DNA of 64,000 nucleotides, from the NCBI GenBank assembly GCA_037576195.1, contig CM075104.1, positions 1,928,775-1,992,774 on the forward strand, read 5' to 3'. This DNA is from Phytoseiulus persimilis. Its lineage: Eukaryota > Arthropoda > Arachnida > Mesostigmata > Phytoseiidae. Under the pieces are notes generated by a model, which ran no database searches, was not told the DNA's origin, and saw only the letters and a list, made by a program, of their open reading frames with translations. The position numbers and the translations under genes are program-made. Positions 1-64,000 of this stretch are shown here, one piece after another (the stretch's first letter is position 1; every line of letters starts with the position of its first letter).

Positions 1-604
1 GCCAACGTATAGGCGAACAGAGTCAACTCCTCTAACCGGAAAAGAATTAGTTCAACAGGATCGGCGACGGCCATCAAGGCAGGCTCACTTCAGAGGGAGG
101 TATCCGAAATAATTCAAATGAAAGACAAGAGAACGGAATTGGTCGGTTGGAAATGTTGAGTTCATCGTGAGGAAACGGTATCGGGATCGATGAGGACGTC
201 CATCTAGAGCGCGGCCGAGATAGGCATACAATAGATCACTTGAGCGTACTTAAGCTATAGAAACATGGACTGTAGGGTCGCGATGTTATCTAGAGAAATG
301 TTGTTTGATTTCACCCGAATAGGTTCACGATTTTTGTATGTTTTGAAATACTTAGGGTGTGATGAGGACATTCACTGGTAGCTGTGACCGAGTGTCAGGG
401 GCAAGAGAGTTGATTGGAGGGAGGAGAAGCCAGACACGCGCTGGAAGAGGAGCGTATCTAGATAAGCTAGAGAAGAGAAACAGGTACTCAACGGCGAGCA
501 CGCGGAGTGCATATCGCGAGTGGAATAAAAGAGTGAGAACCCAAGAAGCCGCGTTGTTCATCGTTACAGTCTGTCTCAGAGAGTATCCGTCGGAGTCCCA
601 GTAG
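1..604. other. No gene recognised
   Basis: No coding exon, RNA gene or repeat that I recognise lies here. The stretch precedes the 45-bp tandem array. Open frames that cross into it from the array stay open only because the array unit is a multiple of three, so they are not taken as genes. Confidence 0.4.
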
Positions 605-1895
605 ATGACAAATCTGAGCATTACTTTCCAACTCTGGAGGGGTGATTCCGAGACCAATCTGAGCATTACTTTCCAACTCTGGAGGGTTGATTCCGGGACC
701 AATCTGACCATTACTCTCCAACTCTGGAGGGTAGATTCCGGGACCAATCTGAGCATCACTTTCCAACTCTGTAGGGGTGATTCCGAGACCAATCTGACCA
801 TAACTTTTCAAGCCTGGAGGGGTGATTCCGGGACCAATCTGAGCATTACTTTCCAACTCTGAAGGGGTGATTCCGAGACCAATTTGACCATTACTTTCCA
901 ACTCTGGAGGGGTGATTCTGAGACCAATCTGACCATTACCTTCCAACTCTGGAGGGGTGATTCTGAGACCAATCTGAGCATTACTTTCCAACTCTGGAGG
1001 GGTGATTCTGAGACCAATCTGACCATAACTTTTCAAGCCTGAAGGGGTGATTCCGGAACCAATCTGAGCATTACTTTCCAACTCTGGAGGAGTGATTCCG
1101 AGAACAATCTGACCATAACTTCTCAAGCCTGGAGGGGTGATTCCGAGACCAATCTGACCATAACTTTTCAAGCCTGGAAGGGTGATTCCGGGACCAATCT
1201 GAGCATTACTTTCCAAGCCTGGAGGGGTGATTCCGAGACCAATCTGAGCATTGCTTTCCAACTCTGGAGGGTAGATTCCGGGACCAATCTGAGCATCACT
1301 TTCCAACTCTGTAGGGGTGATTCCGAGACCAATCTGACCATAACTTTTCAAGCCTGGAGGGGTGATTCCGGGACCAATCTGAGCATTACTTTCCAACTCT
1401 GAAGGGGTGATTCCGAGACCAATTTGACCATTACTTTCCAACTCTGGAGGGGTGATTCTGAGACCAATCTGACCATTACCTTCCAACTCTGGAGGGGTGA
1501 TTCTGAGACCAATCTGAGCATTACTTTCCAACTCTGGGGGGGTGATTCTGAGACCAATCTGACCATAACTTTTCAAGCCTGAAGGGGTGATTCCGGAACC
1601 AATCTGAGCATTACTTTCCAACTCTGGAGGAGTGATTCCGAGACCAATCTGACCATAACTTCTCAAGCCTGGAGGGGTGATTCCGAGACCAATCTGACCA
1701 TAACTTTTCAAGCCTGGAAGGGTGATTCCGGGACCAATCTGAGCATTACTTTCCAAGCCTGGAGGGGTGATTCCGAGACCAATCTGAGCATTGCTTTCCA
1801 ACTCTGGAGGCGTGATTCCGGGACCAATCTGAGCTCTACTTTCTAACTCTGGAGGGGTGATTCCGAGACCAATTTAACCATACTTTTCAAAACCA
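605..1895. repeat. 45-bp tandem repeat array with 540-bp higher-order duplication
   Basis: About 28-29 head-to-tail copies of a 45-bp unit are seen; a core of the unit is CAATCTGAGCATTACTTTCC followed by a GGAGGGGTGATTCC block. Units differ at a few fixed positions (GAGCATT or GACCATA; CAACTCT or AAGCCTG). The order of variants in 721-1260 is repeated almost exactly in 1261-1800, which shows a 12-unit, 540-bp block duplicated in tandem. The unit is 15 codons, so several frames on both strands remain open; on the minus strand one frame reads as a 15-residue repeat of the type LESNAQIGLGITPPG. This is best read as a minisatellite, not a gene. Related units occur at 35.4 and 51.8 kb. The array follows directly the truncated 3' end of an R1-like LINE. 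Confidence 0.95.
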
Positions 1896-1924
1896 TGATG
1901 CTGATTCAGTGAAGAAAGTGAAAA

Positions 1925-3618
1925 GTGCTTCGATGCCACGGAACGCCGTCCAACCAAGAACGGCGCGGCCGGCTGGTTATATATAGTGAGGATAAGCTTT
2001 TTGGTCCACTGCCCTGTATCGGTATTCGCGTCCCACGTCTCGTGCCACCAGTCGAGGCAGTCGAGTTCCTGGTCTCGGCTTGTTTGTGTGCTATTCGTAT
2101 CTCTGTGGTTGAGTTAACGTAGTCTCAAATGCCAGGGGATACACCTGGAGAATACCAGTGCCGTCTTCGTAGAGATGGTGCGATATGCTCTGCTTATCCG
2201 CGGGGCGGTTATTCTTTGTGAGCTGAGAATTTCTTTGACGTAGGTTCTGTTTGAGAGTCTTCTGTACCAGGTTTGGTGGGCGTACTTGATCATGGACCAG
2301 GCTACGGATGCGAGGGTCTCCCTCTTCTCTTATTCCGCTCCGTGGGTGCGTGGCATAAGGGCGCAGAGGCGGTCTGATATCCTGCTTGCTTTGCTGGTTA
2401 TATTTTCAATGTGGGGGAGGAATGAGAGCTTAGTCTCAATGAAGACTCCTAGATATCTGACGATATTGCTCACGCAGATGGGCTGATTGTCACAGGTGAG
2501 AGATACTTCCTTGATTTTGTGCTTTCTACTGATGGAAATCGCTTCGGATTTGGAGGGAGCTATTTCGAGCCATCCTCCGTTAGCCATTCTGATACGATTT
2601 CAAGGGAGTCATTGGCGATTTTCTCGCACTTCCCCTCATCCGCTCCTCTGATGCCCAGGCAAATGTCATCTGTGTAGCCGGTGAGCTCGGATCCGTGAGG
2701 GAGAGAGATTCTGAAGAGGTTATCGTACATAATGTTCGATAATGTTGGACCCAGTATGGGCCTCTGGGGGAATCCGGCCGTTCTTTTCGTCGAGAATCGA
2801 ATGCATTTTTCATGTCTAGCAGGATGAGAATGAGGAGGTTTCTATTTTGACTGGTTTTAATCAGTTCCCTTCGAGGGCCTCCGAGAACTTTCGGGATTGC
2901 CATGGTCGTGGATTTTCCTCTTCGGAACCCGTATTGATTTTCATGTGAGAGGTTTCTTTCTGTCAGTTCGGCGGTGAAGCGGTTGTATATTATTCGTTCG
3001 AATGATTTAGAAAGTGTGATCAGCAAACAGATAGGTCGGTATGAGTTTGGGGCCTCCACAGGTTCTGCCGGTTTATGTATGAGCTCAGCCTCTGCTGTTC
3101 TCCATATGGCGGGGAAAATGGAGTCTCTGAGAAGCGAGATAGTGAGGGAGCAGTAGATTTTTGGGAATTCTTTCCATGATCAGTTTTGTGGCTTTGGCGG
3201 GTATACCATCCTGCCCTGGGGCTTCGTTCGAGGGGATTCCATCGGCGGTGTCCTTAACCTCGTTCTCTGTGATCTCGGGAAAAACTTGTTTTTTGTTCCT
3301 GTATTCCTTGCGATTTTCGGGTGCGCTGGGGAAAAGTGTGTGTATTGTGTCTATTAAGAGTGCGTCAGGTAGTTGAGTTCTGGGGATCCTGAGTTTGTCT
3401 GCTATGATTTTGTATCCTGTGTTCCAGGCGTACTTTTCCAAGTAATCGCAGAGTTTTTCCCATGTTTCCTTTTTCGATTTGAGTATCGATGTTCTCAGTT
3501 TGCTGCGTTGTTCGTCATACAGTGTTTTTTCCGAGTCTCTGGTTGTTGGGTCTGCTCTGGTGTATGTCCTTCTGGCCTTGGTGGAGAGTCTCCGGGCCTC
3601 GAAAACCTCTGCATTCAA
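1925..3618 (-). pseudogene. LINE A reverse transcriptase and C-terminal region (broken)
   Basis: Translated on the minus strand in three successive frames. Residues from 3618 to about 3085 form the linker between endonuclease and RT (…SNEAPGQDGIPAK). Residues 3059-2580 carry RT fingers and palm with NSYRPICLL, YGFRRGKST and LLDMKNAFDS. Near 2,665 the catalytic box reads GYTDDICL, a variant of the usual FADD/YADD with both aspartates kept. At 2587-2330 the frame VRYLGVFIETKLSF is the conserved region after the palm, and near 2,250-2,130 there is a thumb-like stretch ending in AYRTIS. At least two frameshifts and several stops break it. The C-terminal zinc finger normal for such ORF2 proteins is missing because the 45-bp array begins there. 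Confidence 0.85.
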
Positions 3619-4193
3619 CCAGTAGCTTCCTCTGTTTCGTGTTTGTGTCTTTATGTTCGATTTCCTGCAGGCGGTGTGTGTGATGTTCGCGAGGAGTTCT
3701 GCTGTGATGTTTGCTCGGGCGTTTGGAAGCTTTTCAATTTACATCGTGAACTTGACCGAGTCTATGTTTCTGTAGTTGTGTTTGTAGCGCTGTTTTTTTG
3801 TTCTGTGTGGGTCACGCGCTGTGATGTCGAATCTGATTTATTTGTGGTCGCTTAGGCTCTCGAGCTCCGGAAGGACGAACCAGTTTTTTTAGAGCGTGTT
3901 TGTGAATGTGAAGTCAATATGTGATCTCTGTTTCCCTCTTTCGAAAGTCGGTCTGTCCCTGGTGTTTGCAACCGTTAGGTCATTTGCTGCACACCACTCG
4001 AGGAGGAGTCGGCCTCTCCTGTTGGTGTACGCGCTGCCCCAGACTGCAGACGCCGAGTTCAAGTCCCTGAGATTATCATTCTTGTGTTAGGCGGTTGGTT
4101 GTGGAGGCTTACAGATATGTCGTGAAGTGTATTCAGAAACGTTTCGAGGGTTGTATTTGGTGACAGGTAGCAAATGTAGAGGGCGGTGTCATT

Positions 4194-4589
4194 CTACCTG
4201 GCCCACACAAAGCCGCCGCCTCTTCCTGTGTGAAATGGTGAGCTTGTTTTGATGAATCTTGAGGCTGCTGAGTCACTGTTGTCGGTTATCCGAGTGTTGT
4301 TGAGTGTCGCGATGTTTGGCTCTGAGACGGCCAAGATTTGTATTCGCTTTTCCAAACATAATTGTATTGCGAGGTCTTGTGCTGTTCGGCTCCGATTGAG
4401 GTTGATCTGAGGAACTCCGTTGAAATTACTGTTTTTGTGTTGTTTTGTGTTCATGGCTTGGTATTTGGGGTTGCTGCTCGTCGATTGTCGTCTATTGGTG
4501 GTGCTGTCTTGGTTTCCTGTGTCGTGTCCCACGTTTTTTTCCCGATACCTTTGATCTTTTCGGCAATGAGTTTCTTTTATTCCGGGCAT
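4194..4589 (-). pseudogene. LINE A apurinic-type endonuclease N-terminus
   Basis: The minus-strand reading has INLNRSRTAQDLAIQ, then ILAVSEPNIA and GRGGGFVWA. These match the start of the R1-type endonuclease domain, in which the element's second protein opens with an Asn-x-Asn-Arg motif and a conserved SEPN-like glutamate region. The remaining catalytic half between about 4,190 and 3,620 is not in one open frame. This enzyme nicks the target site for target-primed reverse transcription. The frame overlaps the end of the ORF1-like zinc-knuckle region, as is usual in these elements. Confidence 0.75.
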
Positions 4590-4599
4590 TCTCTAGATG

Positions 4600-5575
4600 C
4601 GCTGAAGCTTTTTGCAGTTGCTAAGGTGTCCGAGTTTGAGGCAGTTGAAGCATAGTGTGAGAGTGTTTTTTTCGGTAACCCTGCAGAAGTTCCATCCAAT
4701 TATCATGTCCGTACCCCTCAGGATCGTCTCAGCGGACCCTGGAAGTCCAGCTACCGTTGGCGGGTTTTTCGGCTCAGAGACTTTGATTGGTTCGTCGCGT
4801 TGAGTTTGTTCCCGTATCCGAGTTTCTATTTCTCTTTCGTCCGCAGCCCCATCCAGATCATTTATTATAATGATGATGAGTTGACTCTGAAACTCTGATA
4901 AGTTCTGTGAGGCCAGTTGATGCTCCTGGAGTTTCTTCCCTTGTTTTCATCAGAATGTTTCCCCTTTCGTTTCAGTAGTCCTCCGTATGTCAAGTCCTGC
5001 TGGGGCTGCTCATATTGATCACTCTATATTTTTGAGCATATCGGCGTCTGTTTTCCCCTCTGTTTTATTGATGATTAGGCTCCTGTCTTCTGTATTTCTT
5101 TTCGTTTTCCTCCCGGACCTGCCTTTTGTGCAGAAGTCCGCTTTGTGGGTTGTGGGATTCAGACAGCATTCAATGATTTCAGTGGCTAGTTCTGAGCTGA
5201 TATCTTTCGTGATGTGGATTGTGAGATGCCAGTCCGGGTTTTCTAGTTCGTTGACGATTCTATTCAGGGCTGTGGTTGTTTCTTTTGTGGAACGACGTTT
5301 CTAATTCGTGGGCTGTTTTGCTGAGAGTTCCTTCTTCATCATCCGGGCTTTCCTGTCTGAGAGTCACGCTGGTCCTGTTCTTCTTGTTACATTTCGTAGA
5401 GTTTCTTTGTGATTCTGGGGTACATTGGGCCCAAGCGTTTCATTGTATCCATATCTTTTTGTTGTCTTCGTTGATGATGAGGATTCTATCTGAGGGGGCC
5501 AGAATGCTATGTATTTCTGAGTGGAGTAGTGCGGTTCCTCCAGTTTGTGCATCGGTATGGCGATTCGATTCCTCC
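4600..5575 (-). pseudogene. LINE A ORF1-like (Gag-type) region with zinc knuckle
   Basis: The minus strand near 4,700-4,620 encodes CFNCLKLGHLSNC preceded by GWNFCRV, close to a CCHC zinc knuckle but with one residue fewer between the His and the last Cys than is standard. A second Cys-rich piece (SRECPGIKETHC) follows in another frame, so a frameshift separates the knuckles. Upstream to about 5,590 the sequence is charged and polar but broken by stops. This would be the nucleic-acid-binding ORF1 protein of LINE A. Confidence 0.6.
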
Positions 5576-5629
5576 GCAATGCATGGTTCATTGGTTCTGA
5601 TTTTTGTATTTATGAATCAACTTTTCGAT

Positions 5630-6870
5630 TCAGGCGCGAGCATGCTGAGCGGATCCTTTCTTTTTGCGTTCCCATTCTCCGGGAAGTCGCTTAGCCTTGT
5701 TCACGAAAGAATGATTCAGCTCGCTGCTTAGGCTGAGGCGAGCTGCGGCGAGCTGAGGTCTTCGTTGGTCTAGTACGTAGAATTCTTTGCATCCGAAGAT
5801 CACGTGTGCGATTGTTTTGGGGTGAAATCCACATCGGTCGCAGAATGTGTCTGGGCAGCTAGGAAAATAGTATTATGACATTTTGTTGGGACGGTTCCAG
5901 CCCCGCTAGGGCTAGTAGGGAGGATCCACTACTATTGTCATATATGCGGGTGATTGTGGTTCTTGACTCTTTGTGGCAGCTCGAGAGTGGATATCTTTCT
6001 CATCTCGTCTCCCAAAGCCTTATCCTGTATGGTCTTAACTTTTTCGGATCGCTTCCGGTAGTAGACTCCAAGAGTGCTTGGTTGAAATTCGCAATCGAAT
6101 TTGGTTCTGAGAACTCCCATTCTAAGGTAGGCTTTTTTTGGCTTTCTTGTAGCTCAATTGCATCAAGTAGCATTTTGGGCCATCTCGGGTCCGGCGTTGA
6201 GCGGATCCTCGCGAAATACTTGAGCTTACTTTCGGCTTCCCTCGCTTCGAAGGAGCTCCAGATCAGCTCTGATGAGAGATATTCGTCTGCGACCTTCCAT
6301 CCTGGTATACCCAGTGTCCATCGCGCTGCCTCGCGCTGGGCTTCCTCCAGTTCGTTCACTGTGCTAGCTGTCATCACGGTGACAGCGTGTGCGTATGTGA
6401 TTTTCGGGACAGCGACGCCTTTCCAGAATGTTTTGGACAATTCAAACTTGTTGAATCCCCATGGTGTCTGGGCGTGCATCTGGTGGAGGACTTTCTTCGC
6501 ATCCGTCTTCCATTTCTCTTCTTGCTTGGAGAGGTAGTTGGAGTCGTCACTCAGGGTGACATATCTCTCGACATGTGTGCTCTCGGCTGACAGGCAGGGC
6601 TTCGCCTTGTATCTGGAGGCCGTCGCAGTCGCCAACCGGATGGTTTGAGAACACAACCACTGCACTCTTCGCGGGGTTGAAGGTCAATCTTCTTACCGTT
6701 CCGAATGCCGAGGCGATGATGAGAAGCTCTTGTAGATCCTTGCGGTTGTGTGCAAGTAGCACTATGTCATCCGCAAAGAACAACCCGGGTAGCACGAAGT
6801 GTTTTGGCTCCCGAGGATTCCAAAAGTTTCCTCGCCGCCTGATTCGAAATCCGCGCTTACTTTCAATCGG
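5630..6870 (-). pseudogene. LINE B reverse transcriptase palm to C-terminal zinc finger
   Basis: The minus-strand translation carries the catalytic box FFADDIVLLAH near 6,780, then RLTFNPAKSAVVVFSN, SDDSNYLSKQEEKW and FWKGVAVPKITYAHAV, the usual order for the back half of a LINE RT. The C-terminus near 5,850-5,810 has CDRCGFHPKTIAHVIFGC, a C-x2-C…H…C zinc finger as in I/R1-like ORF2 proteins. The frame ends at a stop near 5,633. A frameshift lies near 6,550, between the palm and the following segment. Confidence 0.85.
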
Positions 6871-7059
6871 TCGTTTCTCTTTGCTTTGTGTTCTCTCTTT
6901 GTTCCTCGACTTGATTTTTCTGATTTGGAGGCAGATATCGCTCGCTCCCTTCTTGATTTCTAACCTGGTGTTCGGGCATTGTACTCCACACATGTGTTCG
7001 AGTTTATTGGCTGCTTCTAGCAGGCTACCGATTTCTCTGCTGATCCTGTCGGTTTTTGG

Positions 7060-7997
7060 CAAGGTTTCGGCTTCTGGGGCGGAGGAGAGTTTTTTCCTCT
7101 TGTTGCTCTCCTTCTTCGGGGTTTTGAATTCGTGTGCTTCTTCTGACTAACTATTCTCGATCCCCATTTCGATATTTTGGGCTGTTCCGTCTGTGTTTCC
7201 TACTCGCTCATCTATTTCTTGGTTTTGGCTAATAGCTGGTGGGGAGCGCGGCAAGGCCGTCTTGGGGGCCAAGGGGTTTTCCTCCGTCTCGAGTCTGATG
7301 GTTTTTTGATTACGAGTTGCCGTAGGGATCCTTGTGGGGGTTAAGAACGTTTCGTTCGAAAGCTCTCGTTTGTGTTTGTTGTCTGTTCACGGTGCGGCTC
7401 TGTCTGTTCGGCGTGTGGTGTGATTTGTTCGGTGATTTTGAGTGCCGCCTCAGACGACTGGGCGGAAAAGCGTGTCTCACCATCCGGGCGACCGGTTTGG
7501 GGTGGTTCGGCTGTGAATTTTGTCGAGTACGATGATTTAACGATTCTCAAAGTTGGAGCGATGCCAAATGCGACTGGTCACATTCGCGTCGTCGGATGGA
7601 TTTCGTTTGGTGACCCAGCTTCCCACACTTGTAGCTAGCTCTTTCTCTCGGGGCCGGGTTACATCTCGCCGCGATATGCCCTATTCCTTGGCATCGCTAG
7701 CATTGAGGATCGTTGTGCCAATTCTGCATGATTGCCAGCCGAGTTCTACAAACTTCTGCTTGATGATCTTATCCGCGTCTGGTCTGCTCAGTCGGATGAG
7801 GGCTGACCGGTCTCCTCTCTCGTTGTTTCGTATGGGTCCGACCCTGATGATTTCATCCTCTTGGGTATGCTGCAGAATTTGAACTTTTGTCTCCTCACAA
7901 GGTTCTCACCTTGCTCGCAATTGGGAGGAACAGAAACCGCATGTAGTGACAACGGCTCCCGTGGCTGCGCACGATGAGAGTTGCAGGAAGCCCACAC
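7060..7997 (-). pseudogene. LINE B ORF1-like region
   Basis: The minus strand has ALIRLSRPDADKIIKQKF and GWQSCRI near 7,800-7,700, followed near 7,640 by YKCGKLGHQTKS. This looks like a CCHC zinc knuckle whose first and last cysteines are mutated (Ser and Ile at those places). The arrangement matches ORF1 proteins of arthropod LINEs. Stops interrupt it. Downstream it passes into a basic stretch (about 7,060-6,840) and then the RT, with no endonuclease between. Confidence 0.55.
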
Positions 7998-8000
7998 ATG

Positions 8001-10457
8001 GTCACGAGGCTCACGTCAGAATACGAGTCGTACCGTTGCCCTCATTTCGATCCGTAGAGTTCGACCCCCTATCATAAGTCATTACCAATGTCACATGCTA
8101 CAGCTCCTCGAGTCAGGAATGCTAGAATCGGGGCTCAACACCATGACTGGGATGAGTCGACGTCAAGTGTTCCTCGTGAACTCGATCAGAATGTTCCTCT
8201 CCTGGTGATAATTTTGGTCTGGCCTAAGTTTTCCCGGGCCTGAATATGGAACGAACCCTGGGGAGTCGCGATGAGAGGAAACGGAATCGAGATTCGATTC
8301 TGCGGTCGCGGGAAGTTCGCTTGCTGTAAGCCGGTTCAGGCAACGCAGCTGATCCGGGGGCTGACGACCGGGCTCTTGGATTTTGCTTCCAAGAACGCAT
8401 CGCTGCGAAGGTAATCGGGAAGGGATGATGACATAATTATCCTTCTCTTCACGGAAGACGACCAGGTGGTTTCCGACCGAGATGCATATCGGAGCCGCCA
8501 AGCCACGCTGATCTGGGTGACCGGAAAGGAGTCATGATGTAGCATATTTCTTCAGTCGAAGAACTCGGCGTAGTCTCCATGCTGACGGGGAAGATTGGTT
8601 CTCCTAGTTCGTAGAGGTCAGTGGCGTAGTCAGGGAAAAAGCTGAGCAGGATTTCAGTCTCTCCAGAATGCGTGGAAGGTTGATGGATGAAGGCAATTTT
8701 GGGCCCGCTCTCAAGAGAGATCCTGGCTACGCCACTGACAGTGGCGGCCGAGAGTTTTATTCACGTCGAAGGCTATTCTCCTTGTTTATTTTCTTTCGTT
8801 TCTCGGCGAATCGTTTTGTCCTCTCCACGCGCCACAACCTTTGCCGCTTTTCAGTGAATCATCGATGCAATCGCCGAGCCAAAACATCCAACAACGAGAA
8901 GCTACATCCCAGTTCAATCCGATAGGAAAACATTGAGATCCTTCAGCACCGCTTCGATGAGTTTTATATCAGTTGCCCGCTGTCAAATCTCACAGCTGGT
9001 TCCATCTTGTACCGAAGAAGCAATTTTGTGGGAGTATCGAAAAGACGATGAGCGTCTATCGATGTGAGATATCTCAAGCACCGTCAGTCAATCATTGAAA
9101 TCGAGCTTGTGGATGAACGATATGCGGAAGAATCGCCTGTTTAGAGTCGTTATCGCTTCTAACGACTTTAGTCTTAATGGGCTGTCATGTCAATATCCGC
9201 TCAAGTACAGATCGTCCAAAATCGATTCCTCAACGACGCAGAAAATGGGACGAGAACATCAGCAGTCTCGAATGTGGAAAAACATACTGCTCCGAGCTTG
9301 TGAGTATTCTGATTTCACACGATTCAGCCGTTCGTTCAACCTCAGAAACTTGGAAGTAATGTGGTTGATTGATGACTGTTCGTCACGAAGAAGGAAAAAA
9401 CGTCAAGTCTCCTTATTCACCATTTCCATCAAATGAAGATTGTGGCGACATGAAGGGAGTGAGATGAGGAGTAGGCGTCTATACGCCCAGGAAAATCAAC
9501 GCATCATCCCACTTTAGAGCCGTAGATTGAGTTATTTAGTCTACAAAATATGTCCACTTCACTGGACAACGAACGAGCTGCCAGCTTGTTACAGCCCTTG
9601 CCTAGCTCCTGTTGTGTCAGTAACCCTCCTCGGCTGTACACTGGCACCCTATACCAGATTTTGAGCAGAATACTGTTTTGACTCTCTCCCGCCGCTCCTT
9701 GGCCGCGTCGCAGGAGCGGCCAGCGGAGCATCTCCGAACATTTTCCAGACCGAGTCAGTTGGAGGGTTCATATTCGGGGTTTCGCTGCTCGAATAAACGA
9801 GCTCCGTTCCAGGGGCCTTCACGGCTGACAAATTCGACTCCGATGGATGCGGTGCTGAGACATTTTCATCCGCCGGGACCGGCACAACACTTTATCAGGA
9901 ACCTTCGGGTTGGAAACGATCCGATGGAATGAGCGTTCCGATGATCTTTCGGGCCCGCGTCGTGTTGTTACCGAAACATTTCTCGGTGATAGTCGCCGGC
10001 AAATATCTGTCTGCTAGCTGACGTCATTGTTGACTCGTTTCGTAGACTTCCATCGCACAGGGAGCTCGCACTTCTCTAAGCGCTGCCGAGCGTTGCGTCT
10101 GGCAGCTCGCCATGTCTTTGCTCTAACTCGTTTGCCCAAAGTATTCAATCATTGTTCGCCATGATCTGTTGCGGCTGAGGTGTCTATTCTGGGAACGGTG
10201 AACGCGCTCAGCTGAAGGAAGCTGAGCCTCTGTGAGCCGTGCTCGTTTCCTCAGATTGCGCTCGCATGGCTCCGAAATATTATTCTTCACTTAACGTGCT
10301 AGAAAATTAGAAGCAATGGATCATCGTGTGATAGACAGGCAGCCGGAAGTGAACGGAGCAACTCGAGAATGGACGCGAGTGGCGAGCGGCGGTCTTCAGG
10401 AGCGCCATATGCCTCTCGCATCGTTGATCTCAACGAAATCTACCTCCGAAGATAACA
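8001..10457. other. No gene recognised; one small hAT-like element inside
   Basis: Apart from the small inverted-repeat element at 8,619-8,737, I recognise nothing here. Short open frames on both strands show no family motif and no convincing splice-linked exons. Confidence 0.4.
8619..8737. mobile_element. Miniature inverted-repeat element, hAT-like ends
   Basis: The segment begins CAGTGGCGTAGTCAGG and ends CCTGGCTACGCCACTG, so its ends are inverted repeats of about 16 bp with one mismatch. CAGTGGCGTAGC-type termini are common in hAT elements of animals. A clean 8-bp target duplication is not visible. At 119 bp it encodes nothing. A related terminus is seen at 59,500-59,515. Confidence 0.65.
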
Positions 10458-10927
10458 CCCGACAAAAAAAGAATTCGCGTAACAGAGAAGCTGAAACCTA
10501 GTTTGGAGTAAGTCGAGGTCGTAGATTCGGAATTTCTAAACCGTTTCCTCGGATTCGCTCTAGTTTTCCTGTTATTCTAATTTTTCGGATTTGCGTGATT
10601 TTTTTTTCTGTTGGATTTTTTTATCTCTGCCAGGGAGTGAGCCAGACTCATGAACATTTCGGAGCATGTAGACATATCGCAGAACTATCCCTGGTTGGAA
10701 GTTTCGTGCGATTTGGAGCCACGGTCTCTGAGCTAGGAGAGATCGAACGTCAATTTTCGTCGGAGAACACCGAAAAGTTTCCTCTTCTTCAGCCGATGAC
10801 TAAAAAAGTATCGTTCCCACAACCAGCTTCCGTTGAGCTTTTTGATAGCAATTCCGTTTACGAACATTTTGAGACAAAGTTGATAGTGATCGGATAATCC
10901 ATTCAGTTTTCATCCGCAAAAAACTGT
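10458..10927. repeat. Left long terminal inverted repeat
   Basis: The arm pairs with the right arm at 11,915-12,289. Matching landmarks include GAGCCACGGTC at about 10,718, matched in reverse complement at 12,113-12,123; TTTTGAGACAAA at 10,868, matched by TTTGTCTCAAAA near 11,961; and the ATCTCTGC run at 10,623 against 12,208. Any open frame here on the + strand is repeat sequence rather than a gene. On the minus strand an IKKLNG-containing frame is open both here and in the second copy. Confidence 0.85.
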
Positions 10928-10951
10928 CCACAAGGAAATCTCCTCGAGCAC

Positions 10952-11908
10952 ATGGGTCTGCCACGATACGACGCCAGCGAGTGGCGCCTCTTTCTCGACA
11001 GTTCGAAGAGAACCTTGAAGTGCGTCCTCCTGCACAACGGCAACCAGTACGCTTCGCCTCCGCTCGGTCATTCCACTAGACTACGTGAGGACTACGATGC
11101 CATCGCGTTTTCGTTGGAGAAGATCAAATACGAGGAGCTCCAGTTTTTGTTTACTTGAAGATGGTTTCGATTCTTTTGGGCCAACAAGCCGGTTACACCC
11201 AATTCCCGTGCTTCTTGTGTCTCTGGGACAGCCGAGCGGATGACGAACTTTGGATACGAACGAGCTGGCCGTCAAGGGGATCTCTGAGACCCAGGCAGCC
11301 CAACGTGCTCAGAGACGCTTTGGTTCCGACGGAGGAAATCATTCTCCCACCGCTGCATATCAAATTGGGTGTGATGAAACAGTTCGTCAAAGCATTGGAC
11401 AAACACGGTTCAGGTTTAAACTACATCGTGCGCAAGCTACCCGCTGTGAGCATTCAGAAGCTTCACGCGGGGGCTCTAGATGGACCTCTAATGCGAAAGC
11501 TCATCGACGACCCTGTTCTCATTGACTCAATGAACCATCGAGAAGCCAATGCTTGGCGGTCATTTGTTGTGGTCGTTCAAAATTTCATTGGGAACACGGG
11601 AGCTGAAAACTACAACTCGTCAAGAGCACGCTCGTGAGCTTTCGAGTCCAGGGTGTCGGATGAGCATCAAGATGCACTATCGTCACAGCCATCTCGGACG
11701 CTTCCCTTAAAATTTGGGTGCTGTTAGTGATGAACAAGGAGAAAGGTTCCATCAAGACATAGCGACGATGGAAGAGAGGTACCAGGGAAGATGGGACGTA
11801 CACATGATGTCCGACTGCTGTTGGACCCTTATACGGGATGACCCGGAAAGGCCCCACTCAAGGCAGTTCCTCACGAGACGTTTTGTTGGTTCCGACGAGT
11901 TTCATTAA
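10952..11908 (+). pseudogene. Orphan repeat-protein fragment inside long-TIR element
   Basis: Three pieces on the + strand join into one broken protein. The first (10,952-11,158) has FLDSSKRTLKCVLLHNGN; the second (11,155-11,634) has KMVSILLGQQAGYTQFPCFL, CLWDSRAD and LPPLHIKLGVMKQFVKAL; the third (about 11,718-11,908) has AVSDEQGERFHQD and EERYQGRWDVHMM. These are hallmarks of a large uncharacterised protein family that I recall as highly repeated in arthropod and Hydra genomes. A stop and frameshift lie at 11,158, and another break lies between 11,637 and 11,700. Only the C-terminal half of the usual protein is present. The activity of the family is not known to me. Confidence 0.8.
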
Positions 11909-11914
11909 CGTTCG

Positions 11915-12289
11915 TTTTTTCCACATCAAAACTGAACGGCTGGTCGTAAAACGCTCAAATTTGTCTCAAAATGTTCGCGACTGAATTCTCTATCAGAAAG
12001 CTCTGCGGAAGTTGGCTGAGGGGACTATAGTTTTTACGTTTTCGGCAGGAGAAGGGGCCACTTTTCGGTGCTCACCGACGGAATTCGACTTTTGATCTCT
12101 TCTAGCTAACTGACCGTGGCTCCGAAAGGCACGAAATTTTCACCGGGGGTAGTTCTCTTACTGGTCAACATGCTCCCAATTTTTCGCAGATCTGGCTTGC
12201 TTGGGAGCAGAGATAAAAAATCAGGAATCTATGACCTCGGTTCACCCCATACTAGGTGTCAGCTTCCTTGTTACGTTTTTACTGTCGGG
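11915..12289. repeat. Right long terminal inverted repeat
   Basis: Reverse complement of the left arm. The outermost 65 bp align well (TGTCGGG end, then a CTAGGTGTCAGCTTC run against the left-arm counterpart at 10,487-10,502). Relative to the left arm, and to the second copy of the element, about 80-90 bp near 12,223 are missing. The final bases overlap the stop codon of the neighbouring minus-strand LINE C frame. Confidence 0.85.
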
Positions 12290-12393
12290 CAATCTCATTG
12301 TTAACAACGCTCCCAACTCTAGATCTGGCAGATCGAACTTGGTTTTTGTCGCAGTCCTCCACGATTTTTTCCGTTTCTCTTACTTCTGTCGAC

Positions 12394-13902
12394 TTATTTG
12401 CTCCCTGGTGAAGTCCGAGACGGTACAGTAGTCCATCTTCGGTAAAATTGATGTCGTCGTATTCGAATATAACGTGTTCTGTCGTTTTCTCGTATTCTCC
12501 ACACCTGGGACGGCTTTTGACTAATCCAGAGTTCATCTTGTGGGCTCCAGTTGGCAGCTTGTTCGCTCGAGCCAGAGCTAGTGGGGCGCTGCCTCCTGTT
12601 GTCGTAGAGGTAGCTATTCACACCACGGGTGGTTTTCCCCGTGCAGCATGCTTGTAGACTAGACTTCCACCCTGATATCTTCGCAATGGTATTTCGCTCT
12701 AAGGCGCTCCGTTTCCTGGTACAGTTTGGTCTTCTTGTTTGTAAGCTCCACCATTCTCAGGATGCTCTTTGGCCACCTGAGATTTGGCATTCCTCTATCC
12801 CTCTCTAAGTATCTAAGGTCGCTCTGAGCGCTTCTTGCTTCGAAGGACGACGATCTAAGCCTTCCTTGGACAAACTCGATGGGAACTCTGGAACATGGGA
12901 GTGCCCACTTCTCCGCTTTCCGTTAGGATTTTTCGAGTTTCTCTGTCAGTGATGCGCTAGTCACTAGTACTGCGTTTGCGTGGCTCAACTTCGATACCGC
13001 TATAGATTTCCCTTGCACTCTAGAGACTCGAATCTACAGGTACCCCATAGCGACGATGCGTGCATCTGGCGTAGGGCGGAGATCGCTGTTCTCCCCCAGA
13101 TTTCTTCCTGATCGTTCAGGTAGTTCCCAGAGTCCGAAAGCGTGATGCCCAAGTATTTGTAATTTCCAGCTACCGGTACTTCATTTCCTTGTATCCTCAG
13201 TTCCCTCTTGGGCCCTAGGTCATGGGCTGAGTATACCACCACCGCGCTTTTCGTGGGGTTGAACGTCAGCTCATTCTGGTCTCCATATTTCGTCGTGGCT
13301 TCCAGGAGTTTTCTCATTCCTAGGTAGTTCCTGGCCATGAGTACAATATCGTCCGCGAACAGATGAACGGATATACGGAGAAAGTTTTTCATCCTTGTAT
13401 CCCAGGTCCATTCGTCTGTCTTGACTCTGAACATCACTCCTTGTTCTCGTAGTTCGGTCTAGAGGTCCCAGATATACAGCATGAGAAGGAGACATGACAG
13501 AGGGCACCCTCGACGGAGCCCCTGGTTGATCTCAATCCACCTCGAAATCCGTTCCGGATCTCTCCCAGTCTCTCATTGTTTTATATCCAGGTCTGCTTCG
13601 TTCTTCTCGAGTATTTCGGTGGAGACGCGCTGTAGCAAGGCTGAGATGGTAATTTGCCGACCGGTGGAGAGGTCGCTCGGTCTTGAGTTTGTATTCTCTA
13701 ACATCACGACCTTACCGTTTCTCCATTCCGCTGGTATGTCCTCTTCCCCCTTCGGTATGCGGTTGAAGAGATCTGCTATGTATCCCGTTCCAACGTCAGT
13801 GAGTCCCTTCAGGATCTTCGCTGGAATTCGATCTAGGCCGGTGCTAGTGTGGGTGTGCGTCTGGGTCAGAATCCGATTGATTTTGTCGATGGTCATCTCC
13901 AA
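12394..13902 (-). pseudogene. LINE C reverse transcriptase to C-terminus
   Basis: The minus strand from 13,902 shows GLDRIPAKILKGLT and IPAEWRNGKVVML (RT fingers), then ISALLQRVSTEILEK. Near 13,360-13,340 the catalytic box reads LFADDIVLMAR, followed by ELTFNPTKSAVVVYS and NYKYLGITLSDSGNY. After frame changes, KLSHANAVLVTSAS and LRYLERDRGMPNLRWP follow near 13,000-12,770, and RCGEYEKTTEHVIFEY near 12,500 is the C-terminal Cys-His finger, with its last cysteine changed. Stops and frameshifts make it inactive. Confidence 0.85.
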
Positions 13903-14809
13903 GCGCGTGGGGTGGTTATTTCAACCGACCCCTTCACCACTCGGTTTTCCTCTCTATCGTGTAGTTTTTTTTGCTACGGTGGTGAGGAAGTCTTCTGGGT
14001 CCCCTGCGGACGGGACTTTTTTGGCCGTCTGAGTTTCTTACGTCCGCTAGGCGGCGATGTATGTTTAGGGACCGCCGAATGTCCTGTCAGAATTTTTCGG
14101 CGCGGATATATCGCGGGTCCGAGAGGATTCTCCCTAAACCTCCTCTCTTACGGCTTGTTTTGCTTCTCTGACTTCGAGCTCTATCTCGGCCGTCGGTAGA
14201 TTCTGCCGTCTCCGTCGTCTCCATTCGCGATTCTTTTGTTAATGAATCGACTGCAGTATTGATATTCCGGGAGAGCGGGCCATAGTACAATGCGGGATCT
14301 GTGTCTCACGGCTGTATCGGTCAATCTTCCCGGTAAGGGTTCTTCGAAAAGTTACATCGTTAGCTTAGTTTTGAGCTCTCGCTATTCCTAGAATGGTTTC
14401 GGCCTCGGATACTATTTCCTTTGTGTCGATCGTCCGAACTTTTTTCCTCGGTTCTTGTCTATGAAGTGCCGTTTTGCATTCTTCTGTGAGAATGTTGTGA
14501 TCATTCATGTCAGTGATCTCTCTTGCTTCGTCCATTCTCAGAGATTCTCATTTCTTTGTCCTATTTAGTATTGTTAAAGCGTGGTCAACAGCGAAAGACT
14601 CGAGTAGTTTTTCCCGAGTGTTTGTCTTGCCATCTAGCTCAACGAGATGCGAGTTTGCACCCCCCCCGTTATTAGGCGGTACCTAGTGTTACACTCGCTC
14701 CTAATTAATTCGCTCATCGATTCCAAGAATCTCTTGCCTTGGTTGATGAGCCCTTGTGCTATGTAGTAGAATACGACCACCCTTTTTTGCCCTTCACTGT
14801 TCATAGTAT

Positions 14810-15208
14810 TTCTAGAACCGATTCGGCCAAAATGCCTACACCACCATTGGAACGTCTGTGACCGAGTCCTATTCTATTGCTAAAGTTAAGGTTGTATCCT
14901 TGTATAGGGAGACAGCTTTCCTCATTCATTGATCGAGTTTCCGACACGAGCATGATGCTCGCGTTCAATCTCAGCAGGACGTCGCGTTCCAGAAGAGCCC
15001 ATTTGCTGGCATTAGGTCAAGTACCATTCATATTAATTGAACGAAAAGTGGTTGGGAGGTCAAAGGCAATGGTGAGCGACGCGTTGCAGTCAGCGCAGGT
15101 CCTGACCTTCATTGAAGGTGGCCGAAAAGAACCTTGGTCAGTTTCGACCGGCTGATCGCTCGTAAGCTCAAGGTAAACCCAATCGCGGTTCGGCGAGGTT
15201 GAAATCAT
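14810..15208 (-). pseudogene. LINE C endonuclease N-terminal part
   Basis: The minus strand gives NASKWALLERDVLLRLNASI, then LVSETRSMNEESCLPIQGYN and SNGGVGILAES. This is the layout of an apurinic-type LINE endonuclease: a DVLL strand, a catalytic-region SET, and GG(V/I)GIL. A TCADC motif about 30 residues upstream may be the end of ORF1. One stop interrupts the start region near 15,018. The stretch from 14,800 to 13,900 is the decayed remainder of the endonuclease and linker. Confidence 0.7.
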
Positions 15209-15834
15209 TGGGGAAGGCTTCGATTCTTGCTCGAACGATCCGGAGAAGTCTGCAAGAGGAAAATTAGCTCGAATAAACTGTCATGCTATCTGAGCGAAAA
15301 CCGATATGGAAGACGACTAAACATATCAACCGGAAAATTATCCAAAACATGCCTCAAAGCTTGCACAACATGACGATGCACCAAATACAGCAATCCGTCA
15401 GCGTCACAGTGGGAAACCTCCTCCAGTCCCCTATTAGCTCGAGTAAGCTCATGGACCAAGTTCCCGGAGCAACCCGAGGACATGTGGAAAATAGAGGACG
15501 ACGACCGCTCAGCCTCTCCTCGACGGGCACTTAGCGATAGAATCCAATACGATCTCAAATATAGAGCAAGACGGACAAATCGACGGTTGCAGCTCAAAGT
15601 TCCGAGGGATTTCAGGATGTTTGAAAGGGTTCCCGATGGGCTGCGCAAACTTGAATCCGCTCTCGCTATAAGCGTGGGCTACTCTTCAACCAGAAGGAAA
15701 GGGTTTTTCGCCGAAGATTCTATCTCTCGTGTATCGTCTCACAATGAGGGGATTCTCCGGAGAGCCAATAAGCCATGACCCGGACACAAACTTGGCTTGA
15801 ACGGGAGGGCGTTACCGTGTTGAGGTGATTTTCG

Positions 15835-16026
15835 CAGTCTCCTGACCTCAATCCAGTCGGAAATCTCTGGAACGCAGTCAAGAGAGCTCAGCAAGGGAAA
15901 ATATATCAAATAAAGAGAAACTTAGAAGATTAGACTGCGTGGTTCAATATTCGGGAACAAACTCGTGAACGCCCGGTTCGATCCATGAACCGCAGATGCG
16001 AAGCTATGATCAAAAACAAGTTGTGA
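15835..16026 (+). pseudogene. Tc1-type transposase C-terminus, decayed
   Basis: The + strand frame begins QSPDLNPVGNLWNAVKRAQQ and ends SMNRRCEAMIKNKL followed by a stop. This is the last catalytic block and C-terminus of Tc1/mariner transposases, which usually read SPDLNPIENLW…SMPRRCEAVIKNKG. The third catalytic residue region is altered (Gly where the Glu of IENLW is expected) and one in-frame stop lies about 34 codons in. The upstream catalytic blocks are not clearly recognisable in 15,480-15,830, so this is an inactive fragment. Confidence 0.85.
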
Positions 16027-18872
16027 TGAAAATGATTTCCCATGCTATTTCTGAACGGTCAATCGAAGAAGTTGAGTCGTTCTTGGATTAGTGACCAGCC
16101 GGAGCTGTCGTCCCCATTCTGACTCGACTCAAATTTTGTTCCTAATGTTTTTGCCCGCGTCTGTGTGTCTTGACGGATTTCCAAGAAGCCAATCGGAGTC
16201 ACCTCGTCAACCATCTAACTATGGAACCATGTTTCCTGGACGTTTTCCGGCGGAAATGAGGGCAGTCGCGAACATTCCGGCCATCACTGTACATCATCGG
16301 ACGACGAATATGACGACCGCGCGTGGAATTCGTTGGTGCGTACGTGATGCGGCGAAAAGTCAGTTGGAATTGTGGGCAGACCATTATTGAGATGTCCGTC
16401 GAATACACTGCGCTCGACTTCGGAGCATGTCTTCTCCGGAGTTTTCCCGCCCCCGAGCCTTCGGTCGGATCGAGAGTCCACGATGGTGTCTCCCTCTGTG
16501 AAGAGTTTTACCGATCGTGACGGTAAGAAAGTTCGACCAAGGCCATGGTTTCTTCGCTCCGAAAAGCCCTCCGGATCACAGCCACGGTACGGTATTGATG
16601 ACCCGTTTCGTTCAAATTCAACGCTATTGGATCGTTTCCGAGTCAAGCCACTTCCGGACGCAACGCTCTTCGATTGACACTCATATTTTCAGGCTATTGC
16701 GTTCGATTTCATGTTGTCTGTGGGCAGCTCTGACCGCACACTCTGTTGCAAGATTATGCGCGCGCAGCTGTTTTTCGACGTTACTTCTTAGAGGGACGTA
16801 CGCTTGAGCTGCAGTTAGCACCGTGAATGGATTCCACACCACGGAAGATGATCCCAACATCGGGGTACCCCTACTCTGATTTCGGTTCTAGAAAAGAACC
16901 GGAAGCGGTGGACGAGTTGACATGTCGGAAGTGCACAATCGATAGGGTACCTGGTGTAGATGTCGATCCCCTGGAATCGTGTGCATTAAACGCTGGCTGG
17001 GCTCTTCCGAGTCATGGATGGGACCGCAACGGAATTCTAGATGTGAATCCCAGCTGTCGTTGTAGTCAAGCAGTGTGAAACATCTCTGGGAAAAGTCCAA
17101 TACCTCCCCGTCGGTGTGCTGATCGAGGAAGCACGACGTTGGAGGGAGCCGATTGAGCGCAGTGGATGAAAATCGGCGTTTTCGCATTCTTCTATCGGAT
17201 GACGGCATCATGATGATTCGGAGAACGGAATCCAAGCTCGATGAGACTTTCACCTCGATCGGACGCTTCACCCATTAAAGGCTGCGAAAACAAGAGAGCG
17301 CACATAATTTTGCAGCAAATGGAAGTGGTAAGGTTCGCGATTTCTGTAGTTTTTTCCATCATCGTATCCCTCCGAGTGGAAGTAGCGCGACATTCATACC
17401 CAACAGGCGTTGCACCTTCGATCCAGAACAGGAACGATCAGGCCTTAGCTTCAAGGAGAGGAGTTTAATATACAACCATCAAATCAAGAACTGACTTCCG
17501 CTCTCTCAAAAGTGCTACTGATTACTTCCAAGAATTTTCCCGGTTCAACGATGGAAAGTGTGCTGCTGTTGTGTTCTGGAAGCCGCCCGCCAAGAGCTCC
17601 TTTCCTGAGAAAACAGCCGTGCCAAGATAATCTACATGCTGCGTTTCGCTTTTCTTCTCATTAATTCGGAACAAGGAAAGTGGTGAACGCAACTCTGCTG
17701 TAGGCGTCGAGGAAAACGCCATTCGAAAATTCTGTTGGATGCATCCCTCCCCAATCGGTCGCACTGAGCACGGATGTTACGAAAGACGTAGAGCACGCCC
17801 GGACAAGGGCTTCTCTGGTGAGAGGAAACATTTTGGGGATTCTCCGCACGCTTGATGGGCTCATCGGGGAGACGGCGAAACATTCAAAGGGATCGGACTC
17901 ATGTAGCTCTCGAGGGAGGAAACGGAACATAACTTTCGTTCATGTTGAAGGAGCCATTCGGGTCACAGAACTCAGAAGCAAACAACCCGAGTCCCCGCCG
18001 CCGCATTCGTGTGAAGCTGACCCCTCGGCTCTGGAGAGCGTTCATGTTAGGATCACTACAACCGTTGATCTCGAAACCGAAAAGCTGGAATATATCGATT
18101 GAGAATGCGGAGTCTCGTCGGGAGCTACTTGAATTCGACTGAAGGCCTAAGATACACGGAGTGCTGTCGAGGATGATCGTTTCGCCCTGAAACCCACCCC
18201 ATGAGCTGCGCGAGCAGTCCGCAATAGTTGTCCGTGCCAGAGTTGTTTCTGGCGGCTGAGCCTCACGCGAATGAGAAGTCGCACTATTGGCTGAAACTGT
18301 TGCGGTCGCGAGGGTATTCCTCGGAATCCCTGCTATGGAATGAAGTATGCGACTTTTCTGACTTTCCCGGTCGAGTGTCAGAGCTGTTCATTTAGAGGAA
18401 TTTCCCAGCAGCCAATAGCTTCGGTGGAATTCGAGGAAGTGACCATTGGTATTCCGGACTGATGACATTATCTCCGTTTAACTGACGACGACGCAAACCG
18501 TGGTGTGGTCACGCTTCTAGTCAGATAACCATCTGAGCGATGAGGCCGTTCCTCGGTGTGACACGATCTCGGAGAACGATCGAAAATCATCGCGGATGAG
18601 CCACAGAGCCTGGTAGCATTTACCTGAGAACCCTCGATGTAAATGGCATCTTTGAGATATCCAGCTAGACGGGGTGTTCTCAGACATCAAGACGAGGCGT
18701 CCAGTCAGACTGTAAGCGCGGAGAGTCGGAGTGAAGGCGTCGGGAAGGACGAGCGCGTGGGATAGTAACCGAACGAGTGGAAGGAAGGTATCGTGGAGCA
18801 ACCAGGCGCTCGCTTCATTCGACTGCCAATGCCGGTCCGGTGCCTGACTCTATCGTTACTTCTTCCGCCGAC
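16027..18872. other. No gene recognised
   Basis: No family motif, RNA gene or clear repeat is visible between the Tc1 relic and the NRF-6-like gene. Open frames of about 80-130 residues occur on both strands but lack matching splice-linked partners. The 5' UTR and promoter of the following gene should lie at its right end. Confidence 0.4.
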
Positions 18873-21800
18873 ATGCGTTTCCTGTTTCGAGTTTGTGCTT
18901 TCTTCGCTGTTTTGTGCGCTCTTGGCGACGGGTATGAGAGATCCTCCCCCGTCAGAGGTGAGTTCTCATACAAGAAGTTCGTTCGAACACTCGTCGTTGA
19001 GGGCTGAAGTTCCGCTGACTAGTGTTATCGCAGAGTCGGAAAAGGATAAATTTTCAACGTTCACTCCTACGGATCAGACTTTATGGTATTCCATATAGGA
19101 ATCAGATGTTGGTTTCCTCGATCATGATCATTCCTGAGGACTGTCAATATTCATGTCTGCACTCCAAGGGACGACGGTCCGGAAGTCATGGTAGCTCGTC
19201 CGGATCCTGCCTCATCCAGTGAAATCGGGAGGAGTAAATCGCTTCGAGTGGTCATTGAGAAGTGTGTTCGACCCTCTGTGCCTGGTCCCAACTCCCTCCT
19301 GGTGGAATATATGAATACTATGCAGCGCTCGGTAACCGACTGGTTCAACGAGATCCTCTGGCCCTCGGGAGCGCGCTCTCTCATAAAATATAGGTCTGAG
19401 GGGAGCCTAGATTCTTCCCCGAGATAGGATCTAGAACTCCATTTGCTCCTGTCAACTAGAATGCTCTCGAGCTTTTCGTACCGTTTTCGCTATCCGTACT
19501 ATCTACTTTTGATAAGACTCACTCACCTAGTGTGTATGAGTGATTTGGAGAGCTCATCAGCAGCAGGCTGTCCGGAAAGAATGGAGACTATGACCCTGGA
19601 TTGGTGCACAGCGCAGAGAGGTTCAAAATATTGGACTCACGACCCACATGACCTGGTCATGTGGGGAATCGTTTTCCCAACCGGTGCGTCAAATGAACCC
19701 ACGGATCGGATTCTTTCAAGGAAATATTTACGGTAGACACAAAGTGTCGAAGAAGAACGCCACACAGCCAAAGAGTCTGGAGCCCGTGGCTACCCAGGTT
19801 ATGAAAAAGTGAGCCGATGATCCGAAGTTAACTACTATCATAACTATTCAAGTCCCTTAGACATCCCTCTGATACTGAAGCAACATTTTTCCTCCCAAGG
19901 CTCCAGAGAGAACTCTATGCAGTTTTTGAAGAAATCATTTTCGATCCCGAAATCCCCCAGAAATGCAGCTCCGCTTTCCAGAAAGTCATGTTGGGCGTAC
20001 AGAATTTCGAGTTCTGGGCGATCTCGTGTAAGTCTGAGGGAGGCACGTGCTCGAGTAATTTCGTTGTCATACATCCATGGAATCTATCTGAGAGTCCGAA
20101 TCGTTTTCCTTGGAGTTTCGCGGTCATCGGGAGGATTCCCTTCGATGCTGGACGGGAATGCGGTGGATCTTGGGAATTACGACGCGTGTCTCGAATCAGC
20201 CGCGAAGAATTCGGCAGGCAAGTTGTCCAGGTCCCGTTCCCATTCGAGTGATAAGTTTCCAAGAGGATCCCCGACTCACATGATGTAAGAACCGAATCAA
20301 TTTTCCAGGTGAAACCACCTTCACGGGGCGGTATTGCACTCTGATATTGAACGTTGAAAATCCCCTTCTCGACAAAATTCTGGTCGACGCCGCGAAGACC
20401 CAGCCTCGGCTCCTGGTTCGTAGTTTGTCCTTGGAACTTTGCCGCACTCGTTCCCGACTTTCGCATCGAAGACTCTTTTTTGATCCAGAGAATTCCAAAT
20501 TAAGAGCCGATAACGTTTTGTACTGCCAGGATTCATTCTACAACAACCTTGAAGATTTTCTGGAATACAGTAGATCCCAGTATCTGAGGATCGGGATATG
20601 CGTACCGTCCACTTGCAATGCGGATCACATCGAATACGTCATCCGGAAACGTAACTGAAATCATTGAACTTCAAGATCCGTGGGGAACAAATATTCATCG
20701 GACTGACTGCTTTCTCACGCTTTTCCCTCCAACCGTTCTTGCAGTTGGTGGCGAGTACGGGATCGAACCCTGGGTCCTTGCTTGTCGTGCGAAGTCCGAG
20801 GATCCACCTCTCACTTCATTCCAGCTCTTCCTCATGTGAGAAACTTCAGCCGCTCGCAGTCCAACGTTAGAGAAGTGAAGAGCGTAGACCAGAAGTGGGC
20901 AAGGTGGTGCGGCCCGCGGGCGACGTTTTGGCCCGCAGGCACAATGGCGGGCACAGAAATCCTGGAGTGCGGGCACACGAGGCCCACGCGGAGGCCGCAC
21001 TTTGCCCACCGCTGGCGTGGACTAACCTCAGGGCACACTTTTCCAGTTGCTTCTCCATACTCCTAGTGGCGACGTGTTTCCTCGGTAGCTATGTGGATGC
21101 CCGAGGAAGTAACAAAGAGCAGTCCGTTGGAAAAAAGTCATGTAAGTATGCCTTGTCCAAGATTGAATATGAGAACCAATTGGAATCCATCGGAGCGAAG
21201 CGAACATCTCCCTCTGTTCTTGAAATAAGATCGTGCTACTCGTCCTCGACACAGCCCGAGTCCTGGAAATCGCTCGCAGCTTCTCGATCCAACGCAGCTG
21301 GAACTCCGTGTTCAACTTCGAAGTAAAAGAGAACGAGAAATACCTGGCGAGCCTCCATGGACTCCGAGCTCTGAGTGCCATATACATTCTCTGGTTCCAC
21401 GTGTACAGCGTGATTGATCCACTGACCATCCGTTAGTTGCGTCCAAGAACCGCATCGAGCGTTCATGTAATTCGTTCACGATCGAGTTGATCACACCCAA
21501 GACCCGTTGTACTCCAATCATTATTATCGCCGTTGCAGAAAACCCCATGCGGATCGCTGAGTGGGCGAGATACGACATCTCTTTCCTTCCAATTTATATG
21601 GGAGCGCATGCTGTCGAGACATTCTTCTGCATCTCGGGAGCAATGGCTTTCAGAGCCTACCATAGAGAGTTCAAAAGAGGAGAAGTGAGTTGAACCATGG
21701 CCGGAGAATGCCAATACTGTGTTCGATATGAAGTCTAAGACGCATCATCATATTCTCACAGAAGTTATCTGAGTCCTTCGGGTCGCGAACGATCCGACCC

Positions 21801-23849
21801 ATTTCCCGATGGTTGGGGTATACGAAAACTATGAGAACTGTCAGATCACTCGGACGTGTGCTCAGGAAATCATAACGATTATTCTCACGAGAATTCGGTG
21901 GAAAACTGAGCTCGATCCATATCACAATTTCTCGCCTCTCCGAACAGAAATCCGTCACTGCCATGATTGGCTCCGATTTGATTCGACGCTGGATCCGCCT
22001 GGCGATTCCGTCAGTTGCACTGATCGGTGTATTCAACATGATGTTCTTGATAACTTCTGGTGAGCGAATCGGTTGTATTGAGACAGTTCCCGAGTTTTTT
22101 TCCTCCTATATATCTAACCTTGTGCCACAGAGTGTCAGTGGCAGCGGCCTGGAATCGTGGCGCTGAGAGATGTCGAGGCAGAACGGGAAGGATCAATCAA
22201 TAAATTCTATCCCAAGGCCCAACGAAGGATTTCGCGCAGCCATATTTCTGGGGAAAATGTGTTCAAAATTGGTGGACTGTTCCTACCATGCTCACAAACA
22301 TTAAATCAGCCGAGGATGCATGCCTCTTACATCTCTGGTTTGTTACTCTCGAGATCTATCTATCGCACAACACTTGAGCAGCTCCTGGGTGATTCCGAGG
22401 TACGAAAGGGAAAGGAATGTGTATTACAGGTACGTTGGAGTAGATTTCCAGTTAAGGGTACTCTTTCTGATCCCCATCATCGCCATGGCGTCGAACACAA
22501 AGTATGGTGCTTTGGGATTTTCTCTCGCGGGAGCAATGGTGAGAACTGGGAATCGAGGGAAAACCATCGAACACGTTCCTGGAGGCACCCCGATCGGACA
22601 TGGAGTTCAAAGAAAAACTGATCAATCTTCTCCTCCAGGGTATGGTGTCTCTTATCTTCGTGTCGGTGACAACATTCCATAACAAAATCGTGCCCACCGG
22701 TATACCCTCGCCTAGGTTCCTTCAAAAGGTGGGGAAAAAGTCGAGCTTCCCCCATTCGAATCTGGATGAGTCATTGTCGTCAAAGTACCCGAATATGGCT
22801 GGTTTTGGGAAGCTGTGACCTAGGAGAAGCCTCTCTTGACAGCTGCTCGAGCTTTACAACTTGGTGCAATCGATGCCGATGGCTCACTTCGGAAGTTTCG
22901 CTCTCGGTGTGTGTACAATGTTCATCATCGAAGGACAAAGGAGTGGTAAGCGCAAATTGAGCATTACAGGAAGTAACTCGCATTCCCTAGTTTATCCTTG
23001 TGCCGGACGCCAGCCCGGCAAATCATCAGAAATAATTGACATCCGACATGGAATCTCCAGGTAAAATGAAGAATTTCCCCAAACCTTTTGTTGTACTTCT
23101 CTCGATTGGTGCAGTCACCGCTGGGCTCATAAACTTCTTCCGTGAGTTATTGAACACACCTTGAAATAGTTGAGAAGTGCTGTTACTCTATCAACAGGAC
23201 CCCTTGTTGGAAGAGTTCAGCTATTCTGCATTTCAGTTCCCTACTACTGGCAACGAGGTGGTGACCCATGGAACGCCAAGAGTGCTCTCTATGCAGGACT
23301 GTCCCGATCGCTCTGGAGTGGTGGCGTCAGTTGGATCATTTATGTTTGCGCTATGGGCTACGGAGGTCAGCGTCATTTCTTTCACACTCGTTCATCCCCC
23401 ATCAGGTTGATAATTGAGCTCTCGGCGTGTCAGCGTGATGAGCCCATTTTTCCGAACTTTCCGTGGTAGGAAAGATCTCTCATGATGTGGGTATTTCAGG
23501 TGCACTCAACTGGGTCCTCTCTCTCCGAGGACTTTTGCCGCTATCCCGTCTTTCATTCTGCTTCTACCTTATGCATATATTCGTGCTAGAAACCAAGGTC
23601 ATCCATCAGAGAGGGTATCACGAGGCGCAACACTATCTCCAGACCGTGACGGCTTTAGGGAGCGTCTGCGTTTCATTGTTCTGTGCGTTTGTCTTCCACT
23701 GTCTCGTTGAGAATCCTGTGCACAACCTCGTGAGCCTATTCTTCGGTGAACGTTGCCTTTCTGGCGTTTCCGATGCTGAAGCAGAGGAAGACGTGAAACT
23801 CCCCAAACACAAGTCCCACGAAGTACCGAACGAGAGGTGCTACCTCTGA
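18873..23849 (+). CDS. nrf-6: Nose resistant to fluoxetine (NRF-6)-like acyltransferase-3 membrane protein
   Basis: Multi-exon gene. Exons supported by phase are 18873-18957, 19034-19085, 19900-20027, 20116-20217, 20309-20650, 21067-21141 (weaker), 21255-21431, 21539-21684, 21948-22059, one or more ending at 22337 (a start at 22240 is likely), 22430-22538, from 22639, 22843-22945, 23061-23141, 23198-23365 and 23500-23849. The start MRFLFRVCAFFAVLCAL is a signal peptide. The NRF domain follows, with FPSMLDGNAVDLGNYDACL, a GRYC motif and ICVPSTCNADHIEYVI. The acyltransferase-3 domain starts with LHGLRALSAIYILWFHVYS, then HAVETFFCISGAMAF, several membrane helices, NWWTVPTMLTN, and ends with PLSRLSFCFYLMHIFVLE and LVENPVHNL. 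In C. elegans NRF-6 acts in gut epithelium in lipid and drug handling; the role here is inferred from the family. The exact joins around 20,650-21,260 and 22,060-22,240 are uncertain. Confidence 0.9.
20745..20850 (-). repeat. tRNA-like repeat (SINE-type B box) in NRF-6 intron
   Basis: The reverse complement contains GGGTTCGATCCC (20,759-20,770), a good RNA polymerase III B box, followed by a CGCCACCA end like the 3' end of a tRNA. A convincing A box and cloverleaf are not seen upstream, so this is more likely a tRNA-derived SINE or pseudo-tRNA than a functional tRNA gene. It lies in the intron after exon 20309-20650. Confidence 0.5.
20890..21014. mobile_element. hAT-type MITE, GC-rich ends, near-perfect 8-bp target duplication
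   Basis: The 125-bp element starts CAGAAGTGGGCAAGG and ends CTTTGCCCACCGCTG, so its ends are inverted; the arms continue with GCGGCCC-type sequence. It is flanked by gcgtagac (882-889) on the left and gcgtggac (21,015-21,022) on the right, an 8-bp duplication with one mismatch. Both the GTGGGCAAA…GCGGCCCGCGGG termini and the 8-bp duplication fit hAT transposons. It sits in an intron of the NRF-6-like gene. Confidence 0.85.
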
Positions 23850-26800
23850 AACCCGGCAACTTGCATCAGAGTGCGCGTGTGCTTTACGCGTGTTGAGCAT
23901 TTTCATCGATCGGAGGTTGTGTGTGTGGGTCTCCACCATGATGAGAAGATACGCACCGAGAGAAAGACACCAGATATCCAGGATCGAGGACAGTCTTAGA
24001 TACTTCAGACCCGTATAGTATGGTGACGTGCCTCCCAGGACTTATCCCATTCGACTCGACTGCAGAAACAGTGGATCTCGAAGCGGAAACCACCGGAGCC
24101 ACCGCGGGAGGCGATTCGAACTTTGTTGGATTGGATGTTGCACCTGCAAGAATAAATGCGTGTGAGCAACCGACCGATGTTATTCACCCGAGTGGGCAGT
24201 CTCGAGAGGGCCCAGATTTCTGATCTGTAACTAATTACCAACCCTCTTCTCCATTTTGATCAGCTCTCCTTCACCATTGGTTTCAATACCCTCCTCCCGT
24301 TTCTTCGTGGGAAGGATTGGTTGAAGAAGATGTGTCACGAAGCGATGTGATCTCTCCTAGAGGGGAACTTCCCTTCCGAGAGCGATAGCCAGAGTTCCCC
24401 TCGATGGAAACGGTGTTGCGCGAGGAATGTGAAGCTCACGTAGGTTTTGTACCTCTTTCGTTGCGCTGAGTTGGAGTCAACTGTGCTAATATTCCCGTCA
24501 CACTCTTCGCTCTAAGTATGGGAACCCCAGCAGATGTCAAGCTGAACGCATCTGGACGTTCAAAAGCCTACCGTGAGAATCATTCTGAGAGCTTCATTTC
24601 AGTGCGCTCCCACGAATTTTCCGTCGAACTTCGTATCCGAGGCCGGGCAAAACCGGAACCAATCACTTCTTCGGCTGAAATTGTCACAAAGAGGCTCACT
24701 CGTGCCATTTCCAATTCCGGAGCGTGATTCGGGAATGTCACGCCTCGGTGGCGACTCTGTTTTCAATTGGTACTCTCCTTCCGCTTTGCTCGCCCTCAAT
24801 CGATACCCATCGAGTCATCAGGATGAACACCTGACCGAGTCCGACGTCCGACCTCGTCCAAGGGAAACTGCCCTCTTCCGGGCAGTTTGATTTGTTCTCG
24901 ATAATTCACGAGCCCTCCTCATGCGCTCGGTGGTTGTCATTCGGCGTCCTTCCATCTGTTGTGCCAGTGTCCTTGAAATTTTCCACGATATCACGGACGA
25001 TTGTTCTCGTGCGTCCGTAGCTTCCGAGGTTTTGAAGGCAGGCCGTCTCGGAACAGATAGCTGGCGAAGCCCGAAGCTTCTCCACGTTGCAACAGAGATG
25101 GATTGTTCCATTCTCATAGTGGGAGCCTTTGCTTCCCAGTGTGTTATTGCCTCCAAGAGTGCATACGCAGGGGGCGCCTCACGACAGCCCGAATTTAGGC
25201 GACATTTTCATGGTGGAGGCTCCAGCCATTGTAGCAGCTTGCTCGTCAGAAATCGCATGTCCCTGTGGATAGTGATAGTGATTCCGGCATTGCAAATCTC
25301 GATCGGAGTGCGAGAATCGTTCCGCTTCACAGCCGTTCTCCCGGAGGCGAGGAAGGAGCTGAGCAGGACTCAGGCCCGCAGATATTCAGGCCGGCTGATT
25401 GTTGATTTGAATTTTTCACGGATCTGTTCGGAGCCATATGCGAGCTATGTTCTGCTCCGAACGATGGTCTAGCTTCACGACGGTGATTTAAGGGAGCTCG
25501 AGTCATGGGGATCGAGTTGATGATTGGAATAGACTCCGGGTTCGACGTGGGCAGCCGTAGACTTCTTCCTGGCAGCTGCTTTCGATCTCTGTCTGAGCCC
25601 TCTGCGGGCAGATTAATTTGCGTAAAGCAGTTCAGTACAGACAGCGTTCTTCGAACTTTCGACCTCAAGGGAGTTCCGCGATTGAAGCAGTAGTCGACGA
25701 AGAAGTCCGAAGCGTGTTGGACTTTTCTGAGGGGCACTCGCATGCAGCACCGAACCAAACAACAGAAGCACAGAGGAGGGAAGGGAGAAAATCATTTCTG
25801 CACAGTTTGATGCACGGCTCGGATCGTCGCACTAAAGAGCTATCTTTCAAAAAAACGATCTGCAACTCAACTCCGACCGAGAGCATTGTCTGAACAGTAA
25901 TCTCCATTCCAAAGTACCACGTACTCACCCGCCATCCATGGGCTCAGATTCTGCTGCACTCAACAGTTTTATTCCATTCTGAGCATTTTCCACCGACTTG
26001 CATCAGATCCTTGCGTTTACCCACTTGGAGTTGAGGGTTTCTGGTGACAATCTTCTCTGGATTAGGCTCGAGTGAGCGGGCATCCTCCAATGATCGCGGC
26101 GAGCAATTCACTATGTCGTCAACGTCCACCGGTTTTCCGATAATAACCAGCCCGGAGAATTCGTAAGAACCCGCAATCCGTAACGACGCGTTTGCAAGAA
26201 AGGGAGCCGGGAAAAAAAGGTGATTCGCTCGTTAGGCTCAATTTGGACAAGTCTGGCTTATCGTGGCTCTTATACCCTTTGCCTCCACTCAAAAACGGAA
26301 TCCTCCCTCAACGGCGAATACGACAATCAGAATTTCACTATCTATAATTGTCAGAGTTATCTTCCGAAAGAGGTCGCTGCGGAGGATACGCACTTTGCGA
26401 AGAGAAACCATTCGAATCTCGAAGAAATCAAAACCCATCGAGAACCGTGCATTATCTACCCGAAGTCGTTTGCAACAAAACTGTTCTCAGAGTTCCTCCC
26501 CCAAAGCTCAGTTGGTTCACCGTTTAGAATGCTCTCATCGAGACGGGCCTCCAACTTTTTCCGCGTTGTTCTGCAGTCTCTGCCTCTCGTAAGACTCGTC
26601 ATGGTGATACGGAAGCCATACGAATACTGCACGAGTGTTTCGAGACTTCGCTGCGAAGGAGAAACTTCTCAGTCAGTCACACCCATACAGGAATCAATCA
26701 CGAAGTTTCCCGGAGAGAGCGTCGAGCGGGTTTTACACCACGCATATCGGCTGACTCCAAACGATGCGGAACTTCAAATGGTTCCAATATACAATGAGGA

Positions 26801-27062
26801 GCTGCAGGGATAGCGACGCTCAAGTTCTTACGCCCAACATCATGGTATTGTAGTTTCTCCGTACAGTGAATCCTACGTCAAGGTCCTACCCACAATCCTA
26901 CCCCGATTTGAGGTCCCCCTAGGGAAGTTCCTTCCTTTCATCTCTTCGGATCGTTCTGAACGTTAGCGAACAGGGGGCTGACCTGGTTGCGTCCAATGAC
27001 CTCTTCATCGACCAGGAGGGGGCTCACGAGTCCGGAAAAGTACCATCTCGACCTGGGGTCCC
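23850..27062. other. No gene confidently recognised
   Basis: Downstream of the NRF-6-like gene. Several open frames exist, the longest a + strand frame at 26,220-26,813 of 197 residues with no motif I can name and no splice partners that I can place. A single-exon or partly seen gene cannot be ruled out. I see no mobile element here. Confidence 0.35.
26220..26813 (+). CDS. Open reading frame, 197 residues, unknown
   Basis: An uninterrupted + strand frame from an ATG to a TAG. It begins with an aliphatic stretch, has a handful of cysteines and basic patches, and shows no recognisable domain, signal peptide with good cleavage context or repeats. Sequence just before the ATG is G-rich with an AAAAAAGG run and offers no clear splice acceptor. 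It may be a chance frame. I do not recognise it. Confidence 0.2.
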   Translation: MIRSLGSIWTSLAYRGSYTLCLHSKTESSLNGEYDNQNFTIYNCQSYLPKEVAAEDTHFAKRNHSNLEEIKTHREPCIIYPKSFATKLFSEFLPQSSVGSPFRMLSSRRASNFFRVVLQSLPLVRLVMVIRKPYEYCTSVSRLRCEGETSQSVTPIQESITKFPGESVERVLHHAYRLTPNDAELQMVPIYNEELQG

Positions 27063-27269
27063 TTGCCATTACAAGCTCCCACTGGACTAATAACTGTCGG
27101 TGGAGACATATGTGAATTAAGGAGCCGGGAGCTTCTCACTTTTGCAATCATTCTCATTTTTTCGTCGCCCAATGTTCCGAACACTTCGCAACCAGTAGAT
27201 CAAACATGGAACGGCGCGCCGTCCCAATTCGCTCAAACCGATTCGCCTCGAGTCATCATCATCATTCAA

Positions 27270-27470
27270 GTCGACAAAGAGCTGATCCGCAGATTGAAAA
27301 CCATTCCGAACGCGATCCATTGCTCTGAGGAACTCGACGCCGAGCAATTCAAGCTTTTTTGCATCGAGACCGCTAAACTGTACGTCAGTTTGTATCCAGC
27401 GTAGTAGTACGCTTTGACAAACACGGTCGATAAAATACTAGTCCATGGATTTGAATTCATCGGTTCCTAA
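27270..27470 (+). pseudogene. Fragment of an orphan repeat-protein family, two adjacent stops
   Basis: The frame reads VDKELIRRLKTIPNAIHCSE, then KLFCIETAKLYVSLYP, two consecutive TAG codons, and NTVDKILVHGFEFIGS before a final stop. I recall a family of uncharacterised invertebrate proteins with an LYPWYYMPTSVHKILIHG-type block; the two stops fall where WY would stand. It is a decayed, isolated fragment. Whether it belongs to the same parent element as the long-TIR copies cannot be told from this window. Confidence 0.5.
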
Positions 27471-27475
27471 GAACC

Positions 27476-30400
27476 TTCGGTCCCTTGCACATGTGTTCCC
27501 TTGCGTTTCAGGCGTCCAGAAACGCCAAAGTCACTAGTGGCTATGGGTGGGACTTGAGGTGAATTGGTTGACGCATACTTCCAGTGATCAGCGGATCTGC
27601 GGATCAGCTCTAGTCGACTCCAATGATGATGGCTCGGGGCGAATTGGTTTGAGCACACACTTCCAGTGATCGGATCGGGTCGGATCGCTTTTTTTCCTGA
27701 GAATCTATGGAGGATCATATCGATCATAGCGATAACAATCATTCTATGTGAGCTCGCTGCCCGCGTAGCCGAGAACAAGCGTCAGAAATGAAGATAAAAA
27801 ATCTGTCAAAAGGATGCAAAAATACCCCATTTTCTTCCGAATTTTCGTCCATGGTGAGTCTCGAGGTGCGTTTCGGCAGCTGAAAACTGGTCAGTCAGAC
27901 TTTCCCCACCGTCGGCAGTTGGTAAAAATTGCAATGGGACGGGATAAACACGGGTCACAGTTCGCTCTGTTATACCCTTTCAAACCACCTAGTACTAAAA
28001 GTGACCGTCTGCGAATAAAGTGTGGGCAAACTTCCCCTGTGGACCTGGATTCGAACTATCCGGAACTTCCGTCTCGGCTTCATACGATTTTCGCTTCTGT
28101 GAAAAAATTGACGAAATAATCTTAGTTTCAGCGGAAATCGCCAAAAATAATTTCGAGGCAAGGCCCACTGTGCGGCGCTGGCAATGCCAATCATCTATGT
28201 AGAGCGGTAGGCGACGCTTGGTGCAAGAGATATTTCTGTCGACAGCATTAACTGATATCCCTACTGCTGCGGTGTAACAGCTGGCTCATTGTTCGGGATC
28301 GGTTCAGGACAGGAATGTAGTGACGTCCAGCCGCAGAACCGCGCGACCGCGGTGTGACCGAGTGTTGACAATCGCTCGTGGTGAAAGCAATGTTTGACTT
28401 TCTCGGCATGAGAGGCTCGATCCTGCCGAGTGTAGAGCAAGGTTCGCGAATCGCCAGTCTTGAGGGCTAATCTGGCCTGGAGGAGAAGAAATCAAAACTG
28501 ACCCGTGACTTCATATCGATCAGAACCCGGACATTTTTTGGGTGAGGAATTCCTTTGTCGCGCCTTCTTCTCCTCGTCGGAATACCTATCCCTATCCTTG
28601 TCCCCGACAGAGTGTTTCTGTTTCTCGAAGACCCGACAATTGAATGAGTTACATCATTCCAACAATTCTCTGCGGCTCGTAGGATTGTTACGGTTCGATG
28701 AAACCTCGAACGGTACGGCGGCAGAACGATCACCAAAAACAATTCAAAAACTCAGGGGGGAACGAAAATGAGCACTCATCGTGAGTTCAGCCAAGTGATT
28801 TTGATGAAGACGAGGATTTCAAATGAATCGACGCCGATTCGATGTGAATAATGAGGCATCTTCGCATCAGGCACCTCGTCTCGAGTTGAAAAGCTTGTCG
28901 CTCGACCGCCACGAAGCTCCGGCGGTTCCAGTTGGCCTTGAAATATTTGAACAGGCTCCAATTTCTCTTCGGAGTGGGACCGCGATTGTCAAGCGAAAAG
29001 ACCATCCAGAATCAGGGCGAATTCATTTTCAACGGGAACGCTGCATGGAATGCGAAGCGAATTACTCACTAGTAGACGACTCAGAGTCTGTCTGAACTAG
29101 ATGCTACGACGTGAGCGATTCGATCAGAGTGAACTGCCTTCCCCCGTAGGTATTCTGTCTCCGGCAGGGCTGGATACTGGCGAGCCGAGAAGCTTTGTCC
29201 GGAAATGTGACACATCACCTCGTACGCTGCAAATGAAGATGGAGCCCTGCAGCCATCGCACCACCCGCAACAGGCGGAGTTGTCAGACGAGAAAAGATCG
29301 TCGTTGCCGAACATAATGAACATCCAGATCCAGGCCCACAGCGATCACCCCGTACGGCGATTCGTCATGGCCATAGGTCACAATCAGATGAAGACGTGAC
29401 GTTGCAGCGATCCCTTCCTTTTTGCGCCGAATTCTGTGCCAGTTTGCGCCGATACATGGAGAGGTTCCGGAGGATCCCGAACTCCGCTCGATTTCTTCCT
29501 CCACAACATTTTGCCAAAGATACTTGTCGTCCAACTACACTCATGGATCCAGCCCCCGATTTTCATGACGCGCCCCTCGTTTTCTGCTCTGCAGAGACTC
29601 TCGAAGTGTACTTCGCGCCACACTTTGCATGCAGGCTACGAACGCGGCACATCTCATCTCACGGTCATCCTCCTCCGAATTCTTCATGAGACGTCGCATT
29701 GATAACCCGGATATATGGAGAAGATCACATCTGAATCGAAGGAGAGCAAGGTGGACCGCTTTGCTTTAGAGCGGCATGATATCCGAGCGACTGATGACGG
29801 TCTGATCAACCTCACAATCAAACCTCAACGTAGCCCTTCTGCGGCGTTTCTAGTGGTCACCGCTATCACGGTCTCTGTGATGGCTACGACTCGTCTAACC
29901 GTGCATGATCTCGAGAGATTTGTGATCACAGGGATCAGGGATGGCAGAAACGACGGAGTCGCCTCCGTGCGCCATGATTGCTGATCCGATTATCGTGAGC
30001 TCTGACCATACTTGATTCTCGAGCGGTGCGGATGGGCTGATTTCGCCGTTTACCGGCCACAGAGAGACCAGGGATCGCGCGTTCGAAGCTCAAAGCGAAG
30101 TTCTCCCGGCGGGAACAGTATCTCTGAATGTCCGGAGCGAGGGAACCGGAGTGCCTCGAGCTGATTAAGGGTGCGCCCTCGCTACGAGCTCGAGTGGTGA
30201 ACACCGACGGCCGTTGAGTCCCTTGAACCGGTTTGCTTTGACGCCTCTCATAAGCGGAGACTTTTGCTGGAGCTCCACTTCCGCTATTTTTCATGTTATG
30301 TATATCCCCACCTTGCCGCCCACTTGCTTCACGAGCCAACGTAAATTGGCAGCTGATATTGACGTGTTTTTGTAGAGAGGCTACATCCGCATAAGATCAA

Positions 30401-31280
30401 AGCCAGGTCGAGTCGGAGAAGGGTCGCTTTCGGAGCCCGCAGTCACGGAAATGCTGCAGGACTCAAACGCCGAGGTTCCCAGAGGAGCGAGACGGAACTA
30501 TCGGACATCGGACTCACGTGGATCGCCAGACAGGAAAGCGCCACGGCGTCTCTCACAGCGCGGGACAGCGGGCTCATCGGCGACCTCTATATTGTAGGAA
30601 TTCCTCCCGGAACTTGAGAAAACATCTGACCACGGGCTTCGTGGCCGTGAGCCTCATAATCGTGAAATGCGGCACAGCTTGGGCCCGCCCGACGAGTGGG
30701 ACTCCTGAGACCACGTCTGAAACACTCCCCTCTTTTTTCCCCTCCTCTGCGAAGACATAGACAGCGTTCTATGTTGAAGCCGGCGGAAAGAACGCAGCCC
30801 AGCCCTTGTCGACAGGCGAGGGAATCAACAGAGCAACGCGCGAGCGGATCTACAGAGCAGGAGGAAAGAAAGAGAACTCGTTGCCCTCACCCGAAGTATT
30901 TTCAAAGGCCAGTGGGACACTCGACACCGTGGGCGAAACGCCGTCCGTCTCGGGAGTCATATCGGCTCTCGGGCCGCTCGGGCAACAAACAAACGGAGGA
31001 ATGAGACCTCGACCCAATCGAGTTGCAACTCTGTGTGTCAGCAACAACGTCCAGGACCGCCGCTCTATATGACAAGAACGAATTCCTTCGCTCTCCTTGC
31101 CGAACGAACACCTGACGCTCTGCTCGACATGTTTTTGCCGACAGTACGTTTACCCAGCGTGAAAACTCGGAGACATGAACTTACTTAGTCAACCAAGGGC
31201 TCATTTGAAACCACTGAGCATTGCACAGAGAAGAGCTCTGAGTTCCGGATCTTCTGAAGGGACGCTGGAGACGCGATGAG
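27476..31280. other. No gene recognised
   Basis: Only short frames without motifs are present. A + strand frame at 28,823-29,095 (90 residues) and a minus frame at 29,935-30,339 (134 residues) are the longest, but neither shows a family signature. No clear repeat element was found. Confidence 0.35.
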
Positions 31281-31682
31281 TAGGGCTGGGAGTTTGGCGC
31301 GGGGAATTCACGGTGAATTCACGGCCAGGCTTCTGAAGTATTCCGCTACCGGGGGTGGCGGAACCGGCATGACGATAGTGGAGTTTGAATGCAACAAGAG
31401 TAAATTCGAAATTCTCCGACGATATTAATTTTCTTCACTCACGTCGAATGACTGATACCGTGAGATGTTGAGTTACTGTGATAGCTGGCAGCGAAGAGCT
31501 CACGAAGTTTCCCGAATGCGAGGTTTACCTCGTGATCGATCTGACTGCGGGAGATATTCAAGAATCCGTTCATCCTGCGGAGAAGTTGCGGAACTCACGC
31601 ACGTGGCACGGAATTCACGGCCGTTGCACGGGAATCACGGCCGTGGCACGACCGTGAATGCCGCGCAAAACTGCCAGCCCTA
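31281..31682. mobile_element. hAT-type MITE with perfect 8-bp target duplication
   Basis: The 402-bp element begins TAGGGCTGGGAGTTTGGCGC and ends GCGCAAAACTGCCAGCCCTA, so about 31-33 bp at the ends are inverted repeats with a few mismatches. It is flanked on both sides by gcgatgag (31,273-31,280 and 31,683-31,690), a perfect 8-bp duplication. Near both ends short ATTCACGG and CACGGCCGT motifs are repeated as subterminal repeats, as hAT transposases require. No transposase is encoded, so the element is non-autonomous. Confidence 0.95.
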
Positions 31683-33155
31683 GCGATGAGACTCAGACCG
31701 AAAACCGCTGGCAACACAAAATCACCCGCATCCTCAGTTTCGTTGCTCCATAAAATCTTCCATCGCTGCGTTTTTGTTACGGAGTTTCCGCCTGTCTTCA
31801 AGACACTGAGCATGGTGGTTTGAAGTATGCGCGTTCGGAGAGCATACTCACCGTTTCTATGGGGCTGCTAGCACACTCGGTTACACCCTGTGTTCCTGCC
31901 CGCAGTATCGTAGGTATGTTCCCAATCCCATTAGGGTGTTGAGCTCTGAGGACTCCCGTTGTCTACCAGTCGTAAAGCCCCGAGTTTTCCTCAGTTTTTG
32001 TGAGCAACGTCAAACAATGGGCAGACTCATGGACGTTCTAGCTTAGTGGGTGTCTAAGCTGGTTGCCTAAGAGTTGGCTTGTCTGCTCAGGCTGGTGATC
32101 TCGAATCGCGGGGAGAAAATTAAGTTGATGCCGATTTTCAGTTGATTCACGCACTCGTGTTGAGTAAAACACCTCGCTTCATCTGTTCGGCTCGTTTCAC
32201 AGGATTTATGAAGATAAAGAACTGTCCAGAGTATACGGGACGTCTGACTCTAGAGTGATTCCAGTCTTCGATGATGGAAGCTTTAGAATGGACGCAACGT
32301 GTTTCGAAGAATTACATGGAGGATTTCATGAAACGGTCGTGTCTCGAGGCGGGGAGGTACATCTCTGGGAAATAGGCTCTATCGGAGGCAAACTAGTCAC
32401 CATAAGGCGCGAGATATGACAGAAGAACGCTCGAGGGCCCATGTATGTACATAGATTGAATGAGTCGCAGATATTGTCCGGCGGAGGTAAGAATGAGAGC
32501 TGAGACTCGGAAACGGGCAGTTTCAGAGCCAAGCGCTGCTTCGGAGAGGTTCCTGGTCCTCTGGGAGAGCTCAAATCAGCTTTCCGGGATGCGGAGTGTG
32601 TATCACGCGAAGAGGTTACGGCGATAGGTTCCGAGAGTACGAGGACGTTCAGACTGTTCGAGAGTTCGCCGTGAGTCGCATCGTGCCCTTTGCGTAGGGC
32701 AGCGATGTTCCCTATGTGCTAGCAGTCCGTCCGCATATCTGTCGGTCGTCGGCTCACTCTGTCGGCCGCTGGCTCGCTCGCTCGCCCGGTTGCTGGTCCG
32801 ATTGGCTAACCGTGTTCCGAACGAGCTTGCTGGCGCGGCTGTTGCTCTTTGGAAACCGCGGCAGAGCTGAGGCACTCGCTCGAGTCTCCCTCCTCAGGCG
32901 TTCCTCCCGTAGCTTCTCGCGGCCAAGACCAGCCCGCCCGCCCGGTTGGCAGGCTAGCTGGCTGGAACTAGCTGGTTGGCCGTTTGCTTGCCACCCTGCC
33001 CGCTTGTGCGCTTGCCTGACTTCTGAGCCTGTGAGCTGCTGCTAGTGCCTGGTAGATACCTAGCTGCTGGAGGATTGTTGCTCGAGTGAACACAGACCGA
33101 GCTACAGTTTTGTGGTTACTTCTTGTTGTGAACTTGTGATCGCTGCAATCGTAAC
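31683..33155. other. Upstream region of the Zasp52-like gene
   Basis: No coding exon is recognised. From about 32,690 to 33,050 the + strand is rich in GGCTGGCT, GCTCGCTCGC and CCGCCCG repeats, a low-complexity GC-rich stretch that could belong to the promoter or 5' UTR of the downstream gene. No TATA box is evident at a clear position. Confidence 0.4.
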
Positions 33156-36100
33156 ATGGCCGAAACGACAATCAAGCTCAGCAGGGGCGATGGAACGCCG
33201 TGGGGATTCCGTCTTGGAGGTGGGAAGGACTTCGGTTACCCTGTCTGCATTCAACGGGTGAGTGGATTGAGCAGTGGGCGTCGCTCCGATTCTGTGTCCG
33301 GCTTCTCGAGGATGGGGAGGCTTGAGGGGAGGGATCGCTCCTCAGAGTCGGGATGAGAGAGGCGTTTTCTCACTCTTCTGTCCTCCAGACTGTTCCTGCA
33401 AGTGGGCGACGCTGACAACTCTGTCCGGCTGGCACATGGGAGCTCGTTACCGAGTGTCGTCTTTTCAATCTCGGGATATCTGCTCTTGAATCTCCCAGTG
33501 AATAAGCGCTCAAAGTTTACTTTGGGCGCTTGATGATTACACCTATGACCAAGAGTAGCGAGATTCAAGCTGAGTTTCGCTGTAGCAGGCCAGGCCATCG
33601 CTCTACCGCCTATGATGATGGCAATGCTGCTGCTGCCCGCTGGCAGGGTCTCGCCAGCCGTTCGGAATGTAAATAGAACGAGAAATCGCACTCGAATTAA
33701 AACGCTCGTTCAACAGCTTTCTCAGCGGAAAAGTGCGTTAAGCACCCACACCCGATAAGATTTGGTCAGTCTTCCTTTCTACTCTCCGCGATGTGTTTCG
33801 GTTGCAAAATGGAACGAGTGGCCTTGAAGCCGGCAGCGCACGTATGAGGAAAATTCTCCCACGGCTCTCCCCCATCCGCTGCTCCATCTCGAGCCTCGCG
33901 GATCAGCTCTCAGGTGTGCTCCATATGTCTAGTTCTGTTACGTGGTTGTTGGCAATCGCGATTCGATATCTGTCGGACTGCAGTGGAAATGAAATAGAGC
34001 TTCTCAACAAGTTCAAGAGAGAACGGATCGAAATGAGACCATCTCACGAAATCTCATCGACCCTTCGTTCGCGGAGAAGGCGATTGTCTCCAAGCAAAGT
34101 GAGCTGATTCCTGTCAGAGCAATCGAGTTCGAGTTTCGTTCCCGCCCTTCTGGGTGGTCGTCTACCCAAACAGAGCAGAAAATGTTCCCAGTGAGAGAAA
34201 TCGGAGTTCAAAGGTGCCGAGATCTGGAGCAGCGAGACGCAATCGTCAGGGGGACAGTGGCGGTGCGGAGGATGAAAAGCAGCAAACAGTGAAGAGCTTT
34301 GCGTTGTCAAGTTGTTCTCCCAATCCGTATGTGGCCATCATGCGGTTCTCGTCTGTCATCGTCATCGGACACCACTCATCTTCCGATCATTCACCAACAT
34401 CTTGTTTATTCCGTCTGGGACCAGTTGACGTCTCGGACCTACCTCTGTCGAATTAAGTGTAAATGATTACTGACAATGCGTATAGCGGAGATCGTTTCCC
34501 TCGATAAGGATTGTCGCACCCTGCTGCGGATCATGTGCAACGCTTTGGGAGCAAATGAGCAACACTGCATAGCCCTCAACGACGATCGTTCATGAGCGCG
34601 TACGATCCAATACCATTGTAGTTCTCAACTGCGCTACGATATTCACCATTCCTTGTTTGTGGTGGAATCGTCCGAGATCGCTGTGGAATCGGACCGTGGA
34701 GCAACTGCGGACGAAGAGGACGCGATCCCTCGACTTTTTTCATCCACTTATCTCGGCTGAGTCGGTTCGAAAATGTCACGCTGCCTTTTGCACACGCACT
34801 TAAATTAGGTTCCACAACGCGAAGGACATGACCGTGAGACCGACAGTTTTTTCTCGCTGTCGAACATTTGAGTTGAGATTTGACTATAATTCCTTCGGCA
34901 TTGAGAACCTCCGCGTCTCTAGGCGAAACGTTCCAGGAAATAGTTCCAGGACGACCCCCTTGATCTGCTTACCCAATTCGAGGAGCCCGTCTTCTTGCTT
35001 TGTGTTCTCTCCTCTCGAGCATTCGCTCGGTCTTTCCCGGGCCCGATCGGGGTTTGTTGAGCAATGATCCGAAAACGTTCCTCATTGTCGTATCTTAATT
35101 CCTAGCGACAGCTCTCGATCAGGGACGATAACGACTCTCACTATTCCCTCTGGTTTTGTTCTTCGCGGCTATGGAGTCACACTCGACTTCTTCTCGAACG
35201 TTCTCGCGAGAATTATCTTCATTCTCTGATCGCCGCAACTAGTGGAAAACGTGAGCGATTGGGCTCTCAGTGCTCGACGAAGAATCATCCTATGGAAGTC
35301 TGCCCTCTTTTCGTTCTCGCGAATCCACGACCGAATTCGCCGTTATTGTCCGAAAGCGTTGGTGGAGTGTATTACTCAAAATCCCGTATGGAGAAGGGTA
35401 ATGGTCAGATTGGTCCCATAATCAGCCCTCCAGACCTGGAAAGTGATGGTCGGATCGGTCCCGGAATCACCCCTCCAGACTTGGAAAGTAATGGTCAGAT
35501 AGGTCCCGGAATCACCCCTTCAGGTTTGGATCGTCTCGAATTCTCCAGATGGCCACAGGTCACTCTCCCTGCTGCGAAAATTCGCCTCGGAAACACCTGA
35601 CGCGGTCGCCATATGAATTTCGAGATGGAGTCAGGGCGGAACACCATCGTCGAGGGCTTCGGTCTATCACGGCGGAGTCACAGTTTCCGCTCTGATCTAA
35701 TGGATGTTCCGCTCGGTTCTAGTGTTACATCTTGAAGATTTCACAAGAAATCCTGTTATCGGAATGACTTATTTCGAAATCGCGCTCCATGATTGGAAAT
35801 CGTCAAAGGCATCACTCGCGCCGACTTCGAATCTTGTTCCTCTTGCTCGGAATCTAAATGATTTTGCAACAGCTTCTATCCTTCGATGTCAGACCACTTC
35901 GGCGATGCTCTTGAAAGAGGCTTACAAGCTTATTCAACATGTTTTCAACGCGGAACTCCGATCACTCCCAGCTTGGAACTCGCCTTCATGGTTCTCCTCT
36001 GCTGCTAGACATCCGCCGTCACAGAAGGGTCTCTGTGTATTGAACATTTCAATCAGGCTTTTGGTAATATCCTGTTGGACTCGGTGAGGCTTCAGGAGGC

Positions 36101-39100
36101 CATATTCCGAACACGAGTTGACACGCGCGACCCATCGAGCCGCGACGGCCTTGGGATTCTTGCCCCCGATAATGTTACACAGCGTACCATGAGCAGTCCG
36201 ATGAAGACTTGTTTCGAGAGGCTTTCACCTCGACTGCTCAAATCGCTTTCCCTCAGTTGTTAGGTTCTGGAGGGACACAGTGATGCTCACGTCAGCTAGG
36301 CTGGGAGGAAAAGTGATGGTAGCCAAAATGGCTGCCCTTTTTATTGAATCCGAAATAGAAGGATAACGAAGACCCAACAGTCCCCCTGCGCTCAGCCGTT
36401 GAGCCTCTTGTAATCCAGCGGAACTTCGCAAGCGCGTGGCAACGGCGTTCGGGTGGCTTCCGGCCCTGCATCTGGAGCCTCGCTCCGCGGCGCGACTTCC
36501 GACGGTCGACGTCTTGCAGGAAAGAGAAACTCGAAATCTTGCACGGGGTCTGGGCTCTCTTCGTGGACCGACCGCTTCCTGACCTGGTTGCGGTGCCGAA
36601 CGATCTGGCGGCCATTTACAACCAGCTTCAGCATCGCACGGCCGATGAAATCTGTAACCTGCGCAGACACTCAATACCCGTTTGAGAGTTGCACGGAAAC
36701 AACCTCCCCCCTCACGGAAGGCCGTTCTCTCGAACCGTGATGATTATCGAAGTGTTGTTTGTACTCCTGCTGGTACTCCGACAGCGTACAGGCGACTCGA
36801 CCGACCCGCGGCTTGAATGCGTCGAAAGGGGTTCTCAGAGGCCGACCAAAGAAAACCTCATTGGGCGATTTGCCTCCCAACGCAGATGCGGGTGTGAAGT
36901 TGTATGCAGAGACCACCCCATCCAGCCGCTCTGTTTTTGAGTCGATCGAATCCTTGATCGTACGCACCATTTTCTCCGCTTGTCCGTTGCTTTGGGGCAT
37001 CGACGGAGCGCAACGTAGATGAACGATGTTCATTTCAGAACAGAATTCTGCAAAAAGCTCCGACGTGAACTGCGAACCGTTGTCGCTCACAAGCGTTTCC
37101 GGAGGACCCACCACCCGGAATAACCCTCGCAGGTAATTAATAAGCGAGGCTGAAGTTAAAGAAGGCAACCACTCCGCATCTGTGAATTTGGAAAAACCGT
37201 CAACGATAACCACAAACGTTCTCCCCCGGCGCGGTTCACCGAAATCAATGTGCGCTCGAGCCCACGGCTTGTCCGCCGGCGGCCATGGACTTAGAGGAAC
37301 TTTGACAGGAGCCGACGATGTTTGCAGACAATGATGACAGTTCTTCACGGATCTCTCGATGTCCAAAGTCATTCCCGGCCAGAAAAAGTGGTCACGAGCC
37401 AACGACTTCATGCGACGAATGCCTGGGTGAGCTTGATGCAACTTTTCAAGGATCCGAGGCTTCACGGCTTTTGGAATTACCACTCGCTCGCCGTACAGGA
37501 TTATTCCGCCTGTGCAACAAAGGGAGTCCGCGAGAAGTGCGAACGGACGCAACCCTGCATCTTCAATGTCTTTGGAAGACCATCCGTCTGACAACCGTCG
37601 AAGTACTTGAGAAAGGACCGGATCTTTCTTGTTTTCCTCGACCCAACATAAGTGATGTGGTTTATAAGAGTAGAAAAGACTATTCGAGAACATGCAACTG
37701 GATGGAGTCCAGTCTCCTAAATGTCGATTCTTACCCCACTCCAGGCAATCGTTCAGGTACCGGGGACGGAGGGGGGCAAATATACCATCTTTGAAAAGGA
37801 GAGAAAGGCTGCTTTCAAAATGTGGCATAGAGAGCAATGGTTGGAGCGGTCCGCTCGAAGGTGTCCTGCGAATTAGCATTGCCGCCTATCGCCTCTCGCA
37901 TTATACGATTAGTCCCAGTCTCAGTTCTTCCTCCACGAAGCTCCATCAGAGGAACCGGAATCTGGGCACGAAGCAGTTCATCGCGCTGTGGCGCTGATGG
38001 AGGGGCGATCCGATCGACAATGCGGAGTGAAAGAGTCCAACTGATGCAGAGACTTGAGCAAGACATGAGAAAGAGTATCCGGTCGAACAGGCTTTGCAGG
38101 AACCCGCATCGACGCACGAAGCAGTCCTTGGTCATCTAATTAGCTCGTCCGTGCTGTGTCTCCTGTAATCCATGGAGGTTGTCGGAGGACCCGAACGATT
38201 CGATAGCCCCCTCGTAAATGGATGTATCGCCCGCAACCGAACCGGTCTTTATTTTCTTGACCGAGGAGATTGTAACAGGGCGGATCAGCATATTTACTTC
38301 TTCTCCGTCACATCTCCTCGCTGAGAGCTCGCCAGAAGCTCTATGAAAGAAGCGATCGAAAGCTGAACCGATGGAGCCAGTGAGTCATTATAAACTCGTC
38401 GAACACGAAAAAAATTCCCACGTAGACTGTCGGAATTTCGTTGAGGCACAAGCTACCGAGAGATCTTCGGTGAGAACACTCGCTTTGAGGGGAGTGTCTC
38501 GAGAGTTTTCGTGGTTTTCGATGGGAAAGGTTTCCGATTTTCTCCTCATTGGCAGTCGTCTCACGAAGCTCCGCGCGCAAGGCGTATGCCGGATTGGTCT
38601 TTGTTCCCAAACTACGGTACCAGATGTGTGCCCTCTAATGTTATCTTTCTGAACCTTCTCTCGTCTCCGCGGCAAACGAGCTCCATGGAGGTCCGAGCCT
38701 CCGACAGGGACTCCTTTCGAGGCACAGCGGCACACCAGGAGTTGATTGCTAGCGCGCGGCTCTCATATGGCTCTTCGTTGGAGATTTTCCGGTGAGCGAC
38801 TGTTTGACACGGACGCAGCTCGAGTCGGCCGTTGAAGTTTGCCGCCGATAGTTCAGAACGGGTATCGCTGCGTATGCATTAGCTGAGGTCATCCTCGGGA
38901 ATCCTCGAACAATATCCGATGCGGAAGGCTCTATATACCCAAATCAAGACAGAGACGCCTTTTCCGAGGGGAGGAGACCCATGCCCGCGAGGCTTCTCCA
39001 TCTGCCGAGATCTACGACTGCCGGGGATGACTGAACCCATTCGATTGCTCAACATGTAGGACTCACTCGCTTTGAAAATCCCTAGTCTTTCTCTGCGGCC

Positions 39101-42100
39101 ATTCCACTCAAAACTATTCTCAGCTTGGTGAAAATTGAGGACTTCACGACTTGAGACTCCGTTTTATTCCGTTCGGATGAGCAGTCTCCGAACGTATGAG
39201 AAAGGCCGGATCCTCATAATTTTCTACGAATGTCGTCCTTAAATGAAGTCGTTGCAGGCAAGGCTCCTTTTTTCCTCTTGAATACTTGTTTCAAGAGCAG
39301 GCTCCCAGATGGAACCCAGGAAGATATGATATCGATCGAGAAAAAAAATTAGTTGGACTTCAGGTAACCCTCCCCTTGATTGAGAGAAGAACTGATCTGT
39401 GTGTTAAACGGCGAGGATCGAACGGATCCGATGACAGGAGCCCGGACTTTCCGATATCCGTTCGATGAATTTTCCAAACAATCCTGGAGCTCTCGAACTG
39501 GTGATAGAACGGTGAACCCGATTTGAGCCCGCTAGAGGATCGGCGCCTTGCTCTCCGCGCCAACACATTCGATAGCATACACACGCCGCAAGGTAGCAGA
39601 GCGATCGATTGACTCTATTTGGAATGTAGCGTTCATTCCAGATGTAGCCGATGAGTCGTTAATAGTGCTGCGGAGCACGTGCCAACCGCCGAATCGATAG
39701 AAGACTCGAGCCAAGCACGCTCACCCGAATCAACAAACTGCAGGTGGAAAAGGGGGCACTGGAAGCTCGTGAGCTTCAGGCGAAGTCACGTCAAACATCC
39801 TCGCGTGGGAGAGCTCTAATCACATGTGGGAAATTGCACGACAAACTCCGGAAACCCCCAGGCTGCGAACAGCCAGCTCCGAACGAACAAAAGAGCTCTC
39901 AACGCTTCCCATCGCTGCATTAGCGGGAGGTCCCTCCGACAACCACCAACAGGGGAGCCAACAGACAAGCCACCTTTCGAGGAGGGACTCAGCACTGTTG
40001 AAGCTATAGATTGCTCGAAGCTTCTGACCCATTCGGATGCGAATGCTCCCTCGCATGCGGATCGGAGTTCCATTGTTTCAGTCGATAAGGGCCCGACGCG
40101 GACACAGATCAGTTTGAGTGGGATTGGGACTTTTGTCCGGAAGCACGACACTGTCGCTCTGATTAAAGCCTTCAAGCTTCGAAGGGCGTCGGAGCCGCAG
40201 CGAGTTCCCGAGCGCCAGACGCGGGGCTCTTCCCGAGCGGCTCGGTCAGAGTATGATGGCGTGAAAGAATGAGGAAATCCGCGTATACCATCGGAAACAC
40301 CTTGGAGCACTCGGCTACGACAAAGCACAAAGCTTTGACTCGAGGATCTGAAGCCAAGACGCCATTGTTTTTAGATCTCACTCAGTCGTCGTGGATGAGA
40401 AAATACCGAGCTATTAGGGTCAGGTATAAAGAGAGAAAAGCAGCTCCCGCTCGCTCCGAGGTCTCTTTCCTCTGAGAGAGCGTCATGGATGGAATATTTG
40501 AAACAAACCACGGACTCAATCTGTGTGGTCTCTCACGGTTGGACAAGCTCCATGAAATTAGGCCCGAAGCAAACTCTCAGAGCTCCGTTGAGGAGAAAAT
40601 ATTGATCGTTACAGGCTTTTCCGGGCTCCCCACGCGTTCTCTTGCAGAGCTATGAACTCGCTGCAGGTTCTGTTCCGAGTTCAATTGAATTCTCCAGAAC
40701 TCATTGATCCCACGGGATCGAGTCTCACGGATAGCTGAGATGATCGAGGGAGACGGACCTGAGAGACGTCTATGTAGGTCATGCTTCGCGGAATGAAATA
40801 ATTTGATCTGTTTGTCTGAGCTATTTTCTCCGTTAGCAACAGGGCCCTGTTTGAGCAGGCCCCGTCGAATCGAACCATTATCCCGCCTAGCATCGGCCGA
40901 GGCTCTCTCCTCAGTCTAACGACATGCTTGAGTGGGTCAGTTACAGCCCTTCGAGACGATGTCAAGCTCCCCTGGAAGTTCTATATCGGAATTCACCGAT
41001 AACTCGCTCGTTTGGGAGCTTGCGCCCAGACAGACTCATAGTGAGAATCCTCCGCTTTTCATCGGAATCGATTCGACCAGAATCACGAGAGGTACTCTGG
41101 AATTCTCTGGGGTTCCCGATAACTTGCGTTGTTGCTCGCGTGCACACTCGTGCTGCAGCGACTTGATGCGGACTTCGCAGTTTCAATCTTCTCTCCTTGG
41201 CAACGAAAATCCGCCGGACGATCCTGTGCGAGGAGCGATGTTTCGAGCGTGTCCCGGACTCCTCTGCCGGTACGTCCATTGGATGACATGAAAGGTTGCC
41301 TCTGCGTTTTTTCGCAAGCTCCATCACAGAGCCCTCCTCTTGGTACTAGTGAGAAGAGATGTATGTGAGCTACCGAGCCAACATTTCCGATGAGTCTCAA
41401 ACGTGGAAGAGGCCGCAGAAGGAGAGGCTTCCAGAGCTGCTTGTGAGCGTTTTTGTGACTGGGTCTAATAAAAATACCCACTCAGGGCGGAAGCATTCAT
41501 CCGCGAAGACCCAATATGCTCGGAATGCTGAGGTCACTACAGACATTTCCAGTGAACAAGCTCGTCGGCCGGGGAGGCGCCCCCGCAATCAATACGAGAC
41601 AGTACAACTAACTCGACTTCAACGGGCCGATCTGCATGACTTCTTCACAGAACAGTCTGAGCCAGAAGTGTTCAACCAGGATGATTCTGGTCGTTGAGGG
41701 GGAATCGTAGTCTGAACTCATTTGCGGAGGAATTTCCCGATGGAGTCGGGAAGCTGCTCAACACCTGGCCTGAGATGCCGCGGCCGTTCGGGATCGGGGC
41801 TTGATTCGATCGAGTATATCACACGCTCCGGGAATACACAGTTGAATCCTCGGCTTTCATCAATATATTCCCACTTCGTTCCAGGCTAACCCCGGCAGCT
41901 TGGCCGAGCAGGCGGGAATTCGCACCGGAGATCAGGTCTCGCGAATTTCGGGTCGTTCCACCGAACATATGAGTCACCAAGATGCCCAGAACGCAATTCT
42001 CAACAGCGGAAACTATCTCGACCTCACCATCGTGCGGTAAGCGGGAAACTCTCTCTCTCCCAGCATCCGAAGTGGAGTACCGCGCGGCGCCTCCGAGATG

Positions 42101-45100
42101 TCTCCCGGAGCTCTCGCTAAGCTCTAAATCGTCATCGGTCTCTCCTCCACGCCGCTTCGTTTCGAGATTGTGTGATTGAAAGCAAGACTGAGTGATTGAG
42201 AGCAACAGGAGGTGCCTTCTCCGGGGAAGCTTCTGGCGGGCAGAGCTCAGAGCAATAAGATCACCCCCTCCCAAAATACCTGAACGAATACTGGGTTCGG
42301 ATGTCGGAGGGATGGGACCAGCTCTGATGAGATTGCTTGGGTCCGGAATCTCGAAAACCCGGAATATGGGATGCCGGAAAACCCGAAACGCTGGAAGTTC
42401 TTTCCGCCTGTCGGCGACGAATCATTATGCCTATTGCGGCTCCCACTCCATGGGAGCTTGCTTGAAAAGGTCCTCGAAGGTTTGCGACTGCGTACCTGTA
42501 CAGGTCAAGGACTCAACATTCAGGAAGACCACCCAGGCGGAGACGCCTGTGCGCACAACGCTCAATTTCTCCACATGCAGTGTCCCCCACATCGGTTTGC
42601 GTATGACATGTCTGAACCCCGCTCTCCGCTGAAAATTGAGGGCAACATGTGAGAAGCGCTCTAGGCGTCAATATTCGGGAGGATTCGGTCGCATGAACGG
42701 AAGCGACGGCGAAATTCCGATCAGAGGAAACGTCCGACGTCGTATTTCACGGTGGACGCGGATGCAAATGACGCAAGGGTGGCTTGGTCGAATGTCCTGA
42801 AACGAAGCCAACGCTCTGCGAACTGAACTTTCATTGCACTTATGCCTCGCAACACGCAGACCGTCGCAGCTCATGATTCGGACAGTTTTCGGCCGCGCTC
42901 AGCCCTCTGCTCCTCAGCTGTTGTTAAGCTTAAATGCATCGCCTGGGGTATTCCACCGACGTTTGGTCGGACGGATGAAACAGCCGCTGACAGGATTGCA
43001 CATGCCTGCATGAGGTTCCAGTATCCCCACCAGACGCGTTCATCGTTTAGTGTGAGGAAACATTAACAATGACGGATGGACAATCGATCGAGCCCGTTCT
43101 GCTTGGATCCAATCTCGGAGGTTGGATGAAACCCCTTTCTGAGGACGCGCCGTCGAGGCTGTCCGGCCTCCCTGCAAGCTTCCTCGCGTTGAGAAGGAAG
43201 AAAAAGTCGTAGCTCCCCTGGGGGCGCAAGACGAAAATCGGCATTAGCCTCCACGGTGCATCGTTCCGCTGCCAAAGCTATTCGGTTCGTCCCACAATCC
43301 CCATATTTTCATAGGCTAGCTCCAGGGAGTGGCTGTACGCATTACGAATGAGGCAAGAATGTGCACTCTGCAGCTGTAACAGAAATCTGTGCTCGAAATA
43401 CGACGCTAATCGGTCACGTTTTCTATTTTTAGCGGTGGATCCTTGACATGGGCTCCTGCGGTGCAGGCCGTAGGGGACATCACTCCCGGATCCCATGGAC
43501 CCTTAACCAGGACATCTTTGGCAGCGAGCAAACAAAGCCACAGTCCGATCGGCTCGTCTCACAACACGTCTGCTAAGCCATTCTCGCCGCAAATCGTGAA
43601 CAAGCAATACAATTGTCCCGCAGCCCTCTACTCCATGGAGAACATCCGCGACGCCCTCGAAAAGCAGAGCGAGGTCCTCACAGGAGGTGCGATAGGGTTG
43701 GTAGCCTTTACATCGTATTCATGCCTCACTGACATGGCTCAAGAACTTCGGAAAACATGCGTCTATCCCCCGACCCAGTTTTCGGCCGAATTAAATTCGG
43801 GAGTTCCGAAGCTCCGAGGAGACGCGCACGCTCGTCGACCTTCTAAAGGAGACGTTTCTCTTCGCGCAGAATCAATTTCATGAAGGAAGACAAACCACTG
43901 AACACGGACTCAGCAGTTTACCGCATGGTCCACGAAGAAGACAAAGCACCGAAGAGTAGGTTTTGGCATCTCTCTTTGGAACTGATGTACCAGCTTTGCG
44001 GGTATGCGCTCGGCTAATAGCACTCGAAACTCCCACTCGCGGACTGAGCTCTCGCGAGACAGCTCGTCGGAGCAATTCTCGGGAGGTTAATCTCTTGCTT
44101 CCGTGTCACCGTGTCGAAGCCTGAATTCTGGAGCTTCCTGAACGAGTGCCAAATCTGACACTCGAGTCCTCGAAGCTCAATGATCAACCTGCAACGATTC
44201 CGATCAAGTTTCTAACTGTCGAGGTGTTGTTGGCATCTTCGCATCCTATACGAAACCACGCTCCCGATCGGAAAACAGGGAGATCAGTTCGTGGCCGCAC
44301 CGGAGCTGGTGCCTAAATTTTTCTGCTAGCAGGCCCAAGTCTGGGCGATCGGACCCCCGATTGACAGACCCAAAACGGTTTTGGCACCATGGGATCAGAT
44401 TTAGTGTGCATGTTCAGTGTTTTCACTCCGCGAGATCCGAGCCGTCTTCCGTGGAGAGTTTGATTGGAACCGCGAAAATTCTGAAGCTTGGCTCACAGAC
44501 TCAGTGTGAGCGCAGTTCATTATTGTTGCTCACTTATTCGCATAGACGACCGTGGTTCCAGCTGCGTGGGAGCTTCGCTTATCTAACGCTTTCGTTCTAC
44601 CCCACCCTCCGCTCGCTCATCGTCACCGCTCCTCGATTGCCCGCTCTCGCTCGTGGTCTAGGAGGTCCAATCGTCGCTACAATTGCAGCTCCGGCCTCAC
44701 CATCTCCGGTATCGTCTGGAGTGGACAGCTCTCCGCTGGGCTCTGCGGGACTTCGTCACGTCGAAGCCCCGCGGCCACCTCCCGCGCCCCAAGCCTCCCC
44801 GAATGTAATTGCTGGAAAACCGAACGTTTGCACCGAGTGCGGGAAGCTCATCGTGTAAGTGCGTCCCCTACTTCGCTACTATAGGAGGAGGTGGGAGGAG
44901 GTTTGTTTCGATCGTAGAATTCCTCGGAGCTCGTCGAGTCGGCCGAATCCTGATGGGAGAGTCATTCGAGTCATCGATCGAACGCGTGAATAACCCTGAC
45001 CGATTAAGGGAATGCGCGGTTTTATACTCCTGAGATCGATCGCTCGGGTGTTCCCATCAGGGGCTGAATCCAATCAGACTGTTTTGAAAGGCGTAACGAG

Positions 45101-48100
45101 CCATTCACCGGCAAGGAGGTCGTGCAACAGCTAATTTGACTGCGCCGAAGGAAGACAACGGAGCGAGGTGCACCCGGGGCCCATTCTAGATTTTGGCAGA
45201 GACGCTGGATGCAAAAGACGACGATCCTCCGTAATAGCTGAGTTGAGCCCAACGAGGTCCTTAGCCGTCTGGGAGAGCGGGAGCCATTCCCGCGGCCTTT
45301 TCCGCCTCGTTCTAAAGGTGCATTACCTTCAGAACCGAGCATAGTTCTCCAACGAATTCTGCTAGATAATCTGCGAGCGTTACCTCGAGGGCTCGAAAGC
45401 CATCAAAAATGCGCACCGGTATCGGACCTAATGCGGGAAGAGATTCATTCTTATGAATACGATGCGCTCGGATTCTCTCATTATCGGCGGAATGAGCTTA
45501 GGCCTGGTCTGGCCAGCGTCGCTGAAGGCACGAGTGTACTTCAAAAAAAAATATGATTAGGAACCCCCAGAGAGAACGGCAAGTTCTGGAGTTTCCCAAG
45601 AATCTCATCACCCAGTGTGATGGGCTCTTCAGGACACATTTTTTGAGTTTCTTAGTTCCGTTCCGAGGTAGACTCACGCGTACCGTCTCTAACATGCCCT
45701 CTGAACAAGCCAAGGCAACAACAAACATCGGAATCCACGAAACGCGGAACAGCTCACAGGGGCCTGTGAATTCTGCGCCCTCCGAAAGTCAGACAGAGGC
45801 GCCGAATCCTTGAAGGTGGCAGAAATTATAGTTCTGTGCTTTCACAGGGGAGTCTTCTGCCGGATCAAGGACCGTGACATGCATGCTGAATGCTTCCGTT
45901 GTGCGACGTGCGGTAATTCGCTCAAAAACCAGGGTTACTACCTGGTGGGGGGCAAACTTTACTGTGACGTCCACGCCCGGAACGCGTCTGTGATGCTCAA
46001 AGAGCCGGTATCTCCGTGAGTAATGTATGGAGCCGCATAACGAGGTGCCCTCGATCCCGACACCGCTCCGTCAACCGGAACAGAAGACTAGATGAACTCG
46101 TTCGATTCTATCTTCGCTTGTCTGGGGTTTTGAAAGAGGGGGAGATGTCGCATGTTGTCAACCAACCCGGAGCTTTCGCCTAATTGACCCTTCAATTGGT
46201 TCCAGGACTTCATCACAATCGATTGCGATGCCCGGTCCCGTTTCACCGGGATCGTCTTTCGGGTCCGTTCCAGCTCCTCTAAGTCCCAAACCGTATTCAT
46301 CGACTGCGCCTTCGGTGAGCGATCGGCTAGAATTCATCTCGAGGGGCAACTGTCTGACGGCTGGCTTATTGCGAAAACTTTGTGTCGTGAGGCGATGTGC
46401 ATGCCCGTGCGACTTCCTCAATCGAGCGAACGTCTGTTCTACATCTGAAACGCTCGAATACCCACTGTCACGGAAGGCGAAACGAATGAGGAAGACAAAA
46501 TTACACATGCTGCTGCTTGGGCCGGAGGAGAGCTGCCTAACGAGCGGGGAAGATATGAAAGAGTGGGAGCCTCTAAACGCTTGAATTATGCAAGGGACGA
46601 GCCGTCTCCTTGCTTCCCGCGCCGCCGACATTGCTGTTGTTATCTTTGCTCTTCTCCTAAGCCGAAGAACAACAATTGGAGAAAGCTTCCCGAAACTCTC
46701 CCAAAGCCCCCAATCGGTGCCATCAGGCAGTCTATCATGACATATCCCGGCGATTTTCCTCTTTCCTATCTCAATTTCTCGATATTTCATTTTCAGTTCC
46801 GCTCGGTTGCTCCACCCGTTCCTCCTAAGCCCTTACCTCAGGTACAAGCACTCCCCTCTGCGTTTCCAATCTTCTTTTCGAAAATCAGGTAGAACACCCA
46901 ATGCTGGAATCTCCAGTCCGGGTTCTCTCCCAGATCGGCCAATTCAGTTCGTGACGCTCTGCATTCCATCACCAACGCGTTTCATATCACGACAATCCCA
47001 CCTCAAGGAACGGGGTATTGTCGCAGCCAGTGCGACGTTAGCTCTCCCAACGACGATTCCCGTTACATTCGACCAGGACTATCGAGTCTCCTCTGATAGG
47101 CTCAATACTCCTCGAACCGAGACTCTGGGAACATATTCGGTTCCTGACATATCGCTCGTGGTGAATCTGACACTCATCGATCTTCTTTCCAAACATTCCA
47201 GCGCAACTCGGGATGCTTCGAGCCATCACATCCAGGTCAGTTCCTCGAGCTCTTAGCTGCATCTCAGTCTCATCTCTTGGCGCGTCGGCATACCGCGTCG
47301 TGGAAGTTTTGAGAATGTGAATGCATTCTCTGCTATGCACGGGGAAATGGAATCGGTTTCTTGAATTCCACGGGAGAAGAACCGGAAGACGACAAATGAT
47401 TGTCCGAGTATTGAGCATCCTTTTGGTCGTTAGAGTGTGAGGGCTCTGACGCTTCCGGCGATTTAGTCGATCGGCGGAGGATATGGAGAGGGGCTCGTGG
47501 ATTTTCGGATTTCTGATGGTCGGAAATATGTTTGGATATCCAGGATGAAGAAATCTCGCCGAGAGCGTTTCGTGGACATTCCATGTTGTACGGTCATGTC
47601 TTGATGTCCGGAAACCTCCCACAGGAGCAATGTTTTCGCTTTTCTCCGCTTCCCGCAGCCGACCGACGGAATGGGATTAGGGCTCCCGATGAGTTCTCAC
47701 CTGTCCCGTGATGTGCGGTTCTTATGGCCCTCCCTGTAATCTCTTACTCAGATATCAGATTATCTTTCTGGAATCGGGAGGAGATAACTTTCATCCATGA
47801 GTTTCTCTAGACATTCTCTAACCGGAAACTTTCTCTCTTTCCGACCTGCAACCTGCATTCGCTCGTGCATGCCGTTCACTCTTTCTCCGTTTCAAACCTC
47901 GCTCGCCTTTCTCGTTCACACTTTTCTGCACCTGACACTCCGTGTGTTCGGACGACTGTCCGGCTGTGCATTCCGTCAACGATTTTATCATGCACTCCAT
48001 CTGCATCCGTTGCGACTTCCGATGGCCGTGACTCGCGGTTGCGGGTCACGTGTCCTCAGCGCCGTTTGTGTCCCGGTCGCAAGTTGTGGGCCCATGCACT

Positions 48101-51100
48101 CCCCCGTCCTCGAGTCGCGGCTTCACGTGGCCGCCTCAAGACAACAACCGACAATTAATTTCGAACGCCACTCAAAGCGCTCCCATGTATCGGCCCCCTC
48201 CACCCCACCAGCAAATGAGCTGTTCTCATGAGAAACGCCCCGCAGAAGCCAGCTTTAATCCCGCACCTTCAAAGTGGCCTCCCCAGCACACATTTCAACA
48301 GAACACGACGTCGACGACAACGACTTCAGCCTCATCTGGTTCGAACACGTTCAGCTCGGGGTTGAACGCTGGCGCCGGGAGCAGACCTGCTCCTCGCCGC
48401 GGACGAGGAATGTTGAGCCAGGCCGGTGGACGGATCCCTGTCTGCGCTACTTGTGGAACTCCCATCAGGTGCGTCTCCTGTTTCTTCCCCGCGAAACTGG
48501 GCCTTAGTTAGCGTCGTGAACACCCCGACCGGATGGACGCTCACTGAGTGATAAGGAGGAATTTGTTTCCACACGGAAGCGTCATATTCACCCAGGGAGA
48601 ACCTGGGGATTATTCACGACACTCAGCAGTCTTGTATCGGAGCTCCCGCATGAATCTGAGCGAAGTCGGTTGAAAGAGTGCGTGTGTAGCGTATGTGTCA
48701 GAGTGGAGCGTTGGACCGAGCTCGAGCTCCGACGTGCGAAGAGATTAGGAATGATAATTACTCCGAAACTTCTTTCTAACGCTGACTCAGAGAGAAAATC
48801 ATTTGGGTCGGTGATTTTGAACTGGAATCTCCGAGGGTTCTCGCAGCGTTGAGTCCAAAATTTTGTTCTGCAATCAATTTGCACCTCCTCGCGTTTTGGC
48901 TCACCCGAGACTTCGAACGAGGAGCTCAGCCCGAGAGAAATTCCACTCAGCTCTCTGTCTGTGAGTCCTATACGCTGAACCATGTGTTATAGTTATGAGG
49001 CAGGAGAGACAGGAACTAACGAGCAGATGAGTCCAAACTCTCGAATCCGGGAGGAAGGATTCCGGGGTTTTTCTCCTACAGGAGGTCGAAGCCGAAAGTC
49101 AGGTGTCATTCAGGTTGGGCCCGGGACGGTGTCGGGGTCTTGAGCCGTCGAAGCAGTCAATCCTGTCGGAGAGCTTTCCACAACTCATGCATTCCCATGA
49201 TGGGCGCGGAGATTTGATGGCCGATCTATTTTGAGTATGCGCATCTTCCAACCTGTCGGGAATTCTGCGTAAAGCAGCTATCCTCTGTAGGCGATTGTTG
49301 CTTGGAGCGATTGTAGCCTCCGCAGCATCCGAAGATTCAAGACGATTCTGATATTACTGGTGCTCCATTCCTTCCAGGGGGCCTTTCGTCTCCGCCGTTG
49401 GAAAATCTTGGTGCCCGTCTCATTTCGTCTGCGCCAACGGAACGTGTCGCCGTGATCTGATGGATTGCGGCTTCGTTGAAGAGAACCATCTCTTGTACTG
49501 CGAATGCTGCTTTGAGAACTACATGGCACCAGTGTGCTCGAAATGCCACCAAAGGATCAAAGGCGTGAGTATTTAGAGTCCGAGCTCAAGAGGCAGGTAG
49601 GGTGGATTTGAGACCTTCGCCGATTGGTTCCTTCGATCGTCTGTTCTGATGTCCCCTGAGGGCCCGCTCATGCCCTCTTGCCTTCAGAGCATGAAGTAGG
49701 TTATGGTCGTCGTTATCGAGAACGGCACGCTTCGGCGCTGACTCCCAGCTCGATTTTAGTAGGGTCCCAGCTTCTTCCAACGACCAGTCGGGCTGCTCAT
49801 TTTTTACGCCTGTCTATCTATTCATCTGAGCTCTGCGAGTGAAACCTCTCGCAAGATCGGCTCCGATAACTTCACAATGGGGATGGGAGGGCCGTTCGTG
49901 GAGTCTGGCCCCTCTAGCGACCTCATCGAGATAGCCCCTGCCCGAAAACTTTCTCCTTACCTTCCCGAGAACACATCTTCTCTGATCTGGCGACCCAATC
50001 CAAACGGGATCAATGACGAGTCGACGAGAGGCTGATAGAAAGCCTGGGATTCTCTTCTTGGAAGTTTACAGAGGAGAACCGAACTTCCATGGGAATTGAA
50101 TCACGTACGTTAGGGAGCTACCGAACCTGTGCAACTCGAGGTCGCGTCGGTAAGACCGAGCCTGAAACGCGATAACGAGAAGTCATGTTCGTCCCTGAAA
50201 GATCAGGCCGAGCCGACAGGGTTTCTCTCCCGGCCAAATTTAATTAGGCGTCGGCCAGGCGACTTCCTTCGTGCGGTCTCCGTGGGGCTGCCATGCTAGG
50301 TGAAGTCGAGCCATGGAGAAAGTTCAATCGGGAGAAACGGTTGAACTCGGAAATGGTCCGGTGGATATTCACGGATCAGACATCCTCGAGTGTATGAGAA
50401 GACCTCCTCGAAATCGCATCCACGGAGACGTCGGAAACGTCTCCGGACCTCCTCGAGGGGATACTTAAAAGTTATCAGGACTATTCATCAGGTTTTCCGA
50501 AAGAATACAAGCTCGAAAGTATGGTCAGCTGATCTCTGATACCAAGTATTTCCTCGGTTTCCCGGATCTGTCTCTTCCCCATGTGCTCTGGCAGCGATTC
50601 CTAGGGGGCGGAAGAATGAGTATCACTCATAGGAGAAGCGATGATCTCGACTACTACGATTATGTTCCAAAATCTAGCAAGGCGCTCAAGAAATTCGAGT
50701 ATCCCGTGATCTCGAAGGGGTGAATAGATACTTCTGTCCGATTCCATGCCGGGAGGCCAGCAGCTCTGCGCCAGCCGGGAAAAAACCTGAATGGCGGCTC
50801 GGGTTGAGCACTCAACCACAGGCCGTGACCCAAGGGCCCCGCCATCCCGGGGGATCGAAATGTCGACTTATTTCAGATCCGATGGCTTTCCAGGGATTCG
50901 CATCCGAATTGGGGGCATTCATGTTTGTGCTTGGCAGCCACTGAAATCAAAGCTTAGCTCAGGGTGGGAGATTGCGTTCCAGCCGGAACGGAATACATCA
51001 AAGATCATGAGAACGCGGCTCGACACGCAAGTGAATTGAAATCGCATCTCAAAAACGGTCTCTCCTCCCTTGTCAAACGGGGAACAAGTAGAACACTGAG

Positions 51101-54100
51101 CGCCGACTCGCCCGCACGCTCATCCATCCCTCTTGCGAGACTCAAATGAATACTGTTCTCGTCCTCGGAGTCAGAATGCAGCTGAAGAAGATTGAGAATT
51201 CGGAGTTCGCCATCAGCTTCTTTCTTCGAAAAATACGCGCATACCGCAGGAAGCATCTAAAAAGCACGCCCAACACCAAATCAGAGAAACCTGGAAAACA
51301 GCGCCTGGTCCCACGTGAATTTTTCGGAAGTCGTCGCAATTCATAGCAGAATCATCACAGAACCGCAGTCACCAAGAGCTCGTATTATCTGGTACTAGCG
51401 TACCCTATCGCGCTTCGCTGCGACGTCCGAGGTAGTTCGTCCGCGGCAAGGGTCGGCAAACTTCCTCCGCTCGGGGCACAAAATATGCTTCAGATCATGG
51501 CGCCGGGAGAAGGAGAGCTTCTCTGCGTGACTCTTCTTCGAGTGCCTCTGGGTCAACCTGGAGTTCATCTTTGAACTCCAGAACTCTTTCCGGGGCAGAT
51601 TTCGGTTACGAATAGCATCTGAGCGTAGGGAGATGGTCCCATCGCCGGCCAGGAGGTGTCTCTCCCCATTTGGATTATCCCGGCATCATGGAAATTCCTC
51701 TAGGCATTAGAATCCGTGCCTCACGGAGACTTCTCGAAGATGATTCCGCCCTGGTCTGAATCATATTTCTCCTCTGACCATACTTTTTAGGCTTCATGGA
51801 TGTGATGTCGAGGTCGATCTGACCATACTTTTTGGCCTCCATGGAGGTGATTTCAACGTCGATCTGACCGTGCTCTCTGGGGTCCGTGGGGGTGTTTGCG
51901 AGGTCGATCTTGGCCCAAGAGATATGGTCAGATCGACCAAGGAACCACCTCCACTAACCCTCAGAGAACGCCGACATCCACTCCGAAACCGCCCCCTGGA
52001 CCCCGGAAAGTATGGTCAGATCGACCCAGGAATCATCTCCACATACCCCCAAAACTTTGGCCGGATCGACTCTAAAAAGTATAATCAGATCGACTCCGTG
52101 ATCGGGCCCGAATCCGTCCCAAAACCATTCCGAGGTCGACTCCTGATATCCCCTGCTTGAGCACGGGGCCAGATCCCTGGTCGCCAGCTATTTTGTCCCA
52201 GAACCCTGACTTTGTCGACCCTTGATGTGCGGCATCTAGGTGATTCATTCAATAGATTATGTATCTGTCTCCATGATAGAGGAGGCGTATCCCAACCATC
52301 ATGCTTTCATTATCCTCTCGCAATCATCCTCTTCGGGGGACCTTTTCATGTTCGAGGTGGTTTGTCTCGAATTGTTCTCTGGGCGGATCCATGATGAGGT
52401 TTGAGGACGTTCTAGATTTAATTGACCATTCCTGGATTTTGCGTTTCGTTGGGTTGGGCTTGAGCGCCTTGGATCTAACTGAATAGTCGCAATGTTTGAA
52501 GTTCTTCATAACCATGATTGGCGCTCTCTCCTCCGAACTTGCGGTTCAGGTGGCCCATGGCGTCATGATCGCTGTCAACAGCGTCAACTGTATCTGTCGT
52601 CGTTGACAACATGAGCTTCTGATTGATCTCTCGCATTTGAAGGATCTGAAGCAGGATTTGCCGTCTTTCGGAATAGCTGAAGAAGAAGAATCGTAACAAC
52701 AAGAATCGTACTTGAGAGAGGTTGCTTCCTTTTCTGGGACGCCCATCTTGGCAGTTGATCAATTGCACTGCACCTACTTCGGATATGACCACGATGAAAT
52801 CCACGGCGCGGTTCACATCAGTTACGGTCCACATTTACCTTGAAGGTATGAAATGGTGTGGATGTCCGCAACGGCGGAAGCGCGTTGACGGTCGGGCCGT
52901 GGAAGTGACTGTCGCAGGTGAACCTCACCGTGGTTGGAAGCAAGGCGACCTGAGCACTCCTTGTATCGTGCGGGCAGCCGCCCGACTTTCCTCGCTGTGC
53001 ACCGTGTCGTGTCACAGGCTCTAGGGCGTCAAGCGACGGCCGAGCATCATGAAGCGAGCAGCTCGATGCGAGCGCTTTCAGACACGATAAACGAACAAAC
53101 GCACTCGAATCGCTGTGCAGCCCATAGGACTTTCGGATAGAGCAATTCTTCAGCATGCAACGACGAAGTAACCGAGTTTTCTCGGTTTGTTGCCGTGGAA
53201 AACACAGCCACGGCCGAAGCGGCTGGGCGAGGCGGCCTATAACCATTTGGGGCCCATTCCGCCTGAGTATGCGAGGTTTCGCCGAGCTCCGAGCGCTGCC
53301 CTGGCGTTTATTCAGATCACAGGTCACAGGCCGGCGTCTTTTATATATACAGATGGTCGATGGAAACTGATTCATGATGAAAACGGATCTCAGCGAGCAC
53401 GAAGTATTCCTGATCCATGTGACATGTCTCCAAAGAGCGACATCCGCCAAAGACGAGGTTTCAAGCTCAGGGATCGTTTCCTTCGGGTGCATGAGAAAGC
53501 TGAGCTTCATGAAAATCACAACACGGCGTGATTCCCCACGATAGCTCTGATATTCTCTGATGCTGATATCAAATATCCAAGGTTCCAACGAGTCAATGAG
53601 AGGAAAAACCAGAGCGACAAGTTGGATTTGAAAATTGAGAACTTGATTTGCTGCGCAGTTCCGCGCCCCATTGCGGATGGTTTCGTGCATCTCGGTCATC
53701 GTCGATTTGAGTCTCCCCGAATACTGCGTGGCGCTCGAACGAGCCCCCCTCAGGGCTGGGACGCAACACGGTTGATGTCCTATGAATGCCATTGATAGGT
53801 AGTTCATATGGGGCCATCCTCTGAGAAGAGCTTAAGACGATATGGGGTCGATAGCCAAGGGCGACGACCTTCTGACTCGTCCACTGTAACGTGTTCCGGC
53901 GCGAGGAAGGCCGTCATCGAGGTGGATCGGCTGAGTCCATCGGCGGATACTTTCAGGGAGAAAATAAAAACGAGGGAGCTCGCGAAAGCGGCTCAACGGT
54001 TTCGACCGCGGATATAGAAGACCACGACTAACAGGTACCCAGTGTTTGTTCGAGTCGACAGGTCATCTCTCCGCGAGCTCGAGGTTCGCACAAAACTGCG

Positions 54101-57100
54101 TGAGCTTCCTTGGAGAGATCAGAATATGCGAGCAATCGAATCGAGTGCGGAGAATCTTGAGTATACGATAACGTTATCCATCGAAGAATGAGAAATTATT
54201 TCGGATTCCCCACGGAGTTCCGGCTCCCTCCCAGGGCATTTACATTCCGAGCTGGATAAATAGTATCCTCATGCCAAATAATCATGATTTCATTGTCATG
54301 GCGCCCCCACGGAAGTCCGTTGCGCTGTTTTCTCACACTCGTACCAACAAAGAAAGTGTCATCACTCGGGGCAATTTGAGCGATTGAGAATACGTGACTC
54401 TGGAAACGAGACGCACATTCTTCTTTTCTCTTGTAGTTCCAAGGTCTGAGTAGATGTGAAAACAATCAGATTCCATTCGAGAGGCCTGCCGCAGATCCAT
54501 GACATATCGCCCTCCTGTTCGCGAGATCTTGGGTAGATCCAATGTGTAATGGTTTTCCACGTGCAAGGCCTGAACTCTCGGAGGAAGGGATTCAACGGCG
54601 ATCCGTTTTCACCCAATTTATTCGATACTCTTAATCAACATTAAAACTAGCTCCGCTCGCTGCCGTCACACGCGCTCCTCTCTGTTCGCATACATCCTAC
54701 ACACCGGAGCACAGTCCGCTGACGACGCTAGCCTCTATTCTCCCTCCACTCTCTCCTCTTTATCTCGGCTGAGCCGCGATCACCTCAACTCACTCCAGCT
54801 CGAGCCTACTTAAAATGTTTTGGAGGAAAGTTTTAAAGCGGTGGCTCCGAGAAGCGTTCTCCGCACGGAACTTTAAATAGCAGACTCTCAAACTCAGCTT
54901 TCTTTACGAATCATTATTTGCTTCGCGTGATGTCGAGACTTCCCTGTCGGCGGGACGACTCGCAGAAACTTCGGGGAAAGCGGAGGATCTATTGATAATC
55001 CGAGCTTTTCTAGCTCCATCGCAATCTCCCAAGCGAAGTTGAGAGCTCGGAAAACATCGCAGAAAGTGCTCCATGGTTGAGAAATCCATTATCCTTTCGC
55101 AAACGATTCACCCTCCAAGTGAATCCACTCCAACGCTTACACGTTTTCGTTGAGCTCGATCGAAACCATGTGGGAGCGATGTTTTTCTTTGACAGAGCAG
55201 TTAGCTCGGCATTGAATGTTCGTCCACTCTTACTGATATAGTTATATAATCGCTCCGGTTAGATATGCGCCGGCGTCATCTGTCAGAGCAGTGACTGTCA
55301 AACTCCCCAGGCTTCTCGACGCCCTGGACGTCGCCCGACGACCCCAGGGGTCGATATTGACCTTTTCGAGAATCACTGTCTCAGGGGATTCTCTTTCTCT
55401 GTCGTGGCTTGGTACCTCGAGAGTATGCCACACGTCTCACGCGAACCGTCGCCGCTACTTACGTTAGAAGAACCATGTCGGAATGTCACTCGGGGCGAGA
55501 GAATCAAGAATCGCTTCTGTTGCAGTTATAGGAACAGTTTCTCGAGCAAGCTTTCGAATCGACTCTCGAATTAATAAGAGGAAGCTCGGTCCGAGTCGCC
55601 TGGAGCTCCTGCGAGGAATGACTTATCCAATTGATCGAAGTTCGGGAAACTTGCCGCTCGTCTGAACTCGTGTCTCCGCCTGAATTGTCACTTTCAACAG
55701 AGATCTCAGTACGCATTATCGGTTGCCGGAACACGGTTCCAGATAGATAGTTCAAAAACGAATCCATCCGTTACCAGCCGCGGCCTACTCCAGGAATTTG
55801 GATGACGGGGAACATGCGAAACGCCGAAATGCGATCCGAAACGCCGTGTGAGCTTCCCTCGACGAGCCAATCGTACGCTTTGAGGAATCTCTGCAACCAC
55901 CGGCCAGCTGAGTTCAGATGAACTAGCGAAGCTGAGGATGGTCAGGGTCGATGACAAGAATCAAAAGGTTCCGCATGGAGCTAGAAACTTCGAGCTCTGG
56001 AACAGAACAAAAAAGTTCCGACCCCCTGAAAAATCGCCCGAGTCCCTCCGGATTACGCTCGGGCATGCGAAGAGGTTCTGGATGGCTTCATTGAGCATGG
56101 GTTGGAGAAGGTCAAGGCAGATGGTTCTCCGAGAATCGCTGCTTCGGCGACAGCTCTAACGCCGCCACCCATGAGGTCTCACTAATTCTTCAAGAATCGT
56201 TCGTCTTCGAATGAGACAATATGCTCCTTCCTTGTGAGTACTGAAGAGAGCAATAAAACGGAGCATTATTTACAGGATTGCCTCAACGCAATTGATCGTC
56301 CTTGGCATCCCCAATGCTTCACGTGCACTCACTGCCGTCGGCCATTCGGAAACAACTCGTTCTATCTCGAAGACGGCCTGCCCTACTGCGAGAGAGACTG
56401 GAACGAGCTGTTCACTTCGAAATGTTTCGGTTGCGGATTCCCGATCGAAGCTGGCGATCGATGGGTTGAGGCGCTGAGCAACAACTATCACTCCACCTGC
56501 TTCAAGTGCACGGTGAGTCGAAGCGAGTCTGTTGGATTATGCATTCCGTCCTCTCGCGGAAAGCGCAGACTTCCATGTTCGGGTTGAGCGAGCGAGCGTT
56601 ACGTAATGAAACAGGTGTTCTCCTATCCGGAAGCTCCTTTTTCTTAGTGCTTCGCCGTTGGCGGATAGGGAGTAGAAGTATTACGTCGTTCGAGGAGCAC
56701 CCATCAATGTGATTAACTGTTTCTGTCTGATGACTCCGTGTTGCGCCCGCGGAACGGAACCATCTGCAACACTATCTGCAAAACGATCCATTACTACTCG
56801 CTCATCGCTCCCATGCTGACGAACCTGTTAATCAGAGGCTTCACCGAGAAGTAATCCTCCCGGGAAAATATTCCTGCAACCTCGGCGCCGCCGCCGCTCT
56901 GTGGACGCCCATGATATTCAATTTTCGGGGCGCAATCAAGGGCGCTTCCGTGCGTTGCTGGAAGTGCGACAACGGAAACCCTCCCTGCTTTGCTCTGTCT
57001 GCTATTATCGCCTGAACAGGGGCACGGTTCCGATGTTTTCTGCAGGCGACGCATATGGATGCCACGAAGCCGCCCTCTCCTCCGCCTCAATGATTGTATT

Positions 57101-57188
57101 TCTTCGGCAGGTGTGCCATAATCCGTTGGAGGGTCAGAGCTTTTACGCCAAGGCTGGAAAACCCTACTGCCGTCTGCACGCCCGATAG
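33156..57188 (+). CDS. Zasp52: Zasp52 / Enigma-family PDZ-LIM protein
   Basis: Scaffold protein of muscle Z-discs and integrin attachment sites; in the family the PDZ and Zasp motif bind alpha-actinin. Exons in consistent phase: 33156-33257, 41885-42036, 43433-43696, 43870-43955, 44689-44854, 45848-46015, 46206-46314, 46797-46841, 46889-46946 (tentative), 48060-48468 (start tentative), 49378-49564, 56276-56512 and 57111-57188. These sum to 687 codons including the stop. The order is PDZ, Zasp motif, LIM1, Pro/Ser-rich linker with APPVPPKP, then LIM2, LIM3 and LIM4, as in Drosophila Zasp52. Start ATG 33,156 is in context GTAACATGG and opens the PDZ domain directly. A possible polyadenylation signal AATAAA is at 57,575. 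Intron 1 is 8.6 kb and the intron before LIM3 is 6.7 kb. Extra alternative exons, common in this gene, may be missed. Confidence 0.93.
35401..35529. repeat. Three copies of the 45-bp repeat family, opposite orientation to 0.6-1.9 kb
   Basis: Three head-to-tail 45-bp units start at 35,401, 35,446 and 35,491, each beginning ATGGTC(A/G)GAT and carrying GGTCCCGGAATCACCCC-type sequence. This is the reverse complement of the array at 605-1895, with the same 15-residue open frame now on the + strand. They lie in intron 1 of the Zasp52-like gene. Confidence 0.85.
36258..36379 (-). repeat. Candidate 122-bp 3' LTR of the gypsy element
   Basis: On the minus strand the segment starts TGTTGGGTC and ends AACCTAACA, so it has TG…CA termini within a short inverted repeat (TGTTGGG/CCTAACA, one mismatch). 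It contains AATAAA near 36,342, a polyadenylation signal, and follows a purine-rich primer tract. No second copy was found upstream, so the boundary rests on these signals only. At 122 bp it is short for this group. Confidence 0.6.
36404..37879 (-). pseudogene. Ty3/gypsy integrase region of Pol, truncated
   Basis: An open stretch of about 400 residues to 36,671. In order it holds the linker after RNase H (NKKDPVLSQVLRRLSDGW, GERVVIPKAV), an HHCC zinc-binding region (LHQAHPGIRRMKSLARDHFF with NCHHC), and the DDE core with Asp in RAHIDFG, Asp in LVSDNGSQFTSE and Glu in SNGQAEKMV. It ends in a conserved FGRPLRTP stretch. A stop at 36,671 interrupts the C-terminal part, which continues in frame to about 36,404 (IGRAMLKLVVNGRQIVRHRN). 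Integrase joins element cDNA to host DNA. All three catalytic residues are present, but the gene is truncated upstream and broken downstream, so inactive. Confidence 0.9.
37880..41884. other. Remainder of Zasp52-like intron 1
   Basis: Nothing recognisable between the gypsy fragment and the second PDZ exon. Frames such as the minus-strand 39,816-40,328 (170 residues) show no motif. No mobile-element ends were noted. Confidence 0.35.
43433..43955 (+). other. Zasp52: Zasp52-like exons 3-4: Zasp motif (ZM)
   Basis: Exon 3 starts after TTTTTAG in phase 2 and encodes SLTWAPAVQA and later KQYNCPAALYSMENIRDALE, the conserved Zasp motif. Exon 4 starts after TTCGCGCAG and encodes INFMKEDKPLNTDSAVYRMV. 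Joining at 43,696 to 43,870 restores the expected …GAIGINF continuation in frame, but the donor would be GTTGGT, which is weak. The ZM of this family helps target the protein to alpha-actinin at Z-discs. Confidence 0.88.
44689..46015 (+). other. Zasp52: Zasp52-like exons 5-6: LIM1 domain
   Basis: Exon 5 (44689-44854) is Pro/Ser/Ala-rich and ends with the first zinc pair CTECGKLIV, leaving phase 2 at donor GTAAGT. Exon 6 (45848-46015) starts after TTTCACAG and continues GVFCRIKDRDMHAECFRCAT, then KLYCDVHARN. All eight zinc ligands of a LIM domain are present (Cys-Cys-His-Cys and Cys-Cys-Cys-His). The domain is split between its first zinc pair and the rest by a 1-kb intron. Confidence 0.92.
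46206..48468 (+). other. Zasp52: Zasp52-like linker exons and start of LIM2
   Basis: Exon 46206-46314 encodes SIAMPGPVSPGSSFGSVPAP; exon 46797-46841 encodes APPVPPKPLPQ, a candidate SH3-binding stretch. A tentative 58-bp exon at 46889-46946 (…LESPVRVLSQIGQF) is needed to set the phase for the next one. Exon 48060-48468 encodes a Pro/Gln/Thr-rich linker (YRPPPPHQQ, STTTTSASSGS), an RRGRG run, then GGRIPVCATCGTPI, the first zinc pair of LIM2. It ends in phase 2 at GTGCGT. The 5' edge of that exon is the least certain boundary in the gene. Confidence 0.75.
49565..51751. other. Zasp52-like intron, no feature recognised
   Basis: First part of the intron before exon 56276-56512. No coding exon with matching phase, no RNA gene and no transposon ends were recognised. 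Confidence 0.35.
51752..52150. repeat. Inverted arrangement of diverged 45-bp repeat units
   Basis: The left part (about 51,775-51,920) contains units with GATCTGACCATACTTTTTGG and CATGGAGGTGATTTC at 45-bp spacing. The right part (about 51,925-52,140) contains the reverse-complement form, such as AGTATGGTCAGATCGACCCA and ATAATCAGATCGACTCC. About three diverged units face three or four opposing units around 51,922, so the region could fold back on itself. The shared TCTGACCAT and GGAGGTGATT cores link it to the 0.6-1.9 kb array. It lies in the 6.7-kb intron before the LIM3 exon. Confidence 0.75.
52818..53807 (-). CDS. Long open reading frame, 329 residues, unknown
   Basis: An uninterrupted minus-strand frame inside the Zasp52-like intron. 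It is rich in Arg, Ser and Leu and contains many cysteines, without a domain that I know. Such length is unlikely by chance at this base composition, yet the + strand opposite also has frames of about 114 residues with more protein-like composition. It could be a gene in an intron, a decayed element, or the shadow of a + strand coding relic. I cannot decide which. Confidence 0.25.
   Translation of the reverse strand: MNYLSMAFIGHQPCCVPALRGARSSATQYSGRLKSTMTEMHETIRNGARNCAANQVLNFQIQLVALVFPLIDSLEPWIFDISIREYQSYRGESRRVVIFMKLSFLMHPKETIPELETSSLADVALWRHVTWIRNTSCSLRSVFIMNQFPSTICIYKRRRPVTCDLNKRQGSARSSAKPRILRRNGPQMVIGRLAQPLRPWLCFPRQQTEKTRLLRRCMLKNCSIRKSYGLHSDSSAFVRLSCLKALASSCSLHDARPSLDALEPVTRHGAQRGKSGGCPHDTRSAQVALLPTTVRFTCDSHFHGPTVNALPPLRTSTPFHTFKVNVDRN
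53808..56275. other. Zasp52-like intron, no feature recognised
   Basis: Last part of the intron before the LIM3 exon. A cluster of overlapping minus-strand frames at 54,196-54,616 (77-89 residues each) could be a frameshifted relic, but I recognise no family. The acceptor at 56,274-56,275 is ATTTACAG. Confidence 0.35.
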
Positions 57189-58440
57189 AGGCTGTCTGGA
57201 CTCGAAAGAACTTCGACGTTCGATTTCGCTCGATGATCGCGACGGCGAGGTGAACTGTTAGCTTTTGAGAGAGATGAAAGTCGAGGTGATCCGAACCAAT
57301 TTCCGAGAGGAGCCCATCCTCTCCGGCGCAGTGATTAGGCGGATAATGTTCTAATTTCTTCTTTCTTGTAGTGAGCCTCTCTTCCCCCCTCCCAATTTCC
57401 CTCATACCCTCGTTCTTGTCCTTACAACTGGGAGCGTTGTTGAGACGGATTTCATGTTCAGACTAACGAGCCCAAGCGGGGCTCGAAAGTCGACCATCCG
57501 AGCTTCGACTCGAAGGATAAGAACTCCAGATCGGTCCCCTGGTTACATGTGTTTGAGTCTTCACGGAACATACGAATAAATGAACGATTGCTTTCCACGG
57601 GATGGGTTTCTTCTCTCGAGGTTGTTCCCGTCCGAAGTATCTCAAGCCCTTCCCGGACCTCTTGTTCCTTGCTTCTCTGATGAAGATTCATGATCGCACG
57701 TCGATGGTCGCTGCGCTCGTCATTGAACGCTGCTGCTGCTGCATGGGAGTACACACGGACACGAAGTATATACTGCTCATGAAGACAGGTTCGACATCAT
57801 TGGTATGACCTTGTTTCCTGAACCTCATGGAGTCCCCCGGAACCGCTTGAGCTTGAGCTCAAGATGGATTCCCTCCTCAGACTTAGTCTGCCGTCTATGA
57901 TCCCCTCGTTATGCCGCACGCTGGCTGGAGCGAAACGGAACCACTCAGAGTCGCGCTAGGCTACGCCGTCGTTCGGGACAACCGGCTCGGTAAGCACTCT
58001 TCGTGAGCAGCTCGGTTCCATGACACCGCTTGTCACTACGGAACCGCAACCGATTCCCCATATCGGCACTTTTGCTGCCTATTGTGAATTTGTTCACAGC
58101 CCGTCATTTCTCGGTTTGCTCTGGTGGTTCCCAAACTTCATAATGTACCTCACAGCCTCATCGACCGAGCTCTGAAGATGGCGAATCCATGTAAAGCTTC
58201 TATCATGTCGATGCTACTAGACAGCCCGTTCTCAATGGAGAGGCTCGCGAGATTTCACACGAACATCTCTTATCGCCAGCAGAGTTTATCGCCAATTTCA
58301 ACGAGGATCGCAAGCGAAGGATCAGGTTTGCTATACAAATATCGAGCCCGCGGTTCATTATGAGCTGCAGATGCCAAAGCAGACTCCCTGCGACAACTTC
58401 ATCCCTTCCCTGCGTTGAACATCTTCCAAGATTTTCTTTG
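57189..58440 (+). other. Zasp52-like 3' flank
   Basis: The presumed 3' UTR follows the TAG at 57,186-57,188. An AATAAA hexamer at 57,575-57,580 is the first candidate polyadenylation signal seen. The rest of the stretch holds nothing that I recognise. Confidence 0.4.
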
Positions 58441-58449
58441 GGAGTTTTT

Positions 58450-58790
58450 TGCTCGACTTTGAATTCTTTCTCGTTCATATCGAGACTATTAGATTTTATT
58501 CACCTGGTTCGTGGTTTATTGGATCTGATGCGTTTATTTACAGATCAACCTTTCAATTCAGTCGCGAGCATGCTCAGCGCATCCTTGTTTATTGCGTCCC
58601 CGTGCTTCGAGAAGCAGCTCTGTCGTGTTCAACGATGAATGATTTAGCTCACCGGCCGAGGAGAGCAGCGAGGCAATCATTGGTGCAAAAAAAATCATTG
58701 CATCCGAAGATCACATGGGCGAGTGTTCCGTGGCGAACTCCACATCGGTCGCAGAATGTGTCTGCGCAGTCTCCTGGAGCATCAACAGTG
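58450..58790 (-). mobile_element. 3' fragment of LINE B family
   Basis: The sequence matches the LINE B 3' end at about 5,583-5,860. Shared blocks include GCGAGCATGCT, TTGCATCCGAAGATCAC and CTCCACATCGGTCGCAGAA. On the minus strand it contains the C-terminal zinc-finger region followed by the element tail. Only the last few hundred bases are present, as is usual for 5'-truncated LINE insertions. Confidence 0.85.
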
Positions 58791-58799
58791 TCAGCTCCT

Positions 58800-60405
58800 A
58801 TGCAGATTCACCCTCCGCTTCGATGGAATGAGCGGAAGATTCGACTACGCTGAAATAGCATCCACCGACTTCCTGTCAGCGAAGTATCTGACTCATGGGA
58901 TCGTCATGCGTCACTACTGGCACGCTGTCGCAGGCGATCTGAAAATATTCGGCTTCCACCGCCCGCTTCTGATTTTTTTTTCCCGAATATGGTTTCCTAG
59001 GAGAGCGATTATCCCACAGTGCTGGGATGGATATTTCGGAGGGTTCACCTGCGTTTGAAGAATGTGTCTCTCGTTCTGGATCGTGATGCGGGGAAGGTCT
59101 CCATGCAGCGGAATACAGGGATGCACTTCCATTGTCGAAGCCGCAAGATCGCTTATATTGATCGTCAAGCATTTTGCGAAATGTGTCGTTATAGTTCCAA
59201 ATGCAACTCTCCCCCTGTTCTAACGTTTTGTGGTATTACGAGTTGGATTTCACCACAGTAAAGGAATCGACTAATCAAATGGGATAAACTCCGCTCAGCC
59301 CGCCTCGTTTTCCCATCGAATCTCCTTTCGAAGTTCAACGATTCGCCACAGATGATTGACTCCCCTTCGGCTCACCATTCTTACTTCGGCGAAAGCTTAT
59401 CAACCAGAGCTCATTGATGAAAATGGCAGAATCGGAAACGCCGCCTCTGGTGCCGCTCTGAGATGTATCGCCCAGTTCGGGCCGCACCCTCGGCTCCCCG
59501 CTAGCTACGCCACTGTGTCCACAGGCTAGGGGTCTTCTCGGGAGTTTAATAACAAAGCGGGAATATGCGTGCGCGGATCGAAAGCTTGCTGATCGGGATC
59601 TGGAGGGGGCGCTAGAGGCCGTGTACCGTCGATCGTATCCGAAATGCGATTCCAGGTGGATACAACAGGGATTGAAACTGGATCAACTATAACCGTTGGC
59701 TCGATAGTATTGCCGCTTGGGAGCTTGTATTTTTTGGCACTCGAGGGGAGAGGTAGATATTCCGGAAAGTCCTGGAACCCAGGGAGGGCTCGATAAGAAC
59801 AAGAATCGGGAGCAAAGATCAACTATAACGAGTTTCAAATGTCGAGCTGCACAGAAACTTCCGGAGCCTACAAATGGAAGAACGTCCGGGACAGAGAGTG
59901 ATCCGTGAAGTTGCCGGTACAAGTCGGCCGGAACAACGGGTTCGAAGTGAATATTTGACTGAGCGCTGAGAACGAATGTCGGCAGAGGGACGGATTCGGG
60001 AAGGAGGGGCCCAGATGACCTACCGAGTATATCGCCCCGAAGTTAATTCTCGACTTGAAGATTATTCTCCGGAGTCTGAAAACTTTCGACTCGGATACGG
60101 ATTTTCGAGGCTCAGAAATTGATGTCTGCTCTCGATGTCTTTCGAAACAGACTGCCGACCCCAAGAAGACATCAGGCCTCAATAGCCATGAGTCTTCATA
60201 TCTATAAATATGAAAATACAGGGTCTGTTTGTTTGTCCTCAATAGGCTCCTCCGGTATTGCTCGGATCGAATTGGAACAAACTGCATAATGTAGGGCAGC
60301 TCACCGGGAACGACATAGCCCCCCCTCGCCCCCCCCTCTCTTTCCGGTTGAATCATTGGGAGCATGTAAACACTTAACAGAACCATCTCTGGTGGGATTG
60401 TTGTG
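58800..60405. other. No gene recognised; one hAT-like terminus
   Basis: Short frames without motifs. A terminus CTAGCTACGCCACTG ends at 59,515. A 224-residue minus-strand frame at 59,868-60,542 runs into the inverted repeat of the following element and is not accepted as a gene. Confidence 0.35.
59440..59515. mobile_element. hAT-like element terminus
   Basis: Read in reverse complement from 59,515, the sequence starts CAGTGGCGTAGCTAGCGGGG and continues GC-rich, typical of a family of animal hAT ends. It resembles the ends of the 119-bp element at 8,619-8,737. The opposite terminus was not found, so the left limit given is arbitrary. Confidence 0.5.
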
Positions 60406-60689
60406 CAATTTGAATGATCAAAAGTCAATTTCTGTCGGAGAACATCGAAAAGTTTCCTCTTATTTAGCCGACGACCAGAAAACAATAACTCCCACAACCC
60501 ATTACCATTGAGCTTTTTGATGGGGACTGCATTCATGGACATTTTGAGACAAAGTCGAGCGTGATTCAGATCCGTTTATTTTTTATTCTCGAAAACCTGG
60601 AAACAACGAAAATACTCCTCCAACTCATATCACGGCATCACGTGTCCAGCACAGAGGCGCTTTGCTAGCGATGGAAAAATCATTCTCCC

Positions 60690-61180
60690 ACCGCTGCATA
60701 TCAAATTGAGTCTGATGAAGCAGTTCGTCAAAGCATTGGGCAAACACGGTTCATGTTTCAAGTTTCAACGACATCGTGCGCACGCGGCTCGCTGTGAGCA
60801 TCCAGAAGCTTCAGACGGGGGTTTTAGATGGACCTTAAATCCGGAAGCTCCTCGACGAGCCTGTTCTCATTGACTCAAAGAGACCATCGAGAAGCCGATG
60901 CTTGATGGTCATTTGTTCTGGTCGTTCAAAATTCCTTTGGAAACACGAGAGCTTAAAACTAGGTTCAACTCGTTGATAACATGCTCGTGAGCGTTCGAGT
61001 ACTAGGGTGTCGGATTAGCATAAAGATGCACTATATGCGCAGCCATCTCGGATGCTCCCCTGAAAATTTGATTGCTCCGAGTGATGAGAAAGGAGAAAGG
61101 TTCCATCAAGACATGGCGACCACGGGAGCGAGGTACCATGGAAGATGGGACGTGCACATAATGGCCGACCACTGTTGAAC
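60690..61180 (+). pseudogene. Orphan repeat-protein remnant, second copy
   Basis: The + strand shows LPPLHIKLSLMKQFVKALGK near 60,698, then after several frame breaks ISIKMHYMRSHLG (about 61,020) and SDEKGERFHQDMATTGARYH with GRWDVHIMADHC ending before a TGA at 61,178. It parallels the fragment at 10,952-11,908 but lacks the FLDSSKR start, which falls in a deletion near 60,660. More decayed than the first copy. Confidence 0.75.
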
Positions 61181-61721
61181 TCTGATACGGGATGACCCCG
61201 ATGGGCTCACTCGAGTCAGTCCCTCACGAGACGTCTTGTTGGTTCCGATGAGTCTCATTGACTTTGGCTTTTTTTCGCATAAAAACTGAATGCTTCGTCG
61301 TATCACGCTCCTCTTTGTCTTAAAATGTTAGCGATTGGATTTTTCATCAGAGAGCTCAACGGTTGTCGGCTGTGGGGCCATGGTTTTTCCGTTCTCGGCT
61401 GAAGAAGGGCGACTTTCAGGTGCTCGACGACGGAATCCGACTTTTGAACTCTTCTAGCTCAGAGACCGTGGCTCCGAATGGCACGGAATTTTCACAAAAG
61501 ATTGTCCATTATGGGTATACATGCTCCCAAATTTTCGCTCGCGCGAGGTCTGGCTCGCGCAGGAGCAAAGATGAAATTCAACATGAAAGAAAATCAGGAA
61601 AATACGAAAAATCGAGATCACTCAAAAACTAAAGCGAATCCGGGGGAACGGTTGACCGATTCGGAGCCTACGACTTCGATTCACCGCAACCTAGGTGTCA
61701 GCTTCCTTGTCACGTTTTAAT

Positions 61722-61945
61722 GTAGGCTTACATTTTACAGGCGAGGGTGCGCTTGTTGTGCCGGAAAGTGGCCGCAACGAAACTGGAACCACCCAGAGTT
61801 GTGCTTTGCGGCACTGTCGACTAGCACTTATCACTCGCTCTGCCGTCAGCGGCTTGCTTCCAATTTACTGGTCGTTGATCACATCGATGTGGTACGTAAG
61901 CCTACGGAACCACTAGTTCAGCAGCCGAACTTGGCCCCGTTTTCT
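61722..61945. other. Insertion interrupting the right arm of the second element copy
   Basis: Compared with the first copy, which reads ACGTTTTTACTGTCGGG, this copy reads ACGTTTTA, then about 224 bp of unrelated sequence, then TTCTGTCGGG. No inverted ends or target duplication are obvious, and the inserted sequence is not recognised. Confidence 0.5.
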
Positions 61946-61952
61946 TCTGTCG

Positions 61953-62110
61953 GGCAGTGTAATTCTCGAGTCGGAAATAACTCTTCCAACTCTCGAGATT
62001 TGGAAATTGTTGTCTGATCGAAAGCAGTTGGAAATGATGGATTCTCTGGAGTCGCTGCCCTCACCCTGATCTCCAGATGAGATCCAACTCAGTACCCGAG
62101 TGAACGATCC
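61953..62110 (-). mobile_element. LINE C-like 3' end fragment beside the second element copy
   Basis: Right after TGTCGGG, the minus strand encodes DNNFQISRVGRVISD, resembling CDKNQVRSARSRVGSVVNNE at the 3' end of LINE C in the corresponding place beside the first copy. The match is short and diverged, so identity with LINE C is likely but not sure. Confidence 0.45.
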
Positions 62111-63224
62111 CTGCAACGAGCCCCGCGTCGACTGAGACCTACCGTGGCTATCCTTCGCAATATCCCAGGATCCTGTCTCTCATGCGCGAGGAGATCTCCA
62201 ACATTCCAACTAGGACACGAACCAATACCTCACTACATTTCCAACGTGCGACCGTATAAACGCGACTGCGTTCTGAGTCGCGCTCAAGGTTGAACTCATG
62301 AGGAGACAAAGGCGCTGCTCGGCTGCACTGCAGTCTTGTTGAATTGGTTCCCAGTGGAAACAACACTTCACCGGAAGTTCGTGATTCTTCTGGTTGCCCT
62401 AGCTAGTAGTAGCTCCAGGACGCTCCACATGATTTGCCTCCGTTTATTGACGCAGTCCCACCTTTTGCCACTGCGCACATTCTCTTGACTTCCGCGCTTC
62501 GAGTTTGGGTCCGTCTGTATTCCAGCCCAGCGTCCTGTTCACATGTCATACGGTCTGTTGTTGTCATTCACCCGTTTGCATTAGCTTGAGCGCAGCTTAA
62601 GCACGCGCTTAGTCGCAATTAGTCGTCCCAAATGGGAACGTACGACTTTGCGTACCTCGTACACTGCAACGGCAATCGTGTTCGCCCGTCGGTTTGCTTG
62701 ATAGCTTGATTGATTGCAATCTGGACTGATTGGAGTTCAGGAGGCATCAGCGGCTCGCCGTCGAGCAGAGGTTCATCATCCTAGACAGCCCTTAACGCAC
62801 ACGTGGAGCTCACTCTGCCCCGATTCCCCGGACATGAGTCTCATCGTTAGCCGAACTGCCAAGCAAGCAGGCCCATCTGGGACTCCACATCCAGAGTTCT
62901 TTCCGATGTTTTGGCCGTGATCAAAGTGCCGGAGAGGGGCATGATTCAACGTGAACAAGTTGGCGACAGCGGCGAAACGGTCGACAGTCAGCTGCGGGAG
63001 TCGCTCCTAGTTGTCTTGCACGCCGCTTTTCTCGAAGATTCCCCAGACTGCTCGGTACTTTCAAACGGGAATGTTCTAGCCTGCCAAGTACGGAGCCAGT
63101 CTCCGAGAGATCCAGTTCCGAATTTCGCTCTCTTCCTTCTTTCATCTTCGCTCTGTTTCGGTATTTCACGCTGAGCATCATAGAAGGGGTGGATCTTGTG
63201 TACCTGGCGCGCAATTGTTTAGAA
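62111..63224. other. No gene recognised
   Basis: No coding exon, repeat or RNA gene recognised. Short frames on both strands only. Confidence 0.35.
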
Positions 63225-63660
63225 CGGTGGTTCTCAACTTTTTTGAGCCTTCTCACTGTAGAGGAAAGCAGTCGTGGATCGTGGCCCATGAACTCCGTCA
63301 CAAGGTCCGATTGAGGAGACGACGGAATCCCGTTCGCAATTCGTTGATGGAGTTCATCAGGACTTCCGAAGGGCCATCGAGTTTTAAAATGACTATATAT
63401 TAAACGAGACCCTCCTCAATTTCGGGTGAGAGTCCAAGCTCTTGCACCATGACGTGCCCCTCCCCCCGGAAAATTTCCAATGCCCCCCAAGAATCCGCCG
63501 TGGCTTCTTTTGGACTACATGCCTCAAATCTGAGAATGATTTGCTCAGAACATTCGACGACTTTTTGTAACATCCGACATCTGTGAGTTAGGGAGCCCAC
63601 AGGAAAATTACGCCGCGCTGAAACTTGAAGCTCGCTCGATTTTATTTGAGGACGCTTGTT
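63225..63660. mobile_element. hAT (Charlie-like) element end and body fragment
   Basis: At 63,225 the sequence reads CGGTGGTTCTCAACTTTTTT followed by GAGCC, close to the CAGTGGTTCTCAACCTTTTT termini of hAT-Charlie elements. Downstream, a C-rich stretch with GCCCCTCCCCCCGGAAAATT and CCCCCCAAGAA (63,450-63,492) resembles the body of non-autonomous members of that group. The opposite terminus is not seen before the window ends, so the right limit is approximate. Confidence 0.6.
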
Positions 63661-64000
63661 GTTCGAACGAATCATCCGGGACCGCTGCAGAATTCACGGA
63701 TCGATGATTTCGAATGTATGGTCAACGTTGTAGTGATCTCTTGTCCCGGAATATTCTCGAAAGGCATCGCTCCCGTTTGAATTTTCGATCCCCAAGGTAT
63801 TTCCTTCGAGAGCTCTCATGATATGGCAAGCAGTCTCGAACCTGACCACATTATTCGTGAAGAAGAGAGCGGATGCTGTGAACTGGGAAATGACCAACGG
63901 ATCCATCTCGCCCTCCTCAGCATTGTGCAGGAGGCCCTCGCAGGCGTGGATGATCTTGAGGCAATCGGCGCCACGACTTCCGATCTGAGCTGTAGCAGAA
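63661..64000. other. No gene confidently recognised; possible minus-strand exon
   Basis: A minus-strand frame at 63,694-63,906 is open and begins MDPLVISQFTASALFFTNNV. It could be an exon of a gene extending beyond the window. No motif is recognised. Confidence 0.25.

Follow-up and report, generated by a model that had tools for sequence, protein, structure and literature searches.

Chapaev3 DNA transposons are described as making a 3-bp TWA target duplication that always has A on its 5' side and T on its 3' side, as having CAC/GTG ends, and as giving rise to MITEs by internal deletion; their transposase is given as 556 aa in Garfield_BM and has the motifs C(2)C, LH and H(4)H (PMC4079192). 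In a second source, Chapaev and Chapaev3 were grouped from sequence with Transib and RAG1 as a single superfamily, Chapaev3 was reported to carry an N-terminal Chapa zinc finger, and canonical Transib was reported to have no identifiable domain other than the core (PMC4411706). The window, namely the whole 64,000-nucleotide stretch of Phytoseiulus persimilis DNA analysed here, contains an element that is very probably a dead, internally deleted cut-and-paste DNA transposon of the Chapaev3 group (Repbase; families Merrow, Garfield and Conan; compared by description), with the orphan protein as its transposase. This assignment rests on agreement in the ends, the TWA duplication, the flanking A and T, the protein length and the motifs; the cysteine-rich N-terminal domain may correspond to the Chapa zinc finger. 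We take 'CMC-Chapaev-3' to be the RepeatMasker label for Chapaev3. The earlier note had suspected an undescribed superfamily; the testable hallmarks instead match Chapaev3 (PMC4079192). The element is thus very probably a dead member of a known group, and the useful part is the identity of a large orphan protein family.

The element copy in the window (10456..12294, + strand) has decayed termini, the left CACTG lacking three nucleotides (CA-CCCGACA, with CTG lost) and the right end, TGTCGGGCAATC, reading CAATC when compared with the family ends from 41 loci. The left arm of its long terminal inverted repeat (10456..10924, + strand) was defined by self-alignment and recovered in the genome arm search, and the right arm (11914..12294, - strand) lacks approximately 80-85 bp near 12222-12224 relative to other copies. 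When aligned against itself, the window copy contains an ungapped inverted repeat of 236 nt at 75% identity (10689-10924 / 11914-12149), and the gapped alignment of its two halves, which extends slightly beyond the arms into the coding part, covers 426 columns at 77% with a score of 155 versus 23.5 for one shuffle. The inverted ends first noticed in the earlier note are thus real; CCCGACA/TGTCGGG, with which the unit had been said to start and finish, are indeed inverted but lie 5 bp inward of the true family ends, CACTG/CAGTG. Under the family rule A-TWA, the left target duplication is TAA (10453..10455, in the context G-A-TAA), and the right one is TCA (12295..12297), one base off TAA and followed by T.

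Between the arms, the broken + strand protein that had been reported is present as three pieces, which match parts of residues 244-565 of a full-length relative. The first remnant (10937..11155, residues ~244-316) contains the first Asp in FLDSSKR. The second (11143..11613, residues ~315-471) lies in a different frame within a 182-aa open stretch, in which the second Asp is replaced by Tyr (VYLKM) and CFLC and PPLHIKL are retained. The third (11651..11890, residues ~486-565) carries the stop together with HYRHSH and DEQGERFHQD; all three are on the + strand. The N-terminal coding part present in other copies is missing. Elsewhere in the window lies another copy of the family, further decayed (L048; 60416..61727, + strand), which retains residues ~354-412 and 454-548 with stops, and a right arm whose terminus is loosely read.

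A genome DNA search with the window unit (181 Mb, 127 contigs; 40 of 106 candidates scored) returned at least 173 matches, of which the seven best beyond the window copy showed 85-91% identity. The window copy (L001) and 40 others (L019-L058) were collected, and both arms, inverted, were found at 33 of these 41 loci, one arm at eight and neither at none, a count biased towards arms because most of the loci were picked for the resemblance of their DNA to the window copy. The flanking inverted repeats expected at genome copies were thus found, with at least one arm at every locus in this biased sample. In the pairs L045/L046 and L049/L050, each locus looks like one half of a single element that a later insertion divided. 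Of 16 further loci measured, 15 have halves that pair from their first or second base as far as ~450-680 at 78-84%, and the other, L044, pairs only in part. Arms in this family are ~450 bp or more, and a literature search found no paper pairing Chapaev with a long terminal inverted repeat. Copies agree with one another (~85-91%) better than do the two arms of one copy, and the arms thus probably diverged before the family spread. At L060, the one more distant protein match that was read, a left arm was found and no right arm inside 2,140 bases; in the arm search, the protein matches at C2:31753559, C1:25834922 and C3:18090580 each had a left arm immediately upstream. At C1:6297921-6304330, the left arm occurs four times and residues ~210-287 are matched three times, with a spacing of ~1.82 kb, so that a portion of the element has apparently turned into a tandem array there.

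The consensus ends across the 41 loci are CACTGCCCGACA and TGTCGGGCAGTG, in agreement with the CAC...GTG ends of Chapaev3. Target duplications were scored at 27 of the 41 loci, those with at most four mismatches at each end, a loose cut that admits poor ends such as those of L037 and L049; the other 14 were dropped for poor ends. The earlier note had asked for a constant target duplication: an identical 3-bp duplication was present at 14 of the 27 scored loci (shuffled partners: mean 5.4, maximum 11 in 1000), and duplications of 4 to 10 bp were found at none of them. The left 3-mers were chiefly TTA (9) and TAA (7), with A before the duplication at 21 and T after it at 22 of the 27 loci, as in the Chapaev3 TWA duplication between A and T. 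Transib proper was ruled out, since its 5-bp duplication occurred at none of the scored loci. The target duplication of MULE elements is ~9 bp, and a 9-bp duplication was likewise found at 0 of 27. CACTA/EnSpm elements, for whose transposase we know of no structure, have CACTG ends and a 3-bp duplication, and in both respects the present family is alike. It might on these grounds be CACTA/EnSpm proper, with a Tnp2-type transposase, and CACTA and Chapaev are neighbouring groups within CMC (PMC4079192). However, the same source gives the A-TWA-T preference and the 556-aa transposase with its three motifs for Chapaev3, no CACTA transposase family is among the 22 Pfam families that members of 67 relatives match at E ≤ 1, and the transposase appears to differ, its predicted fold being nearest to Transib/RAG1; a CACTA origin is accordingly very unlikely.

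Empty sites, searched for among the collected loci after removal of the element and one duplication, were recovered for three of 18 joined copies. The joined flanks of L020 occur as uninterrupted sequence in L054 and L056, those of L040 in L056 (twice) and L041, and those of L041 in L058 and L039, which are near-duplicates. L039 and L058 lie ~14 kb apart on C3 with flank and element copy in common, apparently a local duplication. L052 was excluded from the set of 18; among the matches listed, its joined flanks align over the junction with the coding part of other copies, and L052 therefore sits within an older family member, ~67-71% identical to other copies, whose coding remnant it splits.

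Chapaev3 includes internally deleted non-autonomous copies, and the same is seen here. Thirteen loci (L001, L032, L038-L044, L049, L051, L052 and L058) are unbroken through query positions 481-505 and have lost the N-terminal coding part, as in the window copy, and a second junction, 481 to 711, is common to L029, L030, L031, L034 and L036. Because the same deletions have spread repeatedly, these derivatives, the window copy included, may have been moved by a transposase made elsewhere. With the full-length relative as query, a genome search in which 77 of 139 candidates were scored gave at least 86 matches, with no single match longer than ~330 residues in one piece. Residues 1-565 are covered in L027 only (565/567, with nine stops in one stretch), followed by a locus with 447/567. 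The intact open reading frame that had been sought was thus found in none of the copies read, and the transposase is seen in this genome as remnants only. The earlier note had also proposed capture of the fragment by a MULE- or foldback-like element. The protein would then derive from the host and have nothing to do with the element, and the long arms and the presence of only the C-terminal part in many copies would agree with this. However, N-terminal parts lie between the same arms in other copies, L027 and L045/L046 contradict the main claim, the duplication is 3 bp rather than ~9, and the protein itself has a predicted DDE-transposase fold; capture is unneeded, and we give it almost no credence.

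Returning to the Chapaev3 assignment, relatives of the transposase are ~540-590 aa long, in keeping with the ~556-aa DDE transposase of that group, and one search alone matched 2167 database clusters. Their hosts, where listed, are animals, except for one record from a bacterial metagenome assembly, and their names, where given, are hypothetical, uncharacterized or unnamed. This large set of nameless proteins can very probably be identified as Chapaev3 transposases, and gene counts in many genomes may include such transposon remnants. The acidic residues D264, D318 and E513, which had been looked for, are invariant in 67 of 67 relatives, as are C337/C340, H386 and H499, whereas H494 is present in 66; the C(2)C, LH and H(4)H motifs of Chapaev3 are thereby represented. 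No Pfam family scored above cut-off in nine sequences scanned, no text in the literature searched contained the protein sequence words of the family, and the database names are uninformative, all of which would suit a new superfamily whose ends and target preference resemble those of Chapaev3 through common descent or by chance. Ends, TWA, flanking A/T, protein length and motifs are nevertheless those of Chapaev3, a cysteine-rich N-terminal domain is present as would be expected for that group, and a new superfamily is very unlikely.

The predicted model of the transposase has a RAG1/Transib-type catalytic fold, the closest structures being Transib/RAG1 and other HzTransib entries scoring lower (11.3-11.9), while sequence similarity to Transib, ProtoRAG or RAG1 was not detected. 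By predicted structure, the orphan family would be distantly related to RAG1, the recombinase at work in our immune system, a link earlier proposed from sequence (PMC4411706). Together with both arms at 33 of 41 loci, recurring ends, the 3-bp duplication, empty sites and the invariant acidic residues, the predicted fold upholds the suggestion that the orphan proteins are part of the machinery of a long-TIR DNA transposon. In a PDB sequence search with the full-length profile, the single hit up to E 10 was WD repeat and FYVE domain-containing protein 3 (E 0.48), and a search with the N-terminal profile gave two hits (E 1.7, polyketide synthase-related protein). RAG1_imp_bd (PF12560) had no match in the mite's own genome, and control genomes likewise gave none. 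Among viral contigs scanned with the protein alignment, 50 pattern matches yielded none confirmed, and a structure search of viral proteins gave 599 matches at E ≤ 10 and none at E ≤ 0.001.

Considering these results, we propose the following scenario. The transposase would consist of an N-terminal zinc domain followed by a RAG1/Transib-type RNase H core, in which D264, D318 and E513 or E516 (P0130 numbering) may form the catalytic DDE triad; as in RAG1, zinc would be held by an insertion that bears the C(2)C and H(4)H motifs. A dimer would, by analogy with RAG1 and Transib, bind the inverted ends, cut at CACTG/CAGTG and join the ends to the target with a 3-bp stagger, leaving TWA duplications in A-TWA-T sites.

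The relatives have a conserved cysteine-rich N-terminal domain resembling the ZAD of insect zinc-finger transcription factors in weak profile and fold matches. Among 48 N-terminal proteins the best zf-AD (PF07776) E value was 3.5e-4, and among 67 full-length proteins it was 0.0024. Against the Pfam gathering score of 28 bits, P0248 scored 18.6 bits and the L027 copy 27.9 bits alone or 28.5 bits with in-frame neighbours; the L027/L059 domain, at C2:4860875-4861036, was the sole zf-AD match in that genome search. In the fold comparison, the four best-scoring solved entries were all ZAD, with 61-65 residues aligned at low Z. In contrast to ZAD, the transposase domain has an extra C(2)C knuckle (C96, C99) and a conserved H92, and the transposase is without the C2H2 zinc-finger array of ZAD proteins. 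We tentatively suggest, at somewhat less than even confidence, that ZAD descends from, or shares an origin with, a RAG1-type transposase, a transposon domain having passed into an animal regulator family. The literature search returned no paper joining ZAD and Chapaev, and no title among those listed concerned ZAD origin. Should the resemblance reflect homology, it would become possible to test where a major insect transcription-factor domain came from.

Two further features of the window were observed. A 45-bp tandem repeat occupies 607-1873 (28 copies) and 35398-35530 (three copies); among the matches listed, it matches the flanks of L020, which thus lies within or adjoining such an array, and also stretches of L032, L037 and L051. 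On the - strand, 13000-13458 holds a 152-aa open stretch containing HLFADDIVLMARN, presumably the reverse-transcriptase motif of a LINE-like element.
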